Below are positions 1 to 64,000 of a stretch of 64,000 nt of DNA, piece by piece (positions within the stretch are counted from its first letter, which is position 1; each line of letters begins with the position of its first letter). The position numbers were made by a program, and so were the translations under genes. Origin of the DNA: a virus; the IMG/VR virus record IMGVR_UViG_3300036893_000033, positions 1 through 64,000 of that record; one strand, written 5' to 3'. The notes under the pieces were generated by a model. The model was not told the DNA's origin and did no database searches. It saw only the letters and a list, made by a program, of their open reading frames with translations.

Positions 1-1
1 A

Positions 2-286
2 GCCACGGCGGGCGACAGCGGCACAGCCACGGCGGGCGACAGCGGCACAGCCACGGCGGGCGTCAGCGGCACAGCCACGGCGGGCGTCAGCGGCACAGCC
101 ACGGCGGGCGACAGCGGCACAGCCACGGCGGGCGTCAGCGGCACAGCCACGGCGGGCGACGGCGGCACAGCCATGGCGGGCGTCAGCGGCACAGCCACGG
201 CGGGCTACAGCGGCACAGCCACGGCGGGCGACAGCGGCACAGCCACGGCGGGCGTCAGCGGCACAGCCACGGCGGGCGTCAGCGGC
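2..286. repeat. 24-bp tandem repeat, about 12 copies
   Basis: The unit reads agcggcacagccacggcggg plus a variable gcgac/gcgtc/gctac codon. Its 24-bp period is a multiple of three, so length changes keep the reading frame. Only the second codon of the variable pair differs between units. Confidence 0.9.
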
Positions 287-430
287 GTAATTGCTATCCA
301 GTACTGGAACGGGAAGCGATACAAGACCAAGATCGCTCACGTAAAAGACGAGGATGGCGATGGGGAGTTGGAGCCGAACACGCCGTATCGACTGGATGAT
401 GGCGGTAATTTCGTTAAGGTTGCAAGGTAA
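2..430 (+). CDS. Octapeptide-repeat protein, 5' end outside window
   Basis: The reading frame is open from the window edge to the TAA at 428-430, so the true start lies upstream. The first 95 or so residues are a tandem octapeptide of the form GTATAG(D/V/Y)S. A non-repetitive tail of about 47 residues follows, with an acidic stretch DEDGDGELEPN. Such Gly/Ala/Ser/Thr repeats ending in a small domain occur in phage fibre-like and surface proteins, but no family was recognised. The in-frame ATG at 173 lies inside the repeat and is unlikely to be the real start. Confidence 0.6.
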   Translation, partial: ATAGDSGTATAGDSGTATAGVSGTATAGVSGTATAGDSGTATAGVSGTATAGDGGTAMAGVSGTATAGYSGTATAGDSGTATAGVSGTATAGVSGVIAIQYWNGKRYKTKIAHVKDEDGDGELEPNTPYRLDDGGNFVKVAR

Positions 431-445
431 ATTATGGAGGTGCCT

Positions 446-649
446 GTGATTTCCCTGACAGTAAAGGCAACAATAAAAATCCCGACCGCACCAAATGCGC
501 TCCGACGCGCTGATGGCATTATGATGAAAGTCTGCGACTTCCCAGACGACAGCCTGAAGCAGATCGGCGCGGAGTGGACCAAGGCGCTGATCGCTAACGC
601 GGAACGGCAGCGGGCGCAACCAGACAGTAAGGGCTCTCCCTGTGGCTAA
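446..649 (+). CDS. Small hypothetical protein
   Basis: About 67 residues, not recognised. A GGAGG at 436-440 sits five bases before a GTG at 446, which makes 446 a better start than the ATG at 434 that overlaps the ribosome site. The protein begins VISLTVKATIKIP and has a Pro/Arg-rich middle. It lies four bases after the repeat protein and upstream of the interrupted nuclease gene, so it is probably in the same operon. Confidence 0.55.
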   Translation: MISLTVKATIKIPTAPNALRRADGIMMKVCDFPDDSLKQIGAEWTKALIANAERQRAQPDSKGSPCG

Positions 650-717
650 CAGCGTAGCTGGAACTGCGCATCCCGCGTGAGCTGCCGCGCCTCTGGGCAG
701 TAACGAGGTAAATTTTC

Positions 718-780
718 GTGGATAAATTAAAGGGAATTATATACTTGACTCCCACAGCGAAATCAGCGGGTTATGAATAG
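718..780 (+). pseudogene. Severed 5' end of the VRR-NUC gene reading into the mobile element
   Basis: GTG at 718 starts MDKLK and then reads through the left terminal repeat of the inserted element as GIIYLT, stopping at TAG 778-780. If the element and one copy of its 8-bp duplication are removed, this start joins in frame to the codons for KPPTTAQITTEL at 1806 onward, restoring an uninterrupted nuclease gene. The stop overlaps the ATG (773) of the methyltransferase inside the element, which suggests translational coupling. Confidence 0.75.
732..753 (+). repeat. Left terminal inverted repeat of the methyltransferase element
   Basis: It starts GGGAATTATATAC and ends GACTCCC. It is directly preceded by the AAATTAAA target duplication at 724-731. 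Confidence 0.85.
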
Positions 781-1771
781 CCCGTTCCCCTATTTCGGAG
801 GGAAGCGCACGGTCGCGGCGGCTGTGTGGGCGCGGCTCGGATCGCCTGCGCAATACATCGAGCCGTTTTGCGGATCGGCAGCGGTTTTGCTGGCGTGCCC
901 GCGCCCGGCTGCGCTTGAAGTCGTGTGCGACGGGTCCGGCTTCATCGCCAATTTCTGGCGCGCGGTCAAGCATCAACCGGCTGCGGTTGCGGAGTGGGCG
1001 GATTACCCCGTATCGCACATTGACCTCGGCGCGCGCCACGGCTGGCTTATGGCGCAGCGGGATCGCATCGGCGCGGCAATGCAAGACCCGGACTGGGCAG
1101 GCGATGCCAAGGTTGCCGGTTGGTGGCTGTGGGGGCAATGCTGCTGGATCGGTTCCGGCTGGTGCGACTGGTTCGGCAAAATCCCGCATGCGAGCGATGC
1201 CGGGAGGGGCGTACAGGCGATAGGCAAAATCCCGCATGCGAGCGATGCCGGGAGGGGCGTACAGGCGATAGGCAAAATCCCGCATGCGAGCGATGCCGGG
1301 AGGGGCGTACAGGCGATAGGCAAAATCCCGCATGCGAGCGATGCCGGGAGGGGCGCAGACGCCTTGCTGACCTCCTGCGGGCGCACAGCATGGGCGTGGC
1401 TGCATCGGATCGCTGACAGGCTTGAGCGGGTGCGCGTGGTGCATGGTGACTGGTCGCGCTGCCTCAACAATCATTTCGGTGGTGACGACACGGCAGTATT
1501 CCTTGACCCGCCTTATAGGTCCTACGAGGCGCTCTACGGCAAGGCTGGCGCGGTTGCCGATGCGGTCGAAGCATGGGCGCGCGAGAACGAGCACCTGCGG
1601 ATCGCCCTATGCGGGCACCGTGACGATTACAAGCTGGCCGGATGGGACGCCGTGGAGTGGTCGCGCGGGCGGCTCACGTATTCGGGCGGCCAAACCACGG
1701 ATAGCGAGTGCGTCTGGTATTCGCCAGCTTGTCTCCCGGCAGTGCTCACGCAAGAAAGGCTTTTCGCATGA
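773..1771 (+). CDS. DNA adenine N6-methyltransferase, D12/Dam class
   Basis: 332 residues. The N-terminal FPYFGGK and IEPFCGSAAVL are the AdoMet-binding signature of D12-class adenine methyltransferases, and the catalytic DPPY is at residues 245-248. Such enzymes methylate adenine in short DNA sites; in phages they usually protect against host restriction. Residues 135-194 hold an in-frame 16-residue repeat (GKIPHASDAGRGVQAI) in three full copies and one partial; one copy resembles the normal family sequence, so the rest look like expansion. No good ribosome site precedes ATG 773, which overlaps the stop of the severed nuclease leader. It is the only gene of the element. Confidence 0.9.
   Translation: MNSPFPYFGGKRTVAAAVWARLGSPAQYIEPFCGSAAVLLACPRPAALEVVCDGSGFIANFWRAVKHQPAAVAEWADYPVSHIDLGARHGWLMAQRDRIGAAMQDPDWAGDAKVAGWWLWGQCCWIGSGWCDWFGKIPHASDAGRGVQAIGKIPHASDAGRGVQAIGKIPHASDAGRGVQAIGKIPHASDAGRGADALLTSCGRTAWAWLHRIADRLERVRVVHGDWSRCLNNHFGGDDTAVFLDPPYRSYEALYGKAGAVADAVEAWARENEHLRIALCGHRDDYKLAGWDAVEWSRGRLTYSGGQTTDSECVWYSPACLPAVLTQERLFA
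1175..1354. repeat. 48-bp in-frame tandem repeat within the methyltransferase gene
   Basis: Units start at 1175, 1223 and 1271, with a 36-bp partial unit at 1319. The copies look identical and the period keeps the reading frame. Confidence 0.95.
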
Positions 1772-2175
1772 GCGCCGTGGGAGTTAAGTATATAAGTCCC
1801 AAATTAAAGCCGCCCACCACCGCCCAGATCACCACCGAACTCATGCTGCGAATCCCTCGCGATATCCCTGGATGCCTGCACTGGCGGAATAATACTGGCG
1901 TAGCGCGCGCGGATAACAGGTTCGTTCCGTTTGGTATGGTTGGCAGTGCCGACATGCTCGTTGTATTGCCGCCGCGCGGTAGGCTCGCCGGGGTGGAAGT
2001 GAAAGGACCCGGCGACCGGCAGAGCGTGATCCAGGCCGCTTGGGAACTGGCAATACAGCGTGCAGGTGGGGTGTATGTTTTGGCTGAGAAGATCAAGTGG
2101 GGCGTTGGTGATCGGGGACGTTTGGTGCCTGACGTCTCCGGCGTGATTGCGCGGTTACGGGAGGCGTGCGGATGA
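1768..2175 (+). CDS. VRR-NUC domain nuclease with element-supplied start
   Basis: 135 residues from ATG 1768. The segment from ARADNRFVPFGMVGSADMLV to GVEVKGPGDRQSVIQAAW and AGGVYVLAE matches the VRR-NUC fold (D, ExK and Q positions visible), a PD-(D/E)XK-type nuclease common in phages next to replication genes. The first eleven residues (MSAVGVKYISP) are encoded by the right end of the inserted element. The original N-terminus began MDKLKPP at 718. The start overlaps the methyltransferase stop (ATGA) and has AAGG nine bases upstream, so the nuclease domain is still translatable. Confidence 0.85.
   Translation: MSAVGVKYISPKLKPPTTAQITTELMLRIPRDIPGCLHWRNNTGVARADNRFVPFGMVGSADMLVVLPPRGRLAGVEVKGPGDRQSVIQAAWELAIQRAGGVYVLAEKIKWGVGDRGRLVPDVSGVIARLREACG
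1779..1800 (-). repeat. Right terminal inverted repeat of the methyltransferase element
   Basis: Read on the minus strand it begins GGGACTTATATAC and ends ACTCCC. It is directly followed by the AAATTAAA duplication at 1801-1808. On the plus strand it is translated in frame as part of the new nuclease N-terminus (VGVKYISP). Confidence 0.85.
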
Positions 2176-2264
2176 GCGACGATGCAGTGGGGCGGTTTCG
2201 ATATCTTCCGGTGCCTGATTTTCCGGCTTACAGGGTTCGCGATGACGGCGTGCCGTGCGTGTGA
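2172..2264 (+). CDS. Very short hypothetical protein (30 aa)
   Basis: It starts MSDDAVGRFRYLPVPDF. The ATG overlaps the nuclease stop (ATGA) and the stop lies inside the start of the next gene, so it fits the coupled-overlap pattern of the operon. No function recognised. Confidence 0.4.
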   Translation: MSDDAVGRFRYLPVPDFPAYRVRDDGVPCV

Positions 2265-2905
2265 TCATCGGTTGCGAAAAATCCGGGGTAGTGCGCCGTG
2301 CCTTCCGCGCACTCGGCCACGAGGCGTTCTCTTGCGACATCGAGCCATCCGAGGACGGCAGCCCGTTTCATTTTCAATGCGACATCCGGGATATTCCGAA
2401 AGGTGCCTGGCATCTGGGAATTTTTCATCCACCCTGCACCTACCTCACCCTGGCCGGCGCCCGCTGGCTGTACCAGAACGGCAGGGGTAAGATCAGAGAC
2501 CAACAACGATGGTTTGATATGGAAGCGGCTGCGATGTTCTTCAACGAGTTACTGTCGCTGGATATTCCGCGCATCTGTATTGAGAACCCGGTGATGCACG
2601 GGCACGCAAAAGAGCGTATCCTGAGTCCGTACAACCAAATCGTGCAGCCATATTTTTTCGGACACCCGGAGACCAAGAAAACCTGTCTTTGGCTGAAGGG
2701 GTTGCCGCCGTTGGTGGCGACAAAGATGATTCCTCCTGATTTTGTACGGTGGCCGAAGGGTCGCGGTAACGGCTACGAGCCGAAGTGCCACTACGAGTCC
2801 CCTGGCGCGGATCGGGCGGCGAACAGGTCGAGAACGGTTGTCGGTTTGGGTGAGGCAATGGCGGAGCAGTGGGGAACTTATGGGGATCCGGGAGCGGGAG
2901 AGTAA
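2255..2905 (+). CDS. Cytosine-C5-methyltransferase-like phage protein
   Basis: 216 residues from a GTG start. The N-terminal IIGCEKSGVVRRAFRALGH is a motif-I-like AdoMet site, HPPC at 58-61 corresponds to the catalytic PPC of C5-methyltransferases, and ENP at 110-112 to the ENV motif. These short forms are frequent in phages and are often labelled DNA cytosine methyltransferase, but they lack an obvious target-recognition domain, so activity is not assured. It overlaps the preceding 30-aa gene. Confidence 0.7.
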   Translation: MRVIIGCEKSGVVRRAFRALGHEAFSCDIEPSEDGSPFHFQCDIRDIPKGAWHLGIFHPPCTYLTLAGARWLYQNGRGKIRDQQRWFDMEAAAMFFNELLSLDIPRICIENPVMHGHAKERILSPYNQIVQPYFFGHPETKKTCLWLKGLPPLVATKMIPPDFVRWPKGRGNGYEPKCHYESPGADRAANRSRTVVGLGEAMAEQWGTYGDPGAGE

Positions 2906-2960
2906 GTCGGAGAACGGCTGGTATTGCCGGGGGTGTTGGGATGCGGCGGGGTGGATTTGA
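2880..2960 (+). CDS. Possible 26-aa protein with CxxC
   Basis: ATG 2880 begins inside the end of the methyltransferase-like gene and reads to TGA 2958-2960, giving a peptide ending NGWYCRGCWDAAGWI. The CRGC pair is suggestive of a metal knuckle. Nothing else supports it. Confidence 0.25.
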   Translation: MGIRERESKSENGWYCRGCWDAAGWI

Positions 2961-2986
2961 TGCCAACGACTATCGACTGAAAGCCG

Positions 2987-3202
2987 ATGCCCCGCACCGT
3001 CTACCCCGCAGTGACCACCAAGGTCCGCCGCCACCTGGCAACCGGGAAGCTCAGCTACCGCCAGATCGCCCGGATGTGCGGCGTGTCCGATTCCTACGTG
3101 CGTGAGATCGAGAAACGCGACAGGCTGGTAACGATGGACCTGAGCGGCCAGTGGATATCGCCAGTGGGCAGTGGGCTAACTGACCAGCTATCGGGCCGTT
3201 AG
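2987..3202 (+). CDS. Small helix-turn-helix protein
   Basis: 71 residues. KLSYRQIARMCGVSDSYVRE reads as a helix-turn-helix of the resolvase/transposase type (RQIA, turn GVS, recognition helix DSYVRE). The C-terminal 25 residues have no features. It may be a regulator of the left-end operon; target unknown. Confidence 0.55.
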   Translation: MPRTVYPAVTTKVRRHLATGKLSYRQIARMCGVSDSYVREIEKRDRLVTMDLSGQWISPVGSGLTDQLSGR

Positions 3203-3390
3203 TGCGGAGATTGCATCCGCCAGCAGCGCAGGGGTTACACCCCCAGACCTGACCACGCCCCGCCATCCCTGACCGCCAGCGGTCAATAACCCACAACTTT
3301 CGCCTTATCTTCCCCGTTTCTTCCCATTATTAACGGCCAACAACGTGCTCACCTGTATCGGTCACCGCAGGTCGGAGCGGGCCTCTGGTG

Positions 3391-3415
3391 ATGCTGTCCA
3401 GACTCTGGACAGCAT
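3391..3415. promoter_or_regulatory. Perfect 25-nt palindrome in a 5' leader, copy 1
   Basis: The core is TGTCCAGACTCTGGACA, extended by three more paired bases on each side around a single central C. It lies 21 nt before ATG 3437. A second near-identical copy is at 45465-45486, also about 24 nt before a start codon; both are followed by GGCAGTAA. It may be an operator or an RNA hairpin. The 3203-3436 gap holds nothing else recognised. Confidence 0.75.
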
Positions 3416-3436
3416 TTCCACCATGGAGGGCAGTAA

Positions 3437-4051
3437 ATGCCTACAGCAGCAAAGATAGAAGATAAATGTCAGCTACCGGCATTCGCAGTAAAGATAGCGA
3501 TCTACGACCATTCGACCCCACAGGAGACCTCACGCGCCATCGACGCCGTGTGCGCCGCCATGTCCCGTCAGGAGGCTTCAGCGGAGCGCCTGCGGGTCCT
3601 GCTGGGCCGCCTGCTGGTCCACGTACAGGATCAGCGTTTGTTCGAGCCGGAGTATTCCAGCTTTGAGCTTTTCACGCAGTCCGTGACCGAGCGACACCGG
3701 ATGTCGCGGGCCACGCTGCGGGAGGCGCTCATGATCGCGCGCCGGTTGCCCGGGATCACGCCTGAGCAGGCAGAGGATATCCCGATGACCTCACTGGCGC
3801 TGGTGGCGCGGGCGGCCAAGAACGCCGATCCTCGGGCGGTTTCGGGGATGTTGCGTCACGCGGCTAACCACTCGGTCGCGGAGGTCCGCGAGCATACGAT
3901 GGGACTGGTGCCGCAAAAGAAGCAGAACGGCGTCATTATCCGCCTCATGGTTACGGCGGCGGTGGCGAAGCGGTGGAAGGCACTGGCCGGGGATGACGCA
4001 GGGGCGGCGTTTGCGGCGCTCGTGATGGGTGGGGTGGCTAAGGCGGCGTAA
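3437..4051 (+). CDS. Hypothetical DNA-binding-like protein
   Basis: 204 residues, with GGAGGG six bases upstream of ATG 3437. The middle (RHRMSRATLREALMIARRL followed by PMTSLALVARAAK) looks like a helical helix-turn-helix region as seen in phage and plasmid proteins of unknown function. It is not assigned to a family with certainty. The palindrome just upstream makes autoregulation possible, but this is inference. An intrinsic terminator follows. Confidence 0.6.
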   Translation: MPTAAKIEDKCQLPAFAVKIAIYDHSTPQETSRAIDAVCAAMSRQEASAERLRVLLGRLLVHVQDQRLFEPEYSSFELFTQSVTERHRMSRATLREALMIARRLPGITPEQAEDIPMTSLALVARAAKNADPRAVSGMLRHAANHSVAEVREHTMGLVPQKKQNGVIIRLMVTAAVAKRWKALAGDDAGAAFAALVMGGVAKAA

Positions 4052-4098
4052 ACAGAAGCGGCGTAGTATTTTATAAAGCAGTCACCGCTATAGGTTGT

Positions 4099-4129
4099 GG
4101 GCCACGGACTAAAACCCGTGGCCTTTTTA
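4099..4129 (+). terminator. Intrinsic terminator
   Basis: The stem GGCCACGG / CCGTGGCC (4100-4107, 4116-4123) is followed by TTTTTATTTTTT. It ends the 2-4051 rightward transcript. Confidence 0.9.
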
Positions 4130-4218
4130 TTTTTTGCGGTTTTTTATTTACATGGCGACTGGCTTCGTGATACGTTATCCTTGTCCGCCAGGGGTCATGT
4201 CCTGCGGCAGCGCGGCGA

Positions 4219-4253
4219 GCGACCCGAGGGCCACCCTCCTGGTTCCGGGTCGC
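4219..4253 (+). promoter_or_regulatory. Nested hairpin in the leader of the 4280 gene
   Basis: The outer stem GCGACCCG / CGGGTCGC encloses an inner GAGGG / CCCTC stem. It is 26 nt before the TTG start, between the terminator and the ribosome site. Confidence 0.4.
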
Positions 4254-4279
4254 CCGCGCACCAAATTGGAGGGTTAATT

Positions 4280-4822
4280 TTGACAGCACAAGAAGCAGCA
4301 TCAGCAGCCTTAAGCCCTGCATTGACTGAGATCGGCCAGCGCATTGTCTGGGACGATCACCAGAACGACCACTGCACGACTGACCCGATCTTCTTTGTCC
4401 AGCAGCGGAAGCGGATTTACGGGATCGAAATGGACTACGACCAGCAGATCGTCTGGCTCCACGGCGATGAGTATACGGAACTTGGGCCGGAGCAGTCCGC
4501 GATAGCAGAGGAGTATTTTGGGGAGTGTGGGCGGGGGCCTGCGTTTATCGCGGACGGCGTGGCTTACGGCGCACTGCACGAGGCCGACCCGAACGCTGCC
4601 ATGGACGCGGTGGAGGCTCCTGACTACGTATCCAATCTCCGCCGCCTTGGCTACATCGATATCTGGGAATTTGTTCAGCCGTTCTTCACCCGCCAGGGCG
4701 CGGAGGCGTACATCAAGTCACAGGCGCACCGCCTGACAGACCCGCGCGTTTATGTGGCGTCGGCGTATCGGAATCCTGAGTGGCAGGGTGTGCGGGAGTG
4801 GCTGAAGGCGGATGCGTTGTGA
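4280..4822 (+). CDS. Hypothetical protein (180 aa)
   Basis: The start is taken as TTG 4280 because GGAGGG lies a few bases upstream; the frame is open back to 4097 but that stretch contains the terminator tail and a structured leader. The sequence begins LTAQEAASAALSPALTEIG and is acidic, with the C-terminal half rich in aromatic residues (ADPNAAMDAVEAPDYV, YIDIWEFVQPFF). It resembles DUF-type phage proteins, but no function was recognised. Confidence 0.6.
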   Translation: MTAQEAASAALSPALTEIGQRIVWDDHQNDHCTTDPIFFVQQRKRIYGIEMDYDQQIVWLHGDEYTELGPEQSAIAEEYFGECGRGPAFIADGVAYGALHEADPNAAMDAVEAPDYVSNLRRLGYIDIWEFVQPFFTRQGAEAYIKSQAHRLTDPRVYVASAYRNPEWQGVREWLKADAL

Positions 4823-5004
4823 GCGATAATGCCTGCGTAGTTACTCCATCCAGCCCCGCCACCGCCTGGCTCTGGTTCGCCAGCACCCTTGAGCGCGTAC
4901 CCGACGGGTTGAGCGAGGAGAGCGTTAAGCGTCTGGCGGATCTGCGCTTGCATGCCCTGGAGATGGCGGGGGAGGCGGCGACACTGAAGGGTATAAAAGC
5001 ATGA
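4819..5004 (+). CDS. Hypothetical protein (61 aa)
   Basis: The GTG start overlaps the preceding stop (GTGA). The sequence starts MSDNACVVTPSSPATAW and its C-terminal half is helical (EESVKRLADLRLHALEMAGEA). Its stop overlaps the next ATG. Function unknown. Confidence 0.55.
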   Translation: MSDNACVVTPSSPATAWLWFASTLERVPDGLSEESVKRLADLRLHALEMAGEAATLKGIKA

Positions 5005-5096
5005 CACACGGTTCCCTGTTCGCAGGCATCGGTGGCTTTGATCTTGGTTTTGAGAGGGCAGGGATAAGAACCTCATGGCAGGTTGGGACCGAATGA
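5001..5096 (+). pseudogene. Stump of a C5-cytosine methyltransferase (motif I only)
   Basis: ATG 5001 to TGA 5096 encodes 31 residues containing GSLFAGIGGFDLGFERAG, the unmistakable motif I of Dcm-type cytosine methyltransferases, whose usual length is above 300 residues. The rest (PCQ, ENV, target domain) is absent; after SWQV the sequence runs into the start of the CHC2 gene. It is inferred to be a deletion remnant kept because its ends overlap both neighbours. Confidence 0.75.
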
Positions 5097-5701
5097 CCGA
5101 CCTGCGGGTGATCGAGGACATCAAGCGACTGGTCAGGCTACCTGCCTTCATCGGCCAGTACGTAAGTCTGCGCAAGGTCGGAGGCCGATACACGGGGCTG
5201 TGTCCGTTCCATAAAGAAAAGTCCCCAAGTCTATCAGTACACGATAATTACTACAAGTGCTTTGGTTGCAGCGCCAAGGGCGATGTCCTTACATTTTACC
5301 AGGAGATCAATTCCGTCAACTTCTCCGATGCAGTTAAGGCGCTGGCTGAATACGCGGGCGTCTCTCTCGACCCCCGCAGGCCCATGCCCCGCGCCGCACA
5401 GCACGCCGCCCGCGAGGATGCCGCTGTATCGGCCTGGTGGTGGGCGCGGCGGCGTCAGTGCGTCATAGACGCCACCTGCGTGGCGTTTAACGACGAAGAC
5501 GAGGAGTTCGCCGAATGCTGTGGCAGACTAAGGCGGTGGATCGAAGCCATGTCGCCCGCCGACCGCGTTAACCAGTGGCTCTGCCACGGCACGGCAGCGG
5601 AGAGGCGGGAGTATCGTCAGGAGATGGCGGATAAAGATGGCTGGCTGGCTGAGATGCAGGGGATGTGGGTAACGGCGCTGGCGGAGGATACGGCGGCGTG
5701 A
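5093..5701 (+). CDS. CHC2 zinc-finger protein, DnaG-primase N-terminal type
   Basis: 202 residues from ATG 5093, which overlaps the preceding stop. The N-terminal 90 residues carry the primase zinc finger: C37-P-F-H40 and C56-F-G-C59, with YTGLCPFHKEKSPSLSV and GDVLTFYQ as in DnaG. No TOPRIM catalytic domain follows; the C-terminal half is unassigned and contains several Cys and Trp. It likely recognises template DNA for primer synthesis together with the VapE-like protein two genes downstream. Confidence 0.85.
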   Translation: MTDLRVIEDIKRLVRLPAFIGQYVSLRKVGGRYTGLCPFHKEKSPSLSVHDNYYKCFGCSAKGDVLTFYQEINSVNFSDAVKALAEYAGVSLDPRRPMPRAAQHAAREDAAVSAWWWARRRQCVIDATCVAFNDEDEEFAECCGRLRRWIEAMSPADRVNQWLCHGTAAERREYRQEMADKDGWLAEMQGMWVTALAEDTAA

Positions 5702-6480
5702 CGCATACACTGGAGTGCGGCGACTGCCTGGAGTTGATGAAGGAGATTCCGGCGGGGTCGGTGGATATGGTGCTGTGCGATCTGCCCTATGGGACGACGC
5801 AGAACAAGTGGGATAGCGTGATTCCGTTTGAACTGTTGTGGAAGGAGTATCGGCGGGCCTGCAAGAGGAATGCGGCAATGGTGTTCACGGCGATTCAGCC
5901 GTTTACAAGTGCGCTGGTGATGAGCAATCCAGGGATGTTCAAGTATGACTGGACATGGCGGAAACCAAAGGGTACCGGGCACCTGAATGCAAAGAAGCAG
6001 CCGTTGCGTGACAAAGAGGACATTATAGTTTTTTATGAAATACAGCCTGCCTACAATCCCCAATGGGGCAACGGCGAGCCTTATAACGGAAATTCACGGA
6101 TTGGCAAGAAACAGCAGACCAGTAATTATGGAACCTATGAAGCTGTCAGAGAAGATAGCGACGGAAGACGATACCCAAAACAGGTAATTGAATTTAATGT
6201 TGTGGGTGTTGGCGGCGAGCACCCCACCCAAAAACCAGTAGCCCTCTTCGAGTACCTCATCCGCACCTACACCAACCCCGGCGAAAATGTTCTCGACAAC
6301 TGCTGCGGTTCCGGCACAACCGGCGTAGCCTGCGCCAACACTGGCCGCTCCAGCATCCAGTTCGAGTTATCCCCGGAGTACGTGGCTATCGCCCGCAGGA
6401 GATTGGATCAGGCACTAAACCCCACCAGTGAAACAGGACAGGCGGCGCTGTTCACACAGTCCGAGGCCACCCCCGCGTGA
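5698..6480 (+). CDS. N4/N6 DNA methyltransferase, PF01555 type
   Basis: 260 residues from a GTG that overlaps the previous stop. The catalytic motif DLPYGTT is at 28-34, before the AdoMet-binding DNCCGSGTTGVA near residue 210, which is the beta-class order. HPTQKPVALFEYLI before motif I is typical of this family. No restriction endonuclease is adjacent, so it is probably a solitary protective or regulatory methyltransferase. Confidence 0.9.
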   Translation: MTHTLECGDCLELMKEIPAGSVDMVLCDLPYGTTQNKWDSVIPFELLWKEYRRACKRNAAMVFTAIQPFTSALVMSNPGMFKYDWTWRKPKGTGHLNAKKQPLRDKEDIIVFYEIQPAYNPQWGNGEPYNGNSRIGKKQQTSNYGTYEAVREDSDGRRYPKQVIEFNVVGVGGEHPTQKPVALFEYLIRTYTNPGENVLDNCCGSGTTGVACANTGRSSIQFELSPEYVAIARRRLDQALNPTSETGQAALFTQSEATPA

Positions 6481-8051
6481 TCCCCGGCGAGGACACCCCC
6501 ACCACAGATCCCGACGCCACAGAACCATCCACACACAAACCCACCACGCCGCTCGCCTTCAGGGTCGCCAGTGCGATCCTGGCCGGCGTCGAAGCCTGCT
6601 ACGAGCCGGAACTTGCACGCCTGTTCGCCTGCGCCTACCTGCAGCGCGGGGAATCCGTCCTGGAGGCCGACGAACTTGAGGCAAAATTAAAATCCAGGTT
6701 CGGCAAGGATTTCAACCTTCACCGGTTCCGTAAGGGAGTCAAGGCGATTCAGGAGCAGATAGCGGCGGAAGCGCGACCCGTTTCCGGTTCGGACTGGACC
6801 TCAAAGCTAATCCGCAAACCGCCCTCTTTCACTCAGGCTGCCCCATGCGTCACCAACGCCCTCCTTTATTTCGACAACCACGAAGCGTGGGCGGGAAATC
6901 TGAAATGGAACGAGTTTACGGGTGAGCCGCTTGTGACGGGCGACCTGCCCATCGGGCTTGCCGCCGGAGAGCCTGTCCGCGATCATCACGACACGCTCGT
7001 GCAGTCGTGGTTCGAGCGCGAGACGCAGGACTACAAATGGACAATCGACACCGTGCGGCGGTCAGCCGACTGCTGGGCTAAGGCGAACAGTTTCCATCCC
7101 GTCAAAGACTACCTGAACGGACTTCCAGCCCATGACGGCGTGCCGCGCCTTGAAACATGGCTACAGCGGCTCTGTGGCGCAGGCCCCAGCGAATCCAACG
7201 ACTCCGATGATGCAATCGCACTGAATAACTTCATCTCGGCTATCGGAGTGCGCTGGTGGATATCGATGATAGCCAGAATCTTCGAGCCAGGCTGCAAGGT
7301 TCACCATGTGCTCGTGCTTGAAGGGGCTAAAGGCATCGGGAAAACGACCCTGGCTGAGATCATTTTCGGAGAATGGTACGCCGTCATCGTGGGCGATGTC
7401 ACCAGCAAAGACAACCAGGCGCTTCTGAGCGCGGGCCTCTGGGGTGTTCTGATGGACGAACTGGACGTTCTCGGAAAGTCAGAAATGCGCTCGATTAAGT
7501 CATGGGTAACCCGCGACTTCGAAAAGTTCCGGCCCACCTGGGGCCATCGCCACGAAAAGCGCCCTCGCCAGTGCGTGTTTATCGCAACCGTGAACGGCGA
7601 CGATTGGGCGCTCGAAGAGGACCGACGATGGTGGCCGGTGGCGTGCAAGAAGGCGTTCGATCTGGACGGCCTGCGCGCGGAACGCGACCTGCTGATGGCT
7701 GAGGCGCTGCACCGCTATCGGGACGGCCAGCGCTGGTACCTGCACCCGGATGAGGATAGGGAGTTGATCGTAACCGCCAGGCAGGAGCAGTCCACGCGCG
7801 TAACTGAGAACGTTAACGCGGTAAGCTTTCTGTCGGCGGCCCACGCCTGCGCGGGGCTTTCGCATGAGTTCCCCGGAACATGCTCCGTGGAAGAAATTAT
7901 GAATAACCTCAAGGTGCCGCTTGGCAGGGAACGCTTCAGTCTTGCCCCGCAATGCGGAAAGGCGCTCACGCAGTCCGGCTGGAAGCGCGAGCGCCCACGC
8001 GGAGACGACGGCGTGCAGAGGGTCAGATACCGGAAACCGGATAAAGCCTAG
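6477..8051 (+). CDS. Virulence-associated E (VapE)-type helicase/primase
   Basis: 524 residues from GTG 6477. Walker A GAKGIGKT is at 283-290 and Walker B VLMDELD at 324-330; the segment KSWVTRDFEKFRPTWGH and FIATVNGDDWALEEDRRWW is diagnostic of VapE proteins, SF3-like ATPases of phage and satellite replication modules. With the CHC2 protein it likely forms the phage's primase-helicase. It is the last rightward gene before the convergent operon ending at 8077. Confidence 0.9.
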   Translation: MIPGEDTPTTDPDATEPSTHKPTTPLAFRVASAILAGVEACYEPELARLFACAYLQRGESVLEADELEAKLKSRFGKDFNLHRFRKGVKAIQEQIAAEARPVSGSDWTSKLIRKPPSFTQAAPCVTNALLYFDNHEAWAGNLKWNEFTGEPLVTGDLPIGLAAGEPVRDHHDTLVQSWFERETQDYKWTIDTVRRSADCWAKANSFHPVKDYLNGLPAHDGVPRLETWLQRLCGAGPSESNDSDDAIALNNFISAIGVRWWISMIARIFEPGCKVHHVLVLEGAKGIGKTTLAEIIFGEWYAVIVGDVTSKDNQALLSAGLWGVLMDELDVLGKSEMRSIKSWVTRDFEKFRPTWGHRHEKRPRQCVFIATVNGDDWALEEDRRWWPVACKKAFDLDGLRAERDLLMAEALHRYRDGQRWYLHPDEDRELIVTARQEQSTRVTENVNAVSFLSAAHACAGLSHEFPGTCSVEEIMNNLKVPLGRERFSLAPQCGKALTQSGWKRERPRGDDGVQRVRYRKPDKA

Positions 8052-8076
8052 CGGAGCGTGGCCTGGGTGGCCGCAG

Positions 8077-8529
8077 TCAGCGTCGGCCCGCAGCCAAGCG
8101 CTCCCATTCCCAGCGATCCTTACGGCATTCGCTGAGCGCTTTCTCTGCCGCGTCTTTCTCGATTCGGAGCGTCTGGATCTCTGCCGCCATCAGGTCAATG
8201 GCCGAAGGCGGGTCGGTCCATGCGTAGTTCGGGAATAACGATGCGTACCGGGCGAGCAGCACCGTGGATATATCGGTGAGCAGACCACGTAGTTCCCGCA
8301 CTTCGGCCATGTATTGAGGTGATACGGGGGCATCCGAAAATTGCGATATTGTCTTATCAAACCCTTCCCCGCAGCATTTCTGGCAAGGTTGCACGCCATG
8401 GAATATCTGGCCGAGATACGTTCCCTTGCCGCCGCAAGCGGGACATATCAGAACGGACGATTGAGTTTCCGGGCGATGCAATCTGCCGTGCCTGTCCTGC
8501 GCCCCTTCGGGCGTATTAAGCTCCCTCAT
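8077..8529 (-). CDS. DnaJ-type zinc-knuckle protein
   Basis: 150 residues from ATG 8529 with GGGAGATCC upstream. CPACGGKGTY followed by CQKCCGEGF is the CxxCxGxG pair of DnaJ central domains, here without a J-domain. The C-terminal part (MAAEIQTLRIEKDAAEKALSE) is a predicted coiled coil. Last gene of the long leftward operon; it may bind zinc and a partner protein. Confidence 0.65.
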   Translation of the reverse strand: MRELNTPEGAQDRHGRLHRPETQSSVLICPACGGKGTYLGQIFHGVQPCQKCCGEGFDKTISQFSDAPVSPQYMAEVRELRGLLTDISTVLLARYASLFPNYAWTDPPSAIDLMAAEIQTLRIEKDAAEKALSECRKDRWEWERLAAGRR

Positions 8530-8734
8530 AAGGATCTCCCAATGTCCTGCTTTCTTTAGCCTGGCGCGGCGGGCGGAAGAGGCTCTGCTTGCGGCGGTCG
8601 GCCAGGGAGCGTTCCAGTTCGGCAATCAGGTCCCGGCTGTGCTGACGGGCGAATATCATGCGTTGCAGTGAGGCGTAAGCAATATCAGCGTCAGGCAGGG
8701 ATATCAGGCCTAAGTCTTTGGGTACATTACTCAT
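8516..8734 (-). CDS. Hypothetical protein (72 aa)
   Basis: It starts MSNVPKDLGLISLPDAD and has a charged helical middle (HSRDLIAELERSLADRRKQS). Its ATG overlaps the stop of the 20-aa frame upstream and its end overlaps the next start. Not recognised. Confidence 0.6.
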   Translation of the reverse strand: MSNVPKDLGLISLPDADIAYASLQRMIFARQHSRDLIAELERSLADRRKQSLFRPPRQAKESRTLGDPYEGA

Positions 8735-8793
8735 GAGTGTCCTCGGTTGTTCTCAATTTCTTCGATGCGGGCTATCGGCAGATGGTGGTTCAC
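8731..8793 (-). CDS. Possible 20-aa coupling peptide
   Basis: The GTG start overlaps the upstream stop (GTGA) and its stop overlaps the downstream ATG (ATGA). It encodes MNHHLPIARIEEIENNRGHS. It may exist mainly to keep ribosomes moving between genes. Confidence 0.4.
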   Translation of the reverse strand: MNHHLPIARIEEIENNRGHS

Positions 8794-9005
8794 GCCCGCC
8801 ACCCCGCGAACCGGCAACTCCGCCCGTGCGGCTCGCCGAGATCGATGGACGCTCCGCAATCGGAGCAGACGGGCCTATCAGCGCCTGTGTAAATTCCGCG
8901 TCCTCGTTCGGGTGGCGGATCGGCCGCCGAGCGGTCGTGAAGCCAGAAGCCGACGGCGAGCGCGACGGCGGCGACAGCGCAGGCGATGAAAAATGATTCA
9001 AGCAT
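8790..9005 (-). CDS. Single-pass membrane protein with CxxC
   Basis: 71 residues from ATG 9005 with GGGGGG upstream. MLESFFIACAVAAVALAVGF is an N-terminal transmembrane helix; the cytoplasmic part has CSDCGASIDLGEPHGRSC, a probable metal site. Function unknown. Confidence 0.6.
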   Translation of the reverse strand: MLESFFIACAVAAVALAVGFWLHDRSAADPPPERGRGIYTGADRPVCSDCGASIDLGEPHGRSCRFAGWRA

Positions 9006-9426
9006 TAAAATCCCCCCTAGGTCTTTCCTGGCGCGGCAAAACGCCCAGAATGTAGCGCGGTCTCTCGACACGCAATCCTTTTGATTTCCTGTAAACTCGT
9101 ATCGCGGTGCCTTGTGATACGCCCATCATTTCCGCTATCTGCCGCCACGTGTAACGCTGCGGGTCTTCACGCAGGGCTATCACGCGGGCAGCGTCCGTGG
9201 TGGCCGGCCTACCCGGTCTCGGGGTGGTCGCTCGCGGGGTGGTTTTCCGCGTCTTCTGCGGCGGCTCGATGACGCGAACCGTTACTTTCGCGTTAGGATC
9301 TTCGGTAAAGATCCGGGCGAGATCCGCAGCAAGCATCAAAGCGGCTCCAGGCGGCTGAGTCCTGGTTTCCGGTTCGGGGGGCGGTAAGTCGGGTAACGCA
9401 GACATAGCCCCTTCAGAATCCATCAT
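8998..9426 (-). CDS. Helix-turn-helix protein
   Basis: 142 residues from the MM start at 9426, overlapping the upstream stop. The C-terminal YTWRQIAEMMGVSQGTAIRV is a helix-turn-helix, preceded by a basic Pro/Thr/Arg linker (TRKTTPRATTPRPGRPATT). Possibly a DNA-binding regulator. Confidence 0.65.
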   Translation of the reverse strand: MMDSEGAMSALPDLPPPEPETRTQPPGAALMLAADLARIFTEDPNAKVTVRVIEPPQKTRKTTPRATTPRPGRPATTDAARVIALREDPQRYTWRQIAEMMGVSQGTAIRVYRKSKGLRVERPRYILGVLPRQERPRGDFNA

Positions 9427-9848
9427 TCGAACCCCCGACAACCACAATAATACGAATCAAACTCATAAGCCCCGTGCGCAACGAATCCCCGGCACCGCCC
9501 CTGCTCTACTACGGTACGTCGGTTGCCTGGTACGTTCCGCGCCATGCTGTCGGGGTCGTGCGCCGCCCATGCGTAACCGCACAGTCCGCAGCTATCGACA
9601 GCCCGCCGCGACCCTTCTCCCATGTACTCGAAGAACGCCAGCCTCATGCTGGATGGCTGCGTGTGGCCACAGGAGCACCGCGCTACGCGCCCGGACAGGT
9701 CCGGAGTGGCCATGGGCACCGGGTCGGCACCGATGCCCACGCAGATCGCGCATGATGGATTGCCGTGACCGTCTGTGGAGTTGGCCGCGTGGCCGCAGGA
9801 GAGCATGGTGTCAGAGAGCATGGTGTCAGAGAGCATGGTGTCAGACAT
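9423..9848 (-). CDS. Cysteine-rich protein with N-terminal SDTML repeats
   Basis: 141 residues. It opens with three tandem copies of SDTML from a 15-bp repeat (about 9800-9847), each unit offering an in-frame ATG, so the exact start is uncertain. About ten Cys in CxxC-like pairs (CAIC, CSCGH, CGLCGYAW, CGC) suggest zinc binding. Function unknown. Confidence 0.6.
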   Translation of the reverse strand: MSDTMLSDTMLSDTMLSCGHAANSTDGHGNPSCAICVGIGADPVPMATPDLSGRVARCSCGHTQPSSMRLAFFEYMGEGSRRAVDSCGLCGYAWAAHDPDSMARNVPGNRRTVVEQGRCRGFVAHGAYEFDSYYCGCRGFE

Positions 9849-9981
9849 GGGATACCCCGTATATTAATCCAACCAGGCACAGCGCCAGCAACCCATACCA
9901 CAACAGCAGGCATCGGGCGTGCCGCTCCTCGTCCGTAGCATTGCGCCAGAATTCTTTGATGTCTTTGCCGAGCGCCTTCAT
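9841..9981 (-). CDS. Small single-pass membrane protein
   Basis: 46 residues from ATG 9981 with GGAGG five bases upstream. The sequence starts MKALGKDIKEFWRNATDEER, followed by one transmembrane helix (LLLWYGLLALCLVGLIYGV). It was originally the overlapping downstream neighbour of the gene now at 12047-12232; the IS insertion separated them by about 2.1 kb. Confidence 0.65.
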   Translation of the reverse strand: MKALGKDIKEFWRNATDEERHARCLLLWYGLLALCLVGLIYGVSHV

Positions 9982-10010
9982 GGTGTCCTCCAAAGGGGAA
10001 TTATATACAT
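9978..10010 (-). other. Ten-codon exit frame starting inside the terminal repeat
   Basis: ATG 10010 lies within the left terminal repeat and encodes MYIIPLWRTP. The last four residues are the original C-terminus of the interrupted gene, and its TGA overlaps the ATG at 9981. This would restore the original stop-start coupling at the far side of the element. Confidence 0.55.
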
Positions 10011-10019
10011 GAGTACAGA
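9996..10019 (+). repeat. Terminal inverted repeat of the IS1595 element (left in window)
   Basis: It begins GGGAATTATATACATGAG and is identical to the minus-strand reading of 12096-12119. It shares its first 13 bases with the left end of the methyltransferase element at 732. Confidence 0.9.
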
Positions 10020-10024
10020 ATGCC

Positions 10025-10150
10025 TCACTTCTTGGACGCACGCTTCGCCCTCTTTTTCTCGCGGCGCTTCGAAGCCTTCGCTTTCTCCTTTGGCTTGTAG
10101 TTCAGGACTACGTCGGAGATCAGGTCTAACTCGGGTGGCGTCTTACTCAT
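10025..10150 (-). CDS. Small basic passenger protein (41 aa)
   Basis: It starts MSKTPPELDLISDVVLNYKP; its tail is almost wholly Lys/Arg (KEKAKASKRREKKRAKRASKK without breaks). Its ATG lies inside the end of the preceding gene. It may bind nucleic acid or be a partner of the PAPS-reductase-like protein; not established. Confidence 0.6.
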   Translation of the reverse strand: MSKTPPELDLISDVVLNYKPKEKAKASKRREKKRAKRASKK

Positions 10151-10310
10151 GTTTAGTTGCCTTTCGTGCTGCCCACTTCATCGCGTCATCTGCGTTTTTC
10201 TTCAGGAATCGCGCCAACTCCCTGAGTCCGAGTTGGCTGTACGTGGATGCCAACACCCGCATCCTTCCGGCTTCGTCAAGCGCGAACTCTCGTTGCTGTT
10301 CATCATTCAT
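10143..10310 (-). CDS. Small passenger protein (55 aa)
   Basis: It starts MNDEQQREFALDEAGRM; mostly helical and charged. It overlaps the stop of the PAPS-reductase-like gene and the start of the 41-aa gene, so the three passengers form one coupled operon behind the transposase. Confidence 0.6.
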   Translation of the reverse strand: MNDEQQREFALDEAGRMRVLASTYSQLGLRELARFLKKNADDAMKWAARKATKHE

Positions 10311-11109
10311 CGTCGCCCCCGTCGTTACACATACAGGGAATTTGATCCGGCTCGGGGAGTTCTTCAGCTTGCGCCGGGGTAATGTTTACGAACTGACTCC
10401 AGGCGAATTTCCGGCCAAGCCCTTTGACTGCTGGCGTTCCATCTTGCAGGAGCCTATCGGGCTGACTGTGATACGCAACCGCGTTGCGCTCCATTGCCAA
10501 TGCGTCCTCGAAAAGATCGGGGTGAGTGTCCCGAAGCCAGATTATTTCGTGGGGTTTAGACGACGGGCAGAAGTAACAGGCAGACTTCATGGGAATCGGC
10601 AGGCCTGCCCGCTCCAGCGCGTCAAGACACTCTTGTTGACCCCATCCCCATTCCTTCAGCAAGTATCTGTAGCGATAGCGTCCCTTTTCAAAAATCCCGC
10701 TCCCGCGCTTCTCTCCCGCGTGGTAGCCAATGATTTTGGTGATGATCTGATCCCGCCCGTAGGTCTGCGTCTCGTACCGCTCCATGATCTGATGCTTGAA
10801 TTTTACGGAGCATCCCGGAAATCCGTAGGACTTAGACGGCAATGTACCGTTTCGGAAACAACTCTCGCGGAGACTGTCCCGCCAATGCCCAACAGTGATA
10901 ATTCCACGGTCGAGATTGCGGACTACCCACGGTCGCATGTACCGATCAACGTAGTCATAGGTTTCCGGCTTCTCTCCGCGCTTTTCTGGATCACTGCCAG
11001 CCGTGTCCGCGAAGATGATGTAGTCAGGCGGTTCGATGCCCTTCTCTTTCATGCCAACCAGCATCGCGCTACCGTTGATCCCGGCCCCGTAGGACATTCC
11101 GGTAATCAT
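10303..11109 (-). CDS. PAPS-reductase-like ATP-pyrophosphatase protein
   Basis: 268 residues. SYGAGINGSAMLVG is the modified P-loop of the PP-loop/PAPS reductase superfamily, followed by IIFADTAGSDPEKRGEKPET; CYFCPSSK near residue 180 is a typical cysteine pair. Phage relatives of this family include sulfur-transfer enzymes such as DndC-type proteins, but the substrate cannot be read from the sequence. ATG overlaps the transposase stop. As transposon cargo it is unusual. Confidence 0.8.
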   Translation of the reverse strand: MITGMSYGAGINGSAMLVGMKEKGIEPPDYIIFADTAGSDPEKRGEKPETYDYVDRYMRPWVVRNLDRGIITVGHWRDSLRESCFRNGTLPSKSYGFPGCSVKFKHQIMERYETQTYGRDQIITKIIGYHAGEKRGSGIFEKGRYRYRYLLKEWGWGQQECLDALERAGLPIPMKSACYFCPSSKPHEIIWLRDTHPDLFEDALAMERNAVAYHSQPDRLLQDGTPAVKGLGRKFAWSQFVNITPAQAEELPEPDQIPCMCNDGGDDE

Positions 11110-12050
11110 GCCGACACCTTCGCAATCAACCGCTCATACGTGAGGCGTTTCCCGACAATGGCGTCAATGAACGATTCCAGCCGCCGCATGGTGTGGCGCT
11201 TCACGTCGCCTTCGTTCAGGCGGAACGTGAACTCATCGACGTATCGGTGCAGATGCTTCGGAGACACCTGATGGTAAACGCCATGAATGCCGCGCTTCAG
11301 AACCGCCCAGACCGATTCAATGCCATTCGTGTGGGCTACGCCGTTGACCCACTGGCCAGCGGAATGGTTGCAGGTTTCGTGCCGGAAGAACAGGCCGTTC
11401 AGGTCAGTGTACGCGCCGAATTCGTCCGTGTAAATCTGGCTGCCAGCTTCCACCGCGCCGTGAATCTCGTTCTGGACCGTGCCCGCGTCCGTGGAGTCCA
11501 CCACCATAGCGACCGTGCGGCCACCAGCGCCACGCTCCCGCATCCCGAGGACGGCAGTCTTGCCGACGCTCCCGCGTCCAGCCTTGAGCTTTTTGTGCTC
11601 GTGTTTGTTCTTTTCCTTGCCACCGACAAACGTCTCATCAATCTCGATGATGCCCCGGAGTTTGTCGATGTTGTCGGGCGACGAACAGGCTTCCCGCAAC
11701 CGGCCCAAAATAAACCAAGCGGTTTTCTGGGTCACGCCGATTTCCTTCGCCAACTGCATCGAACTGATACCCTTGCGGGCCGTGACAACCAGGTACATCG
11801 AATAGACCCACTTGTGAAGCGGAACCTTCGACCGTTCAAACACCGTGCCAGTCCGAACCGTGAAATCGAAGTTACAGGCGTTGCAGTGATAGAACCCCAA
11901 CCGCTTGCGGACGGTGACCTGTTCACCAGACCGGCAGTCGGGGCAAACCGTGCCAGTGGGCCAGAGCCGCGATTCGAGATAGACCCGCGCCGATTCGTTG
12001 TCGGGGAACATCTCGAAGAGTTTGAAAGTGCTGATGGTCGAACGGCTCAT
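11106..12050 (-). CDS. IS1595-family transposase
   Basis: 314 residues. An N-terminal zinc ribbon (CPDCRSGEQ and YHCNACNFDF) precedes an ISXO2-like DDE domain: IEIDETFVGGKEKNK, YTDEFGAYTDL and HTNGIESVWAVLKRGIHG. Family length is about 300 residues, so it looks intact. The start overlaps the stop of the phage reading frame that enters through the terminal repeat (ATGA). Confidence 0.95.
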   Translation of the reverse strand: MSRSTISTFKLFEMFPDNESARVYLESRLWPTGTVCPDCRSGEQVTVRKRLGFYHCNACNFDFTVRTGTVFERSKVPLHKWVYSMYLVVTARKGISSMQLAKEIGVTQKTAWFILGRLREACSSPDNIDKLRGIIEIDETFVGGKEKNKHEHKKLKAGRGSVGKTAVLGMRERGAGGRTVAMVVDSTDAGTVQNEIHGAVEAGSQIYTDEFGAYTDLNGLFFRHETCNHSAGQWVNGVAHTNGIESVWAVLKRGIHGVYHQVSPKHLHRYVDEFTFRLNEGDVKRHTMRRLESFIDAIVGKRLTYERLIAKVSA

Positions 12051-12232
12051 GACTTAATTGTAGATGAGTACAGAGGCGAACGCAAGCGAAAATCGTCTGT
12101 ACTCATGTATATAATTCCCCTCCAAAGCTTCCGCAACTGATACCACAGCATCGCGCAGCCTGACCCGAAGAAGAATCCGCCAAGCCACAAGCACAGTTCC
12201 ATTACGCCCCGCTCCGCTGGGGTGAGGGTCAT
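12047..12232 (-). CDS. Small membrane protein with an IS-derived C-terminus
   Basis: 61 residues starting MTLTPAERGVMELCLWLGG with one transmembrane helix. After LRKLWR the frame crosses the terminal repeat as GIIYMSTDDF and ends TIKS. The uninterrupted gene would have ended LRKLWRTP and overlapped ATG 9981. About 20 residues are thus foreign. The hydrophobic part is unaffected, so function may survive. Confidence 0.7.
   Translation of the reverse strand: MTLTPAERGVMELCLWLGGFFFGSGCAMLWYQLRKLWRGIIYMSTDDFRLRSPLYSSTIKS
12096..12119 (-). repeat. Terminal inverted repeat of the IS1595 element (right in window)
   Basis: A perfect match to 9996-10019 in inverted orientation. It contains an in-frame ATG (MSTDDF) that could re-initiate a leader frame ending on the transposase ATG. 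Confidence 0.9.
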
Positions 12233-12681
12233 GACTTAACCCCTGACGGCTTCACGTTCGGATCAACGCCCTCAGGCTCCTCCGCTGCTTCCGGGTATCT
12301 TCGTGGTGTGCCTGCTTCCGCAATCCGCTTATCAATCGCAGCCAGCCTCCGCGCGGACTGCTCCCCCGCCTCGTGGCGCAACGCCTGAAGCGCCAGCAGT
12401 TCCGTCGAGTACAGGTGTAGCGGGCGCTGCGATGTGGTTTTATCCCAACCATGAAGTGAATGATGAACGGAACTGGAGCACGCCTTGCCGACTTCATCCG
12501 CGTAGGAATTAAACATCCATCCCTTAGTCAGAATCATTCCAGTCCACCCCGGCCGCGGCGGCGGAAGGTCGGGCTTCACCACTGCCGTTCTCCGCATGGC
12601 ACGCTCCAGCATTACTTCCCGTGCCAACTGCTCTATGGTGGCCTCCAGCGAGGCTAACTGTGCTTTCTCCGTCTTCGTCAT
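12229..12681 (-). CDS. Hypothetical protein (150 aa)
   Basis: It starts MTKTEKAQLASLEATIEQLA, with an N-terminal coiled-coil-like helix, a middle WTGMILTKGWMFNSYADEVGK and a helical C-terminal half. ATGA overlap with the following gene. Family not recognised. Confidence 0.6.
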   Translation of the reverse strand: MTKTEKAQLASLEATIEQLAREVMLERAMRRTAVVKPDLPPPRPGWTGMILTKGWMFNSYADEVGKACSSSVHHSLHGWDKTTSQRPLHLYSTELLALQALRHEAGEQSARRLAAIDKRIAEAGTPRRYPEAAEEPEGVDPNVKPSGVKS

Positions 12682-12699
12682 GGATTATCCTTTTCTGTC

Positions 12700-13392
12700 C
12701 TATTGCTCCAGGCGTTTAGTCCATCTGTACCGCCATCGGTCGTAGCGGATCAGTTCTTCGCCGTCGATGGATGCGCCCAATCGCATAGCGTCTTCGATCA
12801 GTCGCCGGATTGCGGTCGTGTGTTGTTTCTGCCTAGCGAACTTTGTGGGATAGATGCCAGAGGCCCGAACCTCATCAACCCTGGCGCAAACGTCCTCCGG
12901 GGAGAATCCGAAGTACGCACAGCTGGCATATTCGTAATAGTCACCTTTGCGCCACTGGTGAATACCCCGAAGCGTCACTGAGTAGCTTGCTTCATGGAAC
13001 ATGGCGTGGTGCATCGGATCTCCGACAATCGCGCAGATATCCGGCCCTTCGCATCCCAACCCTCCGAATGAGGCATTTTTCTCACGCGGTATCCTGCCGT
13101 CTGGCGTCTGCCAGAGCACTTCGTATGAGGCGATAGCTTCGATCCGGCCAGCGCCAGCCTTTGCGCCGTAGCTATTGAAGCCGGAAATGTGCATCGCCAG
13201 TTCTCCGACACGGAACGTCCCCGCGTATCCCATAGCGTCGATAACGCGCGGGTCTCCGTCCGGTATCTCAATTGTCCGGATCGAGCAGGGATACCCAAAT
13301 AACATTTGGTTGCCGTATGTCCCGTAGACCCGATCTTTTCCCACCAGCCCCGCTGGTTGCGGATGAACCGCTATATAGCCTCCCGTAAACAT
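12700..13392 (-). CDS. Hypothetical protein (230 aa)
   Basis: Start taken as ATG 13392, shortly after the upstream stop (13398). It begins MFTGGYIAVHPQPAGLVG; it has scattered Cys/His (GLGCEGPDICAIVGD, HHAMFHE) and a basic C-terminus. Not assigned to a family. Confidence 0.6.
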   Translation of the reverse strand: MFTGGYIAVHPQPAGLVGKDRVYGTYGNQMLFGYPCSIRTIEIPDGDPRVIDAMGYAGTFRVGELAMHISGFNSYGAKAGAGRIEAIASYEVLWQTPDGRIPREKNASFGGLGCEGPDICAIVGDPMHHAMFHEASYSVTLRGIHQWRKGDYYEYASCAYFGFSPEDVCARVDEVRASGIYPTKFARQKQHTTAIRRLIEDAMRLGASIDGEELIRYDRWRYRWTKRLEQ

Positions 13393-13397
13393 CAGGT

Positions 13398-13616
13398 TCA
13401 CTCCATCCCTTCCGGCATGATATCGCCGTTCGTTACCAGTACGTCGGTACGGGAAACATCGTCCTCTTCGATCTCCCGCGTTGCCGTGTTCAGCATGTGA
13501 AGCCGAGCGTTTTGCAGTTTGCGCCACGCCCACGGATATCGCACCCGGCGACCCGCAAAGCGAAATAACTCATTGGCTGCGTGAGCTTCCGGCGTCATCA
13601 GCAGATACTTACGCAT
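13398..13616 (-). CDS. Hypothetical protein (72 aa)
   Basis: It starts MRKYLLMTPEAHAANELFRF; an Arg/Trp-rich middle (VRYPWAWRKLQNARLH) and an acidic tail. It overlaps the end of the preceding gene by eight bases. Confidence 0.6.
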   Translation of the reverse strand: MRKYLLMTPEAHAANELFRFAGRRVRYPWAWRKLQNARLHMLNTATREIEEDDVSRTDVLVTNGDIMPEGME

Positions 13617-14037
13617 GACTCACCTCGGGGGTGGTTACCGCCGCAACCCCCCGCCGCTTATTTTTGGCCGTGGATCGCGGTAACTTAGCTATCTCAACCA
13701 CGGCCCCTTCAGCGATCAGGGAATCGCACAGATTATTAAGCATCACCGTACTGCCGAGAATCCGAAGACATACCGAGTGCATCTCCGTTTCCTCATGCCG
13801 GTAGTCGGAGCTGAAGCGGTCTCCGCTTTCCGCCATATCCACGGCCACGACCCGGCGAATATCGGCCAGTGTCACCTTGGCGTATGCCACCTCGAAGCCA
13901 GCGCAGGAATAGTCCAGCTGGCATTCGTGCGCGTTCTCAACCAGACCGCTGACCGCCGCCGCTATCCGGTCCAGCGTCTCTATCGGCGTCGGGTCGTTGC
14001 GGTGCGTGCGCTTCGCGCCGGTGCGGTCCTTACGCAT
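13609..14037 (-). CDS. Hypothetical protein (142 aa)
   Basis: ATG 14037 (MRKDRTGAKRTHRND) overlaps the 32-aa frame upstream. Helical middle with DRIAAAVSGLVENAHECQ and CLRILGSTVMLNNLCDSLIA; basic end (STAKNKRRG). Not recognised. Confidence 0.6.
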   Translation of the reverse strand: MRKDRTGAKRTHRNDPTPIETLDRIAAAVSGLVENAHECQLDYSCAGFEVAYAKVTLADIRRVVAVDMAESGDRFSSDYRHEETEMHSVCLRILGSTVMLNNLCDSLIAEGAVVEIAKLPRSTAKNKRRGVAAVTTPEVSHA

Positions 14038-14128
14038 GGGTAGCCTCCGAAATATCCGCGTCCACCCGAGACCATACCCCATCACCGGCCAGCCCCCGCA
14101 TGGCTTCGATTCTCTGCGCTTTATCCAT
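14030..14128 (-). CDS. Small protein (32 aa)
   Basis: It encodes MDKAQRIEAMRGLAGDGVWS and a short acidic tail, with GGAGGG about 14 nt upstream; TAA overlaps the next start. Confidence 0.45.
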   Translation of the reverse strand: MDKAQRIEAMRGLAGDGVWSRVDADISEATHA

Positions 14129-14147
14129 TTTTTCCTGCCCTCCCAGG

Positions 14148-14243
14148 CTAATTACTCAGCAACCACACCGCCAGCAGACCCAGCCCGCAGGCCAGCACCA
14201 GCAACCCGGCTCCGGCTACCGCGTCCCACGCCGACGACCTCAC
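14148..14243 (-). CDS. Small membrane peptide (31 aa)
   Basis: GTG 14243, three bases after the DUF3037 stop. Nearly all of it is one hydrophobic helix (AVAGAGLLVLACGLGLLAVW). Confidence 0.45.
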   Translation of the reverse strand: MRSSAWDAVAGAGLLVLACGLGLLAVWLLSN

Positions 14244-14246
14244 GGA

Positions 14247-14651
14247 TTACTCCCAGCAACTCCGCCAGATGTCTTCGTCGTCGCGGCGGCTCGACTCGCT
14301 GGTCAGCGAATACCGTTCCACGTAACGTTCAAACAGTTCCGCCGTCGTCTTCTCCAGATCCTGGCTCAACCCGGCGCCCGGGCGGGAGAACTGCACCGAA
14401 CTGTCATCCGGCGGCAGCACTCTGGCGAGAAGCGACTCAATCGCGCCACCGGTCTCAAACGGCAATTCCGTCGGCAAACTCTCGCCGATCGCGCTGACCT
14501 GTTCCTGAATGTAGCGGGTCAACTGCCGTAACCGCACGGCGCGCAGGAACCCAGCTTCGCGCGAGTATACGGCGACGCCGATATTGATAAATTCCTGCGT
14601 CACGGGGTCATGCACGTAACGCAGGATGCTGAAAGTGTAAGGCGTTCTCAC
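14247..14651 (-). CDS. DUF3037 protein
   Basis: 134 residues from GTG 14651 with GGAGG six bases upstream. PYTFSILRYVHDPVTQEFIN followed by IGVAVYS is the signature of DUF3037. Members are known as partners of HipA-like kinases in adjacent gene pairs, as here (GTGA overlap with the gene upstream). Its molecular role is not known. Confidence 0.75.
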   Translation of the reverse strand: MRTPYTFSILRYVHDPVTQEFINIGVAVYSREAGFLRAVRLRQLTRYIQEQVSAIGESLPTELPFETGGAIESLLARVLPPDDSSVQFSRPGAGLSQDLEKTTAELFERYVERYSLTSESSRRDDEDIWRSCWE

Positions 14652-15121
14652 GCAAGCCTCCTTCTGATTTCTTCCGCGAACTCTGCCGCATGGGCGCTGA
14701 CTGTCCTCAGATGCTGTTCGATCTTCGGTAGACTCCCATTGTTCCACTCCGGTGGCACCTCATTCACGATGCCATCCAGGACAGGCCCAGGCAAGGCGGC
14801 CAGCGCGTCTGTAAACCCTGTTATATCAATGGCCTTCGATTTCAACGCCCGGTAAAACACATGCTCGCTCAAATAGCGCTGTCCCTCCAGCCGCCACGGC
14901 TCGACCGACGCGAGGATATCCAGCAGAAAGGAGAACGCCAGTTCGTGATCGAACAGGTAGATTTCGTTGGCTCGGGTAAGAAGATTGGGATTATTGAAGC
15001 GGCGGTCGGGGTTCTGGACGAGCGCGTCGAACGCGACCGCCTCGGCCCGGTCGCGTGCTGCGAAGGCCTGGCGGTAGGATCTGGTCTTATTGCGTTCGTC
15101 GCGTTGCATGGTGCGGTTCAT
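14648..15121 (-). CDS. HipA-like kinase, C-lobe only
   Basis: 157 residues. FDALVQNPDRRFNNPNLL followed by YLFDHELAFSF matches the catalytic and metal-binding loops of HipA-like kinases, and the C-terminus (LPGPVLDGIVNEVPPEW) matches the family end. The N-terminal ATP-binding lobe of about 100 residues is missing. The ATG at 15121 overlaps the stop of a different small gene, so this is a compact truncated form, not a local frameshift. Kinase activity is doubtful; an antidote or decoy role is possible. Confidence 0.65.
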   Translation of the reverse strand: MNRTMQRDERNKTRSYRQAFAARDRAEAVAFDALVQNPDRRFNNPNLLTRANEIYLFDHELAFSFLLDILASVEPWRLEGQRYLSEHVFYRALKSKAIDITGFTDALAALPGPVLDGIVNEVPPEWNNGSLPKIEQHLRTVSAHAAEFAEEIRRRLA

Positions 15122-15273
15122 GCCTGCCTCGCGAGCTTCTGTACCTGCCAAAGCAGCATCGCGTCCGGGTGGCCTTCGTTGCCGTCGTCTTCGATGTCGC
15201 TGGCGGTATCGGCCAGCAGTGTGGCTAGCCGTTCCATCTGTTCGGCTGAAAGCGTAATCGTTATGGTTTTCAT
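15118..15273 (-). CDS. Hypothetical protein (51 aa)
   Basis: It starts MKTITITLSAEQMERLATLL; a beta strand followed by an acidic helix (ADTASDIEDDGNEG). Stop overlaps the HipA-like start. Confidence 0.55.
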   Translation of the reverse strand: MKTITITLSAEQMERLATLLADTASDIEDDGNEGHPDAMLLWQVQKLARQA

Positions 15274-15309
15274 CTTGTGTATGCCGCCGTTAGCTTGACG
15301 CTGCATTGT

Positions 15310-15870
15310 TTACTCCCAGCACGCCCCGGCATCGCGCCAGAGCGGATACTCCCGATCCAGCCATGCAACAGCGGCGCATGCGTCCGCTGCCCATGCTCCG
15401 TGGATTCTGACGCCACTGTCCGTGATGAAGTAAACCAAAGTTGGCAGAGCGATCCTGGACAGGCACGCATCGTCGTAATCCTGCTCGTAACTGTATCGCC
15501 GCTCCAGGTTCATGTCCGCTCGACGGTCATAGAATGCGGCCTTGTAGAAAATCGATGCGCGCTTACGCCCTTTGTCGTCCACCAGATTCGAGTGCATCGC
15601 GTGGTCGGTGGCGACTTTTCGCCATCCCTCTGGTAAAGTGCAGGGGATAAACAGCGGGTCGGACGCGGACGGCTCGCCGAACTTAACGCCGAATCGCTCC
15701 AGAATCTCGCGATCCCCGTCCCCCATGCGCGACGGAAGCGCGCCGGAATGACATAGGTCGCGCTGGCCTGTTGCTTCCTGATGCCGGATCATCGCGTCAG
15801 CGCCTATGCCCATCGCCAATGCCATCATCATCGCTGGATCTTCTTTTGTCGTGTTTTTCGGTAGCTTCAT
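15310..15870 (-). CDS. Hypothetical protein (186 aa)
   Basis: Start taken as ATG 15870 (MKLPKNTTKEDPAMMMALAM) with GGAG in the preceding repeat; a twice-repeated ATGGAGAAAAGAA upstream offers an alternative start at 15885. The middle reads DPLFIPCTLPEGWRKVATDH and the C-terminus LVYFITDSGVRIHG. Resembles uncharacterised phage proteins. Confidence 0.6.
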   Translation of the reverse strand: MKLPKNTTKEDPAMMMALAMGIGADAMIRHQEATGQRDLCHSGALPSRMGDGDREILERFGVKFGEPSASDPLFIPCTLPEGWRKVATDHAMHSNLVDDKGRKRASIFYKAAFYDRRADMNLERRYSYEQDYDDACLSRIALPTLVYFITDSGVRIHGAWAADACAAVAWLDREYPLWRDAGACWE

Positions 15871-15906
15871 GTTTCTTTTCTCCATTTCTTTTCTCCATTT
15901 AAAATC

Positions 15907-16227
15907 TCAACACCCGAACCTCGCCATATCGTCCGCGACCTCCCCGGCCCAGTCTCCCTTTGCCTCCATAGCGTCCCGCCTGTTGCACTCCCGGCACTCA
16001 CCCGCGCGGGCGCGTCCGCAGTCGCACGAGGGAGCCACCTCTGCCGCCAGATCCTCAACCGCATCCCGCAGAGCCTCAACGCTGGCCAGATACAACGGCG
16101 GGTTATGGGCCAGCACGCGGAAGGTGTCCAGCGCGGCCCGGAGCGGGGGCGGGATACAGCCGCTCATGCAGCCGCTCATGCAGCCGCTCATGCAGCCGCT
16201 CATGCAGCCGCTCATGCAGCCGCTCAT
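15907..16227 (-). CDS. MSGC-repeat protein
   Basis: 106 residues. The N-terminus is six tandem MSGC units from a 12-bp repeat (16160-16226), each unit giving an in-frame ATG. The remainder is helical with a Cys cluster (CDCGRARAGECREC). Overlaps the upstream stop. Function unknown; the cysteines suggest metal binding or disulfides. Confidence 0.55.
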   Translation of the reverse strand: MSGCMSGCMSGCMSGCMSGCMSGCIPPPLRAALDTFRVLAHNPPLYLASVEALRDAVEDLAAEVAPSCDCGRARAGECRECNRRDAMEAKGDWAGEVADDMARFGC

Positions 16228-16547
16228 ACTGACACCACCTTCAGCCGGGATATCTCGCGCTTGAGATTTTCCACCGCATCGGGCACCGACATCCAGTGAG
16301 CATAGTGGTGGTTCCATTTTCCCGAGTGCGGGTTGATATCCACGATCTCCCGCGCCGCCTCGATATCAACGAAGCGCCCGAACACGGTTAGCCAGTCCCC
16401 ATCCACTCTGATTTGCAGCACGCCAACTATGGTTTGCAGTTCGAGGGTATGGAACACGTCGTCCACCTTGACAGCCCCTTCCGCGGCAAAAAGCGCCGTT
16501 ATCTCGCGAGCGAATGCGGCGCGCATGGCCTTGCTCGGTTTACGCAT
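16224..16547 (-). CDS. Hypothetical protein (107 aa)
   Basis: MRKPSKAMRAAFAREITALF, then a beta-rich core (TIVGVLQIRVDGDWLTVFGRF) and SGKWNHHYAHW. A typical phage accessory protein without assigned function. Confidence 0.65.
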   Translation of the reverse strand: MRKPSKAMRAAFAREITALFAAEGAVKVDDVFHTLELQTIVGVLQIRVDGDWLTVFGRFVDIEAAREIVDINPHSGKWNHHYAHWMSVPDAVENLKREISRLKVVSV

Positions 16548-16599
16548 GGGACTCCTCCGCCCCGGTTGCCTGGATGGCTCGTTCCTGTGCCTTAACCAT
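16540..16599 (-). CDS. Leader peptide (19 aa), first gene of the leftward operon
   Basis: ATG 16599 is preceded by GGAGGTGA at seven bases, the strongest ribosome site of the operon. It encodes MVKAQERAIQATGAEESHA and its stop overlaps the next ATG. It probably loads ribosomes for the coupled chain of genes behind it. Confidence 0.5.
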   Translation of the reverse strand: MVKAQERAIQATGAEESHA

Positions 16600-16625
16600 C
16601 TTCGTCACCTCCAAGTGACAATACA

Positions 16626-16656
16626 ATTATAATCATAAAACTACCATAATTGTCAA
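16626..16656 (-). promoter_or_regulatory. Promoter of the 16599-8077 operon
   Basis: Minus strand: TTGACA (16656-16651) and TATAAT (16631-16626) with a 19-bp spacer; an overlapping GATTAT gives a 16-bp spacer. Both hexamers are perfect sigma-70 consensus. Confidence 0.8.
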
Positions 16657-16688
16657 GGAAACTTTTATGGTAGTTTTTACGGTAGTTC
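16637..16688. promoter_or_regulatory. Operator: repeated ACTACCAT/ATGGTAGT half-sites
   Basis: AAAACTACCATAA (16637-16649, between -10 and -35) and TTATGGTAGTTTT (16665-16677, just upstream of -35) are perfect inverted 13-mers; a degenerate third site TTACGGTAGTTC follows at 16677. The placement fits repression. The same core occurs upstream of the ribbon-helix-helix gene at 19984-19998. Confidence 0.7.
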
Positions 16689-16742
16689 GAACGTCCAGCG
16701 AACGAGCGCTCCCCGCCTGTAACCCAGTCAACTCAGCCCGTC

Positions 16743-16773
16743 CAGCGTCCAGCGGACGTCCGCTGGCAGCACA
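16743..16773. repeat. Palindrome CCAGCGGACGTCCGCTGG, copy 1
   Basis: The 18-bp perfect palindrome (16749-16766) lies in a 31-bp block repeated with one mismatch at 18910-18940. Both are intergenic. Meaning unknown; possibly an operator or origin-related site. Confidence 0.6.
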
Positions 16774-16818
16774 TCTCCGCTTGCAGGGGGTGGTTACCCT
16801 CCCCGCTCGCCCCGCCAC

Positions 16819-16845
16819 GGTTACCGCCTTCACGGCGCGGTAACC
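16819..16845 (-). terminator. Hairpin after the 16853-17883 operon
   Basis: Stem GGTTACCGC / GCGGTAACC with no U-tract, eight bases beyond the last stop codon. Possibly a weak terminator or 3'-end protector. Confidence 0.4.
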
Positions 16846-16852
16846 CCGCTAA

Positions 16853-17050
16853 CTAGACCTGGCTGATGCCTCCCGCCCTCTTAGCCCTCGACTTTCTCTC
16901 GCTGATGCGGGCGCGGCACCGCTTGCACGAATCGGGCGCATCGGGATAGTGGCACGGCGCCCTCCCCGCCCGCGTCTTGCACGCGCGCCCCGCCGCGCGG
17001 GCGATCTCCCGGCGACGTTCCGGGGGCAGGTGGCTGAGTGGGCCTGTCAC
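16853..17050 (-). CDS. Small basic Cys protein (65 aa)
   Basis: GTG 17050 right after the preceding stop. The sequence starts MTGPLSHLPPERRREIARAA and ends in a basic region with CHYPDAPDSCKRCRAR, a possible metal site. Not recognised. Confidence 0.5.
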   Translation of the reverse strand: MTGPLSHLPPERRREIARAAGRACKTRAGRAPCHYPDAPDSCKRCRARISERKSRAKRAGGISQV

Positions 17051-17051
17051 G

Positions 17052-17363
17052 TTAATCCCGTGCCGCCGCCGCTGGCTTGTCCTCAGTGGCCTCTTCCGGA
17101 ATACTCCCCTGGGCGTCGAAACCGGGCAGTGATCCGAGCCACCACTTCAGCCGATCCCAGCGCGTGCGAATGCGCTCCTCACCCGTGTGCCATCGCCTTG
17201 CGGCCTGATAGACTGGCACTTCTGGTTCCGGCATTCCGCTAAGAAGCGGTTTCGACGTGAGGAGGATTGCGTCCTGCCCCGACCCTATTCCCAGCGCCTC
17301 GGCAGACGATCCTTCGCCCGGTCTGCCAGCGGGCGTCATCGCTTGCACCCTCCGATCCCTCAT
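17052..17363 (-). CDS. Hypothetical protein (103 aa)
   Basis: ATG 17363 overlaps the upstream stop; an alternative ATG at 17339 has GGAGGG ten bases before it. EVPVYQAARRWHTGEERIRT is the most ordered part; the tail is Ala/Glu-rich. Confidence 0.5.
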   Translation of the reverse strand: MRDRRVQAMTPAGRPGEGSSAEALGIGSGQDAILLTSKPLLSGMPEPEVPVYQAARRWHTGEERIRTRWDRLKWWLGSLPGFDAQGSIPEEATEDKPAAAARD

Positions 17364-17638
17364 CGTCCATCTCCGTTCTCTTCGTCATCGGAGCGGGTGG
17401 GCCGATCCTCTTCATCGGGATCTTCGCCGTTTGCCACCGTGTTCCGCTCCCGCACGGCTTGAGCGTTTGCGGCCTCGTATTGCTTTTGGGTTATACAGCG
17501 CCCGTACTTCTGGCGATTATTTTCAGTGGCCCGGCAGATAGCCCATTTCGGGCCAAGGATGCGTTGCAGCTCCTCCGGCGTGGCGTGCGTTTTCAGGTAT
17601 TCTGCGTAGGCCTCGCCCGTGCTGCCGCCTACGGTCAT
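17360..17638 (-). CDS. Hypothetical protein (92 aa)
   Basis: MTVGGSTGEAYAEYLKTHAT and ILGPKWAICRATENNRQKYG, then a strongly acidic tail (DPDEEDRPTRSDDEENGDG). Chain overlaps on both sides. Confidence 0.55.
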   Translation of the reverse strand: MTVGGSTGEAYAEYLKTHATPEELQRILGPKWAICRATENNRQKYGRCITQKQYEAANAQAVRERNTVANGEDPDEEDRPTRSDDEENGDGR

Positions 17639-17883
17639 CGGGCCACCTCCCCGCCGCCAAATCCCACCGCCGGGATAGTCAGGGCGGTGCCGCCCAGCGC
17701 GCCGTGGCGCAGGATGCAGCGCAGCGTATCGTCCCATCCCAGGAAATCCCATACGCACCCTGCGGTTTCGGACGCCTTACGCGCGGCCTCGAATTCGGGC
17801 GAATCCCACTCATCCGCCCCGCCCGCCGCAAACCCGGCCTTGATCGCCGCCACTATTTCGCTGCCCTGCTTGTTTAGTGTCAT
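17635..17883 (-). CDS. Hypothetical protein (82 aa)
   Basis: MTLNKQGSEIVAAIKAGFAA with AGGAG ten bases upstream; first gene of this leftward group. The region 17914-17931 upstream has an inverted repeat CAATCG/CGATTG that may be its operator. Confidence 0.55.
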   Translation of the reverse strand: MTLNKQGSEIVAAIKAGFAAGGADEWDSPEFEAARKASETAGCVWDFLGWDDTLRCILRHGALGGTALTIPAVGFGGGEVAR

Positions 17884-18176
17884 TGTGTATCAACTCCTGA
17901 AACCATCTTAAGTCAATCGCAAAGACGATTGCAATAGTCAAATGCAAATAAAAGCGAAGATAGGGCGAAAGCATGGAAATATCCTGCCGGGAATACCGCA
18001 CAAGGGGCAGGTACTCTATCGTGATGCCGTGGCCCCGCGCCATCTCTGGCCTCGACGCCCGTCTCTCTGTCACAGTCCCCACCCAGTCAGTCCCCAGTCA
18101 GTCACCCACCACCACCCCGAACGCCCCGACCACCCCAAAACCTCTGAGTATGGGTACCACTCCTTTTGAGCCAAGG

Positions 18177-18466
18177 TGAGATAGGCTGTGAGGCAACTTA
18201 GCTCACCTGTAACCTATTGATATATATATACTTATTTAATTTGAGATAAGTGAGTTAAGGTACCTTGACTAAAAAATCTCCCTATAGGGCCTCTATACCT
18301 TTTCGCTAAAAAACATATATACCCCCTTATGGAGAACGAATCGCGGAATATGCCTCACTCAGAGATTTACTTGTCTCAAAGTAGCGCAAGTAACACAAAA
18401 CAAAAGACTTATTTTGAGATAGGGTGGTGAGATAGGGTGGGCGCTGAGATAGGGTACCTTATCTCA
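18177..18466. other. Iteron-like TGAGATAGG repeats in AT-rich DNA, candidate origin
   Basis: Copies of TGAGATA(A/G)G lie at 18177, 18242, 18415, 18428 and 18445. The last three include a tandem 13-mer TGAGATAGGGTGG and a near-perfect palindrome at 18445-18466. A variant TGAGTTAAGG is at 18251. AT-rich runs (TATATATATA, CATATATACC) lie between them. This is the usual form of an iteron origin or partition site, but no initiator was identified. Confidence 0.5.
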
Positions 18467-18482
18467 GTGCCGCTGAAACGCG

Positions 18483-18510
18483 AAACCCCCCAGCCGCGGC
18501 TGAGGGGTTT
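18483..18510. terminator. GC-rich hairpin, possible bidirectional terminator
   Basis: AAACCCC / GGGGTTT closes an inner CAGCCGCGGCTG palindrome. T-rich on both strands at the stem base. Confidence 0.45.
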
Positions 18511-18607
18511 GTGGTCGGTTGGAGGTGACGCGGGTTTAGCCCGCAGCAGGTGACTTCTGTAAGATATCACGGGGGCGTGGGGGGAGTCAAGGGTAATTTG
18601 GGGCCGG

Positions 18608-18712
18608 GGGTGCTGCCCCGCTGGCCAGCGCGCCGGTAAGTAGCACGAAGGACCTGAGCGCCGCCGTGAGGTAGCGGTGCTCAGGTCCGGTCGGCGCCGT
18701 GGCACCAGAAAG
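18608..18712. other. Possible structured RNA element
   Basis: GGACCTGAGC / GCTCAGGTCC (18650-18659, 18679-18688) forms a perfect 10-bp stem with a smaller GCCGC/GCGGT stem in its loop, and flanking GGTGC/GGCACC and GCGCCGG/CCGGTCGGCGCC segments can pair around it. No promoter or known RNA family recognised. Confidence 0.3.
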
Positions 18713-18909
18713 GGCGAACGCCGCGCCCCTTTCCAGTGCATTCCCATTATACCATAACTGACCGCGTTCGCGGGTCATGGCCGCGTTCGCGGGCAGTTGG
18801 CTTGGTGGCCGGTAATGCTTGCCGCTCCGGCCACTGCGCAGTCCATGTCAGAGCCAACGGCTTGCTCATCAGGCGTTTAGGATTTCAGTGTACCACGCTC
18901 ATCCTTTGG

Positions 18910-18940
18910 CAGCGTCCAGCTGACGTCCGCTGGCAGCACA
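18910..18940. repeat. Palindrome CCAGCTGACGTCCGCTGG, copy 2
   Basis: 31 bp identical to 16743-16773 except for one base that breaks the symmetry. Confidence 0.6.
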
Positions 18941-19062
18941 CTCCGTGTAACGCTGTAATGTACTGATTCTAAAAGAACGTAACGCGATGTAACAGGTTGT
19001 ACCACCAAAACCCCTGCCTTGTAACGCATCCCCGGCCCACCCCGCGTTATAATGGGTCAGAA

Positions 19063-19620
19063 ATGGTCGGATTCTCGATTGACAAGCACCCGCAGAGGCA
19101 ACAAATCTTCGATTCCATCCTTGCCGGACGATCCGTAAGGGAGATTTGCGCCCTTGTAACACCTCCTGTATCATTCATGACGATACATAGATATAAGACT
19201 AAGATAATAAAGCCTTTAATAGAGAATGCTGAGAATAATCCAAAGCTGAAAAAGGCGCTTGTATCGTATGAAAACCTACCTGTACCACTTGTAAGTGATA
19301 TGCAAGTCTTACAGGCGGTCCGGGAGAGGGCAGAAGCCGCCCCGGCGGTGACGATTTGCCGCGCCCGCATGGCTAAGGTCGGCCAGCGTCTAGACCGCGC
19401 CTTGGATCGTGCCGAAGCCGCCGTAAAGGTCATCAAAGACACCGACGGCAAAGACGTTGTGGTGGGGCAGGATCTCGCGCCACTGGCCCCGCTCATCAAC
19501 CAAGAGCATAAGCATATAGAGCTGTGGGGCAAGCTCACCGGCGAGCTCCAGCCGGACAACCAGCAGCAAATCAACATCCAAGTGATTCAATGCGATTCAG
19601 ACACCAGGGGCCGTGATTAG
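19063..19620 (+). CDS. Small-terminase-like DNA-binding protein
   Basis: 185 residues from ATG 19063. The N-terminus (QRQQIFDSILAGRSVREICA, then TIHRYK) is helix-turn-helix-like; a long helical middle follows (RLDRALDRAEAAVKVIKD); the end HIELWGKLTGELQP resembles the C-terminal segment of phage small terminase subunits, which bind the packaging site. It lies 11 kb from the large terminase, so the call is tentative. It has no ribosome site and lies alone on the plus strand, convergent with the next gene. Confidence 0.5.
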   Translation: MVGFSIDKHPQRQQIFDSILAGRSVREICALVTPPVSFMTIHRYKTKIIKPLIENAENNPKLKKALVSYENLPVPLVSDMQVLQAVRERAEAAPAVTICRARMAKVGQRLDRALDRAEAAVKVIKDTDGKDVVVGQDLAPLAPLINQEHKHIELWGKLTGELQPDNQQQINIQVIQCDSDTRGRD

Positions 19621-19983
19621 TTAGGCCTTGTGGCACGCGCACGGGCAGTTTTGTCGCGCGTACTTGGTGCCGTCCAGGCACGTCTTATAGTCGCCGTTCG
19701 GGGTGTGGCAGCCATCATAGTCGCATCTGACTGGCCGTGGGGGTGGTGGTACGGGCGGTATCACAGTTTGCGCCACTTTAGCGCCATCTGGATTACTTTT
19801 TGCTCCATCCACACTCCCGCTAGCTCCTGATTGGATGCTGGGCGGAGCTAAACGCGCTCCGCTTCGGATGTGATCTACCAGTAGACATCTGATATAGTCC
19901 GTGCGAGTCCTGTAGAAGTACTCGTCAATCCTATCATCAATGCCCTTAAGTATCTCCGTGGTCGCCTCAAAGGAAACTTTCAT
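19621..19983 (-). CDS. Ribbon-helix-helix regulator with Cys/His tail
   Basis: 120 residues from ATG 19983. MKVSFEATTEILKGIDDRID followed by TRTDYIRCLLVDHI is a ribbon-helix-helix pattern. A Pro-rich linker leads to a C-terminal cluster of Cys and His (CDYDGCHTPNGDYKTC, CPCACH), perhaps a zinc site. Immediately upstream of the ATG is GCTACCGATGGTAGC, a perfect palindrome whose core matches the operator half-sites at 16637-16688, so it may repress itself and that promoter (inference). Confidence 0.6.
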   Translation of the reverse strand: MKVSFEATTEILKGIDDRIDEYFYRTRTDYIRCLLVDHIRSGARLAPPSIQSGASGSVDGAKSNPDGAKVAQTVIPPVPPPPRPVRCDYDGCHTPNGDYKTCLDGTKYARQNCPCACHKA

Positions 19984-19998
19984 GCTACCGATGGTAGC
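19984..19998. promoter_or_regulatory. Palindromic operator GCTACCGATGGTAGC
   Basis: Perfect inverted repeat with a 3-nt centre, ending one base before the ribbon-helix-helix start codon and downstream of a TTGACT -35-like element on the minus strand. Confidence 0.6.
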
Positions 19999-20161
19999 AA
20001 AAGTGGCTTTGTGGCGCGAGTCAAGGGTACGGCAGTGTACGTATAGAATCCCAACGGATACTTTCAGGGGTGGTTTATGGCACTGTCTGGCGCATCGCGG
20101 ATTACAATTCCGCGCCTCGGCAGCCCGCCTAACGCGGGAGCGGCCCCTTCGGGGGGTCACT

Positions 20162-20884
20162 TCAGGCCGCCGGAACCGCCCCGGCCCGCGCCAGGCCGCT
20201 GAGGACGTTGGCGACATACTGCACGCGCCAGGCACTCCCGCGCCGGGTGGCCAGCCCGCACGCGTTGAGCTGATCGGCAATCGCCTGCATAGATAGTCCG
20301 CAGGCCCGCCCTTCGGTGATGCGGGTTATGATGGCCTGCTCTGCTTCGTCATGGACTTGCAGGCCCCTCTTACCGGTGGATCGGTAGCCGTACCGGACCA
20401 TGCCCGCGTGCTCGCCCCGGCGAGCCTTGGCGCGTAAGGCGTCCCGCGTGCGCTCGGAGATTACCTCGCGTTCCCACTGCGCAATCGTGGTGGTGATATG
20501 CAGGATCATACGCCCCCCGGCAGTGCCGGTGTCCAGGGTCTCGTAAGTGCTGATGAGGTTTATGTCTCTCTCAGTTAGTAGGTCGAGGATGACAGATAGA
20601 TCCTTAACGGAGCGGGTTAGACGGTCTAATTTACTGATGATGACACCGGCCACCTCACCCGCGCGCATGAGGGTTAAGAGTTGCTGCATACCGGGACGCT
20701 CGAGGGACTTAGCCGAGTAGCCGCCGTCTGTAATGACGGCCTTGAGTGTCAGTCCTTTAGCTGTCGCCATACCGTTTATTTTTTCGGCCTGGGATTCCAG
20801 GCCCAGGCCGGAGGTGTCTTGTTCCTCGGTTGAGACTCTGACGTAGCCGTACCAGTTACGGGGTACTTGTTTAGGTTTCCTCAT
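20162..20884 (-). CDS. Serine recombinase (resolvase/invertase type)
   Basis: 240 residues with AGGAG upstream. The catalytic Ser18 is in YGYVRVSTEEQ; ISKLDRLTRSVKDL and REVISERTRDALRAK are the conserved core and E-helix. A short recombinase/helix-turn-helix end follows (GLSMQAIADQLNACG). At this length it is not a large serine integrase; it may act as a resolvase or invertase, or catalyse integration poorly. No recombination site was identified nearby. Confidence 0.9.
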   Translation of the reverse strand: MRKPKQVPRNWYGYVRVSTEEQDTSGLGLESQAEKINGMATAKGLTLKAVITDGGYSAKSLERPGMQQLLTLMRAGEVAGVIISKLDRLTRSVKDLSVILDLLTERDINLISTYETLDTGTAGGRMILHITTTIAQWEREVISERTRDALRAKARRGEHAGMVRYGYRSTGKRGLQVHDEAEQAIITRITEGRACGLSMQAIADQLNACGLATRRGSAWRVQYVANVLSGLARAGAVPAA

Positions 20885-21071
20885 GTGGGGTTGTTTCTCC
20901 TGTTAGTAATTTGGTTTATGGTTTTGGTTTCGGATGCTGGTAAGTGGCGTAACGCTGGTTAGCGCCCTTCAGGATGCCGCTCACGCTCGGTCCTGTAGCC
21001 TCCCAGCTGACCGCGACGGCTGACCGCGACGGAACGTGGCAGATGGTTTTGAGCTTGAGGCTTCGCATGGC
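20885..21071. other. Intergenic stretch with two copies of the 11-bp array unit
   Basis: Contains GCTGACCGCGACGGCTGACC at about 21006, the same unit that makes the 22797-23273 array. No gene seen. Confidence 0.6.
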
Positions 21072-21527
21072 TTAGTAGTCCTCATTGGTGTACGGTTCGC
21101 GGCTTCCACCGGCGCCGGCACGTTCCTGGAGCCCGTCGAATTCGCCCATACCGATGTTGCTCAACAGCCTCCGGCATGGCTCACAGTACCAGGCCCTTAC
21201 AGCGTGGCCCATGTACCTCTCCTGCTGCGAGTAGGCCGCGTTTCCGTCTATCTTTTTTGCGCATCGTTCGCATTTCGTATGATCCCGAAGAACCTGTTCG
21301 CGGGCCGTTTTGATTTCTTCGGCGGTCTGTGTCGCGTGCTCGGCAACCAAGCGTTTAATTTCCGCCATCGGCTTGTGAGCCAAGGCTACATTAAGGGCCG
21401 CCATGGTCGCGCGGACGCCGATGTAGCAACGTCCCTCGGTTGCGTGATCGATCTCCACGATAGAGCGCACTTGCCGATCAGATTTGGCCGCTATCCGCGC
21501 CGCGTCAAGAGTTTTGTGGGTTGTCAT
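21072..21527 (-). CDS. Zinc-ribbon hypothetical protein (151 aa)
   Basis: MTTHKTLDAARIAAKSDRQV; C-terminal half has CERCAKKIDGNA and YCEPCRRLL, a four-cysteine ribbon. Last gene of the leftward 24909-21072 group; overlaps its upstream neighbour. Confidence 0.6.
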   Translation of the reverse strand: MTTHKTLDAARIAAKSDRQVRSIVEIDHATEGRCYIGVRATMAALNVALAHKPMAEIKRLVAEHATQTAEEIKTAREQVLRDHTKCERCAKKIDGNAAYSQQERYMGHAVRAWYCEPCRRLLSNIGMGEFDGLQERAGAGGSREPYTNEDY

Positions 21528-21817
21528 TTCTTATCTCCCGAAACCAGTTTAGTAGCCGTATGGGCTGCCCACTCCATGAATTCGTCCTCGCGGTGCCGTA
21601 TGCATCCGGCTGGGGTCCCGGCCAGCGAGTAGAACGCAGTCCACAAGGCGTGTATGCCAGCCTTGGCCTGCGGCACCTTCGCCCCGGTCAATACGGACAT
21701 GATCTCGGCGCGAGTCTTCGCGTTGTGGGGTCCCGCCAGCATGTTGATGTCGAACCGTCCGCGCGTCGCCTGGTTCAGCATCCTGAGCGCAAGCTTCGCG
21801 TTATTGCTGATTTCCAC
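21524..21817 (-). CDS. Hypothetical protein (97 aa)
   Basis: MEISNNAKLALRMLNQATRG, helical throughout. Overlaps both neighbours. Confidence 0.6.
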   Translation of the reverse strand: MEISNNAKLALRMLNQATRGRFDINMLAGPHNAKTRAEIMSVLTGAKVPQAKAGIHALWTAFYSLAGTPAGCIRHREDEFMEWAAHTATKLVSGDKK

Positions 21818-22037
21818 CTTGCACCTCCGGGCCAGTCCACCGCGCCACGTGGTTGTGTACCTTCACCAGCCTCGTGTTCTCGAGGATGGCGATGATCTTG
21901 TTGAACCCCTCGAGGCTCACCTTGTCCATGAGCGCCGCGTACAGCACCCCGGTGGGTGCCTCCTTCGACTCGCGTATCGTCTCGGCGACCGCGAGTATGA
22001 TCGCCTGGCCTGCTTTCAGCTGCTCTTTTGTCGGCAT
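21801..22037 (-). CDS. Hypothetical helical protein (78 aa)
   Basis: ATG 22037 with AAGGAG upstream. MPTKEQLKAGQAIILAVAET, then GVLYAALMDKVSLEGFNKII and RLVKVHNHVARW, which reads like a winged-helix fold. Similar small proteins occur in phages; function unknown. Confidence 0.6.
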   Translation of the reverse strand: MPTKEQLKAGQAIILAVAETIRESKEAPTGVLYAALMDKVSLEGFNKIIAILENTRLVKVHNHVARWTGPEVQGGNQQ

Positions 22038-22069
22038 GGTTGCTCTCCTTATGCTGGAAGACAGGGACC

Positions 22070-22300
22070 TCACGCGGACACCTCCCGCAACTCAACGCTA
22101 ATTTCCCATGACACTCCGCTACTTAGGTCTGTCAGTGTGCCAGACTTGTCGGATACCATCATGCCGATAGATCCGATTGCCCACGACTTAGCCGCGAAAA
22201 TGTCGTGGGCGTCAAAAAACGTGCATGATCGCGTCTGGTCTGAGTAGAGGCGGAATCGCCCCACGGCTGGTGCTGTCCTGAGTACTACTGTGTTGTCCAT
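22070..22300 (-). CDS. Hypothetical protein (76 aa)
   Basis: GGAGGTGAT precedes the ATG. MDNTVVLRTAPAVGRFRLYS; beta-rich. Not recognised. Confidence 0.55.
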   Translation of the reverse strand: MDNTVVLRTAPAVGRFRLYSDQTRSCTFFDAHDIFAAKSWAIGSIGMMVSDKSGTLTDLSSGVSWEISVELREVSA

Positions 22301-22388
22301 ATCACCTCCAAAGTGATTGCCTTACTTTAGTCCCGATCAACGGGACGCGCGCTATACGTTGTACAGAGCACGTTCCGGTTACCGGCCT

Positions 22389-22634
22389 TCAGCCCCAGGT
22401 AATAACCACGTCAGCGTGTCCGTTGGTCTCACGAGCCGCGTTGGCGCGTGACCGCCAAATATCCAGGCCAGTGCAGTACTCGCGGTCTCCGATGCGCCCT
22501 ATGGGTCTGTCTGTCTGGTATTGCGCGCCGCGATAAACTCGCGCGACTCCGAGCATACGTCGTGCCGTGCTGATAGCGCTAGCCTTGCTGGTGGCCGTGG
22601 CGCTGTCTCCGTTGCTTCGTTCGATGGTGTACAT
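22389..22634 (-). CDS. Hypothetical protein (81 aa)
   Basis: AGGAG precedes the ATG. MYTIERSNGDSATATSKASA, then ARRMLGVARVYRG. Not recognised. The 22635-22796 leader holds nothing else clear. Confidence 0.55.
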   Translation of the reverse strand: MYTIERSNGDSATATSKASAISTARRMLGVARVYRGAQYQTDRPIGRIGDREYCTGLDIWRSRANAARETNGHADVVITWG

Positions 22635-22796
22635 TTTTTCTCCTGGGGGGTTGTTTTCCCGGCCGCCCGCCGGGTTTCTGGTTCTGGTTTCGGTTTGCGG
22701 TAACTTCTCCTAACGGAAAGTGCCGCCCTTCAGGGGTCGTGGTTTTGGCGACGTACAAAGGTTATCGTACGAAGGTTATCGTTTTATTGGTTGGAC

Positions 22797-23273
22797 GGCT
22801 GACCGACGGCTGACCGACGGCTGACCGACGGCTGACCGCGGCGGCTGACCACCGGCTGACCGCGACGGCTGACCGACGGCTGACCACCGGCTGACCGCGA
22901 CGGCTGACCGACGGCTGACCGACGGCTGACCGACGGCTGACCGCGGCGGCTGACCACCGGCTGACCGCGACGGCTGACCGACGGCTGACCACCGGCTGAC
23001 CGCGACGGCTGACCGACGGCGGCTGACCACCGGCTGACCGCGACGGCTGACCGACGGCTCGTTCCACCTCCACCACCGGCTGACCGCGACGGCTGACCGA
23101 CGGCTGACCGACGGCTGACCGCGGCGGCTGACCACCGGCTGACCGCGACGGCTGACCGACGGCTGACCGACGGCTGACCGCGACGGCTGACCGCGACGGC
23201 TGACCGCGACGGCTGACCGCGACGGCTGACCGACGGCTGACCGACGGCTGACCGCGGCGGCTGACCGCGACGG
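22797..23273. repeat. 480-bp array of an 11-bp unit (ACGGCTGACCG) with variants
   Basis: About 43 units, mixing ACGGCTGACCG with CGGCGGCTGACC and ACCGGCTGACCG forms. An 11-bp period opens all three minus-strand frames, giving long Arg/Ser/Gln/Pro frames that are almost certainly not genes. At 23062-23076 the array contains TTCCACCTCCACCAC, identical to the 3' end of the gene beginning just beyond it (23277-23291). Confidence 0.9.
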
Positions 23274-23426
23274 CTATTCCACCTCCACCACTTCGTCGCC
23301 ACGTGTGTACCATTCGTCCGACACGATCACGCCGTACTCGCCCAGGGACTCAGAATAGTGCAGGGCGCGAATCTGTCCGCCGTCGAAGATCATCTCGACA
23401 AAAACAGTGTCTTCAGGTCGTTCCAT
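23274..23426 (-). CDS. Small protein (50 aa)
   Basis: ATG 23426 to TAG at the array edge. MERPEDTVFVEMIFDGGQIR, then SLGEYGVIVSDEWYTRGDEV. Looks like a genuine small beta-rich protein; its 3' 15 bp recur inside the repeat array. Confidence 0.5.
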   Translation of the reverse strand: MERPEDTVFVEMIFDGGQIRALHYSESLGEYGVIVSDEWYTRGDEVVEVE

Positions 23427-23497
23427 TTCGATGTGGCTCCTATCCTCCTGATCTGCAAAGCCGTGATGCGCACGGCGCGCTGCTGGTAAGTGGCTGG

Positions 23498-23662
23498 TTA
23501 GCGGCCTTCAGCCACCTCCTGAAACTCTCCGAAGTCAACATTTGTTACCAGCTTGAGTTTTCCAGGCCGCACCATGCGATAGGTGACGCGATGGTATCGG
23601 TCGACGAAAAAATGCACCGCGGAAAACTCCCCGACTATGGGAGATTTGATGGTCCAGGCCAG
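23498..23662 (-). pseudogene. 5'-truncated paralogue of the 24070-24264 gene
   Basis: The frame encodes LAWTIKSPIVGEFSAVHFF and KLKLVTN as in the gene at 24070, but has no start of its own; DNA 23539-23663 is a near copy of 24111-24235. The neighbouring gene 23635-24012 now ends in the copied DNA in another frame. Confidence 0.5.
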
Positions 23663-24012
23663 CCCAGCGCAGCTCCGTCGCCGTCTTCGGGTTGCGGCAA
23701 GTCTTCGTACTCCCACACCGTGCCATTTCCTCCCGATCCGGCCGATACGATCATTCGCATCGGCCGATCGCCGTATTCGTCTGGCAGGTAGAAGGCATAG
23801 AGCCTGTCGCTATCGTCAAAAAATGCATCACCGTCGGCACCCCTGTTGAGCGGAGTATCGGCAATCTCGGTAATTTCACAATCTGCGTCGAGGGGCCTTA
23901 TTTTTCTGTCGATATCTCGCCAATCGGTCAGCCAGTCGCCAGTCAGGATGATGCCGCCGCCTTCTAGCCGATATCCGAATTCGTTGTGGTCGCAAAACTC
24001 TCTTAGTGTCAT
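23635..24012 (-). CDS. Acidic hypothetical protein (125 aa)
   Basis: ATG 24012 with TTGGAG upstream. MTLREFCDHNEFGYRLEGGG, then an Asp-rich middle and YAFYLPDEYGDRPMRMIVSA. The last eleven codons lie in duplicated DNA, so the original C-terminus was probably different. Confidence 0.6.
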   Translation of the reverse strand: MTLREFCDHNEFGYRLEGGGIILTGDWLTDWRDIDRKIRPLDADCEITEIADTPLNRGADGDAFFDDSDRLYAFYLPDEYGDRPMRMIVSAGSGGNGTVWEYEDLPQPEDGDGAALGWPGPSNLP

Positions 24013-24069
24013 ATCAACTCCAAGTGACTCTTCTGTAAGGTATGCGCAGTCACTCACTGCGCAGAGAGA

Positions 24070-24264
24070 CTAGCAGGTGACGCGGAAGGTAACGCCGTCA
24101 CACGGCGGATCATTTGTTACCAGCTTGAGTTTTCCAGGCCGCAACATGCGATAGGTAGCACGATGGTAATTGTCGAAGAAAAAATGAACCGCTGAAAACT
24201 CCCCGACTATGGGAGATTTGATGGTCCAGGCCAGCAGGCTCAGGTAGCTCTCAAAGGGCTTCAT
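24070..24264 (-). CDS. Hypothetical protein (64 aa)
   Basis: MKPFESYLSLLAWTIKSPIV; C-terminus CDGVTFRVTC. Shares that C-terminal segment and the leader beyond it with the unrelated gene at 24703-24909. Confidence 0.55.
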   Translation of the reverse strand: MKPFESYLSLLAWTIKSPIVGEFSAVHFFFDNYHRATYRMLRPGKLKLVTNDPPCDGVTFRVTC

Positions 24265-24265
24265 G

Positions 24266-24442
24266 TCAGTATCCCCAGTGTCCCGAGTATGCAATCTTAC
24301 GCGCGACGCGCTTGATGGGTCGCTCGATCAAATGATAGACAGCATAGACATACGCGCGGTACAGCGCGCTCGGCGTGGCCACGGTAGCGTCATCGCTGAC
24401 CATAGCGTCAGCGGTCATATAGGTATCGGTCCATGCCAGCAT
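24266..24442 (-). CDS. Hypothetical protein (58 aa)
   Basis: MLAWTDTYMTADAMVSDDAT, helical; its stop is one base before the next ATG. Function unknown. Confidence 0.5.
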   Translation of the reverse strand: MLAWTDTYMTADAMVSDDATVATPSALYRAYVYAVYHLIERPIKRVARKIAYSGHWGY

Positions 24443-24444
24443 AG

Positions 24445-24648
24445 TCAGCGTGCCTCCGTGGTGTAGGGTATCGCCCAGACATAGCCGAGAAAACGGCTGG
24501 TCTCGAATACGTGAGTGTCCGTGTAGTCTATCTCGGGATCTACCACCAGCCGCGCGGCTGAAAGATCGATAACCAGCCCGTTGCCTTTGGCAGTCCGGTT
24601 GGCCTGCTCGGTCTCCCGTAAGTCCATTCTGTGATTCAAGTTAGCCAT
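24445..24648 (-). CDS. Hypothetical protein (67 aa)
   Basis: GGAGGTGAT precedes ATG 24648. MANLNHRMDLRETEQANRTA, then GLVIDLSAARLVVDPEIDYT. Not recognised. Confidence 0.55.
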   Translation of the reverse strand: MANLNHRMDLRETEQANRTAKGNGLVIDLSAARLVVDPEIDYTDTHVFETSRFLGYVWAIPYTTEAR

Positions 24649-24671
24649 ATCACCTCCAGGTGACTCTATAA

Positions 24672-24740
24672 AGGACGCGCAGTCACTCACCGCGCCGAGA
24701 GACTAGCAGCAAGCCCGGAAGGTGACGCCGTCACACGGCG
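24672..24740. repeat. Repeated gene-boundary segment (partner 24041-24107)
   Basis: Both segments contain GCGCAGTCACTCAC and the perfect hairpin CGCCGTCACACGGCG (24726-24740; 24093-24107), spanning the 3' end of one gene and the leader of the next. This points to past duplication or cassette-like shuffling. Confidence 0.55.
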
Positions 24741-24909
24741 TGGCTTGCGAGCCCGTCAGTGCCTCCACCAGGGCTTGCTTGCGGGCCCAGCGGTCAACCC
24801 CGCGCGCGTCAAGTATGGCCATGACCATGCGGCGGGTGACGCGCTGGTGGTTGTCGCCGTCGGTCGTCAAGAGGAACCACTCTGTGCTCGGTGTTTTGTT
24901 GCTTTCCAT
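24703..24909 (-). CDS. Hypothetical protein (68 aa), first gene of the group
   Basis: MESNKTPSTEWFLLTTDGDN, then RRMVMAILDARGVDRWARKQ; C-terminus CDGVTFRACC. The start codon lies about where transcription should begin, so the mRNA is probably leaderless. Confidence 0.6.
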   Translation of the reverse strand: MESNKTPSTEWFLLTTDGDNHQRVTRRMVMAILDARGVDRWARKQALVEALTGSQATPCDGVTFRACC

Positions 24910-24915
24910 GTCAGT

Positions 24916-24944
24916 AGTATGCCAAAAACATGAAACCGTGTCAA
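24916..24944 (-). promoter_or_regulatory. Strong promoter of the 24909-21072 group
   Basis: TTGACA, 17-bp spacer, CATACT on the minus strand; ATG 24909 begins seven bases after the -10. Confidence 0.75.
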
Positions 24945-24998
24945 GCGGAATAATGTCATCGACCGTCTGTATGATGGAAATTTACAATCGTTTACAAT

Positions 24999-25525
24999 TC
25001 ATGGGTTGCGACCGGCGACCGGCGACCGGCGACCGGCGACCCGGCGACCGGCCTCGCCCGGGTCGGTGCGGACGGATTGATCGTTGGCGCCGGGCAGCAG
25101 CGTCGCCGTCCACCCGATTGTTCCCCCGGCTACGGTAATCAGGAACGAGCCGTTCGGGTTGCCCGGCGCGGCGCCCACCTGCATGTTGAACTGCGTTCCG
25201 GCCGGGGCCAGATTCATGCTGGCTGATCCGGAGACGAAGAACGTCACGGGGACCGAAATCGTCCCCGTGGATGCCGAGATGTCGACCGCCGTTCGATAGA
25301 AGCCGATGGATAAGGTGGACGGATCGACGGTGACGTTGACCGGCGTCGCCGGACCTGGCGTCAGCGCCGCCGGGAAAGAGCCCACCTTGCACCACGGCGC
25401 TTCGCAGGAAATCGAACCGATGCCGAGCGAGCCGCTGCCGACGTTCTGGATTCCAGGTTCGCCGCGTTGCCGTTGATCGAATAGCTCACCGTGGCGACCG
25501 GCGACCCGGCGACCCGGCGACCCGG
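24999..25525 (-). pseudogene. Fragment of a BACON/Ig-like secreted protein between GCGACCG repeats
   Basis: A minus-strand frame reads VATVSYSINGNAANL, then needs a one-base shift near 25450 to continue IQNVGSGSLGIGS, SCEAPWCKV, VNVTVDPSTLSIGFYRTAVD and NMQVGAAPGNPNGSFLITVA. Such repeats of about 90 residues are typical of large extracellular proteins of Acidobacteriota. The fragment (about 25053-25492) has no start or end of its own and is bordered on both sides by 7-bp GCGACCG repeats (25008-25052, 25493-25525). Likely captured host DNA. Confidence 0.6.
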
Positions 25526-25661
25526 TAATCTTTCGATTAACCGGCGGCCGCCGGCAGCTCCGCGCCTAATAGGCGAAACAACCGAAAAGGCGGCAAAAAG
25601 CACTGCGCGGTCCACTTTTTATGGATTCCCCCCTCAAGCCAAAATAATCATTTGACGCTTG

Positions 25662-25690
25662 TTGACATAGGGGTCGGGCGGTGATAGGGT
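25662..25690 (+). promoter_or_regulatory. Promoter upstream of the HAD nucleotidase
   Basis: TTGACA (25662-25667), 17-bp spacer, TAGGGT (25685-25690). ATG 25697 lies seven bases after the -10. Confidence 0.6.
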
Positions 25691-25696
25691 GTGGTC

Positions 25697-25759
25697 ATGG
25701 CCAGGACAGCAGGCGGAACGACTGAGCCTGACGTTATTCGGTGGGCGGGGAAGAGGTAG
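25697..25759 (+). CDS. Possible leaderless 20-aa leader peptide
   Basis: Encodes MARTAGGTTEPDVIRWAGKR from the predicted transcript start. It precedes the nucleotidase by 32 bases. Confidence 0.35.
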   Translation: MARTAGGTTEPDVIRWAGKR

Positions 25760-25791
25760 TGGGTGAGTTTGACTCACTACGGGGGAAGACG

Positions 25792-26271
25792 ATGAGCGAT
25801 GTCCTGCTGGTGTACTTTGACCTCGACGGCGTGATCTTCGACTTCGACCGCGCGTACAGCGAGCGGATTGGGGTACGCAAGCCGAACGGCGACGTGTATT
25901 GGGACAAGGTGAGCGCACTGGGCGACTTCTTCGAGTCCATACCGCTGATGCCGGGCGCGCTCGACCTGTGGAACGCTGTGCCTGCGCATCGCAGGCGGAT
26001 ACTCAGCTCGATACCGAAGAGCGTTACGGTCGGCTCTAACGCCTACATTGGCGAACGGAAGCGCGCCGCGGTGCGGATGCACCTCGTAATCCCCGACGAG
26101 CACGTCATATTCGTGCGCGGTAAGCGTCTGAAGAAGGCGCATGCGAGCCCAGGCCGCGTGCTGGTGGACGACCGGCCAGACAACGTGAGGGACTGGAACG
26201 ACGCTGGCGGGATCGGTATACTATGCCAGAGCTGCGAGCAGGCGCTGGTCGATTTGATGGGCATACTATGA
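25792..26271 (+). CDS. HAD-family 5'(3')-deoxyribonucleotidase-like protein
   Basis: 159 residues. YFDLDGVIFDFD is the HAD motif I with both aspartates; SSIPKSV is motif II, KRLKKAHA carries the motif III lysine and VDDRPDNVRDW is motif IV. Size and motifs match NT5C-type phosphatases that remove phosphate from (deoxy)nucleotides; phages carry such enzymes to manage nucleotide pools or modified bases. Confidence 0.8.
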   Translation: MSDVLLVYFDLDGVIFDFDRAYSERIGVRKPNGDVYWDKVSALGDFFESIPLMPGALDLWNAVPAHRRRILSSIPKSVTVGSNAYIGERKRAAVRMHLVIPDEHVIFVRGKRLKKAHASPGRVLVDDRPDNVRDWNDAGGIGILCQSCEQALVDLMGIL

Positions 26272-26446
26272 CCGATGGAGGCGTGGGAGATGTTGCCCCA
26301 GGATATCGGCAGGAGGCAGGACGGCTATGACGGCTACCATGCTCCCTAGCTCACCGGTATGGTAGTCCAAGATGAGGCAGGGGCTTTGATCGGGTTCAGT
26401 TGTCTAGGCCGGACCCCAATCAGATCCGCTGGCTTCAGGGCGAGAA
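26268..26446 (+). other. Short gap with two overlapping micro-frames
   Basis: ATG 26268 overlaps the nucleotidase stop and encodes about 20 residues; another 12-codon frame follows at 26327. Neither has further support. Confidence 0.3.
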
Positions 26447-26977
26447 ATGAAGGTATGGCGACCGGTCATGGTTAACGGCGCGCGGTCGGATATGACGGGA
26501 TGCAGCGCGATGCAACTTCAGATCGCAGCCGATGACCTGGCGGTATTTGAGGCCGGACTGGAGTACTTGCGCCGGGGACTGCCGAACTTCCACGCAACTC
26601 CGGACCAGCCAATCGTCGCCCAGTCAATCGTCCCGAAACTGAAACCGCGTCCGCGATGGTCGAGGGTCGGCGACTGTCGTGAGGTCAGCCGAACCACCGG
26701 ACAGCACTGCAAAGGACCGGCGTCCTACGCGAACCAGCTTTGCTACGCGCACTGGCGGGATTTGATCGGTCATCGCTGGCCGATTGACCGCTGGTCGATG
26801 GACCACTGCATGCCCTGCGAATGTGGAGCGGTGCGGATTGAGTGGCATTGCTGGATGCCGAGTTGGCCCCGCCTGAAGAAAGCGGCCGAAGCACAACTGA
26901 AAGAGCCGTGCCCCGCCAATGGAAAGAGCGAGCGAGCGCTTGAGATCCTGGATTACTTGCGGCGCTTGAAAGGTTGA
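26447..26977 (+). CDS. Cys/His-rich hypothetical protein (176 aa)
   Basis: MKVWRPVMVNGARSDMTGCS. The centre (GDCREVSRTTGQHCKGPASY, CYAHW) and CMPCECGAVRIEWHCW look like zinc sites. Not assigned. Confidence 0.55.
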   Translation: MKVWRPVMVNGARSDMTGCSAMQLQIAADDLAVFEAGLEYLRRGLPNFHATPDQPIVAQSIVPKLKPRPRWSRVGDCREVSRTTGQHCKGPASYANQLCYAHWRDLIGHRWPIDRWSMDHCMPCECGAVRIEWHCWMPSWPRLKKAAEAQLKEPCPANGKSERALEILDYLRRLKG

Positions 26978-27033
26978 GTGCCGCTCAGCCACGTTCCGCC
27001 CGAACGGGTGTCCCCGTAAAAAATACCAGCCCG

Positions 27034-27063
27034 TTGACTCTGGAGCGTTAATTAGCGTATAGT
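27034..27063 (+). promoter_or_regulatory. Promoter for the 27113-29396 genes
   Basis: TTGACT, 18-bp spacer, TATAGT (27058-27063). ATG 27070 is seven bases after the -10 and starts a six-codon frame (MALVQR) whose TGA overlaps the next ATG. Confidence 0.7.
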
Positions 27064-27081
27064 AAAAGTATGGCACTGGTT

Positions 27082-27133
27082 CAGAGATGAGGGTAAGAGA
27101 TGAGGGTAAGAGATGAGGGTAAGAGATGATGGT
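27082..27133. repeat. 13-bp tandem repeat AGAGATGAGGGTA, each with an ATG
   Basis: Four units, the last degenerate. ATGs at 27087, 27100, 27113 and 27126 fall in successive frames. The first two each open a nine-codon frame (MRVRDEGKR) ending on an ATGA two units later; 27113 opens the real gene. Confidence 0.85.
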
Positions 27134-27310
27134 CAGCAGTCGGCCGACCTCACCGCCGCCGCCTCGGCCATGGGGCGTAAGGGAGGCGCGGTTAAGGTCC
27201 CCAAGGGCCTCGCAACGATGTCGCCGGAGGATAAGAAGCGGGTGCGGGCTGAGGGGTTAAAGACGCGGCGGAAGCGGGCGCTGGAGAGGCTGAGGGGGTG
27301 GCTCCCGTGA
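27113..27310 (+). CDS. Small basic GRKGG-type protein (65 aa)
   Basis: AASAMGRKGGAVKVPKGLAT followed by SPEDKKRVRAEG resembles a widespread family of small bacterial proteins with an A-A-x-x-x-G-R-K-G-G motif, of unknown function. The start is inside the 13-bp repeat. Confidence 0.6.
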   Translation: MRVRDDGQQSADLTAAASAMGRKGGAVKVPKGLATMSPEDKKRVRAEGLKTRRKRALERLRGWLP

Positions 27311-27486
27311 TCCACCGCCAGATCCTGCCGCCATGGGGAGGCCGTGGGTGGGGTAAGGTGGACTGCCCGCACTGCGGGCGCAAGGGCGTCGATAAGTCGG
27401 CTCCAAACCAGGTCACGTGCGGCGGGGCTGCGTGCCGGGATAAGCAGAAGAGTCATGGGCGGAAGCGGATGGTTAAGGAGGGTTAA
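27307..27486 (+). CDS. Small zinc-finger protein (59 aa)
   Basis: GTG 27307 overlaps the upstream stop. CPHCGRKGVDKSAPNQVTC and ACRDKQK form a C2C2-type zinc knuckle. Role unknown. Confidence 0.6.
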   Translation: MIHRQILPPWGGRGWGKVDCPHCGRKGVDKSAPNQVTCGGAACRDKQKSHGRKRMVKEG

Positions 27487-27489
27487 AGC

Positions 27490-27744
27490 ATGAGGCGTAT
27501 TCTGGCTGGTCGAGGTTGGAGCGGGCCGGGACTGATAAGCCTGCGCCTGCCGTACAGGCACGGCGGAATGAAGGGAGAGCACGCTGACGTAAAGCCACCG
27601 TCGAATGGCTCTGAGTTCTGGTTCTGTGGCTGTGACGAGGTGCCTGGAGCGGTGGCCGATGCGGGAAATGGTAGCGCCACAGGTTTCGGGGTGGCAACCT
27701 TCCCCGAAGAAATCGTAATTAAAGTCTTTATTTTGTTATGGTAA
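27490..27744 (+). CDS. Hypothetical protein (84 aa)
   Basis: GGAGGG nine bases before the ATG is strong. MRRILAGRGWSGPGLISLRL; low order, so the coding call rests on the ribosome site. Confidence 0.45.
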   Translation: MRRILAGRGWSGPGLISLRLPYRHGGMKGEHADVKPPSNGSEFWFCGCDEVPGAVADAGNGSATGFGVATFPEEIVIKVFILLW

Positions 27745-27780
27745 TGTGTGGCAACCAGAAGGAAGAAAAAATGAACGACG

Positions 27781-27831
27781 TACCGGCTGAAAGCCGGTAG
27801 CCGCTAAAAGCTCTCCAGCTGAAAGCCGGAG
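27781..27831 (+). promoter_or_regulatory. Two similar GCTGAAAGC hairpins before 27853
   Basis: TACCGGCT-GAA-AGCCGGTA is perfect (27781-27799); CTCCAGCT-GAA-AGCCGGAG has one mismatch (27813-27831). Tandem, related in sequence, in the leader of the next gene. Confidence 0.5.
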
Positions 27832-27852
27832 GTATCTACCTCAGGAGTTGAA

Positions 27853-28263
27853 ATGAACCGTCAGAACATTGAATGGATGCCGCCGTGGTTGAAGGCGGTT
27901 GAGACGTTAGCTATCGATACAGGAACCGCCAGCGCCACTGTCCGGCTTGCGCCCGACAACGCCTACAACGTCATGCAATTGGAGCATCATAAAATCCCGG
28001 ATGCTTGGCTGCCGGATGCGTGGCTAAGGAAGGGAGGGGAGGATTGGTTCCGGGTGCCCCGCGCAGGCGAGTGGTATCTGTCCACCAAAGGCGTGCGCTT
28101 GCTGGAGTCCGATCTGTCTTTCGGGGCATTACTAACCGACAACTATGGCAGTAACCAGTACGGCCATGACAACCGCCGCATTATTCTGGAGCCGGTGACG
28201 GCGGAGCGGACGCTGGAGGATAGAGTGACGGAGCTGGAGCGAAAGGCTTCGGCGCGGGGTTGA
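27853..28263 (+). CDS. Hypothetical protein (136 aa)
   Basis: AGGAG precedes the ATG. MNRQNIEWMPPWLKAVETLA; a PDAWLPDAWL duplication; C-terminal helix (TLEDRVTELERKA). Not recognised. Confidence 0.6.
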   Translation: MNRQNIEWMPPWLKAVETLAIDTGTASATVRLAPDNAYNVMQLEHHKIPDAWLPDAWLRKGGEDWFRVPRAGEWYLSTKGVRLLESDLSFGALLTDNYGSNQYGHDNRRIILEPVTAERTLEDRVTELERKASARG

Positions 28264-28300
28264 GGGGCAGAGCGTTAAGTAACCGTATTAGCCACGCGCC

Positions 28301-28522
28301 ATGATCGCCGAATACATCCTCCACCACCTCCGTCTGGAATGTGACGCGATACCGCCGCGCGGCATGCACTGTCAGGTCGCGGGTGAGTGGTCGGCGGACA
28401 CGCACGTAAACGTTAACATGCTGGCCTATCACGCAGGCTGGCGCATGCACGGTGAGCGGCATATCTGTCCGACGTGCCTGAGGCGGCAGGGGCGGGTCAG
28501 GTGGAAGGTGCGCGGTAAATGA
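28301..28522 (+). CDS. Hypothetical Cys/His protein (73 aa)
   Basis: MIAEYILHHLRLECDAIPPR and HICPTCLRRQGRVRW; probable zinc knuckle. Its stop overlaps the next start. Confidence 0.55.
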   Translation: MIAEYILHHLRLECDAIPPRGMHCQVAGEWSADTHVNVNMLAYHAGWRMHGERHICPTCLRRQGRVRWKVRGK

Positions 28523-28713
28523 TCGAGGCCGCTCTCTGCGCCGTAGTCGTAACCGCCTGCTGTATGTCAGCGGTTGACCCTGTGCTGGCTGTTGTGTGGT
28601 CGCTTTCGGTGCTATTGTTATTGCATCTGGTTTCTGATTACGGGGAAGACCAACCGAACTCCGAAGTCACGCAGGATCGTCCACGAAAAGTCGGCGAAGG
28701 TATTGCGGATTAA
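28519..28713 (+). CDS. Small membrane protein (64 aa)
   Basis: MIEAALCAVVVTACCMSAVD, then a second hydrophobic run (VLAVVWSLSVLLLLHLV) and a polar tail. Two short helices, so a holin-like role is conceivable but unproven. Confidence 0.5.
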   Translation: MIEAALCAVVVTACCMSAVDPVLAVVWSLSVLLLLHLVSDYGEDQPNSEVTQDRPRKVGEGIAD

Positions 28714-28798
28714 GCGGAAGGAGCACGGGTTGTTATGGTAATATGCCAGCAGGCGGCACCGGGAAGAAGTGATCCGGTAGTACGCTCTGAGGTGTTAT

Positions 28799-29272
28799 AT
28801 GGAAAACGAAAAAGCAACTGCTCGCGCCAGCGGCGTCGTGCGCGCGAAGTTCAAAGTTCAGTCCTACGAGACCAGCCTTGATCGCGGAGAAGAACTCCGG
28901 ACGATTAAACTCACCGCCGTCTACGACGGATCTCCAGAAAACAAGCAGTTCTTTAAGTGGACCCCCAATGGAACTATCAGTATCGGTGTGCTGAATCGGT
29001 CGGCGTGGGAGCAGTTTGCGTTGGGCGAAGAAAAATACGTAGACTTTGTTAGCGCTGGGGAGGTGGTTGGCTCGGAGCCTTCAGTGGATGAGTTCCATAT
29101 CGCCTTCTACACCAAAGACTGCCCGCCTGGAACGATGGACGCCGTTCGGGTGCGGGTGGACATGGTCCGCCAGCGCGACATGAACGTGAAGATGAGCGTG
29201 GCACTGTGCGACCACCCGCTGTACAGCGAGATCGCGCGGTATGTCGAGAGTAACCCGGTGCCACGTGGGTAA
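28799..29272 (+). CDS. Conserved phage protein (157 aa)
   Basis: SGVVRAKFKVQSYETSLDRG, ELRTIKLTAVYDGSPENKQF and ISIGVLNRSAWEQF form a beta-rich pattern seen in many phage proteins coded near packaging genes. Function not established. Confidence 0.65.
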   Translation: MENEKATARASGVVRAKFKVQSYETSLDRGEELRTIKLTAVYDGSPENKQFFKWTPNGTISIGVLNRSAWEQFALGEEKYVDFVSAGEVVGSEPSVDEFHIAFYTKDCPPGTMDAVRVRVDMVRQRDMNVKMSVALCDHPLYSEIARYVESNPVPRG

Positions 29273-29396
29273 GGCGGCGGGGAGTCGTCCGCCCGCAGGC
29301 TTTCTTGAGGTTGGGCTGGACATGGTCGCCTCCGGGGAGATTAACGCGCGAACGGGAGATGGTGGCGAGGTTCTATTCTCCTCGAAGCCGTTGTAA
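29265..29396 (+). CDS. Small hypothetical protein (43 aa)
   Basis: GTG 29265 overlaps the previous stop region. Encodes MGKAAGSRPPAGFLEVGLDM and ends LFSSKPL. Last gene before a terminator. Confidence 0.4.
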   Translation: MGKAAGSRPPAGFLEVGLDMVASGEINARTGDGGEVLFSSKPL

Positions 29397-29448
29397 GATA
29401 GTTCCGAAAGGAGCCGCCTTTAATGGCGGGCGCGGAAGATACAGGGCA

Positions 29449-29490
29449 GGGGCCACCCGGAGCACGCTTAACGGCGGGGTGGCCCCTTTA
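29449..29490. terminator. Intrinsic terminator between convergent operons
   Basis: Perfect 10-bp stem GGGGCCACCC / GGGTGGCCCC followed by TTTA. It lies between the rightward 29396 stop and the leftward 29495 stop and may serve both. Confidence 0.75.
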
Positions 29491-29494
29491 GTAT

Positions 29495-30415
29495 TCAGGC
29501 CAGCGCCAGCCCCGCGCCGCAACGCCCGCAGAACAGGTTCCCGTGCTTATTATTCTTGCCGCACGTCCCACAGGTGAGTTTGTGCGCCACGGTGATTGGC
29601 TCCGTGACTGGAGCACCCGCGACCACCCCGCGCAGTTTCAGGACGATCGCTGAGGATGTCGGCTCAAGCGGGAAACCGGAGACGAGAGTAAATTGCTGGT
29701 TGCTGAGGCCACCGGGGACGGTGATGCCTTCGTGGGTGGAGGAGGCGGCGGGGCCAGGCGCGCCTCGTAATGGCCCCATCTTCGCTCCGCGCGCCTGAAT
29801 AGATGACCGCTGGCGGAGGCTGGGTCCGCTATTGGTGTTCTGGCCGCTGAAGCTTGTTGCGCTGGTTGCGGCGCTGTTGGCGGCATTGATCGGCCACGTA
29901 GTGCCGCCTGTCGCATTGCACCACGTTCCGTACGGATGCTCCCAGTAGGGGCGCGGTCGATACGGAGGCAGGTAGGGAGCCGGGCAGGGAGGATACCAGA
30001 GGCCTGGTCCCGGTGAGGGCACAGGATAAGACACCGGGATGTACGTGTACGGTTCTATCTTCTCTCGCCACGCCTCGACCCGCACCAGGCCATCCTCGGC
30101 TCCGATCCCGCGATGAGCCTCGACCGCCGCCGACCGCTCGATGAACTTAAAGCGGTTGCCCTGCGTGAGGTTGCCGCCCTTAACGAATCGCTCAAGCTCG
30201 ACGCTCTGGTTAGCGCCGATGATCACGGCGCCGACCGCGTCCTCGCCGTCGATGGCCATATTGATCTGGGCACGCACGGAGTTGAGGTTTTTTACCAGTA
30301 CCGTGTACTCGGAGCCGAAGGGCAGGGATACGGCATCTCCCGACTCTCTGTCGCGAGATTCGCGGAGGATTTTTCCGTCCTGTTTTACGCAAACGACTAT
30401 TTGATTTTTATGCAC
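29495..30415 (-). CDS. Probable virion structural protein with zinc ribbon
   Basis: 306 residues from GTG 30415. KLPFGSEYTVLVKN-like text (LPFGSEYTVLVKNLNSVRAQ), SVELERFVKG, GNRFKFIERSAAVE and RGIGAEDGLVRVE are the hallmark of a phage protein family usually annotated as virion structural. A Pro/Tyr-rich middle and a C-terminal ribbon (CGTCGKNN, CGRCGAGL) follow. It is transcribed opposite to its neighbours as a single gene. Confidence 0.65.
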   Translation of the reverse strand: MHKNQIVVCVKQDGKILRESRDRESGDAVSLPFGSEYTVLVKNLNSVRAQINMAIDGEDAVGAVIIGANQSVELERFVKGGNLTQGNRFKFIERSAAVEAHRGIGAEDGLVRVEAWREKIEPYTYIPVSYPVPSPGPGLWYPPCPAPYLPPYRPRPYWEHPYGTWCNATGGTTWPINAANSAATSATSFSGQNTNSGPSLRQRSSIQARGAKMGPLRGAPGPAASSTHEGITVPGGLSNQQFTLVSGFPLEPTSSAIVLKLRGVVAGAPVTEPITVAHKLTCGTCGKNNKHGNLFCGRCGAGLALA

Positions 30416-30532
30416 GAGGGGTGCCTTTCCAGCGCACGGAGCAAGCGCTCTTTTTTAGGCTCCGTTGGGATTTTAAATACGCTGTCAGTTTAGCCTGGGC
30501 TGCGCCCGCTGTCAAGGGTTACCCTGAGATCA

Positions 30533-32686
30533 GTGGCAAAGAAAGCCGTAGCGGTCGCGCCGCAACCGAAGCCGGGCAGGTTCACCGATAAGCAAGTTCA
30601 GGCAAGCGATTTAATGCGCGGTGAAAACCGCCATACACAGCTTGAAGGCGGATCTCGCTGCGTTGCCAGTTGGACGATTCTTGATGGACAGGATAAGACG
30701 ATCAAGGAACTGGCCGAGATCGGCAAGCCAGTCCGGGTGATCACCTCTCGCGGTACGCAGGTAGCGGAAGCACCTTTCCTTAAAGGCTACTGTCGGATGC
30801 TGGAAGTGACGCTGGCGTCGGGTCGTCGAATAACGGTGACGCCTGATCATCGGTTCTGGTCGCAGTCAGGGTGGGTTCAGGCGCAGCGGCTGCTTCCTGG
30901 CGTTGGGGTCGCCGTTCTGCCGGAGGGTCGGATTGAAAGGCTCAGCGACGTCCTTCTGTTGGCATGGTGGCGGTTAACTGGCAAGTCACGAGATAACCCG
31001 GCGCCCGGCGGTTACGCCATGGATCGCGTCGTCTCCGTTATCGGCGCTGCGGAGCTTCCATACTACACGCTTCACGTCCCGGTAACCGAGCAATATTTCG
31101 CCAACGGCATCCTGAACCACAACTCCGGCAAAACAGCGGTAATAGTCCGCAACATCATCAACCGCGCGTTGTTCAACGCGGGTAGCCGCCATGTCAGCCT
31201 CAGGCTTCACCGCGTCAATGCCTGGGAGTCCCTCTGGCTCGACACAATCCCGAAGGTGATGGACCTTTTCTTTCCAGGGCTGCGCGCGACGGTTAAGCTG
31301 AATCTCCAGTTTGGCTACATGACGTTCCCGAACGGCGCTGAGTATTGGGTCGGCGGGCTCGACGATAAAGACCGTGTTGACAAAGTACTTGGCAGGGAGT
31401 TCAGCACCATTCACATTAATGAATCTTCACAGATCTCATACCAGTCGGTTCTGACCGTCCGTACCCGCCTTGTGCAGCGCGTTGTGGGGCGCAAGGGGCT
31501 CTGTGGTCAGTGCAAGGACCACTCGACGCACGTTACCCCTGAAGGCATAATCTCTTCCTGCTACCTGAAAAACAGGGAATTCCACGATCTCAACCCTATC
31601 GGGCGCGGGCACTGGAGTTACAAGGAGTTCCACCTCAACGTTGACCCGTTGTCGCCGGAGAAGAAGCTGAACCCCGCCGACTACGCCTGGTTGAAGATGA
31701 ACCCGGTCGATAACCTGCAAAACATCGACCCCGATTATTTGGCCATGCTCGACCGGATGCCGGCACGTATGCGCGCGCGGTTCAGGGATGGCGACTACCA
31801 GGACGAACTGCCGGGAGCGCTCTGGACCTCGATGGTACTGGATCGCTGTCTCGGAGATGTATGCGGCGGGACCAACGACTTCCCCGTCCCCATGCGCCGT
31901 ATCGTCGTAGGCGTAGATCCGTCGGGAGCCTCAGGCGCTATCGGGGAAAAGGCCGACAACATCGGCATCGTCGTCTGCGGCATGGGCGAGGATAACCGCG
32001 CTTACGTCCTCGAAGACGCCAGCATGACGGGCTCCCCTGAAAAGTGGGCCTCCATGGTCAACGACATGTGGCTAAAATGGGGCGCGGACCTGGTGGTCGC
32101 CGAACGGAATTACGGCGGGGAGATGGTCCGCAGCACGCTTCACCATGCAAACCCACACATGCGCGTGGACCTGGTAACTTCGTCGCGGGGGAAAATATTG
32201 AGAGCGGACCCCGTGTCTCTGCTGTACGAGAATCAGCCGACGCGAGTTATCCACTGCGGAGTATTCCAGACGCTCGAAGAGGAGATGTGCTCGATCCGCA
32301 GCGGCGACACGGCGGAGGATGTCAGGAAAAGACTGGGGCGTTCGCCGGGGTCGCTGGACGCCTGCGTGTTCGCGCTCACGGAGCTGTTCGGCTTAAACCG
32401 GAGCATGGGGCTGATCGAGTTAATGAAGAAGATGGCGGAGAACCCTGTGGTGCAGGGTCAGATTGGAGATAACGAGTTGGCCAAAAAGATTATGGGTAAG
32501 GTGGTTGGCAGTCAGATGACAAAGCCCGCAGTCGGGGATGAGACACTGGCGTGCCCCGCGTGTACGTCGGTGTCGGTGTCGCGGATGCAGCAGGGCTGGC
32601 GGTGCTCGCAGTGCGCGCACGTCTGGGGAAATCTGATATTGCCGCCGGGGATGCCGAAGAGGGGTGACGTGGCGAAGACGTGGTGA
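30533..32686 (+). CDS. Terminase large subunit interrupted by a mini-intein
   Basis: 717 residues from GTG 30533. The extein ATPase has its P-loop GGSR/SGKT split by the intein after R42; IHINESSQ is Walker B. The RNase-H-like nuclease follows: VVGVDPSGASG, VVAERNYGGEM and SPGSLDACVFALTEL give the acidic triad. The C-terminus has a zinc ribbon (CPACTSVSV, CSQCAHVW), unusual for terminases. It packages DNA into proheads. It can work only after protein splicing. Confidence 0.9.
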   Translation: MAKKAVAVAPQPKPGRFTDKQVQASDLMRGENRHTQLEGGSRCVASWTILDGQDKTIKELAEIGKPVRVITSRGTQVAEAPFLKGYCRMLEVTLASGRRITVTPDHRFWSQSGWVQAQRLLPGVGVAVLPEGRIERLSDVLLLAWWRLTGKSRDNPAPGGYAMDRVVSVIGAAELPYYTLHVPVTEQYFANGILNHNSGKTAVIVRNIINRALFNAGSRHVSLRLHRVNAWESLWLDTIPKVMDLFFPGLRATVKLNLQFGYMTFPNGAEYWVGGLDDKDRVDKVLGREFSTIHINESSQISYQSVLTVRTRLVQRVVGRKGLCGQCKDHSTHVTPEGIISSCYLKNREFHDLNPIGRGHWSYKEFHLNVDPLSPEKKLNPADYAWLKMNPVDNLQNIDPDYLAMLDRMPARMRARFRDGDYQDELPGALWTSMVLDRCLGDVCGGTNDFPVPMRRIVVGVDPSGASGAIGEKADNIGIVVCGMGEDNRAYVLEDASMTGSPEKWASMVNDMWLKWGADLVVAERNYGGEMVRSTLHHANPHMRVDLVTSSRGKILRADPVSLLYENQPTRVIHCGVFQTLEEEMCSIRSGDTAEDVRKRLGRSPGSLDACVFALTELFGLNRSMGLIELMKKMAENPVVQGQIGDNELAKKIMGKVVGSQMTKPAVGDETLACPACTSVSVSRMQQGWRCSQCAHVWGNLILPPGMPKRGDVAKTW
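30659..31123 (+). other. Mini-intein in the terminase P-loop
   Basis: Residues 43-197 (155 aa). It begins with Cys1 (CVASWTILDGQD), has block B ITVTPDHRFWS with the T and H residues, block F EQYFANGILNHN and the terminal His-Asn before Ser+1 of SGKT. There is no homing endonuclease, and the length is near the minimum for a splicing domain, so it is fixed or non-mobile. Confidence 0.9.
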
Positions 32687-32709
32687 CAGGGGGATGAGGG
32701 AGGGTGGAT

Positions 32710-32835
32710 ATGCGCAGGCAGGACAGCAGGCCGGGCACTCGCTGCGCCTGCGGACAGCCAGCCGCCGAGCACATAGCTCCGCCCACGCAGGAGTTAAAGA
32801 AACCCGCCGGGGTGAATATGTCGCTCAGGAAATGA
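32710..32835 (+). CDS. Small protein (41 aa)
   Basis: GAGGGAGGG precedes the ATG. MRRQDSRPGTRCACGQPAAE; Cys pair CAC. Not recognised. Confidence 0.4.
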   Translation: MRRQDSRPGTRCACGQPAAEHIAPPTQELKKPAGVNMSLRK

Positions 32836-32845
32836 CCGCCGGTAG

Positions 32846-33043
32846 TCACCTGGGCAGCGTTAGCGGTGAGAGGTAGCCAGCAGCGCCGAACAGGAAACTG
32901 AGCAGCCATAGGCACACGCAGACCACGACTACGACGCGGATGATCTTTTGAATCATGGCGTCCATGGGTATTTGCTCGATCACCCACAAGATGAGACCCA
33001 CAACCACGAGCGCGATGATGATTTGGATTAACGGGAATGGCAT
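32846..33043 (-). CDS. Two-helix membrane protein, holin candidate
   Basis: 65 residues from ATG 33043. MPFPLIQIIIALVVVGLILW and IIRVVVVVCVCLWLLSFLFG flank IEQIPMDAMIQK. This matches small phage membrane proteins of the Thivi_2564 type, located near lysis or packaging genes. Lysis function is inference. Confidence 0.6.
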   Translation of the reverse strand: MPFPLIQIIIALVVVGLILWVIEQIPMDAMIQKIIRVVVVVCVCLWLLSFLFGAAGYLSPLTLPR

Positions 33044-33080
33044 GCCGCGAGTAGTGCATGGCGGTGGCCGAAAAAAATGG

Positions 33081-33110
33081 TTGACAGCGGCTGTCATCTA
33101 AGGTTACAGT
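33081..33110 (+). promoter_or_regulatory. Promoter for the 33118 gene group
   Basis: TTGACA (33081-33086) and TACAGT (33105-33110), 18-bp spacer; ATG 33118 is eight bases after the -10. Confidence 0.55.
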
Positions 33111-33117
33111 TTAGAGC

Positions 33118-33297
33118 ATGACATCGGACAGCAAGGTTCTCAGCATCAGGCTTCCAGGCTCTGCGTTTCGCAGGCTGGCCAGGATGGCATCGCAGCAGGA
33201 GCGAAAGCCCAGCGCGATGGCCGCACTTCTCGTGAAGCGCGGACTGCCCGAGGAAGCCGTAGCGGTTAAGCAAGCGCGGCGGGAAGTGTATCCGTGA
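33118..33297 (+). CDS. Ribbon-helix-helix protein (59 aa)
   Basis: MTSDSKVLSIRLPGSAFRRL, followed by AMAALLVKRGLPEEAV: a beta strand then two helices as in Arc/CopG-type DNA-binding proteins. Placed first behind a promoter, so probably autoregulatory. Confidence 0.55.
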   Translation: MTSDSKVLSIRLPGSAFRRLARMASQQERKPSAMAALLVKRGLPEEAVAVKQARREVYP

Positions 33298-33392
33298 CGA
33301 ATGGACAGAAGAGGATCATGTTCTGGTCCGGTTATGTGACTGCCGGTATCGCGGGTGCTGCCTCTGATGGATATCATGGGGCGAATGAATGA
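33294..33392 (+). CDS. Small protein (32 aa)
   Basis: GTG overlaps the upstream stop. MTNGQKRIMFWSGYVTAGIA, partly hydrophobic. Confidence 0.35.
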   Translation: MTNGQKRIMFWSGYVTAGIAGAASDGYHGANE

Positions 33393-33447
33393 CGCGCTAG
33401 AGGATTTTTCGTGGTTGTTTCCTGACGTGGGGGGTGACGAATGGTGA
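33385..33447 (+). CDS. Micro-protein (20 aa)
   Basis: MNDALEDFSWLFPDVGGDEW; overlaps both neighbours. Acidic; may serve only translational coupling. Confidence 0.3.
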   Translation: MNDALEDFSWLFPDVGGDEW

Positions 33448-33695
33448 TCCTTGAGCACGAAGATCCGACGCCGGGCCACTGGGCAAGGAAAGCCTTCAAC
33501 AACGCCACCTCCCGACCCTCTGTCTGGCCTCCCTTCCAGGCGTATCCGGCGCTATGGCGCATGTCGAACCGTTCAGGCCGGAAATATTACCCTGTGCGCG
33601 TGATGTCTCCGCCCGACCGTGGCCAGGTGCGCTGCTGGGTGGATGATGTGGTTTTTAAGTGGATTCCTTTGGGTGAGATTTTGGGTGCAGAATGA
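33441..33695 (+). CDS. Hypothetical protein (84 aa)
   Basis: MVILEHEDPTPGHWARKAFN, then YYPVRVMSPPDRGQVRCWVD. Stop overlaps the next ATG. Confidence 0.5.
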   Translation: MVILEHEDPTPGHWARKAFNNATSRPSVWPPFQAYPALWRMSNRSGRKYYPVRVMSPPDRGQVRCWVDDVVFKWIPLGEILGAE

Positions 33696-33885
33696 ACCGC
33701 AGAGACATGCTTAGGCTGTTCGGTGTAGGCGCAACGATAGTCCCCGTGGTCGGCGGGACGGTCCCGATGTTAAGGTTGGGGACCTAATAGCCACCAAGAA
33801 GAGGCTATTTCTTGTTGAAAAAATTCCAGACGAGGATGGCGTGTGGCACACGATTGAGGCTCTCGACATGGACGGCAAGCTATGA
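33692..33885 (+). pseudogene. Twin-arginine signal gene with an apparent frameshift
   Basis: ATG 33692 encodes MNRRDMLRLFGVGATIVPVV, a twin-arginine signal, and stops at 33787. The shifted frame continues with KVGDLIATKKRLFLVEKIPD to a TGA at 33883-33885 that overlaps the next ATG, as genes here normally do. Together they would make a protein of about 64 residues. Sequencing error, mutation or programmed shift cannot be told apart. Confidence 0.45.
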
Positions 33886-34205
33886 CATTCACGCGCAAAA
33901 ACAACCTCATAATCCCCGAAGACGAGCCGCTCAAGGGCCGCTCTCAGGTCGGGTATTCGCGGCGTGGCTTCCTTGGGATGCTGGCGGCGGGGGCGACGCT
34001 GGCGGCGGTGCCAGACCCCATCCCCCGCAACGTAACAGCATGGATCAGCCTTGGGCGAGACCACTACACTGATTTTCCCACGCCCACAAGGCAGCGGACG
34101 TTCGGCATTTACGCTGAGGTTCTGTCGATCTCAGTTCCGTTCCAGTTTCAAGGTACAGCACGAAAAGAGACGGTGCGCTACCGCCGTGCGGTCGCGGACG
34201 CATGA
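33882..34205 (+). CDS. Twin-arginine signal protein (107 aa)
   Basis: Residues 25-43 (YSRRGFLGMLAAGATLAAV) fit the Tat consensus S-R-R-x-F-L with a hydrophobic core. The remaining 60 residues are beta-rich (TAWISLGRDHYTDFPTPTRQ). Likely exported folded; function unknown. Confidence 0.55.
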   Translation: MTFTRKNNLIIPEDEPLKGRSQVGYSRRGFLGMLAAGATLAAVPDPIPRNVTAWISLGRDHYTDFPTPTRQRTFGIYAEVLSISVPFQFQGTARKETVRYRRAVADA

Positions 34206-34585
34206 ACATCCTGAACCGCCTCGGACTCTCCCCCTTCGGCGCCTATGTGCTGGGCACCGCGCTGGTCGCGTGGTCCACTGCCGCAGCCTGCCGCCACTCC
34301 TGGCTGCTGTCGATAGCGCCGCTCTGGCTCGCCGCCGCATGGGTGGCATGGAAGCTCAGCCAGCCCGTTAACGGAGACCCGGAACCACTTAAGCCGTGGT
34401 GCCTGGCGTGCGGGTCGCGGAATATAAAGCCCGAGTGGAATACGGCATCGCTGGTGCTGCACCTGCACTGTGCGATGTGCGGAGCCGCATGGGCAACGAA
34501 GTCGGTGGCTGAGGGCGTGGGCATTAAACCGGACACATGGCGGCCGCATCCGGGGGCAGTGGCGCAGAAGGAAGAGAAAAAATGA
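34202..34585 (+). CDS. Membrane protein with zinc ribbon (127 aa)
   Basis: Two hydrophobic helices (AYVLGTALVAWSTAAACRHS and LLSIAPLWLAAAWVAWKL) then CLACGSRNI and HCAMCGAAW. Overlaps both neighbours. Confidence 0.6.
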   Translation: MNILNRLGLSPFGAYVLGTALVAWSTAAACRHSWLLSIAPLWLAAAWVAWKLSQPVNGDPEPLKPWCLACGSRNIKPEWNTASLVLHLHCAMCGAAWATKSVAEGVGIKPDTWRPHPGAVAQKEEKK

Positions 34586-34875
34586 CCACCGAAGAAAAAC
34601 AGAAACTATGGGATGGACGTCCGTCCGCGTGGATCACAGGCGAAGGTGTGCGTGGGATGGTGGATGCGGCGTTTGCGCGTCACGCGGAACTGGCAGGCCA
34701 GAAAGTCGATGACTTCATGATGAAGATCACGGGTGAGGAAAAAGCTGGTATCTCTGATTCCATGTCCCGCGAACCGATGATTATGATTGGGGCGATCATT
34801 GGGTATCTGGATGCGGTTTATGTTCAGCAGCACGGGATCACCATAGAGGAAATGGATGCGTTTGCCACGGAATAG
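34582..34875 (+). CDS. Hypothetical protein (97 aa)
   Basis: MTTEEKQKLWDGRPSAWITG; helical, ending EEMDAFATE. No family recognised. Confidence 0.55.
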   Translation: MTTEEKQKLWDGRPSAWITGEGVRGMVDAAFARHAELAGQKVDDFMMKITGEEKAGISDSMSREPMIMIGAIIGYLDAVYVQQHGITIEEMDAFATE

Positions 34876-34939
34876 CCGTCTCTGGCTGTTGCGGTATCTG
34901 CGGGCGAAGTACGCGGTGCTGCGGAGGCGGCTACGTTGA
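34856..34939 (+). CDS. Basic micro-protein (27 aa)
   Basis: MRLPRNSRLWLLRYLRAKYA plus Arg-rich tail; starts inside the preceding gene and ends on the next TTG start. Confidence 0.35.
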   Translation: MRLPRNSRLWLLRYLRAKYAVLRRRLR

Positions 34940-35121
34940 CTACGGCCTCCCCCCTCTGGCTGATCCGCCTGCAAGCCCGCTGGCGGATATGGTGGAACCT
35001 CTGCCCCGCCTGTAACTCGGACGCGCCGGGGCTGGATACGTGCAAGTTGTGCTGCGGTGCGCGGGATTATCCGTTGACGGACGAGCAAATACAGCGGTAC
35101 CGGAAGGCGTATTTACTTTGA
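34936..35121 (+). CDS. Small zinc-knuckle protein (61 aa)
   Basis: TTG start overlapping the previous stop. CPACNSDAPGLDTCKLCCG is a CxxC-CxxC site. Function unknown. Confidence 0.5.
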   Translation: MTTASPLWLIRLQARWRIWWNLCPACNSDAPGLDTCKLCCGARDYPLTDEQIQRYRKAYLL

Positions 35122-35759
35122 ATCCTTATGAGGTCCTCGACCTCCCCACCGACGCCACCGAATCCGATATCCGCGAAGCCTACCGTATCCTGGCCAGACA
35201 GCACCACCCGGACATTACCGGCGACCCCGAGGCCTTCCTCCGCACCAAGAAAGCCCACGACATCCTGATCGACCCAAACACGCGGGCGGCATACGACGTC
35301 ACCGGCCTTATCGCTGGTGAGGATAACGCAATCCTGAACGCGCTCACGCTGATCCGTCAGATCACGATGAGCATCCTGAACGATAACCCGAACTGCAATA
35401 TCCTTGAGGGCGTGCTGAATAGCCTGTCTTCGCAGGAGGCTACAGCGCGGGCCAGTATCTCGCAACTCAACCGCGTGACTGACAAGTGGCGGAAGGCGGG
35501 GGATAATATTACCGCGCGATGGAGGGGCGGGGATCGGGTTAAGCGGGCACTCCTGAACACCATCGAGAGTTCGATCAACGAGGCGGAAGAGGCCAAAGCT
35601 CCGCTGGAGGCTGAGATCAGGAAGATTGACCTGGCGCGTAAGCAACTGGATGACTCCCGGTATGAGATGCCGGAATCGCCGCGCACCAGGTACTCCGCTG
35701 AGTTGTTTGGGTCGCCTGCGTGGCAGGTTAAGGTGGGTGGGAAGTGGGAGGGACCGTGA
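35118..35759 (+). CDS. J-domain protein
   Basis: 213 residues from TTG 35118. NPYEVLDLPTDATESDIREA, ARQHHPDITGD (HPD motif) and KAHDILIDPNTRAAYD are a complete DnaJ domain. The rest is helical. J-proteins recruit Hsp70; here, just ahead of portal and head genes, it probably uses host DnaK in head assembly (inference). Confidence 0.85.
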   Translation: MNPYEVLDLPTDATESDIREAYRILARQHHPDITGDPEAFLRTKKAHDILIDPNTRAAYDVTGLIAGEDNAILNALTLIRQITMSILNDNPNCNILEGVLNSLSSQEATARASISQLNRVTDKWRKAGDNITARWRGGDRVKRALLNTIESSINEAEEAKAPLEAEIRKIDLARKQLDDSRYEMPESPRTRYSAELFGSPAWQVKVGGKWEGP

Positions 35760-35839
35760 CGCTGCCAGCACCCACGCCGACCTCCTATCTCCCTGATTTA
35801 TAGCGCCTACCCGCCTGTGTTTGCTACCCTGAACGCAGC

Positions 35840-38800
35840 ATGCGTCTCATTCAGGCTCCGATAGTTCGTAACATCGCCCCACTGGCCAATGCCGTTGCGA
35901 ACGGCGCCCGTCGCATGGCGAATGGCCTGTTCCGCCCGCCTCCATCCACCATCGCGGGGGTAGATTCCCGCAACTGGCCGTCAGCGTTGCAGCCGATACA
36001 GCCGATGGGGCCGCCAGGCTCGCAGCCGTTGGGGATGAATTTCTTCTACGGGCAGAATCTGGTTTATACGCCGAGGCCGGATGCTGAGTACACGGCGGCT
36101 CAACTTAAGACCCTTTCGCAATACCCACTAGCCCGCATCTGTATTGAGAACGTCAAAGACACGATCTGCTACCTGCCGTGGCGCATCCAACTGAAGCCGG
36201 TTGCTGGCGAGATGCACACCGACCGCGCTAAGCGCGCCATGAGGGACAAGAACATCGGCAGACTGACCGGGCTGTTCGAGTGCCCCGATGGCCAGCAGCC
36301 GTGGTCGCAGTGGTTGAGGCCATTCCTTGATGCGATGCTCGTTACCGACAGCGCATGTTTCGCCGTGGAGCGCGGCAGTAGGGGCGGCATTCCGCGCCTC
36401 AAGGTGCTCCTGAGTAGTGATTCCATTGCGCGTTATATTGACGACACTGGGTTCACGCCGGAGCCTCCAAGCCCTGCATATAGTCAGCTCTGGGACGGGA
36501 TTCCAAGGATCGATTGCACTACGGATCAGCTATTTTACGTGCCCCGAAACATCGCTCCGCGCAACACAATGTCGAGCGCGCTCTACGGATTCGGCAGCGT
36601 CGAGCAACTCGCCAAACTCATCGAGATCGGCATAGCTCGCCTCATTTTCGTATATGCGTACTATCGCTCTGGCAGCATCCCCGACATGCTCCATATCGCC
36701 CCCGCCGACGTGACCGCCAAAGAGGCCACCGAGGCGATGCAGTGGATGAACTCAGAACTGTCCGGGCAACTCGATACCCGCCGTGGGTACCGCGTCATTC
36801 AGGGATTTCAGCGGGACGGAAAACAGGAGCAGATCCTATTCCCGAAGGAACCGCTGCTGACTGACCTGTTCGACGACTACCTGATCCATCAGATTTCGTT
36901 CGGGATTGGATGCTCAGCACAACGACTCCTGAAATCGATGAACCGCGCATCAGCTGTCGCGGCTCAGGACGCCGCCGAAGAAGAAGGCACGGCCCCGTAC
37001 GTCCAGTGGCTCCAGGCACAGCTAAACTTCTTCATCCAGCGCAGGCTAGGCTACCCGGAGTACGAAATCTCCTTCGACCCCCAAATGGAACTGGACGGCC
37101 TCAAGCAAATGGAGATCGACACCGGCTACGTCAAGAGCGGCATCTACACGATCAACGAACGCCGGGAGCTCAGAGGCGACGATCCACGCGCTGAGCCACA
37201 GGCGGACCAACTCGGGGCGTTGACGCCTAACGGCTGGCTTGCCATCGGAGCGCCCCCCGCAAACTCAGACGACCCTAAGCCGAAACCACAAGTAGCGCCA
37301 CCTGAACCCGCCCGCTCCCGCAAGTCCAGCAGGGTCATCCTGGTCGAGCGCGGCGACCCCATGCCGATGTTTGTGCCGGGGACCCAGGTCGAGAAGGTCT
37401 GGTCGATACCTTCGGGTAAGGTGTTTGACGCGGTGCCGGTTGACGAGGATGCGCCGTTGATGCTCCGTGGCCTCGAGAAGTATTCCTACGGGAGTACGCA
37501 GGTAGACATCGCCCCTGCCAGTGACGCAGGCATGAAGCTAGCCGCACTGCGGGCGTCCATCGATAAATCGCATTTGATGGCGAAGGGACTGGAGAATACC
37601 CCCCACATAACGGTTCGTTATGGCTTCAAGGGCGACACCGCCGCCATCCGTAAGCATCTCCGCGATATGCCGCCGTTCAATATCGCCTTCGGCAAGGTAG
37701 CGGCATTCGATCCGACCGCCAACAGCGATGACGCCGCGCCATTGCACGTTGAGGTTGAGTCTTCGGATCTGGCATCCATCAACGCATCCATCGTGGCACA
37801 CGGCGACTGGAAGAAAGCCGACTTCGAGTATCACCCGCACGCCACCATCGCCTACGTAAATCCAGACAATGCAGCGTCGTATGTGGAGTCCATGAGCACC
37901 GCCATGGCGGGCCTGACATACAACGTAACCGCGATCACAATCAGCCCCAGGGACGGTGATCCAGAGCGCGTGGAACTGTTGGGCGTTCCCGCTGCGCTGA
38001 AGACGGCCAAGGGTGACGGGACAGACCCCTTCACCGACCGCGCACCGCAACCCGTTACCGTCTCCACGCCGGCGATCTCAGCCGAAGCTGATCCGACCTC
38101 CGAAGCCAGCAACGATCCTGCGGATGACGCCAGCACAAAACACCTGAAGCTTCAGATGAAGCAGGATGTCCACAAGTGGCTTACTGGCATCAAGTCAGGC
38201 GTTATCACCAGAATCTCCAGCGTCAAGAAAATCTCCAGAGGCAAACTCCGCAAAGACGACCAGCGCGATATGATCCTGTACGCCGCGTTGGACTACGAAG
38301 TCTTCGAACTGCCGTCTATCGTGGAGGAAACTTTGTACGAAGCCGCGCACTCAGGTGCGCTCCGTGGATTGTCGCAAGTGCAGGCCGTGTCTTCGGTGAA
38401 CATCGGCACACAGCAGCAACTGGCGCGCGAGTTTGCACAGGATCGCGCCGCCGAGATGGTCGGCATGAAGTGGGTGGACGGGGAGCTGGTGGCTAATCCG
38501 AATGCCGCGTGGAGTATCGACGCGACCACGCGGGAGGCGATCCGCAAGGCGGTCACGGATGCTTTCTCGGCGGAGACGAAGATGACCGACCTCATCCAGG
38601 CCATCAAGGACCTGGACACGTTCGATGAGGCGCGAGCGGAGAATATCGCTGTCACCGAGGTTCACAACGCGCAGTCGGCGGGAAATTACGCCGCTTGGGA
38701 GCAGACTGGGGTGGTGTTGGCTACGAAGATCGTATGCTCTAGTCTTGGACCGTGTAAGATATGCGCAGCTAACGAAGCAGCAGGGTCGGTGCCGTTTGGC

Positions 38801-38887
38801 CAGAAGTTTCCGTCGGGACATGTCCGACCGCCATTTCATCTGGGTGGATGTCGCTGTATACAGACCGGGACTGAGTTTAAGAAGTAG
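35840..38887 (+). CDS. Portal / 2H-phosphoesterase / MuF-like triple fusion
   Basis: 1,015 residues. Residues 1-460 are a portal protein (ARICIENVKDTICYLPWRI, IHQISFGIGCSAQRLL, YVKSGIYTINERRELRGDDP). Residues 540-720 carry two H-x-T motifs, PHITV (H589) and HPHATI (H667), spaced as in 2H phosphoesterases, the fold of LigT and of the anti-CBASS enzyme Acb1. Residues 860-1010 are a Mu F/SPP1 gp7-type head morphogenesis domain (AVTEVHNAQSAGNYAAW, CKICAANEA, HLGGCRC). Pro/Ser-rich linkers at 475-500 and 730-765 separate them. The portal is the DNA gate at one capsid vertex. Confidence 0.85.
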   Translation: MRLIQAPIVRNIAPLANAVANGARRMANGLFRPPPSTIAGVDSRNWPSALQPIQPMGPPGSQPLGMNFFYGQNLVYTPRPDAEYTAAQLKTLSQYPLARICIENVKDTICYLPWRIQLKPVAGEMHTDRAKRAMRDKNIGRLTGLFECPDGQQPWSQWLRPFLDAMLVTDSACFAVERGSRGGIPRLKVLLSSDSIARYIDDTGFTPEPPSPAYSQLWDGIPRIDCTTDQLFYVPRNIAPRNTMSSALYGFGSVEQLAKLIEIGIARLIFVYAYYRSGSIPDMLHIAPADVTAKEATEAMQWMNSELSGQLDTRRGYRVIQGFQRDGKQEQILFPKEPLLTDLFDDYLIHQISFGIGCSAQRLLKSMNRASAVAAQDAAEEEGTAPYVQWLQAQLNFFIQRRLGYPEYEISFDPQMELDGLKQMEIDTGYVKSGIYTINERRELRGDDPRAEPQADQLGALTPNGWLAIGAPPANSDDPKPKPQVAPPEPARSRKSSRVILVERGDPMPMFVPGTQVEKVWSIPSGKVFDAVPVDEDAPLMLRGLEKYSYGSTQVDIAPASDAGMKLAALRASIDKSHLMAKGLENTPHITVRYGFKGDTAAIRKHLRDMPPFNIAFGKVAAFDPTANSDDAAPLHVEVESSDLASINASIVAHGDWKKADFEYHPHATIAYVNPDNAASYVESMSTAMAGLTYNVTAITISPRDGDPERVELLGVPAALKTAKGDGTDPFTDRAPQPVTVSTPAISAEADPTSEASNDPADDASTKHLKLQMKQDVHKWLTGIKSGVITRISSVKKISRGKLRKDDQRDMILYAALDYEVFELPSIVEETLYEAAHSGALRGLSQVQAVSSVNIGTQQQLAREFAQDRAAEMVGMKWVDGELVANPNAAWSIDATTREAIRKAVTDAFSAETKMTDLIQAIKDLDTFDEARAENIAVTEVHNAQSAGNYAAWEQTGVVLATKIVCSSLGPCKICAANEAAGSVPFGQKFPSGHVRPPFHLGGCRCIQTGTEFKK

Positions 38888-39116
38888 TGGTTTTCGGCGT
38901 TATCGGCTGTAATGCTGGTGGCCGCTCCCGTGACCCGCTGAACTTCCCATCGATCCATCCCATCACGATTCGCGTCAATGTCGATGTCAAGACCATCGGT
39001 CTGCTCATCTCAGGAACGAATCGCAGATAGTTCCCGGTTCCGTCCGCAAGCAGCGACTGGATGCGCTCCATGTCTCGTTGAGTGGGGATGTCGCGGTTGC
39101 TGAGCAGGATGGTCAT
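38877..39116 (-). CDS. Hypothetical protein (79 aa)
   Basis: MTILLSNRDIPTQRDMERIQ; last gene of the leftward island, overlapping the HslV-like gene stop and running slightly into the portal-fusion gene end. Confidence 0.5.
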   Translation of the reverse strand: MTILLSNRDIPTQRDMERIQSLLADGTGNYLRFVPEMSRPMVLTSTLTRIVMGWIDGKFSGSRERPPALQPITPKTTTS

Positions 39117-39646
39117 ATACTCTCCACCACAAACGGCCCCCGCACCATGCAGTTATGCCGCTCCGCAGCCTGAAGCGCGACCGTTATCCGCGCCGCTGGC
39201 TCCATCCCATGCGTAGCAAACAACGCCCCACGCGCCAGTGCATGTCCCGACCCGCAGGCGTCGTACCCGTCCAGCGGTTCCTCCACCTGATAATCGCCAT
39301 CAATGAGAAACAGTCTTCCCTGATAGCCGATCAGGAACGTCCCTCCGCTCTCGACTTCCTTGTCCTTCGAAGCCATACCGGCCTCCTTCAGGCAGGCTCG
39401 CACCGCATCCACGAACGTCGTCACCATGTAGGAAAAAATCTCCTGATCGTGGCGCTCTGGCGGTTGGAATTTGTAACGGAGAACCTGCCCCATGCGGAAG
39501 CTGGAGGTGAACCCGAACAGGAAGTCTCCGTTGCGGAATATCTTCGGGTCGGCACGGAGCGTTAAATCTGGACCACAGGAACCCGCGCTGTCGCCGCCGA
39601 TCCAGACCCTGCCGTCTGTGTGGATGAAGCCTGCTATGGCGGTCAA
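39113..39646 (-). CDS. HslV/proteasome-beta-like Ntn peptidase
   Basis: 177 residues. MTAIAGFIHTDGRVWIGGDS places Thr at position 2, Asp19 and Lys35 (ADPKIF), equivalent to the Thr1/Asp17/Lys33 triad, and GSGHALARGALFA matches the conserved Gly-Ser-Gly helix. Length fits HslV (about 175). No unfoldase partner is seen. In a phage head cluster it may process head proteins or degrade host proteins; unproven. Confidence 0.75.
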   Translation of the reverse strand: MTAIAGFIHTDGRVWIGGDSAGSCGPDLTLRADPKIFRNGDFLFGFTSSFRMGQVLRYKFQPPERHDQEIFSYMVTTFVDAVRACLKEAGMASKDKEVESGGTFLIGYQGRLFLIDGDYQVEEPLDGYDACGSGHALARGALFATHGMEPAARITVALQAAERHNCMVRGPFVVESI

Positions 39647-39900
39647 TCAGCGGACCCCATGAACCTCGGGGCCAGCGGTTCCGTGGCTGGCTTCAGTCCC
39701 AGCGCCGACCCCTCCGCAGTAAATCGCTTGTCCCGCTCAGCCAACAGCGCGTCCGCACGCTCAGCGGCAAGCTGCGCAGAGCGATCCTTGACATTGTCTA
39801 GCATTTCCCCGTTCGGACCTACCCTAATGAAGGTGCATTCTGAGGCGTGCGCAGCGAACCTATCCCACGCCTGCTGGCGGGCGATGTCGAAGTCGGTCAC
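39643..39900 (-). CDS. Hypothetical protein (85 aa)
   Basis: MTDFDIARQQAWDRFAAHAS and a helix RSAQLAAERADALLAERDKR. Overlaps both neighbours. Confidence 0.55.
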   Translation of the reverse strand: MTDFDIARQQAWDRFAAHASECTFIRVGPNGEMLDNVKDRSAQLAAERADALLAERDKRFTAEGSALGLKPATEPLAPRFMGSAD

Positions 39901-40103
39901 CTGCCACCGCCCCCTTCAATAAAAGCGTCCACGTCTTCTGGTCTGTAGCGAACGGACGCGCCGATCTTGATGAATTTCGGGGGCATGTCGAGCCTCCGTC
40001 TCTTCCTGATCGCAGCAAGCGAGAGGCACAGCAAGTCCGACACTTCTTCCTCTGTCATCAGACGCCACGACCTCGTCTTTCCTGGTTCTCCCGTCTTCGC
40101 CAT
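39897..40103 (-). CDS. AlpA/excisionase-type helix-turn-helix protein
   Basis: 68 residues. RLMTEEEVSDLLCLSLAAIR, then PKFIKIGASVRYRPEDVDAF, the typical HTH_17 layout. First gene of the leftward island, so it may regulate it or act as an excisionase. Confidence 0.7.
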   Translation of the reverse strand: MAKTGEPGKTRSWRLMTEEEVSDLLCLSLAAIRKRRRLDMPPKFIKIGASVRYRPEDVDAFIEGGGGR

Positions 40104-40214
40104 TAACAACAGCCTACCAAAAATGAGATACACGCCGCTACTGGTGGTTATGTATGAATGTCATTTTTACGGCACTTGCCTGGGAATAACATCGCATGAC
40201 AACACTAAACATTG

Positions 40215-42086
40215 ATGAAGGAATTTCGCAAGACAGTCACCATCACCGACGTTGTTGACGGACCCGATGGACTCGCGACCGCTTACGGGATCATGACCGC
40301 CGAAAAGGTGGACAAGGATAACGAGCGCTGCATCTACGACTGGCAGGTGCCTTTAACGAAGGCTTGGTCGAACGAAATATTTGAGTCCACCACGCTGGCA
40401 GGTCAAGAGCCGTCCCTCGGAAACGTTCGCCTCATGCACGCTGGCGTGATTGCCGGGAAGGTCCAGAAGATGGACTTCGACGACGCCGCAAAGGCCATTA
40501 AGATCGGTGCTCAGGCCGCTAACGCTGAGATCAGCGACATGCTGCGGCGAGGCTTGGTCACTGGATTTTCTCAGGCCGGGCGCTACACCAAGAAGTCTAC
40601 AATTTGTTGCTCTGCCGATCCACAGGAAGACGAAAAAACGGGCGTAGTGTCGTGCAGTAAGTGCAAAAAGGCAAACCCCGTTGTGGACTACGCAGCCAAA
40701 ATCTCCGAAGTCTCCTTCGTAGACAACCCCTGCCTCGACGCCGCCCACTTCGACTCCGTGAAGTCCGCCAGTTTCCGTTACCAGAAAGCAAACGGCTCCA
40801 GCGAGATGCGCAAGTTCTCCGTGGACGTACAGAAGTCCGAAAAAACCAAGCGAGTAGCCGGTGAAGACCTCCCCGCCAGCGCCTTCGCCTACGTAGGCGA
40901 CGAAACCGACACGGGCACCTGGAAGTTCCCGATCAAATTCTCAACCCCGGCGTTAACGAAGTCCCATCTCCGCAACGCACTGGCCCGCTTCGACCAGGCC
41001 AAAGGCATCCCCGAATCCGAACGCGAGACCGTGAAGGCGAAAATAACCGCCGCCGCCCGCGCCGCAGGCATCGAGGTGTCCGCCGACAAGATGGTCGCAG
41101 CGGTAACGGCGAAATTCTCGGAAGCAGTCACCAGGAGCGCGGCGAAGCACAACCTTAAAAAGGGGCTGTACGACGTATCCCGCTTCGCACAGATCCTTCA
41201 GGATCTCGCGTACCTCTGGCGGTCCAGCATCGCCGAAGAGGAGTACGAGGGTGACGACTCCGAAATGCCCGATATGCTCCGCGATCACGTGGAGCAGTTG
41301 GCCGACAGTCTCGTAACGATGTGCGCCGAAGAGGCCGCAGAGCTGATTCCCGCTGCTAAAGCAGTCATACCGGTGGCTACCAAGACCGCCGAACCCAACA
41401 CAGGAGCAAAAAAAATGAACGAAGAAATGCTGAAGGCGGCGAAAAAGGGTCTCGCGGCTCACTTCAAGAAAATGGGCGCGCACTTCGGAAAGTGCGCCGA
41501 CATGCACGAAAAAATGGCAGCGTCTCATGGCGAGATGAAGGAAGCATGCAAGGCCATGATGGAGCACCACAAGGGCGAGGTAGGCAAGGCCGACGGCGAA
41601 ACCTCGGCTGGCCCCAAGGCGCAGATGGCGTTCTGCAAGGCGCAGATGGAACACCACACCGATAAGGAAGCTCACCACGAAAAAATGGGCAAGGCCATGG
41701 ACGCGATGGCCGATCACGCGCACGCAATGGCGAGCGGCATGGACTACGACTCCGACGCTGGTAAGGCTGCTCTCGCACAGGTCTGCAAAGACGTGGACGC
41801 TGAGATGGCAAAGTCCGCTGAGCCGGATGTCGCCGCCGCCGTGAGTGAGGCGATCAAGGGCATGCAGAAGGGGTACGACGCGAAGATTGACGCGCTGACC
41901 GCACTGGTTGACAAACTCACCGCAGTCGGCACGCCCAACAATCCGGTGCTCCCCATCGGCCAGGCGGTCAAGGGTACTGGCACGGACGGATTCCCTCGCG
42001 GAGTTGGACTGCAACTGATCAAGCGTGACGGCAGCGGAACTCCGACGTCGGAACCCGACGCCGAAGACGGATCGGTCGGGCTTTAA
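40215..42086 (+). CDS. Prohead protease (XkdF-like) fused to scaffold
   Basis: 623 residues from ATG 40215. The N-terminus (KTVTITDVVDGPDGLATAYG, VRLMHAGVIAGKV, LVTGFSQAG, KISEVSFVDNPCLD) matches XkdF-type phage serine proteases with visible His and Ser. A zinc-like insert (ICCSADPQEDEKTGVVSCSKC broken by spacer) lies within. A DUF6582-like segment (PALTKSHLRNALARFDQAKG) follows, then a Met/His-rich coiled-coil scaffold. It cleaves and shapes the prohead before DNA entry. Confidence 0.75.
   Translation: MKEFRKTVTITDVVDGPDGLATAYGIMTAEKVDKDNERCIYDWQVPLTKAWSNEIFESTTLAGQEPSLGNVRLMHAGVIAGKVQKMDFDDAAKAIKIGAQAANAEISDMLRRGLVTGFSQAGRYTKKSTICCSADPQEDEKTGVVSCSKCKKANPVVDYAAKISEVSFVDNPCLDAAHFDSVKSASFRYQKANGSSEMRKFSVDVQKSEKTKRVAGEDLPASAFAYVGDETDTGTWKFPIKFSTPALTKSHLRNALARFDQAKGIPESERETVKAKITAAARAAGIEVSADKMVAAVTAKFSEAVTRSAAKHNLKKGLYDVSRFAQILQDLAYLWRSSIAEEEYEGDDSEMPDMLRDHVEQLADSLVTMCAEEAAELIPAAKAVIPVATKTAEPNTGAKKMNEEMLKAAKKGLAAHFKKMGAHFGKCADMHEKMAASHGEMKEACKAMMEHHKGEVGKADGETSAGPKAQMAFCKAQMEHHTDKEAHHEKMGKAMDAMADHAHAMASGMDYDSDAGKAALAQVCKDVDAEMAKSAEPDVAAAVSEAIKGMQKGYDAKIDALTALVDKLTAVGTPNNPVLPIGQAVKGTGTDGFPRGVGLQLIKRDGSGTPTSEPDAEDGSVGL
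41415..42086 (+). CDS. Nested scaffold protein from an internal in-frame start
   Basis: ATG 41415 is in frame with the protease gene and has AGGAG eight bases upstream, much better than chance. The product (MNEEMLKAAKKGLAAHFKKM onward, 223 aa) is the coiled-coil scaffold alone, the same arrangement as lambda C/Nu3. Rich in Met and His (MGAHFGKCADMHEKMAASHG). Confidence 0.6.
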   Translation: MNEEMLKAAKKGLAAHFKKMGAHFGKCADMHEKMAASHGEMKEACKAMMEHHKGEVGKADGETSAGPKAQMAFCKAQMEHHTDKEAHHEKMGKAMDAMADHAHAMASGMDYDSDAGKAALAQVCKDVDAEMAKSAEPDVAAAVSEAIKGMQKGYDAKIDALTALVDKLTAVGTPNNPVLPIGQAVKGTGTDGFPRGVGLQLIKRDGSGTPTSEPDAEDGSVGL

Positions 42087-42126
42087 AATTCGGGCTGTCA
42101 ACTAGGCCAATAAAACAGGAGAAAAT

Positions 42127-43980
42127 ATGAGCCGCATGATGATTAAGGCTGGGGCGACACTCGACGACAACGGGTACAAAACCCTAAGCAACTGGACGGC
42201 GAACTTCTACAAGAAGTCGCTGCGCAACTACCTGGAGCACGGCGAAAAGACCACGTTTGAGGCCGACATCCTCAAGTACAAGCGCGGTCGCAGCAGCCAC
42301 TGCGCCTACGGCCCCGTCACCGAGATGCAGCCCATGCCGGGGACGCAGCAGAAGTGGGAGCAACTGGAAACCGAGAAGTTCGCGCGCTTCGAGTTCGCGA
42401 GCAAGATTATCCAGAAGATGTTCCACCACCAGAACAAGGAGTTCGGGCTGGAGAAATCGGGAGGCGTCACCAGCGCCCTCGGCTTCAACTTCTACGATCT
42501 CCGTGGACCGGCTCTCATCCTGGCCCCCATCAACGTACCGTTCCGCAACTCCATCCCGCGCGTGGGCCGCGTCAACGACGGCTACGGTACCGCGGCGAAC
42601 TGGAAGGCGTCCCGTAACCTCGGGCAGAACTACGGCGGCGTGGCCGAAGGTCAGCGCAACGCGACACAAACTCCCGACGAGATCGACTACACCGCGACGT
42701 ACAAGCAGATCGGTAATGAGCGTGCGGTGACGACCTCGGCGGAATTCGCGTCTGAAGGTTACAGCGCACAGCTTGGCGATGAGCATGTTCGCGGCATGTT
42801 GTCCCTGTGGCTCTCAGAAGAGGCCATTAACATCCACGGCAACAGCGGCACGGCGGCCACCGGCGGCTACGCGCTCGGTACGGCAACCACGCCTACCATC
42901 GCGACCGCGACCGGCACGTCCACCTTTGGCGGAGCAACTCCCGTATCTGTGGCTTGCGTGTATATGACCGCCATGGGTAACCCCTCGAACAATCAGTACG
43001 GTTACATGACCAATCTTGTCGCGAACGCCAACACGGTCACTGGTGGCCTGGTACCCAATACCGTTCGCACAAACGCCGACGGATCGGTTATCACCGTACC
43101 CGGCGGCATCAGCGCCATCAGCGCGATGTCCTCGGTTGTAACTCCCAGCGGCACTACTCAGGTAGCCGTGGCCACCGTCCCTGCTGGCACGAAGGGTGTC
43201 TATGGATACGCCTGGTACGTGAACGTCACCGACGCCTCCGCGCCGTCGCTTGCAAACGCCAAGCTGGCCGCGATTACTCAGTTCCCTACTTACACGATCA
43301 CCTCTGCCACTATTGCTGGCACGCAAACCGGTAACGCCACTGGCCTCAATACCGACAACAGCTACAGCCAGTACGACTACACCGGGTTGATGGGATTTGC
43401 GGCGGGCACCGCTGGTTCTTACTACAAGGATCTCGGCGGCGGAACCCTCACCCCCACCAAGACAGGCAAGATCGTTGAGATCGAGACCGCCCTCCAGACC
43501 ATGTACCTGAACTACCAGACCGGCATCAATGCCATCTGGGGTTCGCAGGACGCCATCGAAGCCGTTGACCTTGCTTCCCGCTGGGGTGGGTCGAACGGAC
43601 AGGCGCAGCAGTTCTTCTTTAACGGCGGCGCTGGCGAAGGTGGCCGCAATCTGGTTGTCGCCGGCTACGCGGTGACCGGTTACCAGTCGCGGTACGCTGC
43701 CGCTAACGAACTTGGCGCGCAGGTGATCCCGCTGCGCATCCACCCGATGATCCCTCCGGGCACGCTGTTCTTCGATATTTCGGAACTGCCTGCCGGGTAT
43801 GAGAACAGCCGCCTGCCGTACCTCCGGGCGATGCTCACGCGGCGCGATTACCACTCCTACGAATGGCCGATGGTCACCCGCCAGTGGACGTTCGGAACCT
43901 ACGCGGAACAGGTGCTGGCGCACAATATGCCCTGGAGTTGCGGGGTAATCACCGGCATTGCCGGCGCGAACCTGAGTTAA
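42127..43980 (+). CDS. Major capsid protein, HK97 fold
   Basis: 617 residues, AGGAG upstream. An N-terminal arm, a long helix (KFARFEFASKIIQKMFHHQN), strand GFNFYDLRGPALILAPINVP and the C-terminal P-domain (YHSYEWPM, TRQWTFGTYAEQVLAHNMPW) fit HK97-type capsids. Residues 230-430 look like an Ig-like insertion rich in Thr/Ala/Gly. It is large for the fold (usually about 300-400). It builds the icosahedral shell. Confidence 0.8.
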   Translation: MSRMMIKAGATLDDNGYKTLSNWTANFYKKSLRNYLEHGEKTTFEADILKYKRGRSSHCAYGPVTEMQPMPGTQQKWEQLETEKFARFEFASKIIQKMFHHQNKEFGLEKSGGVTSALGFNFYDLRGPALILAPINVPFRNSIPRVGRVNDGYGTAANWKASRNLGQNYGGVAEGQRNATQTPDEIDYTATYKQIGNERAVTTSAEFASEGYSAQLGDEHVRGMLSLWLSEEAINIHGNSGTAATGGYALGTATTPTIATATGTSTFGGATPVSVACVYMTAMGNPSNNQYGYMTNLVANANTVTGGLVPNTVRTNADGSVITVPGGISAISAMSSVVTPSGTTQVAVATVPAGTKGVYGYAWYVNVTDASAPSLANAKLAAITQFPTYTITSATIAGTQTGNATGLNTDNSYSQYDYTGLMGFAAGTAGSYYKDLGGGTLTPTKTGKIVEIETALQTMYLNYQTGINAIWGSQDAIEAVDLASRWGGSNGQAQQFFFNGGAGEGGRNLVVAGYAVTGYQSRYAAANELGAQVIPLRIHPMIPPGTLFFDISELPAGYENSRLPYLRAMLTRRDYHSYEWPMVTRQWTFGTYAEQVLAHNMPWSCGVITGIAGANLS

Positions 43981-44012
43981 CGGTCGGTAACTGACATACA
44001 AGGAGAACGAAC

Positions 44013-45368
44013 ATGCCGACACCAACCCCGAATCTTCAGGTAACGCCGCCGGAAACTCTCGGCGCACTCCAGTCGCAACTGGTTAACGCTCTGGCCGCCG
44101 ACGAGGCCGTAGCGGTAACCACGGTAGCCGGCGGATCTCAGACCCTACAGGGGGCAACGCTCAACACGAAAGTGCTGGCGACCCCTGGCGCTCCGACCAT
44201 TACGACTTCCGGCACCGCAGGCGCAACGACCTACACCTACAAGGTCGTTGCTAAGATCGGCGCGGCCCCGCTGGGCCGCCCCACCGCCGCCTCCGCCGCA
44301 GGGTCCACCACCACCGGCAACGCAACGCTGTCGGCCAGTAACTTCAACATCGTCACCTTCACCTGTGTGCCGTATGCCACCAGCTACGACATCTACCGCA
44401 CCGCTGGTGGCTCGGCGCAGGGCAAGATCGCGAACGTCCTCCAGCCCGCTGCGGTGGTCGCGCAATTCCCGACCAGCCTCAGCTACCAGACCACCGCCAC
44501 CACCGCTGTCCTGAACGACACCGGGCTGGCGGGCGACAGCAGCACAGCGCCCACGGTGAACCTGACCGGTTCCTGTCAGAACGACACTCACGGCGACGTG
44601 AATGTGGTCGCACTATCAGCGCCTTATAACCTGGCGGTAGCAAATGCCGGTACGGCTGGGTCTACGGCTTACACCTATGTCGTATCCGCCGTTGATTCGG
44701 TCGGTGAGGTGCCATGCACGGGCGTGGCCACCGCCACAGGCAATGCCACACTGACCTCCGGCAACTCGAACCTGATTACCTGGAACGACACCCCAGGCGC
44801 TCAGTACTACAACATCTACCGCAGCGCCTCTTCGGGCACGCCCGGCACGACCGGCTTGATCGGCACGGTATACCCGTCCGGTGCAGCGACCTACAGCTTC
44901 AGCGACACCGGCATCGCGGTCATCACAACCCGCGTGCCCACGACCAACACAACTGGCTCCGTCAAGGTTCCCGGCTCGATCTTCTGCTCCGGGCTGGTTC
45001 TTAACGGCCCCACGTCGGCGAACACGACCGCCGGTAACGCAGCCCTCACGGTCGCCAACATGCTGTCGAGCGTGCTCCTGCGCTCCGGCAGCACCACCCC
45101 GACCGATACCACCCCCACCGCCGCCGCCATCATCGGTGGACTGGCTGGTACGGCAGTGGCCAACACCGGCTGGTACTGGCTGGTAAGGAACGCTGGTTCG
45201 GGCACGCAGACGCTCGGACAGGCGGCGACGGGCATCACGTGGGCATCAACGCAGACGAACACGGTCGCGACCGTCAGCGGCCACCTGTTCTACATCTATC
45301 TGACGAATGTGACGCCTGGGTCCGAGGCGATCACGATTTACTCGGTCATCGGGTCAGTAGCGTACTAA
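44013..45368 (+). CDS. Capsid decoration/fibre protein with two FN3-like repeats
   Basis: 451 residues, AGGAG upstream. Two repeats end SYDIYRTAGG and YYNIYRSASS, each after TYTYKVVAK or AYTYVVSAVD, typical fibronectin-III-like strands of virion surface proteins. Directly behind the capsid gene and before a terminator. Confidence 0.65.
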   Translation: MPTPTPNLQVTPPETLGALQSQLVNALAADEAVAVTTVAGGSQTLQGATLNTKVLATPGAPTITTSGTAGATTYTYKVVAKIGAAPLGRPTAASAAGSTTTGNATLSASNFNIVTFTCVPYATSYDIYRTAGGSAQGKIANVLQPAAVVAQFPTSLSYQTTATTAVLNDTGLAGDSSTAPTVNLTGSCQNDTHGDVNVVALSAPYNLAVANAGTAGSTAYTYVVSAVDSVGEVPCTGVATATGNATLTSGNSNLITWNDTPGAQYYNIYRSASSGTPGTTGLIGTVYPSGAATYSFSDTGIAVITTRVPTTNTTGSVKVPGSIFCSGLVLNGPTSANTTAGNAALTVANMLSSVLLRSGSTTPTDTTPTAAAIIGGLAGTAVANTGWYWLVRNAGSGTQTLGQAATGITWASTQTNTVATVSGHLFYIYLTNVTPGSEAITIYSVIGSVAY

Positions 45369-45424
45369 GGCAGGCTGGAGCGATTCCCACGGCGCGGGGC
45401 AATAATTCCTGGCAGTGGTTTCCC

Positions 45425-45464
45425 GGCGCGGGATTGGGGCAACCCGCCCGCGCCGTTAGTTTTT
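45425..45464 (+). terminator. Terminator after the capsid operon
   Basis: GGCGCGGG / CCCGCGCC stem with a 14-nt loop followed by GTTAGTTTTT. Confidence 0.7.
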
Positions 45465-45486
45465 ATGATGTCCAGACTCTGGACAG
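45465..45486. promoter_or_regulatory. Palindrome in a 5' leader, copy 2
   Basis: Same 17-nt core TGTCCAGACTCTGGACA as at 3391-3415 and 21 of 22 bases alike. It sits right after the terminator and 24 nt before ATG 45510. Confidence 0.75.
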
Positions 45487-45509
45487 GTTAAGCGAGATGG
45501 CAGTAAGGT

Positions 45510-46379
45510 ATGGCAGCAATCGACCTCACCACGACAGCATCGGTTCGCGGGTACCTCAGCATCACAGCCGGGGCCAGTGCCGGTGCGCCGCCCGTCATTG
45601 CTACCACCATCGCCGCGCCCATCGCTGCCGGAATCCACACAGTTACGCCGCTTAGTATGCAGAATATCGCCGTCAACACCGTTCTTCAGATTGACGTGGG
45701 AATGTCACAGGAGTACGTCCAGGTGACCGGCATCACGGGCACTACATTCACGGCCAGTTTCGCGCTGCCGCACGCGGCGACCCCGGTGCCGGTCGCGGAT
45801 GTCACCGACTCCGTGATCGCGGGGATGATTTCCGACGCCTCTCAGATTTTTCTGGAGCGGATCGGGGTGGCATCGCTCAACTCCGTCAATACGTTCAATG
45901 AGACGTACGACGGCAACGGGACTTCGACTCTTTTTCTGCGTCAGCGGCCTATTGTGTCGATCACGCAGCTCATGGTTAACACCGTGATCGTGCCGCAGTC
46001 CACGCAGGTGAATATCCCGGGCTGGGTTGTGGCGGACGATGCGGCCAGGCTAATTATCCGCCCCGCTGGCCTGCCGTGGGGCCAAGGCTGGAACGGTGGC
46101 GTCGGAATCTACCGCCAGGGGTACGCAGGCTGGGGCTGGGCGTACCAGCAGGGAATCCAGAACATTCAGGTGTCGTATACGGCTGGCTACACGATGACGC
46201 CGTGGGACATCCAGCAGAAGGTTACGCAGTTGGTGGCGATCAACTATAAGCGCCGCGACTGGATCGACCAGCAGAGCCAGGTATTGCAGGGGGCGGGCAA
46301 TATCCGCTACCGGGACTGGGAGTTTCCGCCTGAGGTTGAGAACTGCATTCGGCGGTACATGCGAAGGAGCTTGAATTAA
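45510..46379 (+). CDS. Head-tail connector
   Basis: 289 residues. The C-terminal 170 residues (SDASQIFLERIGVASLNSVN, TETYDGNG-like NETYDGNGTSTLFLRQRPIV, PWDIQQKVTQLVAINYKRRD) match gp6-type head-tail adaptors. An extra N-terminal beta domain (residues 1-100) precedes it. Joins the portal to the tail. Confidence 0.7.
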   Translation: MAAIDLTTTASVRGYLSITAGASAGAPPVIATTIAAPIAAGIHTVTPLSMQNIAVNTVLQIDVGMSQEYVQVTGITGTTFTASFALPHAATPVPVADVTDSVIAGMISDASQIFLERIGVASLNSVNTFNETYDGNGTSTLFLRQRPIVSITQLMVNTVIVPQSTQVNIPGWVVADDAARLIIRPAGLPWGQGWNGGVGIYRQGYAGWGWAYQQGIQNIQVSYTAGYTMTPWDIQQKVTQLVAINYKRRDWIDQQSQVLQGAGNIRYRDWEFPPEVENCIRRYMRRSLN

Positions 46380-46868
46380 ATGAGTAACAGCGTAAAGCGC
46401 TCCGTAACTAAGATCCTCGCCGCGCTGGCCGCATGCGTGGCCGTGGGCTACGTCATGGCGCAGACAACCTCCCCGCGCCCGGTCAACAACGGCAGTCTTC
46501 AGTCGCGGCAGTTTGTAGTCACGAACCTCTCGCTGTGTACTTCAGCTAAGCCGTGCTATCCGACCGTGGCCGGAAATCCCAACCAGAAAGACACCGGGGA
46601 CGTGTACTTCGGCCAGGCACTGAATAACGTTGCCTCCGCTGGGCAGGTAGTGGTCGGGACGGGAGCCTTCACGCTCGTCATAACCGACGGCAATGGAACT
46701 GTCTGGATCAGCGCCCCGCAGACGGCGGCGGTGAGCGGCACGATCATGAATTCACTGGACAGCATGCACGGACTTTACATGCAGGGCGGTTTTACGGTTT
46801 ACTGTTCGGACTCAGCGAGTGGCGCAAACTGCGCTGCCGGGCTTTTGCAGATCCAATACCAACGATAA
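46380..46868 (+). CDS. Signal-peptide protein in the head-tail cluster
   Basis: 162 residues. KRSVTKILAALAACVAVGYV ending VMA/QT is a Sec signal peptide. The mature part is beta-rich with Cys pairs (SLCTSAKPC; CSDSASGANC). It starts one base after the connector stop. Role unknown; export from the cell or virion surface is inferred. Confidence 0.6.
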   Translation: MSNSVKRSVTKILAALAACVAVGYVMAQTTSPRPVNNGSLQSRQFVVTNLSLCTSAKPCYPTVAGNPNQKDTGDVYFGQALNNVASAGQVVVGTGAFTLVITDGNGTVWISAPQTAAVSGTIMNSLDSMHGLYMQGGFTVYCSDSASGANCAAGLLQIQYQR

Positions 46869-47410
46869 TGTCCCTGACTTATCAAATCGACGCGCAGCTC
46901 CAATCCTTCACCGAGGCGAAGGCGGAGCAGTACTACGCCGCGCTGCGCACGAAGCTGGATTCGCTGAACGATCAGCTTCGGTCGAAGATGATAGATAACC
47001 TTTCGGGCGCGGTCGTCCATGCGGTCAGCGGCAAAGCGGCGCGGTCGGTCGAGATGATCCCCTCCTCCACGTCAGGGACGCTCACTGAGGGCGCAGTGCA
47101 GGCAGGCGGCGGCCTTGCGCCGTACCTGAAGTATCAGGAACTTGGCACCGTGGGGCCGTACACGATCGCTCCTAAGTTCGCCACGCTGCCCGGTGAGAAA
47201 TTCGCGAATTACCACGGGCGTATGGGAAAGCCTGTTGGCCAGCAGGCGGGCGTGCTCGCTTTCGTATGGAAAGGGCGGCAGGTTTTCTTCAAGAGCGTCA
47301 TGCATCCCGGCCTCGATGCCAAGGAGCCGGTCAAGGAGGCGGCTATCGAGATGGCTCCTGTGATTGTGGCCGGAATCAAGGAAGTGGGGGCTGAGGTGTT
47401 CGCGTCATGA
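46868..47410 (+). CDS. HK97 gp10-like head-tail connector
   Basis: 180 residues. LAPYLKYQELGTVGPYTIAP and FVWKGRQVFFKSVMHPG followed by DAKEPVKEAAIEM are the usual pattern (Y.E.GT..; HPG). Completes the neck. Confidence 0.75.
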   Translation: MSLTYQIDAQLQSFTEAKAEQYYAALRTKLDSLNDQLRSKMIDNLSGAVVHAVSGKAARSVEMIPSSTSGTLTEGAVQAGGGLAPYLKYQELGTVGPYTIAPKFATLPGEKFANYHGRMGKPVGQQAGVLAFVWKGRQVFFKSVMHPGLDAKEPVKEAAIEMAPVIVAGIKEVGAEVFAS

Positions 47411-47892
47411 ACGTAAGTCGCGAGACCGTGGCGCTGGCATTCTACGGGCTGTTTAATCCGTCCGGGTTGAACGTTAACGGCGGACTGTTTACGACAGTCA
47501 CCCGCACCTGGGATCTTCCGCAGCAACTCAGCCCGGAGCAGTTACCGGCAATCTACTGTATCGAGGATGACGAGGTTGACACCGAAGCCGAGCGTACCGG
47601 CGTCTGGAACCAGCAGGTTTACGTTTTGAAGTGGCGGCTGGCTGTAGTAGCGCAAATGCCCGGCAAGGATAGCGGCGTCACACCCATGAGCGTTATCAAC
47701 CCGATGATCGACGCGGTGGATGGAATCGGTGGCGTGGGCGGCATACGCGCGGGAACGCTGCCGGGCACGAATCAGACGCTGGGCGGGATCGTCTCGAATG
47801 TATTCATCGACGGTCAGGTTATGAAGGTTCCGGGGTACCTGGGACAGTATGCTTTGGGTGTTATTCCGATCAGTATTTATACGGGGATTTAA
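47407..47892 (+). CDS. Tail terminator-like protein
   Basis: 161 residues. LPAIYCIEDDEVDTEAERTG and VYVLKWRLAVVAQMPGKDSG with a C-terminal IPISIYTGI are consistent with tail completion proteins between connector and tube genes. Confidence 0.6.
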   Translation: MNVSRETVALAFYGLFNPSGLNVNGGLFTTVTRTWDLPQQLSPEQLPAIYCIEDDEVDTEAERTGVWNQQVYVLKWRLAVVAQMPGKDSGVTPMSVINPMIDAVDGIGGVGGIRAGTLPGTNQTLGGIVSNVFIDGQVMKVPGYLGQYALGVIPISIYTGI

Positions 47893-47915
47893 GAGAGATT
47901 TAAGGAGAAAAGATT

Positions 47916-48719
47916 ATGCCTAACTCAGCAGTGCAGGGGTATTATATAGAGTTCGGGTCCGCGTGGCTCTTTTGCCTGCCCAACGGCGGCAACCAAGTGG
48001 CCGCTCCGCAGCCCGTGTTCCCGCTCACCGTACAGGACGTGGCCGTCGAGACCAAGGGTAAGCTGGAGGAATTGCGCGGCCAGTACCAGTGGCCCGACGA
48101 CACCGCACTCGGCGACAAATCGGGAACATTCAAGTTCGGCATCGGTCGCAAGGACTGGTATCTGTTCAATCAGATTTACTTCTCCGACACTGTGATCTCT
48201 GGCGGCGTGACCGTGGTTCCTAATCAGCTAAACAGCGTTCCTGCAACCACCTCCTATGTCGTGACCCCCACGCTCCCGGCCACTGGCGTTTACGTCGCTG
48301 ACTTAGGTGTTATCTACGCATCGGGCGCGAATGTTGGAAAGCGCCTTCAGGAGCAGACCGGATCGCTCACGCAGGCTGGCCAATACCAGGTTAACGTGAG
48401 CACCGGCGTTTACACGTTCGACTCTGCCGATGCCTCCGCACAGGTCTACATCAGCTTTAGTTGCACAGTCACTTCTGGCTCAACCTACGAGGCAAACAAC
48501 CAGATCATGGGCTACGGTCCGCAGTGCGAACTCTTCCTTGTGGATGCCTACCAGCCGACTGCTGGCGTAAACAATTGCCTTCAGGTCTTCGCCGCAAAGG
48601 TCAGCGATGTCGGTAACGTTGGCGGAAAGCGCTCCGGCTACGCAATGCCAGAAATATCCGGCCAGTTCTACGCCAACTCCAGCGGTCAGGTTCTGCGCGC
48701 ATTCTGTTCAGCCGGTTAA
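47916..48719 (+). CDS. Major tail tube protein
   Basis: 267 residues, GGAG upstream. FPLTVQDVAVETKGKLEELR and KTGTFKFG-like KSGTFKFGIGRKDWYLFNQI resemble tail-tube proteins; its position between terminator and tail chaperones supports this. Confidence 0.65.
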   Translation: MPNSAVQGYYIEFGSAWLFCLPNGGNQVAAPQPVFPLTVQDVAVETKGKLEELRGQYQWPDDTALGDKSGTFKFGIGRKDWYLFNQIYFSDTVISGGVTVVPNQLNSVPATTSYVVTPTLPATGVYVADLGVIYASGANVGKRLQEQTGSLTQAGQYQVNVSTGVYTFDSADASAQVYISFSCTVTSGSTYEANNQIMGYGPQCELFLVDAYQPTAGVNNCLQVFAAKVSDVGNVGGKRSGYAMPEISGQFYANSSGQVLRAFCSAG

Positions 48720-49330
48720 TGCGGCCATTGCCGGGTAACGACATGGACACCTGCCGGGGATGCAGATACTTCGAGCGCGAACGGAGGCGCCCCTCCGAAC
48801 CGCATATCCATGAGATGTCCGTGCAGGCGTTCGTCTGCCTGCGATCCCCGGCGCATGTGATTTACGCAAGAGACGACGGTTTTCCGAAAAGGTGTAATCA
48901 CTACCAAAAATGTTCTGTGATCGGAACTGAATGGCCTATGCCGATAACGATAGACTGGGAATTAGCCCGAAGAGGCTGGGCTACTATGTACGGGTTTACC
49001 AGAAACTCGCTTCTTATTCTAGCCTTCTTCTGCATTCTTGGCGCGCTGGTTCCTTCGTACATTCCGGGACAGGGCGATAATTCCCGCATCGAGATCCAGC
49101 AGGACGACCTGCGTCTGCGCCTGGACAAGCAGGACGTTCGGGACGCGGTGGTGGACGAGAAGCTGTCCACGCTGGCGGAGCAAATGAAGGAATCCCGCGA
49201 CTGGCAGGACTCGATGGGCAATCGCCTGAACGTGTTCCTGGCCGGGTTCCTGATGTTTGTGGCCAAGCAGATGTTTGAGCGGGCTTTTGGCGGGAGGTTC
49301 GGGGACAAGAAAGGGAAGACAGATGCCTGA
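48719..49330 (+). CDS. Membrane protein with Cys N-terminus
   Basis: 203 residues; alternative start ATG 48743. CRGCRYF and later CNHYQKC may bind metal; a helix SLLILAFFCILGALVPSYI, a coiled coil (EIQQDDLRLRLDKQDVRDAV) and a second helix near the end (LNVFLAGFLMFVAKQMFERA). It could be a holin or inner-membrane anchor. Not recognised. Confidence 0.5.
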   Translation: MRPLPGNDMDTCRGCRYFERERRRPSEPHIHEMSVQAFVCLRSPAHVIYARDDGFPKRCNHYQKCSVIGTEWPMPITIDWELARRGWATMYGFTRNSLLILAFFCILGALVPSYIPGQGDNSRIEIQQDDLRLRLDKQDVRDAVVDEKLSTLAEQMKESRDWQDSMGNRLNVFLAGFLMFVAKQMFERAFGGRFGDKKGKTDA

Positions 49331-49460
49331 TAACGAAGAGGATAAAAAGCGAAGTAAAGGGGGTGATCACGCCTTGGCGGCTGATGATTCGCCCTCCACG
49401 GCTGCGCCGGAGGCACAGCCCAGTCCTGATGGCCCTCCAGGCGGCAGCACGGGAACGTAG
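49323..49460 (+). CDS. Small acidic Pro-rich protein (45 aa)
   Basis: MPDNEEDKKRSKGGDHALAA; disordered. Overlaps the preceding stop. Confidence 0.4.
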   Translation: MPDNEEDKKRSKGGDHALAADDSPSTAAPEAQPSPDGPPGGSTGT

Positions 49461-49611
49461 TGGTATCCTGCATTCCATAGGCCTCCACACTCAGGCGCAG
49501 AAACGCGGCTAAGTGCGCTTTGCGTCCATCGAGCCGATCCGACTTAACAGTCCGGGGTGGGCAGGGCGATGATCCGGGCGTAATAGTCCGGCGGGAGGCT
49601 CCAGTAATTAA

Positions 49612-49980
49612 ATGCTCTGGTACTTGGAACTCCTGCTCGAATCAGCGCTACTGACGCGCCTCTGCCTGAACCGCGATCCGCGCAAGTATTTCCAGGCATT
49701 CGTCGCCGTTGATCTCCTCGGCGGCATCCTCTCCATGCTCGGTCAGCGGTTGCACTTCCTTGGCTTCAGCGCCCACGCTTGGTGGATCGCCACAATCGCC
49801 TGCATACCGCTGATGGCGCTGTCGCTCAACGAGGCGTCTGAGCGCCGTCACCGATTGCTATTGTTCTGGTGGGTAGCCTTCGGCTACGGCTGCGCCTGGA
49901 TACGCATTTTCCCGCTCACGAATCAGGTTCTTCTGGTCGGTAACTGCCTTGCTTTTATCGCTTGGCTTTGTGTGGCATAA
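49612..49980 (+). CDS. Polytopic membrane protein (122 aa)
   Basis: About four hydrophobic helices (VAVDLLGGILSML, WIATIACIPLMALS, LLLFWWVAFGYGCAW, QVLLVGNCLAFIAWLC). Possible holin; not proven. Confidence 0.55.
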   Translation: MLWYLELLLESALLTRLCLNRDPRKYFQAFVAVDLLGGILSMLGQRLHFLGFSAHAWWIATIACIPLMALSLNEASERRHRLLLFWWVAFGYGCAWIRIFPLTNQVLLVGNCLAFIAWLCVA

Positions 49981-50006
49981 TAAACGCCAGGGAGAATCAC
50001 CACCTC

Positions 50007-50342
50007 TTGAAAAAGAAAACGGTAACATTCGGCGATGCGTCGATAACATTCGCGGAGCTTAACAGGTTTCAGGCCAAGGAGCTTCTGAGGTGGAGTTCCG
50101 AAGCCAGGGAAGCGCCTAAAACTGAGGAAGAGATGGAGTCCCGGTTCTGGCACACCATCGCCATCAGCGTCAACAACGCGGTCGCGCCACCGACCGAAGC
50201 CAGCCCGCTCGGTTCCGACGCAGGGGTGCCTCACCTTCAGGCCACCATCGGATTTGCGTCATCCAAAGAGTTGCACTCCATGATCCTCGACCTCAGTGGC
50301 CTCACGAGCACATCCTCGGGGGAAACGCCGGCCCCCAGTTAA
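50007..50342 (+). CDS. Tail assembly chaperone, short form (G-like)
   Basis: 111 residues from TTG 50007 with GGGAG upstream. KKKTVTFGDASITFAELNRF is typical of tail assembly chaperones. It ends just past a run GGGGG-AAAC and a run CCCCC where a -1 shift would enter the next frame. Confidence 0.6.
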   Translation: MKKKTVTFGDASITFAELNRFQAKELLRWSSEAREAPKTEEEMESRFWHTIAISVNNAVAPPTEASPLGSDAGVPHLQATIGFASSKELHSMILDLSGLTSTSSGETPAPS

Positions 50343-50668
50343 CAGACGTTGCGGAACTGGATCGGCGCATAGCAACGGCAACCGGGTGGACGTTCCGGTA
50401 TATCGACAGTCTTTGGTCATCGGAGTTCTTTGCGCTGATCGATAGCTGGCGCAATAACCCTCCGGCAAACGAGGCGCTCCAGATGGCGCTGAGGGCGTTC
50501 ACGAACTGGAAACCGGAAGAGGCGAAACATTCTTCAAGCACTGAAGATATCCGCGACTTCGCCATGCACACGGGGGTGCCTGTGGTGCCGATTGAGATGA
50601 TGGAGCCACGACTCAGGGGGTACCTGGATCTGGCGCGGGCGCAGATGGCTTCGGAGAAAATTAACTGA
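50318..50668 (+). CDS. Tail assembly chaperone extension (T-like), read by -1 frameshift
   Basis: The -1 frame is open from well before 50318 to TGA 50666-50668 and encodes QLTDVAELDRRIATATGWTF, YIDSLWSSEFFALIDSW and EALQMALRAFTNWKPEEAK. It has no start codon before 50483, so expression as a full domain needs the shift, as in lambda G/GT. Confidence 0.6.
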   Translation, partial: GGNAGPQLTDVAELDRRIATATGWTFRYIDSLWSSEFFALIDSWRNNPPANEALQMALRAFTNWKPEEAKHSSSTEDIRDFAMHTGVPVVPIEMMEPRLRGYLDLARAQMASEKIN

Positions 50669-50961
50669 TGAGCGTGCGCGTCAGGTTTGAGTACAGCATC
50701 CTTAACTTCGAGGGGCCGTCGCTTGGGGTGATCCGCCAGGAGATCGCCAAAATGGGGCAGTCCGGGTGGGAGAACTATGCTGTTGACATGGGTCGGCTAT
50801 GGTTCTTTTTTAAGCGCCCAGCCGACCCCCTCGCGGACTTCGAGCACGTCCCGCAGCAGCCTGCGGTTAAGCCGGTAGTGCCTGTGGTCGCCCCGCCGCC
50901 TGCGGTGGCTCCGCTGCTAAATCGCAATAAGCAGTACCAGAACGGAGCGGCACGGCGATGA
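50668..50961 (+). CDS. Hypothetical protein (97 aa)
   Basis: MSVRVRFEYSILNFEGPSLG and MGQSGWENYAVDMGRLWFFF, then a Pro/Val-rich tail. The first half resembles small proteins that follow chaperone genes. Overlaps both neighbours. Confidence 0.5.
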   Translation: MSVRVRFEYSILNFEGPSLGVIRQEIAKMGQSGWENYAVDMGRLWFFFKRPADPLADFEHVPQQPAVKPVVPVVAPPPAVAPLLNRNKQYQNGAARR

Positions 50962-51092
50962 GGATCGCATTCTGGCTCCTCCGAAGATTCGAGATATTCC
51001 GCCTGCCTGAACAGCAGAACACGGAGATACGCGCAGAGGTTGATTCGCTCTATGAAGTAGTCTACGGAGTATGGGGTGAGCACCATGCCTGA
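50958..51092 (+). CDS. Small protein (44 aa)
   Basis: MRIAFWLLRRFEIFRLPEQQ; amphipathic. Overlaps the tape-measure start. Confidence 0.45.
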   Translation: MRIAFWLLRRFEIFRLPEQQNTEIRAEVDSLYEVVYGVWGEHHA

Positions 51093-53964
51093 TTCCGATT
51101 ACATTAGAATTTTAACACAACTTGATGCTTCTGGCGTAAGAGACGGAATGGCGCAAGTCAATTCTGCCGTCAAGTCCGGTCTCGATCAGGTCAAATCCGC
51201 CTATGCTCAGGCTCAGGCGCAGGTCAAAGCTGCTGAAGAAGGACTGAAGACAGCGCAGGCCGCTATCGGGACTAACGCCGCCGCATGGGTTCAGAACAAA
51301 ACTGCGGTTACCGCCGCTGAAGAGGCGCTGGCGAAGGCGACACTCGCTGCCGCGTCCCTCAAAGCGCAAATGGTGCAGTTGTCACCCGCCGTCGATAAGG
51401 CTACCTACTCCATGCTCCAGGCCAGATTAGCTGGCCGTGCCCTGGTGCAGGAGGTCGGAGGCCCACTGTCGTTTGTGTTCGGACAGGTTGCCAGTCAGTC
51501 GGCTACGCTGGGTCCGCTCATGGCGAACCTCTTCCCGTACATCGCGGGAGCGGCCTTTGTAAAAATAGCATACGACGTTGGGAAAGAATTGTACGACTTG
51601 GTGGAGAAGTCTGGCCCGCTGATCGAGGCGGAGAAGCAACTTGCCGAACAGACGGCAAAGGACACGCAGGAGTTCTCTAAACTGGAGGACCAGTTTGAGC
51701 ACCTTGAAATCGAAAAAATAACGCAGGAGTTGGGCAAGCTGGCCGGGCTGAAGCTTGCTGGATTTTTCGACGCCGGGGAACTGGCTCGCGATGAGTCCAG
51801 AGTAAAGTATCTGAGCGATTTGGCAGTACGTACGAAGCAGAAGATAGCCTCTGATGAATATCAGACATCCAACCCCGTAATATCCACTCTTGAGGCCTTC
51901 AATCCTCTGGTGACTGGCATGAAGTTTGCCAATATCGACGACGCACAGGCACAAATAGATAACCTAAAAAAGATAAACGATGAACTGGACACGCTTAACG
52001 AAAAGCTACGGGTAGAACACTTGCTGCGCGATTTAAATTCCGGCAAGCAAAGCAAGCAGGAGGCCGACGACCTAAAGGATCAGTTCGACGCGCGGGTCGC
52101 GGCGGAGCGCAAGGCCAACGCTGAATTATCCCGCAGCATCCACGATAAATACGACGATCAGGTGTCAGCACTCAAGGCGGGAGCCGATTACTCGAAGGCC
52201 GCCGAGACGAAAATCCGCCAGGACGAGCTTGCAGAGGCGGAATCATACGGCAACCGCGTCAAAGAGTTGACGGTCGAGGTCAACAAGCAGGTCGCATCGC
52301 TGACACTTGAGGGCCAGACTGGACTCGCCCGCATTGTTCGCGAAGGGCATCGCATCGAGGCCGAAGAAGACAAAAAAGCCATAAAGGAAAAAGAAGCCAC
52401 CCTGAAAGAGGGCTTTGAGGTTCTGGCTCGCGAAACTGAGCGCGAGGGGGAAGAACAGATTCGCGCCATACAGGCGCAGGAGCGGGACGCCGAGGCTGCG
52501 CGCAAAGAATCCTATCAGGTGAAACGCAGAGTAACGGAGTCTGCCGGCGCCATTGGGGTAGATCCACTCGAAGTTCAGAAGGTTCAGGTCGAGGAAGCCG
52601 ACAAGGAGCGCGAGAAAAGCATATTCGGGGAGAGCGTAAGGCAGCACGTCGAGTACCTTACGCAGATCGCGGATATAGACCAGGGCATCATCAGGGAAAA
52701 GAAATCCGTCGTGGAGACGTTGAAGGCTCAGGACGAGGCGGCGTTAGCGGAGGCGCATAGGCATGGTGACGACACGAAGTTAATCGACGAGAACATTGCA
52801 CGTGACGACCAGCAGTTGGCTGCGTTGTCGAAAGAAGCGGCAATTGACAAGCTGAAGTCCGACGCCGCCATAGTCGAAGCCGAAACCGCCAACTGGCAGA
52901 AGCTAATCAAGACCCTCAACGGCGAAATCTCCAGCGGACTCGAACACGCCTTTAACGACCTGCTTCAACATCCGAAGAACTTCCAGAAAGACCTGAACTC
53001 CATCTGGCAGAAGATGCTGGAGGATGCCGAAGGGTTCTTTATTAAACTGGGCGTGAAGATCGCTGAGATCGAGGCGCTGAAGATTCTGTTGCCAAACTCA
53101 CAGGCATCGAAGAATGCTCCGAGCATTGCGGATACAATCCGAGACGCGCTGGGGTTGAAGCATAAGGGCGGGGCTGGGCTGCCCGCGCCGGGGAGTGGTG
53201 GAATATTGGGTACCGGCGTCGGAGCACCCACCGGCACTGCCGCGCAGACACCGACACAGGCAACTCATGGCCTCGGCTCACCCGCCACGGCAGGCGCGGA
53301 CCCGGCTACTAACGCGGTTACGTTGGCGCAGCAACAGGCGCAGGCATTCTACGGCCAGCAGATCAGTTACGACCAGCAGATCCTTCAGGCGCTCCAGGAC
53401 ATCCGCACCAGCGCACAGGAGTCGGCGTCATGTACTTGCAGTTCAAGCGGCGGCGGCAGCAGCCTGGCAAATTCGGCGCTCACCACGGCAGGCGCGTTGG
53501 CAGGCGCAGCGGTCGGATCTAAGATCGGACAGATGGGCACTAATAACAGCCCGCAGTACGACAGCGGTGGTGGCTCTTACTTCCCGATCTACGACCCGTA
53601 TGGTCTCGGGTCTGGCTACAACCCAGGCTACGATCCGAATGACCCAGGGGCCACCGGCAACGACCCCGGAACCGCCAGCGGATGGAGCGCGGGCGGCGCG
53701 GACATCAGGCCCAAGGCGCACCTGTCGATGGGAACTAATTATGTGCCCAAGAGCGGCGTGTATCACCTAGACAGAGGCGAGTCGGTTCAGCCAAAAGCGT
53801 ATAACCCGGCAGCGGGCGGTCAAGGCGCGGGTGGTGACACGCACCACCACTGGGGAGGGATCACGGTCAACGCGCCGCAGGCATCCAACCCACAGCAGAT
53901 CGGGGCTATGGTGCTCCAGCATGTGCAGTCTGAAATGCGCCGGTCGAACAGGAAGGCGGCATGA
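51085..53964 (+). CDS. Tape measure protein
   Basis: 959 residues; ATG 51085 with GGAGT upstream (GTG 51076 also possible). Long coiled coils (AYAQAQAQVKAAEEGLKTAQ; ERKANAELSRSIHDKYDDQV; EREGEEQIRAIQAQERDAEA), a hydrophobic segment near 150-170 and a C-terminus with HHHWGGITVNAPQASNPQQI seen in many tape measures. It sets tail length and passes with DNA. Gly/Pro-rich segments separate the domains. Confidence 0.9.
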   Translation: MPDSDYIRILTQLDASGVRDGMAQVNSAVKSGLDQVKSAYAQAQAQVKAAEEGLKTAQAAIGTNAAAWVQNKTAVTAAEEALAKATLAAASLKAQMVQLSPAVDKATYSMLQARLAGRALVQEVGGPLSFVFGQVASQSATLGPLMANLFPYIAGAAFVKIAYDVGKELYDLVEKSGPLIEAEKQLAEQTAKDTQEFSKLEDQFEHLEIEKITQELGKLAGLKLAGFFDAGELARDESRVKYLSDLAVRTKQKIASDEYQTSNPVISTLEAFNPLVTGMKFANIDDAQAQIDNLKKINDELDTLNEKLRVEHLLRDLNSGKQSKQEADDLKDQFDARVAAERKANAELSRSIHDKYDDQVSALKAGADYSKAAETKIRQDELAEAESYGNRVKELTVEVNKQVASLTLEGQTGLARIVREGHRIEAEEDKKAIKEKEATLKEGFEVLARETEREGEEQIRAIQAQERDAEAARKESYQVKRRVTESAGAIGVDPLEVQKVQVEEADKEREKSIFGESVRQHVEYLTQIADIDQGIIREKKSVVETLKAQDEAALAEAHRHGDDTKLIDENIARDDQQLAALSKEAAIDKLKSDAAIVEAETANWQKLIKTLNGEISSGLEHAFNDLLQHPKNFQKDLNSIWQKMLEDAEGFFIKLGVKIAEIEALKILLPNSQASKNAPSIADTIRDALGLKHKGGAGLPAPGSGGILGTGVGAPTGTAAQTPTQATHGLGSPATAGADPATNAVTLAQQQAQAFYGQQISYDQQILQALQDIRTSAQESASCTCSSSGGGSSLANSALTTAGALAGAAVGSKIGQMGTNNSPQYDSGGGSYFPIYDPYGLGSGYNPGYDPNDPGATGNDPGTASGWSAGGADIRPKAHLSMGTNYVPKSGVYHLDRGESVQPKAYNPAAGGQGAGGDTHHHWGGITVNAPQASNPQQIGAMVLQHVQSEMRRSNRKAA

Positions 53965-54146
53965 TGCCCATACAGTTTACCCCACGCGCCGATGGTTGCA
54001 TTCCGGACGCCTGCCCGGATTGGGATGTGTGCGCGGTCTGCGGGGAAGTGATCGACTACTACGATGGCAAGCAGCGCGTTGAAGATCCGATGTCGCTACA
54101 TCGATTCAGGCACGGCAGCGAAGGATGTCCGAGGGACCGTAAATGA
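53961..54146 (+). CDS. Small zinc-site protein (61 aa)
   Basis: MMPIQFTPRADGCIPDACPD, WDVCAVCGEVIDYYDGKQ and an H-x-x-x-H tail; C4/H-type site. Overlaps both neighbours. Confidence 0.5.
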   Translation: MMPIQFTPRADGCIPDACPDWDVCAVCGEVIDYYDGKQRVEDPMSLHRFRHGSEGCPRDRK

Positions 54147-54838
54147 TATCCCTCTGCATGATTACCCTAAACGAATCCCCCCGCCTCCAGCGCGCCATAG
54201 ACTCCGCACGCTCTCAGGTGGAGGAGCTTATCATCGTAGACACCGGCAGCACTGACGGAACCGTGGATATCGCCCGCGACAACATGGCGACGGTGGCACG
54301 CATCCCGTTCGTGGACTTCTCCCACGCGCGGAACTACAGCATATCGCTCGCACACGGGGATTACATTTTCGTCCTCGACGCCGACGAGACGCTGGAGGGC
54401 GAATTGCCGGTCCCTCACGTAAAACACAGCTACGCCTTTCATCGGGTCAACGTCGGGCCGGATTACAGGGCATGCGACGATTACCCCGTGCGACTGTTCC
54501 CGCGCTCCGCCTGCTACGAGGGCCGGGTACATGAGACCGTCAACGCCTCCGTTGCTCGCAACGGCGGCTCGATCCGCAGCGTAGCGAACGCGATCCGTCA
54601 CTGGCTCCCGACGCAAGGGGAGCGGAAGGCCAAGAATCTGCGCTACATTGAAGTCTTGAGGCAGGAAATAGCGGAGTCGCCTAACATGGAACGTATGGAG
54701 TTTCTGGCGGCGGAGTATTACCAGATGGGCGAGTTTCAGCAGGCAGCGGCAGTGGCGCAGGGGATCGTTGACCGGTGGCCCGGTAACGGTCGCTGGCACC
54801 AGCGGGCGCGTCGCTACCGGGAGGCGGTGGCAGCATGA
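54143..54838 (+). CDS. Family 2 glycosyltransferase
   Basis: 231 residues. MISLCMITLNESPRLQRAID, LIIVDTGSTDGTVDIARD and IFVLDADETLEGEL (the DxD metal site) define GT2; C-terminal helices (ERMEFLAAEYYQMGEFQQAA) may be TPR-like. It transfers a sugar from a nucleotide sugar. In the tail cluster it could modify a tail or host-surface molecule; substrate unknown. Confidence 0.8.
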   Translation: MISLCMITLNESPRLQRAIDSARSQVEELIIVDTGSTDGTVDIARDNMATVARIPFVDFSHARNYSISLAHGDYIFVLDADETLEGELPVPHVKHSYAFHRVNVGPDYRACDDYPVRLFPRSACYEGRVHETVNASVARNGGSIRSVANAIRHWLPTQGERKAKNLRYIEVLRQEIAESPNMERMEFLAAEYYQMGEFQQAAAVAQGIVDRWPGNGRWHQRARRYREAVAA

Positions 54839-55176
54839 CACCTGACGCTCGCATACCCATTCAGGACGCCTCCGTGCGCCAGATCGGTCCCGATACTTTT
54901 GAGGGCTGCGTGAGCAAGCAGCAATACGACTCCCTGAAGCTGATGATGCGGACGCCTTCTGTGGTGCTTCAGTGCCAGATATGCCACCCGACGGCGGGGG
55001 CGATAACGGTCAGGCTGAAGGCGTTCCTGGAGCGTCCGAAAGTATTGTGGGAGGCCGTTAAGGCGGACCCGCTTACGCCTAAGATCGTGATTCCCGACTG
55101 GATGAAGGCTGAGGCTAAGGTGCGGCGGGAGATGGCGGAGCGGAAGATGAAGAAGGCGATGAAGCATGGTCGCTGA
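54835..55176 (+). CDS. Hypothetical protein (113 aa)
   Basis: MTPDARIPIQDASVRQIGPD, CQICHPTAG, and a basic C-terminal helix (EAKVRREMAERKMKKAMK). Not recognised. Confidence 0.5.
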   Translation: MTPDARIPIQDASVRQIGPDTFEGCVSKQQYDSLKLMMRTPSVVLQCQICHPTAGAITVRLKAFLERPKVLWEAVKADPLTPKIVIPDWMKAEAKVRREMAERKMKKAMKHGR

Positions 55177-55363
55177 GATAGGGGTCGCTGAGATAGAGCT
55201 ACTCCAGTTTTTTGAGCACGCCTTTGAAGGTCCGCCGTGTCCCGCGTGCCACGCCCCGCACTCGCGCTTCCTGTCCACCACGAACGAATGGAAATACTAT
55301 TGCAGGGCATGCTACCGCCGCTTTAATGGCGCGGGTGATTTTATGGATGAGGTATCGCGATGA
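55166..55363 (+). CDS. Small zinc-ribbon protein (65 aa)
   Basis: CPACHAPHSRFL and YYCRACYRRFN. The first 33 bases contain two TGAGATAG motifs like those at 18177-18466. Overlaps its upstream neighbour by 11 bases. Confidence 0.5.
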   Translation: MVAEIGVAEIELLQFFEHAFEGPPCPACHAPHSRFLSTTNEWKYYCRACYRRFNGAGDFMDEVSR

Positions 55364-56064
55364 GCACGCCGATATTCGGCCCGCTGCCAGGGCTGATCTC
55401 AACCTATAGTCGCGGCAATGCCTGGGAGGGGATTCTCGTCCAAACGTCAGCTTCGCAAATTGAGGCCCGCCAGCAGCAGCAGTCATTTGCGCGGTATTCC
55501 GCCGACCTCAGCTTTGATTATTTAACAATGCAGTCGCGCGGATCTTACACGAACGCTATCGCGGCGCAGAATCTTCAGTACGTGATAGGCTTCCAGAACT
55601 CCCTCGGCGGTGGACTGTCCAGCTTCTTCTACCGCGACCAGGAAGACAACACTGCGATAGGTTCCGTGATCGGCACTGGCGATGGCGTCACCACCAGTTT
55701 CCAGGCGGTTAGGTATTGGGGATCGAACGCTCAGCCCGTCTACGGTTTCGACACCAGAGGCGCAATCAGCTACGGCTCAGGTTACGTGCAGCCAGCATCA
55801 TATGCGCAGGCCGCGTACAGCAACGGCGTTCAGGACATGTCGGCTACTTTCGACAGCGAGACCGGAATTATAACGTACTCATCAGCGCCCGCCTCCGGCC
55901 ATGCCTTGACCGCTGATTTCACGTACCTGTATCGGTGTCGGATCTTGGAAAATTCGCTTACCTTCGGGAGGCTGTGGAACACCAATTCGCAGAGCAACCT
56001 CAGTACGCCGAATGGCTACTACACGCTGAAGTCGTTCAAAATTATTCAGGTGCTCGCATCATGA
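55360..56064 (+). CDS. DUF2460-type distal tail protein
   Basis: 234 residues. EARQQQQSFARYSADLSFDY, QNLQYVIGFQNSLGGGLSSF, TFDSETGIITYSSAPASGHA and YRCRILENSLTFGRLW fit DUF2460 (GTA Orfg12). It links the tail tube to the tip. Confidence 0.7.
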   Translation: MSTPIFGPLPGLISTYSRGNAWEGILVQTSASQIEARQQQQSFARYSADLSFDYLTMQSRGSYTNAIAAQNLQYVIGFQNSLGGGLSSFFYRDQEDNTAIGSVIGTGDGVTTSFQAVRYWGSNAQPVYGFDTRGAISYGSGYVQPASYAQAAYSNGVQDMSATFDSETGIITYSSAPASGHALTADFTYLYRCRILENSLTFGRLWNTNSQSNLSTPNGYYTLKSFKIIQVLAS

Positions 56065-56243
56065 GAATCATCGACATCGGCGCATTCTACGTGCGTCCGC
56101 GTGGGGTCCGCGTGCCACTCACGCGCGTGAAGTCCAAACCGAAGCGTGGCCAGTATGTGCTCGATGAGGCCAAGGCGCAATATACGACCTCGCGGGCTGA
56201 TATGAAACGGCGGATCGAATATATCTACAGGGTGATCGCATGA
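56061..56243 (+). CDS. Hypothetical protein (60 aa)
   Basis: MRIIDIGAFYVRPRGVRVPL, then basic. ATGA overlap with DUF2460. Confidence 0.45.
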   Translation: MRIIDIGAFYVRPRGVRVPLTRVKSKPKRGQYVLDEAKAQYTTSRADMKRRIEYIYRVIA

Positions 56244-56362
56244 CCCGCCGCCAGAGGTACCTAACCTTTATCCCCACGCTGGTCTTGGGGATTTACTTCC
56301 GGGGCGTGCCGTATGTTATCTGCCAGTACCCATGCTTGAGTCTGACGTTGACGCTTAACTAA
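56240..56362 (+). CDS. Small hydrophobic protein (40 aa)
   Basis: MTRRQRYLTFIPTLVLGIYF; one probable membrane helix. Overlaps the preceding stop and precedes the next ATG by one base. Confidence 0.45.
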   Translation: MTRRQRYLTFIPTLVLGIYFRGVPYVICQYPCLSLTLTLN

Positions 56363-56363
56363 A

Positions 56364-56714
56364 ATGACCGCTTACCCATGGCTAGACGCGACAATCGAGA
56401 AACTGAAGGAGCAGGAGCGCGCTAATCTCCTGAAGATTGAGCATCGCCTGTACGAGGATCGATACATCCGGGCGTATTTCAAGAACTACGACGTAGCGCT
56501 GAAGCATCACATCGCCGAACTGACCAGCAAGCTCGACTGGAAGCACAAGGTAAAACTGAAGATGCAACTGGACTGCCATCGGTTACGTGTTAAAATTAAT
56601 GGCGCGGTTCACTATCTGGACTTCGTGCTGTACGACGGGCAACCTCAGGTCATGCACAGAGGGCAGCCGATAGGGAACGAGGCAGGGTGGATTGTGATGG
56701 AGGCAATGAAGTAA
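56364..56714 (+). CDS. Hypothetical protein (116 aa)
   Basis: MTAYPWLDATIEKLKEQERA, a charged coiled-coil start, then LDCHRLRVKINGAVHYLDFV. Not recognised. Confidence 0.5.
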   Translation: MTAYPWLDATIEKLKEQERANLLKIEHRLYEDRYIRAYFKNYDVALKHHIAELTSKLDWKHKVKLKMQLDCHRLRVKINGAVHYLDFVLYDGQPQVMHRGQPIGNEAGWIVMEAMK

Positions 56715-56716
56715 CC

Positions 56717-56980
56717 ATGGAGCCGGAAAAGATCGTACTGAAATTCAGCAATATAATGACTGTATTGCGTGGCACGCTGGCTGGGCGACTGGATGCGCTG
56801 GCGGAATGGTTGTCTGGTTTGGCCGACCGTATTGCGCCGCGCGAGGCCGTGCCGCGACTAAACGATTATTCCTATAACGTGTATTCCATAAAAAGCCCGG
56901 ATGGTGCCGATTCCGTGACAACCGCGACATTGACGGTGCAGGAGAAGGCAAACACTATTACATGGAACCCGCCTTACTGA
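56717..56980 (+). CDS. Hypothetical protein (87 aa)
   Basis: MEPEKIVLKFSNIMTVLRGT; helix then beta tail (SVTTATLTVQEKANTITW). Confidence 0.45.
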   Translation: MEPEKIVLKFSNIMTVLRGTLAGRLDALAEWLSGLADRIAPREAVPRLNDYSYNVYSIKSPDGADSVTTATLTVQEKANTITWNPPY

Positions 56981-56984
56981 CCCC

Positions 56985-58793
56985 ATGAAGTCTTCCGCCT
57001 CTCCCCAGCTAATCGCCTTTCTGAACCAGCCGAACCTGAAGTTCTATGGCGCGGACATCTACGAGTTCGTCCTCCAGAACACCACCAGCGTCCAGTATGC
57101 GATCACGGGGATCACGCAGGCTACCACAGGCGTCGTCTCCTACTCCGGCAGCGCCCCTGTCGCGGTCGGCAGTAAAGTCTATTTCAACTACGTTGCGGGC
57201 ATGACGCAAATCAATATGCTCACGGGCACCGTACTCACCACCGGATCAGGCACGTTCACAGTGGACATCGCCACCAATGTGTTCAACGCCTACGTCTCCG
57301 GCGGCACGTTCGCGGTCCTGCCTGTCTTCCGCTGCTCCACCTTCGACCGCCCAATCCTGTACAACGGCGATTACTACCCGGTGGCGCGGGCGGCGGTCAA
57401 CCAGTTGTACGCCGTGACCGGCATCTCCCAGGCCACGCTGGCAGTCGTGGATATCACCAAAAACCCGTTCAGCGTCGGCGACTCCATGATCTTCGAGTCT
57501 GTCGGGGGCATGACGGAGATCAACGGGATGCAGGGGTACGTGGTCGCCCGCGATCCGGCGACCTGCACGATTACGATAGACACCACGTCCTTCGGAGCCT
57601 ACGCCTCAGGCGGCACGGCGCTGATGCTCTCCGTCCCCGCCATGACGCGCTCGAAGCTGTCCCAGGCGGTCGGATTGAAGGCCAGCAAGGCGGATATCAC
57701 GCTTCAGGCGACCCCCGACGCGCTCATCGCGGGACAGCCCATGCTTACGGCTATCGCACAGGGGGCGCTCGACAACGCTCAGGTTACGATCCGGCGCTGT
57801 TTTATGACCTACGGGGACGTTCACTACAACGACGGCCAGCTGAACGGCCCAGCGATCTGCAATCTGACCGGGTCTCCGTTCGGGACGGGCGATGGCACGA
57901 TCATCTGGTTTGCGGGCAACGTCGGAGCGATCACGAAGGTCGAAGCGCTCAAGGCCGAAATGGAAGTTTGGGATCTGATCTACCTCCTGAACCGGCCAAC
58001 ACCCAAGAATACCCTTGGACCGGGGTGCTGGCATCAGTTGTTTGATGAAGGATGCGGGATCAGTCCCGGTGGTGGGTTCGGTGGCGTCAACTGGACACAG
58101 ACGGGGGGGACGATCACGAGCGCGACGACCCCAGGGGTACAGGCGTTCTCAACGAACATCGCTGTGGGTGCGCCACCACCGCCACCACCAGCGCCAGTGT
58201 TTTCCCCAACAAATGGCATAAACGGCGGCATTAAGACCCTTCCAGGAAACTTCTATTATGCTGTCCTGACCTACGTATCGACAATTGGCGGGGAGACGCT
58301 GGCGTCACCTGTGTCGGTATCGATGTTCCTTGACCCTGGGTATGTCCCCAGGATTCAGCCTCCACCAGATCCAGGCAACGCTGTCGGCTGGAACGTCTAT
58401 GTTGGCACTGAACCGGGAGCGGAGAACCTTCAGAACGGCGCTGTAATCCCTTTCAGCGGCGCGGGCAGCGGGCCATGGACATCCCCCAACGTCGGCATCA
58501 GCTACAACGTGGAGACCCCGCCCGTATTCCCCGGCGCGGGGTACTGGTCGCAGGGGGTTATCACGTTCACCAGCGGCGTCCTGAACGGGATCTCAGCGGT
58601 GGTCGATACGTCTGACGACGCCACCGGGTTTATGACTTTGCGGGTGCCTTTGATTATTGCGCCTACAGTCGGGACTAGTTTTTCGGTGCAATGTAACTGT
58701 GTGAAAACTTACTACAGTTGTAGTTACAAATTTGGGAACACGATCCACCTCGCGGCTGTGCCGTATACACCAACCCCAGAGCAGGCTTTTTAA
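56985..58793 (+). CDS. DUF2163/BR0599-type tail protein with FCCH-like inserts
   Basis: 602 residues. FYGADIYEFVLQ, CSTFDRPILYNGDYYPVARA, ALIAGQPMLTAIAQGALDN, VTIRRCFMT and CWHQLFDEGCG, CVKTYYSCSYKFGNTIHL fit the GTA Orfg13 family. Residues 45-110 and 140-210 are two repeats (ITGITQATTGVVSYSGSA; VTGISQATLAVVDI) resembling FCCH domains of phage tails; residues 390-480 are Ig-like. Part of the baseplate hub. Confidence 0.75.
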   Translation: MKSSASPQLIAFLNQPNLKFYGADIYEFVLQNTTSVQYAITGITQATTGVVSYSGSAPVAVGSKVYFNYVAGMTQINMLTGTVLTTGSGTFTVDIATNVFNAYVSGGTFAVLPVFRCSTFDRPILYNGDYYPVARAAVNQLYAVTGISQATLAVVDITKNPFSVGDSMIFESVGGMTEINGMQGYVVARDPATCTITIDTTSFGAYASGGTALMLSVPAMTRSKLSQAVGLKASKADITLQATPDALIAGQPMLTAIAQGALDNAQVTIRRCFMTYGDVHYNDGQLNGPAICNLTGSPFGTGDGTIIWFAGNVGAITKVEALKAEMEVWDLIYLLNRPTPKNTLGPGCWHQLFDEGCGISPGGGFGGVNWTQTGGTITSATTPGVQAFSTNIAVGAPPPPPPAPVFSPTNGINGGIKTLPGNFYYAVLTYVSTIGGETLASPVSVSMFLDPGYVPRIQPPPDPGNAVGWNVYVGTEPGAENLQNGAVIPFSGAGSGPWTSPNVGISYNVETPPVFPGAGYWSQGVITFTSGVLNGISAVVDTSDDATGFMTLRVPLIIAPTVGTSFSVQCNCVKTYYSCSYKFGNTIHLAAVPYTPTPEQAF

Positions 58794-58801
58794 TCAACAA
58801 C

Positions 58802-58830
58802 TTACAGTGAATCTAAATTTCTGCTAAAAT
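58802..58830 (+). promoter_or_regulatory. Possible promoter
   Basis: TTACAG (58802-58807), 17-bp spacer, TAAAAT (58825-58830), in the 104-nt gap after the DUF2163-type gene. Confidence 0.4.
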
Positions 58831-58834
58831 AGCA

Positions 58835-58867
58835 ATTGCCCGCAGCGTGTCGAGCGCTGAGGGCAAT
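58835..58867 (+). promoter_or_regulatory. Strong leader hairpin
   Basis: ATTGCCC / GGGCAAT with inner CAGCG / CGCTG. No T-run follows, so more likely a leader structure than a terminator. Confidence 0.45.
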
Positions 58868-58897
58868 CTAACCAGGAGTGATCGGAAAGGATCGCAG

Positions 58898-58963
58898 ATG
58901 GCTGAAGACAAGAATATCAGGTGGTGCATCTACTCGCTCGCAGCCCAAGAGTACACCCCCTAA
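58898..58963 (+). CDS. Micro-protein (21 aa)
   Basis: AAAGGA precedes ATG. MAEDKNIRWCIYSLAAQEYT; stop next to the following ATG. Confidence 0.4.
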   Translation: MAEDKNIRWCIYSLAAQEYTP

Positions 58964-59143
58964 ATGCCCCTCTACGAATCCCCCGTTAACGACGCCGAAA
59001 TCTACCTCACCGGCGACCACATCAGTCTGTACATAAACCAGGGCGACTGCGTGCTGCATATGGGCGCGGCGGCGGCGCGGGCGGTGATAAACCTGCTGAC
59101 GGCGGCGATGGAGAGGCTGAAGGAGAGTAAGATAGAAACATGA
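58964..59143 (+). CDS. Hypothetical protein (59 aa)
   Basis: MPLYESPVNDAEIYLTGDHI, then ISLYINQGDCVLHMGAAAAR and a helix. Overlaps the next ATG. Confidence 0.5.
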   Translation: MPLYESPVNDAEIYLTGDHISLYINQGDCVLHMGAAAARAVINLLTAAMERLKESKIET

Positions 59144-59394
59144 GCGCAGCCAGTCGCCAATACAAAAATATCAAAAACTGTGATTTAGGATGGAATCACA
59201 TAATGATAGAGGTCGAACGTGAACTGTCGGAGGCCCAAAGAAGGGTGGTGGATCTTCAGCAATCACGCAATATCATACTTGATAAAATTCAGAACGGTGA
59301 GCTATGCCCAATAAAACTGGCTTTGGGGGATGCAGTAGCTCAGACGCCAGCAGATGATCCCGGAGCCCCTCCCCGACATGAGATAAGCGCATGA
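59140..59394 (+). CDS. Coiled-coil protein (84 aa)
   Basis: EVERELSEAQRRVVDLQQSR is a clear coiled coil. Could be a spanin-like or tail accessory protein, no proof. Confidence 0.45.
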   Translation: MSAASRQYKNIKNCDLGWNHIMIEVERELSEAQRRVVDLQQSRNIILDKIQNGELCPIKLALGDAVAQTPADDPGAPPRHEISA

Positions 59395-59657
59395 ACGTTT
59401 GGTATTGCCTCTACAGGACGCTTGACTACGCGGCCTTTATAACCGCCCAATTGTGGATACAATGGTTCTTATATTGGAAGTGGAGTGCCTTTGCGGTCGC
59501 CTTTGAGCGCGGTTGTGTCACATTTCGTGGCGTCGGAGAGGTAGCCTTTGCCATCGCTATAATGTGGTTCTTTTTGTACTGGTCCATGACTTGGAACAGG
59601 AAGGCAGATAAATTGCGAAGCGCGGGTTCGCCGTCTGATCTGGGGGCTGAGGTATAA
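59391..59657 (+). CDS. Membrane protein (88 aa)
   Basis: Two or three hydrophobic helices rich in Trp and Phe (ITAQLWIQWFLYWKWSAF, AFAIAIMWFFLYWSM). Holin-like size. Overlaps the previous stop. Confidence 0.5.
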   Translation: MNVWYCLYRTLDYAAFITAQLWIQWFLYWKWSAFAVAFERGCVTFRGVGEVAFAIAIMWFFLYWSMTWNRKADKLRSAGSPSDLGAEV

Positions 59658-59661
59658 AATT

Positions 59662-60045
59662 ATGAACGTTAGCCGAAGGGGATTATTCACCTCAGCAGTA
59701 GTCGCCGCACTGGCAGGCCTGAAGACGCCGTGTTTTTGGGCATACGATCCCATGACCCCCACTAAACCCCCGGTGGCCACAGAATGCGGCATAGCGACAC
59801 AAAACATAACATCGGAGAGCGCGCCGTATCTGCTAAACCACAACCGTTGCCTGATTCCCTGGCCATCAGACGTTCTTGGCTGCCCGCCCCCGTATTGCAT
59901 CACGATAAGCAAGGTAATGACATTCCCCGCAACGGGCACGCTCAGCTACGTTACGGCTGACGGAAACCACCACACCGAACCGCTCTGCTTTCACCCAATT
60001 GTGTCTGTAGATGCGGTATGGTGCGACGGCAAGAGGACCGCATGA
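59662..60045 (+). CDS. Twin-arginine signal protein (127 aa)
   Basis: MNVSRRGLFTSAVVAALAGL is a Tat-like signal. The mature part has five Cys (CGIA, CLIPWPSD, CPPPYC, CFHP, CDGK), suggesting disulfides or metal. Encoded between tail genes; ATGA overlap with NlpC/P60. Confidence 0.6.
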   Translation: MNVSRRGLFTSAVVAALAGLKTPCFWAYDPMTPTKPPVATECGIATQNITSESAPYLLNHNRCLIPWPSDVLGCPPPYCITISKVMTFPATGTLSYVTADGNHHTEPLCFHPIVSVDAVWCDGKRTA

Positions 60046-60560
60046 CCTCATCTCCCATGCCAGAAGCCGAAGGCCGCGCGGCTGTGCTCGCCGAGGCCCA
60101 GTCCTGGCTTCGCACGCCATTCAAAGAGGGTGCCGCTGTCCGGGGCGCTGGCATTGACTGCGGCAACCTCCTGATGGTCAGTTACCGCGCCGCTGGCATC
60201 GCCATGGACCTGACGCCTAACGCGAACATATCCAGCGACTGGTTCATGCACAAAAAAACAGGGCAGCTGCTGAATCCCGTCTCTGCCCACGCCCGTGAGG
60301 TAACCGTTCCGCAACCGGGGGACTGCGTGCTGTTCTTTATCGGCAAGGACTGGGCGCACGCCGCCATCGTAGCGCGGCAGGGCTACCCGGTCGTTATCCA
60401 GGCGCGCTGGAAGGCCTGCGTTCAACTGGCCGACTGCACGCAGGGAGATATGAAGAACCTGAAGCGGGTATTTTATTCGCCGTGGAGCGCGCCTGCGCCG
60501 GTGGCTTCTCCGTTCGGGCTGCATGGGGTTGACGCGCACGCTGCCGTGGTGCCGGTGTGA
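60042..60560 (+). CDS. NlpC/P60 tail peptidase
   Basis: 172 residues. GAGIDCGNLLMVSYRAAGI has the catalytic Cys and DWAHAAIVARQG the His, as in GTA Orfg14. Such tail-tip peptidases cut peptide cross-links of the cell wall during DNA entry. Confidence 0.8.
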   Translation: MTSSPMPEAEGRAAVLAEAQSWLRTPFKEGAAVRGAGIDCGNLLMVSYRAAGIAMDLTPNANISSDWFMHKKTGQLLNPVSAHAREVTVPQPGDCVLFFIGKDWAHAAIVARQGYPVVIQARWKACVQLADCTQGDMKNLKRVFYSPWSAPAPVASPFGLHGVDAHAAVVPV

Positions 60561-60612
60561 GCGCGGAAGTGGACCATGGTGGCGGATCAGTCCGGGAGTT
60601 AAAATAGCAAAC

Positions 60613-61083
60613 ATGGAAGTCAAACGCAGATCTTTTTTCTCCGCGCTTATCGCGCCGATTGTCGGGCTGTTTACAGGTGACCGGGTTGAGGCAAAGATGG
60701 TGGAACTCAGGGGCAATGGCCATGAGTTTCCCGCCGACGTGTCGGTTGCCGAACCATCCGTCCGCGACCTGTTCACCTTTAACGGCTGGAGCGCTATCAA
60801 CCCCAGGCGATGCTATAAATGCGGAGAGCCTCACCGAGACGCCTTCACACTCTATGCGTTTACCTCCGTCACGCCGCCAGCGCCGCCGCCAGCTTTGGGA
60901 AGAAACGTTGAGTCTGCGTTTGCGCTCATGCCTATCGACGAAACAAGGCTCGCTGAGTTCATCGCACTCGGAAAATCGATAGGCTTCTATCCGCAGAGCA
61001 TGGACATTACCCGCTCATGGGACAAGTACGCAATGGTCACGTTGGCATTTTCACAGGGGCCAGACCCGCGCGTCAAGCTGTGA
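60613..61083 (+). CDS. Twin-arginine-like signal protein (156 aa)
   Basis: MEVKRRSFFSALIAPIVGLF begins with a K-R-R-x-F-F signal. CYKCGEPHRDAFTLY may bind metal. GTGA overlap with the next gene; function unknown. Confidence 0.5.
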   Translation: MEVKRRSFFSALIAPIVGLFTGDRVEAKMVELRGNGHEFPADVSVAEPSVRDLFTFNGWSAINPRRCYKCGEPHRDAFTLYAFTSVTPPAPPPALGRNVESAFALMPIDETRLAEFIALGKSIGFYPQSMDITRSWDKYAMVTLAFSQGPDPRVKL

Positions 61084-61349
61084 CCACTGAGCAGCGCATC
61101 ATAGCCATATTCGAGCGCGAGGCCCAGGCGTTCCCTGGCGCCTCCCGCATGGCCGGACACACCGAAGTCCGCCCGATCACGCTGGCCACGACCGCCGCCG
61201 ACATCGACTCGCTTGCGTTCATGTCTGCGATCACGAACGTGGAGAATGAGTTTCGCGTGATTACGAACGAGGAGTATGCGGGGCTGCGGTGCGTGGGGGA
61301 TTTGTGCCGGTTGTTTAGTGGGGCACATGAGGAAGTCCGCGTGGTGTAA
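61080..61349 (+). CDS. Acyl-carrier-protein-like
   Basis: 89 residues from GTG 61080. DIDSLAFMSAITNVENEFRV with Ser44 in the D-S-L signature for phosphopantetheine, then LRCVGDLCRLFSGA as in ACP helix IV. It needs a host phosphopantetheinyl transferase. Its position between the peptidase and the tail tip is unusual for an ACP; a role in acylating a tail or surface component is inference. Confidence 0.7.
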   Translation: MTTEQRIIAIFEREAQAFPGASRMAGHTEVRPITLATTAADIDSLAFMSAITNVENEFRVITNEEYAGLRCVGDLCRLFSGAHEEVRVV

Positions 61350-61494
61350 CCTTGGTATGGAGCACTGGCCTCCACCATGGGGTCATACAGGGGCGCGCCT
61401 CCCGCTACGGGGCACGCTCCTGTTCCTGAATCCGTAGCGTCTCACACAGACTGCATACATTATCCGCTCCCCTTTCTGTTCTAAACTGTAAGCA

Positions 61495-64000
61495 GTGTCT
61501 TTATTTGGCAGTTCCGGCCCGCCCCCGATAGCTTCCTTCCAGAATACGCAGCCTTTTGGCGCGTACCCGGTCCAGCAAAGCTTGCGTGGGCAGGCTTTAC
61601 AGATCGCTATTGGCACCCCAAGAGTCACTGGCGGCGTCGGGTGGATTGGGGACTGGCATACCATACCGGGCAGTAGCGGCAGCAGCAAGGTCGGTAAGGG
61701 GTCGGGCGGTGGCAAGGGCGCGGTTGATGTCCTGTACGTCGCCTCATTCGCAATTTTTATCTGCCAGGGTGGCCCGAACCCAAGCTCATACGGCACGGTC
61801 TGGCGCGACCGCAGCATCTATGTCCCGACCAACTCCCAATCTCCGATCCCGCTGTACTTTTCCACTGGCCTCCGTGGCCAGGACCCCACTCTAAACACCG
61901 TCCTCTCGGCTGGCGGCCAGTTCGGGCCATACCCGGCCAATCAGATCCTCGGCTACAGCGAAATGACGATTGCCTGGTACAAGGATGCCAACCTCGGCAG
62001 TTCCGGCGCGATCTCCAACTACTCATACGAAATCTTCGGCCAGGCCACGTACGCGGGGACCGTTACGGTCTCCGGCACCTCGGTAACCGCCAACGCCGGG
62101 TGCCAGAGTTTCACCGGCACCATCGGCTTCCCGTCCATGATCGAGTTAACGGGAACGATCACGCTCGACGGCGTGGTCTGCCCGGTGGCCTCAGTTAACT
62201 CCGGTACCTCAATAACGCTCGTGTCCTCAGCCACCTCGGGCGCTACGGTGCCATTCGCCGCCGTCCTGTCCCCCGATGCGCTGGTCACCGAGGCCATATT
62301 CTTTCTGTTAACGGACTTCAATTGCGCTCACTTCCCGTATGCCAGTATCGGGAGCATGCAGGCCCCGTACGGGGTCGTTAACGTATCGCTGACGGTGGTC
62401 AACTGGGTATCCGGGGACAAGTTTGGCGGTCTTGTCGTGGGCACCAACATCGCCATATACCGCGCACAGTACGTCATCGCGACCATCGTCTCCGATACGC
62501 AATTGACCCTCACCACCACGGTCGCTGGCGGTTATCTGTACAACGTGCTCTTCTTCGGATGCGGCGGCGTCACGAACTACTGCCTCGCCGCCGGACTCGG
62601 CATCTCCCCCATCATCGCCAACCAGGACACGTACTCAAGATACCTGGCAGAGTGGTTTCTGGTCGGGAACATGGAGATGTTTTCGAGCGAAGGCATCCTC
62701 AAGTTTGCCACCTACGCGGATAGTCTGATGACCGGAAACGGCGTCACCTTCGTGCCGAATCTGACCCCCGTCTACAGCCTCAGCCTGGACTCTTTCATAG
62801 CGCCACAAGGCCAGGCTCCGGTGGTATTCTCCCGCACGGCCCCACGCGATATCAACAACCGCCTTGTACTGCAATATAACAACAGGGGCAATCAGTATAA
62901 CCCCGAGATCATGGAAGACGAGGACGCCTGGTCGATTCAGTACCAGGTCGGGCGGCGTAACACCGGGGCGGTCATCTCCCTGCCTTGCATTTGTGAGGCT
63001 ACCGTCGCGCAGTCGGTTCTCAGCACGCAACTCAAGCGCAACGTCTACATGGTCCGCAAGGTCGCCTTCACGCTGGGGTGGGCGTACAGCATCCTGGAGC
63101 CGATGGACCTGGTGGACCTGCCCGAGCAGTATCCGTCAACCGGTTTCTGCACGGCACGTATTCTTACCATAGAAGAGGACGAGAACGGCAATCTGGCCAT
63201 GACCGCCGAGGTACTGCCGTTCCCGATACTGACACCATCGCTCTACCAGAAGGCCAGCGCCGGTGGCTTCACTGCCGGGTTCACCGCATTGCCGGGGGCG
63301 ACGAATGTGCCCGTTTTTCTGGAGTTAACGCCGCAAATGTCATCTGCCGTAACAGCAACTTCATTCATCCTCGCCATCGCGCTGTCGGGCGGCCCGAACT
63401 GGGGTGGCGCTAATGTCTTTGTGTCAACCGATGGCGGAGGCTCTTACGATGCCATCGGCGCGCAAACGATTAACGCCAACGTGGGATATCTGACATCCGG
63501 CCTCGCCGCCGTGGCCAATACGAATGTTCCCGATACGACGAATACCCTGAGCATGAATCTTCAGGAGTCGCTCGGGGATTTGAGTAGTTTTACGCAATCC
63601 CAGTGCGACAACAATGTCTCGCTGGCCTTGATCGACCAGGAGATAGTCAGCTGGAAGACGGCCACGCTGACCGGATCGAACGCCTTCGACCTGACCTACC
63701 TGCGCCGGGGAGTGTTCGGGACGCCCTGCACGGCCCACTCTTCGGGCGCCCCGTTTGCGGATTTCAGCAATAACGCCGCCAGCGCTTTCCAGTTGACGTA
63801 TTCGCCAGCCGGGGCATCGGGAAACTCGCCGACCGGTTTTCGGGTTGGCCAGACCCTGCATTTCAAGTTTCCGGCGTTCAATATGGCCGGTCAGCAGGCG
63901 CAAGCGCTTTCCGATGCCGTGGATTATGGCTATACCCTGACCGCGCCGTCCGTGCGTGCGCCGTTGAGCCTGAAGCCTTATTCGCAGCAGTATTTTTTCG
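61495..64000 (+). CDS. Tail tip / receptor-interaction protein (J/GTA Orfg15-like), 3' end outside window
   Basis: GTG 61495 opens a frame with no stop to the window edge (835 codons). SSGPPPIASFQNTQPFGAYP, IAIGTPRVTGGVGWIGDWHT and KGSGGGKGAVDVLYVASFAI, then KFATYADSLMTGNGVTFVPN and LPFPILTPSLYQKASAGGFT, fit the large tail-tip proteins of GTA-like phages. The C-terminal part is rich in beta repeats. The start is tentative; no good ribosome site is seen. It recognises or binds the host. Confidence 0.75.
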   Translation, partial: MSLFGSSGPPPIASFQNTQPFGAYPVQQSLRGQALQIAIGTPRVTGGVGWIGDWHTIPGSSGSSKVGKGSGGGKGAVDVLYVASFAIFICQGGPNPSSYGTVWRDRSIYVPTNSQSPIPLYFSTGLRGQDPTLNTVLSAGGQFGPYPANQILGYSEMTIAWYKDANLGSSGAISNYSYEIFGQATYAGTVTVSGTSVTANAGCQSFTGTIGFPSMIELTGTITLDGVVCPVASVNSGTSITLVSSATSGATVPFAAVLSPDALVTEAIFFLLTDFNCAHFPYASIGSMQAPYGVVNVSLTVVNWVSGDKFGGLVVGTNIAIYRAQYVIATIVSDTQLTLTTTVAGGYLYNVLFFGCGGVTNYCLAAGLGISPIIANQDTYSRYLAEWFLVGNMEMFSSEGILKFATYADSLMTGNGVTFVPNLTPVYSLSLDSFIAPQGQAPVVFSRTAPRDINNRLVLQYNNRGNQYNPEIMEDEDAWSIQYQVGRRNTGAVISLPCICEATVAQSVLSTQLKRNVYMVRKVAFTLGWAYSILEPMDLVDLPEQYPSTGFCTARILTIEEDENGNLAMTAEVLPFPILTPSLYQKASAGGFTAGFTALPGATNVPVFLELTPQMSSAVTATSFILAIALSGGPNWGGANVFVSTDGGGSYDAIGAQTINANVGYLTSGLAAVANTNVPDTTNTLSMNLQESLGDLSSFTQSQCDNNVSLALIDQEIVSWKTATLTGSNAFDLTYLRRGVFGTPCTAHSSGAPFADFSNNAASAFQLTYSPAGASGNSPTGFRVGQTLHFKFPAFNMAGQQAQALSDAVDYGYTLTAPSVRAPLSLKPYSQQYFF

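What the first reader, a model, noticed from the sequence alone, without database searches (positions are those of the whole stretch)
37460..37999. 2H phosphoesterase domain embedded between portal and MuF domains
Residues 540-720 of the 1,015-aa head protein have two H-x-T motifs (PHITV, HPHATI) 78 residues apart with the expected strands around them. This fold includes Acb1, which destroys CBASS cyclic nucleotide signals. Several copies would sit at the portal vertex, or in the head if the MuF part is cleaved and injected. A virion-borne enzyme against nucleotide second messengers or RNA ends would be new.
Basis: partly seen in the sequence, partly recalled or inferred. Interest (0 to 1): 0.82.

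Follow-up and report, generated by a model that had tools for sequence, protein, structure and literature searches.

The report
Phage portal protein carrying phosphoesterase domain
A phage's DNA-entry (portal) protein has a small, apparently intact RNA- or nucleotide-cutting enzyme domain built into it; it is real and probably rides in the virus particle, but fusions of this kind, with the same proposed role, were already described in 2017 and 2022.

Summary
ORF 35840-38887 (+, 1,015 aa) is a portal-MuF fusion with a complete 2H phosphoesterase domain between the two parts. PF13563 matches at E 2e-13, above its cut-off. H589-x-T591 and H667-x-T669 lie 78 residues apart. The AlphaFold2 domain model has pLDDT about 95, and its clear PDB matches are 2H enzymes (LigT, Usb1, plant CPDase, Acb1). 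Both HxT motifs are kept in all ten distinct complete or nearly complete domains found (window included), so the active site is under selection.

The domain is optional. Five fused portal-MuF relatives (36-41% identical) lack it. In others it sits at the start of a separate MuF gene, or in a polyvalent protein. Another portal-MuF fusion carries Nudix in the same place.

Iyer et al. 2017 (PMC5512222) and 2022 (PMC9503650) report 2H fused to MuF or portal, and propose degradation of nucleotide immune signals or RNase action; the 2022 paper adds head packaging and injection. It is not filed as Acb1: the catalytic tetrad is shared, but Acb1's profile cut-off and its F107 position are not met. I found no experimental test of packaging, injection or substrate. 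New member of a known kind.

The parts
35840..38887 (+). Portal-2H-MuF fusion protein, 1,015 aa
36035..37249 (+). Portal domain (about residues 66-470)
   Evidence: PHROG 2662 E 1.3e-51; portal profile built without this protein E 6e-125
37250..37489 (+). Linker, Pro/Asp-rich, low predicted confidence (residues 471-550)
   Evidence: pLDDT <50 for 469-551, poor model; relatives without 2H have a short linker here
37490..37978 (+). 2H phosphoesterase domain (residues 551-713)
   Evidence: PF13563 E 1.9e-13; AF2 pLDDT about 95; Foldseek to LigT/Usb1/CPDase/Acb1
37604..37612 (+). First catalytic motif H589-I-T591
37838..37846 (+). Second catalytic motif H667-A-T669
37979..38147 (+). Second linker, Thr/Ser/Pro/Asp-rich (residues 714 to about 769)
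   Evidence: low pLDDT in the full-length model; absent from relatives without 2H
38153..38857 (+). MuF domain (residues 772-1006)
   Evidence: PHROG 2468; PF04233 below cut-off; MuF profile built without this protein E 8e-62
30533..32686 (+). Terminase large subunit, with an intein-type match near its N-terminus (context)
40212..42086 (+). Head-module ORF with DUF6582; its N-terminus resembles XkdF-type prohead proteases by eye (context)
   Evidence: PF20223 E 8e-7; protease reading is inference

Best explanation
Residues 551-713 are a catalytically intact 2H phosphoesterase domain carried as cargo by the portal-MuF protein. Virions should display one copy per portal subunit at the portal vertex, tethered by flexible linkers. 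At infection the domain, possibly cut free, acts on a 2'/3'-phosphodiester substrate in the host cytoplasm. The most likely target is a nucleotide immune signal (CBASS-type or another oligonucleotide messenger); RNA cleavage or end processing is next. Shown: domain, predicted fold, catalytic tetrad, conservation, optional place at the portal/MuF boundary. Inferred: presence in virions, location, delivery, activity and substrate.
For: Pfam, fold and structural matches. Both HxT motifs are kept in all ten distinct complete or nearly complete domains. Five portal-MuF relatives at 36-41% identity lack the insert. The 2H domain recurs at the same boundary: portal-2H-MuF in one chain (window, L001, L007), portal-2H with MuF as the next gene (L068), portal then 2H-MuF gene (L010, L026, L034, L080). 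Its closest named relative, Tunturi_5 gp321, is a polyvalent protein with ADP-ribosyltransferase, GNAT and SprT-like domains in the virion gene cluster. Arthrobacter phage Mufasa8 has Nudix between portal and MuF. No RNA ligase or kinase family turned up in the scanned ORFs of the 94.9-kb record, against an RNA-repair role. The same hypothesis is published for the class.
Against: No proteomic or biochemical data. A folded domain of about 18 kDa is unlikely to pass the portal channel without unfolding or cleavage, and no cleavage site was identified. At least one Acb1-type ligand residue is missing, so cyclic dinucleotides may not be the substrate. The domain is rare: 7 of 66 related loci carry it.
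Confidence: 0.55

Rival explanations
1. The domain is an RNA enzyme: an Usb1-like exonuclease/RNase or a LigT-like 2',3'-cyclic phosphodiesterase acting on tRNA or other RNA early in infection.
For: The structural matches include Usb1, LigT-like proteins and plant CPDase, scoring at least as well as Acb1; the best Pfam model is PF13563; Iyer 2017 proposes RNase action by analogy with PBECR-MuF fusions.
Against: No RNA ligase or polynucleotide kinase family was detected among the scanned ORFs of this phage, so end-healing for ligation has no obvious partner here. Iyer 2017 likewise never saw this type of 2H domain associated with ligases.
Confidence: 0.3
2. The domain works during assembly in the producing cell (removing nucleotide signals late in infection or processing RNA), and its fusion to the portal only fixes its time and place of expression.
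For: Late structural gene; no evidence of cleavage or injection; portal chains normally stay in the capsid (general knowledge).
Against: Homologous 2H domains occur in polyvalent proteins of the kind thought to be injected (Tunturi_5 gp321, L049), and MuF-fused enzymes in general are interpreted as injected.
Confidence: 0.1
3. The domain is a non-enzymatic relic or structural spacer.
For: Portal-MuF proteins occur without it in most relatives; in L049 the domain is split between two ORFs.
Against: Both HxT motifs are kept in every complete homologue despite strong divergence elsewhere.
Confidence: 0.05

Closest known systems
2H domains fused to MuF or portal (Iyer et al. 2017, PMC5512222; Iyer et al. 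2022, PMC9503650)
   Same: 2H domain joined to portal or MuF head proteins in phages; proposed action on immune nucleotides or as RNase (2017), packaging into heads and injection (2022)
   Different: The papers describe the class; this is another example, with all three domains in one chain. Their figures, which may show the same architecture, could not be read here
Acb1 (phage T4 gp57B, PF23474)
   Same: 2H fold, HxT/HxT tetrad, similar surroundings of both motifs (hhalign probability 92%)
   Different: Stand-alone protein of about 152 aa; the F107 position is Asp/Thr/Gly here; Y12 and W147 positions are not aromatic in the merged alignment; window scores 13.7 bits against a cut-off of 27
Tunturiibacter phage Tunturi_5 gp321
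   Same: Closest named 2H homologue (35% identity), both HxT kept, encoded among virion genes
   Different: 1,362-aa polyvalent protein with ART-PolyVal, GNAT and SprT-like domains
Arthrobacter phage Mufasa8 gp3 (portal-Nudix-MuF)
   Same: Portal and MuF in one chain with a nucleotide hydrolase between them
   Different: The cargo is Nudix, not 2H
Bacterial ThpR/LigT (TIGR02258)
   Same: 2H fold and HxT motifs
   Different: Scores 14-19 bits against an equivalog cut-off of 65.7; stand-alone cellular enzyme

Membership tests
2H phosphoesterase superfamily | Two H-x-T/S motifs, one in each half | tested here: met
   H589-T591 and H667-T669, kept in all ten distinct complete or nearly complete domains
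2H phosphoesterase superfamily | 2H fold | tested here: met
   AF2 model pLDDT about 95; Foldseek probability 1.00 to LigT, Usb1, CPDase, Acb1
2H phosphoesterase superfamily | Profile score above curated cut-off | tested here: met
   PF13563 47-51 bits against 27
2H phosphoesterase superfamily | Phosphodiesterase activity | not testable with these tools
   needs a biochemical assay
Acb1 (anti-CBASS) | HxT/HxT tetrad (H44, T46, H113, T115) | tested here: met
   residues from PMC9117128
Acb1 (anti-CBASS) | Aromatic stacking residue F107 | tested here: not met
   Asp/Thr/Gly in seven homologues; same placement for the window in two alignments
Acb1 (anti-CBASS) | Y12, W74, W147 and E141 | tested here: inconclusive
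   Y12, W147 and E141 not conserved in the merged alignment, but outside the confident hhalign block; W74 pairs with an invariant Phe in hhalign and with Thr/Ser/Asn in the other
Acb1 (anti-CBASS) | PF23474 score above cut-off | tested here: not met
   13.7 bits against 27 for the window; of the relatives scanned singly only L026 passes (29.5)
Acb1 (anti-CBASS) | Cleaves cyclic di-/trinucleotides | not testable with these tools
   assay needed
ThpR/LigT equivalog (TIGR02258) | Profile score above equivalog cut-off | tested here: not met
   14.4-19.1 bits against 65.7
Phage head proteins with enzyme cargo (portal/MuF fusions) | Portal and MuF domains in the same chain as the enzyme | tested here: met
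   portal E 6e-125 and MuF E 8e-62 with profiles built without this protein; PHROGs 2662, 2468
Phage head proteins with enzyme cargo (portal/MuF fusions) | Enzyme present in the virion and injected | not testable with these tools
   needs virion proteomics and a delivery assay

The most novel reading that the evidence does not exclude
The portal-MuF junction is a cargo slot into which phages load interchangeable nucleotide-processing enzymes (2H, Nudix), and this 2H domain enters with the DNA and removes an immune signal of unknown type before any phage gene is expressed.
Probability: 0.25. Interest if true: 0.7.

Novelty: new member of a known kind. Interest (0 to 1): 0.36.

Why it matters
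If the enzyme rides in the particle, the phage could act on host immune nucleotides or RNA from the first moment of infection. That idea has been in print since 2017, and I found no experimental test of it. This family, with a clean fold and an active site kept in distant relatives, alongside sister proteins that lack the insert, would be a convenient test case. As a discovery it adds an example, not a new principle.

Tried and rejected
Acb1 membership: tested by profile, profile-profile alignment and key residues, and rejected as a membership claim. phmmer of the single domain against the PDB gave only spurious matches, the best to a repetitive protein named SAKe6BE-L1. PADLOC gave nothing. 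The full-length AF2 model is poor (mean pLDDT 52.5) and is only weak support for flexible linkers. Scans seeded with the 2H domains of L069 and Tunturi_5 found no new contigs. A first architecture scan called a portal domain in L069 and L049, but those proteins were in the profile; with them left out neither matches, so I dropped that. The paper library holds open PubMed Central papers only, so subscription papers or preprints may have tested the idea.

Full report
What is there. ORF 35840-38887 on the + strand encodes a 1,015-aa protein. Its N-terminal part is a phage portal protein (PHROG 2662, E 1.3e-51), its C-terminal part a MuF-type head protein (PHROG 2468, E 1.3e-10). Between them PF13563, the 2'-5' RNA ligase/2H phosphoesterase family, matches with 47-51 bits against a cut-off of 27; LigT_PEase also passes its cut-off on the isolated segment. 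The HxT motifs are H589-I-T591 and H667-A-T669, 78 residues apart.

Fold. AlphaFold2 on residues 521-735 with six relatives gives block pLDDT 89-97 across residues 551-710. Foldseek against the PDB returns 2H enzymes with probability 1.00: an archaeal LigT-like protein, a poxviral cGAMP phosphodiesterase, human Usb1, Arabidopsis cyclic phosphodiesterase, E. coli LigT and phage Acb1. The scores do not single out one of these, so the fold does not name the substrate. Several actinophage proteins in the viral structure library also match; among them Gordonia phage GMA2 Orf10 is annotated as a putative structural protein and has only a weak C-terminal Acb1/2H profile match.

Conservation. A profile from seven homologues finds ten distinct complete or nearly complete domains (window, L007, L010, L026 with its near copy L080, L034, L068, L069, L094, L097, and Tunturiibacter phage Tunturi_5 in L070). 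Those aligned are 27-47% identical to the window. All ten keep both HxT motifs. L097 is cut near its end by the contig and L098 is a fragment. The exception is L049, where two halves, each with its own HxT, lie in two neighbouring large ORFs.

The domain is optional. L002, L003, L005, L006 and L047 keep portal and MuF in one chain (36-41% identity) and have only a short linker where the window has the 2H domain and its flanks. Of 66 loci found with the whole protein, seven carry the domain: L001, L007, L010, L026, L034, L048, L049; L010 and L048 score identically and may be the same virus. Architectures, using portal and MuF profiles built without these proteins: portal-2H-MuF in one chain (window, L001, L007); portal-2H followed by a separate MuF gene (L068); portal gene followed by a 2H-MuF gene (L010, L026, L034, L080). 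So the domain stays at the portal/MuF boundary whichever way the genes are split. L069 (1,104 aa) and L094 (790 aa) carry 2H without a detectable portal or MuF domain. In Arthrobacter phage Mufasa8 the domain between portal and MuF is Nudix. The closest named homologue, Tunturi_5 gp321, is a polyvalent protein with 2H, ART-PolyVal, GNAT and SprT-like domains among virion genes. Only 2H and Nudix are shown between portal and MuF here; LPD3 in L054 follows MuF.

Genome context. The window is part of a 94,887-base virus record. The terminase gene lies upstream and a DnaJ-domain ORF just before the portal gene; head-tail adaptor and tail genes follow. A Pfam scan of most larger ORFs of the record found no RNA ligase or polynucleotide kinase at E 1e-4. 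ORFs were chosen by size, so a small or very divergent one could be missed, and the record may be incomplete.

How it most likely works. The portal fusion should place the domain at the portal vertex. From general knowledge of portals (dodecamers with the C-terminal part toward the capsid interior) I infer about 12 copies facing inward. The flanking segments are of low predicted confidence (a poor model). I commit to a virion-carried phosphodiesterase that reaches the cytoplasm and acts on a nucleotide immune signal (0.55 for the overall explanation), with RNA as the main alternative (0.3). Packaging, release, delivery and substrate are all inferred.

Acb1 comparison. T4 Acb1 and five relatives align with this family by hhalign at 92% probability over 77 columns. 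The tetrad is shared. F107, which stacks on a nucleobase in Acb1 (PMC9117128), is Asp/Thr/Gly here. Y12 and W147 positions are non-aromatic but lie where the alignment is uncertain; W74 may correspond to an invariant Phe. The Acb1 Pfam score of the window is 13.7 against 27, while L026 exceeds the cut-off. It is therefore not filed as Acb1; acting on cyclic oligonucleotides remains possible.

What is known. Iyer et al. 2017 state that 2H domains are fused to MuF or portal domains and propose that they act as RNases or degrade nucleotides of counter-invader systems. Iyer et al. 2022 repeat that such fusions suggest packaging into heads and injection against oligonucleotide signalling, and report Nudix domains fused to MuF and portal as well. 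Portal-MuF fusions and MuF-VIP2 fusions are described in Microbacterium phages (PMC7302621).

Verdict. Observation confirmed; interpretation reasonable but already published as a hypothesis; new member of a known kind; interest 0.36.

Noticed in passing
window 30533-32683 (+): Terminase large subunit ORF has an Intein_splicing match (PF14890, E 2e-6, residues 55-197), below the curated cut-off.
   Followed up: no
window 35040-35759 (+): DnaJ-domain protein (E 5e-16) encoded directly upstream of the portal gene; a phage co-chaperone perhaps used in head assembly.
   Followed up: no
window 39116-39646 (-): HslV-family (proteasome-like) peptidase (PHROG 1040, E 8e-25) on the opposite strand just after the portal gene.
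   Followed up: no
L049:647-9263: 2H domain split between two large ORFs, one HxT in each; in the first ORF cargo modules are separated by repeated linkers of the type KYSEDQARDDHGRFAS, which might be recombination or cleavage points. The second ORF also carries an InPase domain.
   Followed up: partly
L007:8058-13247 and L080:3861-6755: Intein-like match at the MuF end of L007 (PF14890, E 6e-6); the portal domains of both L007 and L080 are interrupted by an insert of about 350-380 residues.
   Followed up: partly
L072:2134-5136 (Arthrobacter phage Mufasa8 gp3): Portal-MuF fusion with a Nudix domain between the two, where the window has 2H.
   Followed up: partly
L094:4195-6567: 790-aa protein with a C-terminal 2H domain keeping both HxT motifs, in a 238-kb viral contig; no portal or MuF detected.
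   Followed up: no
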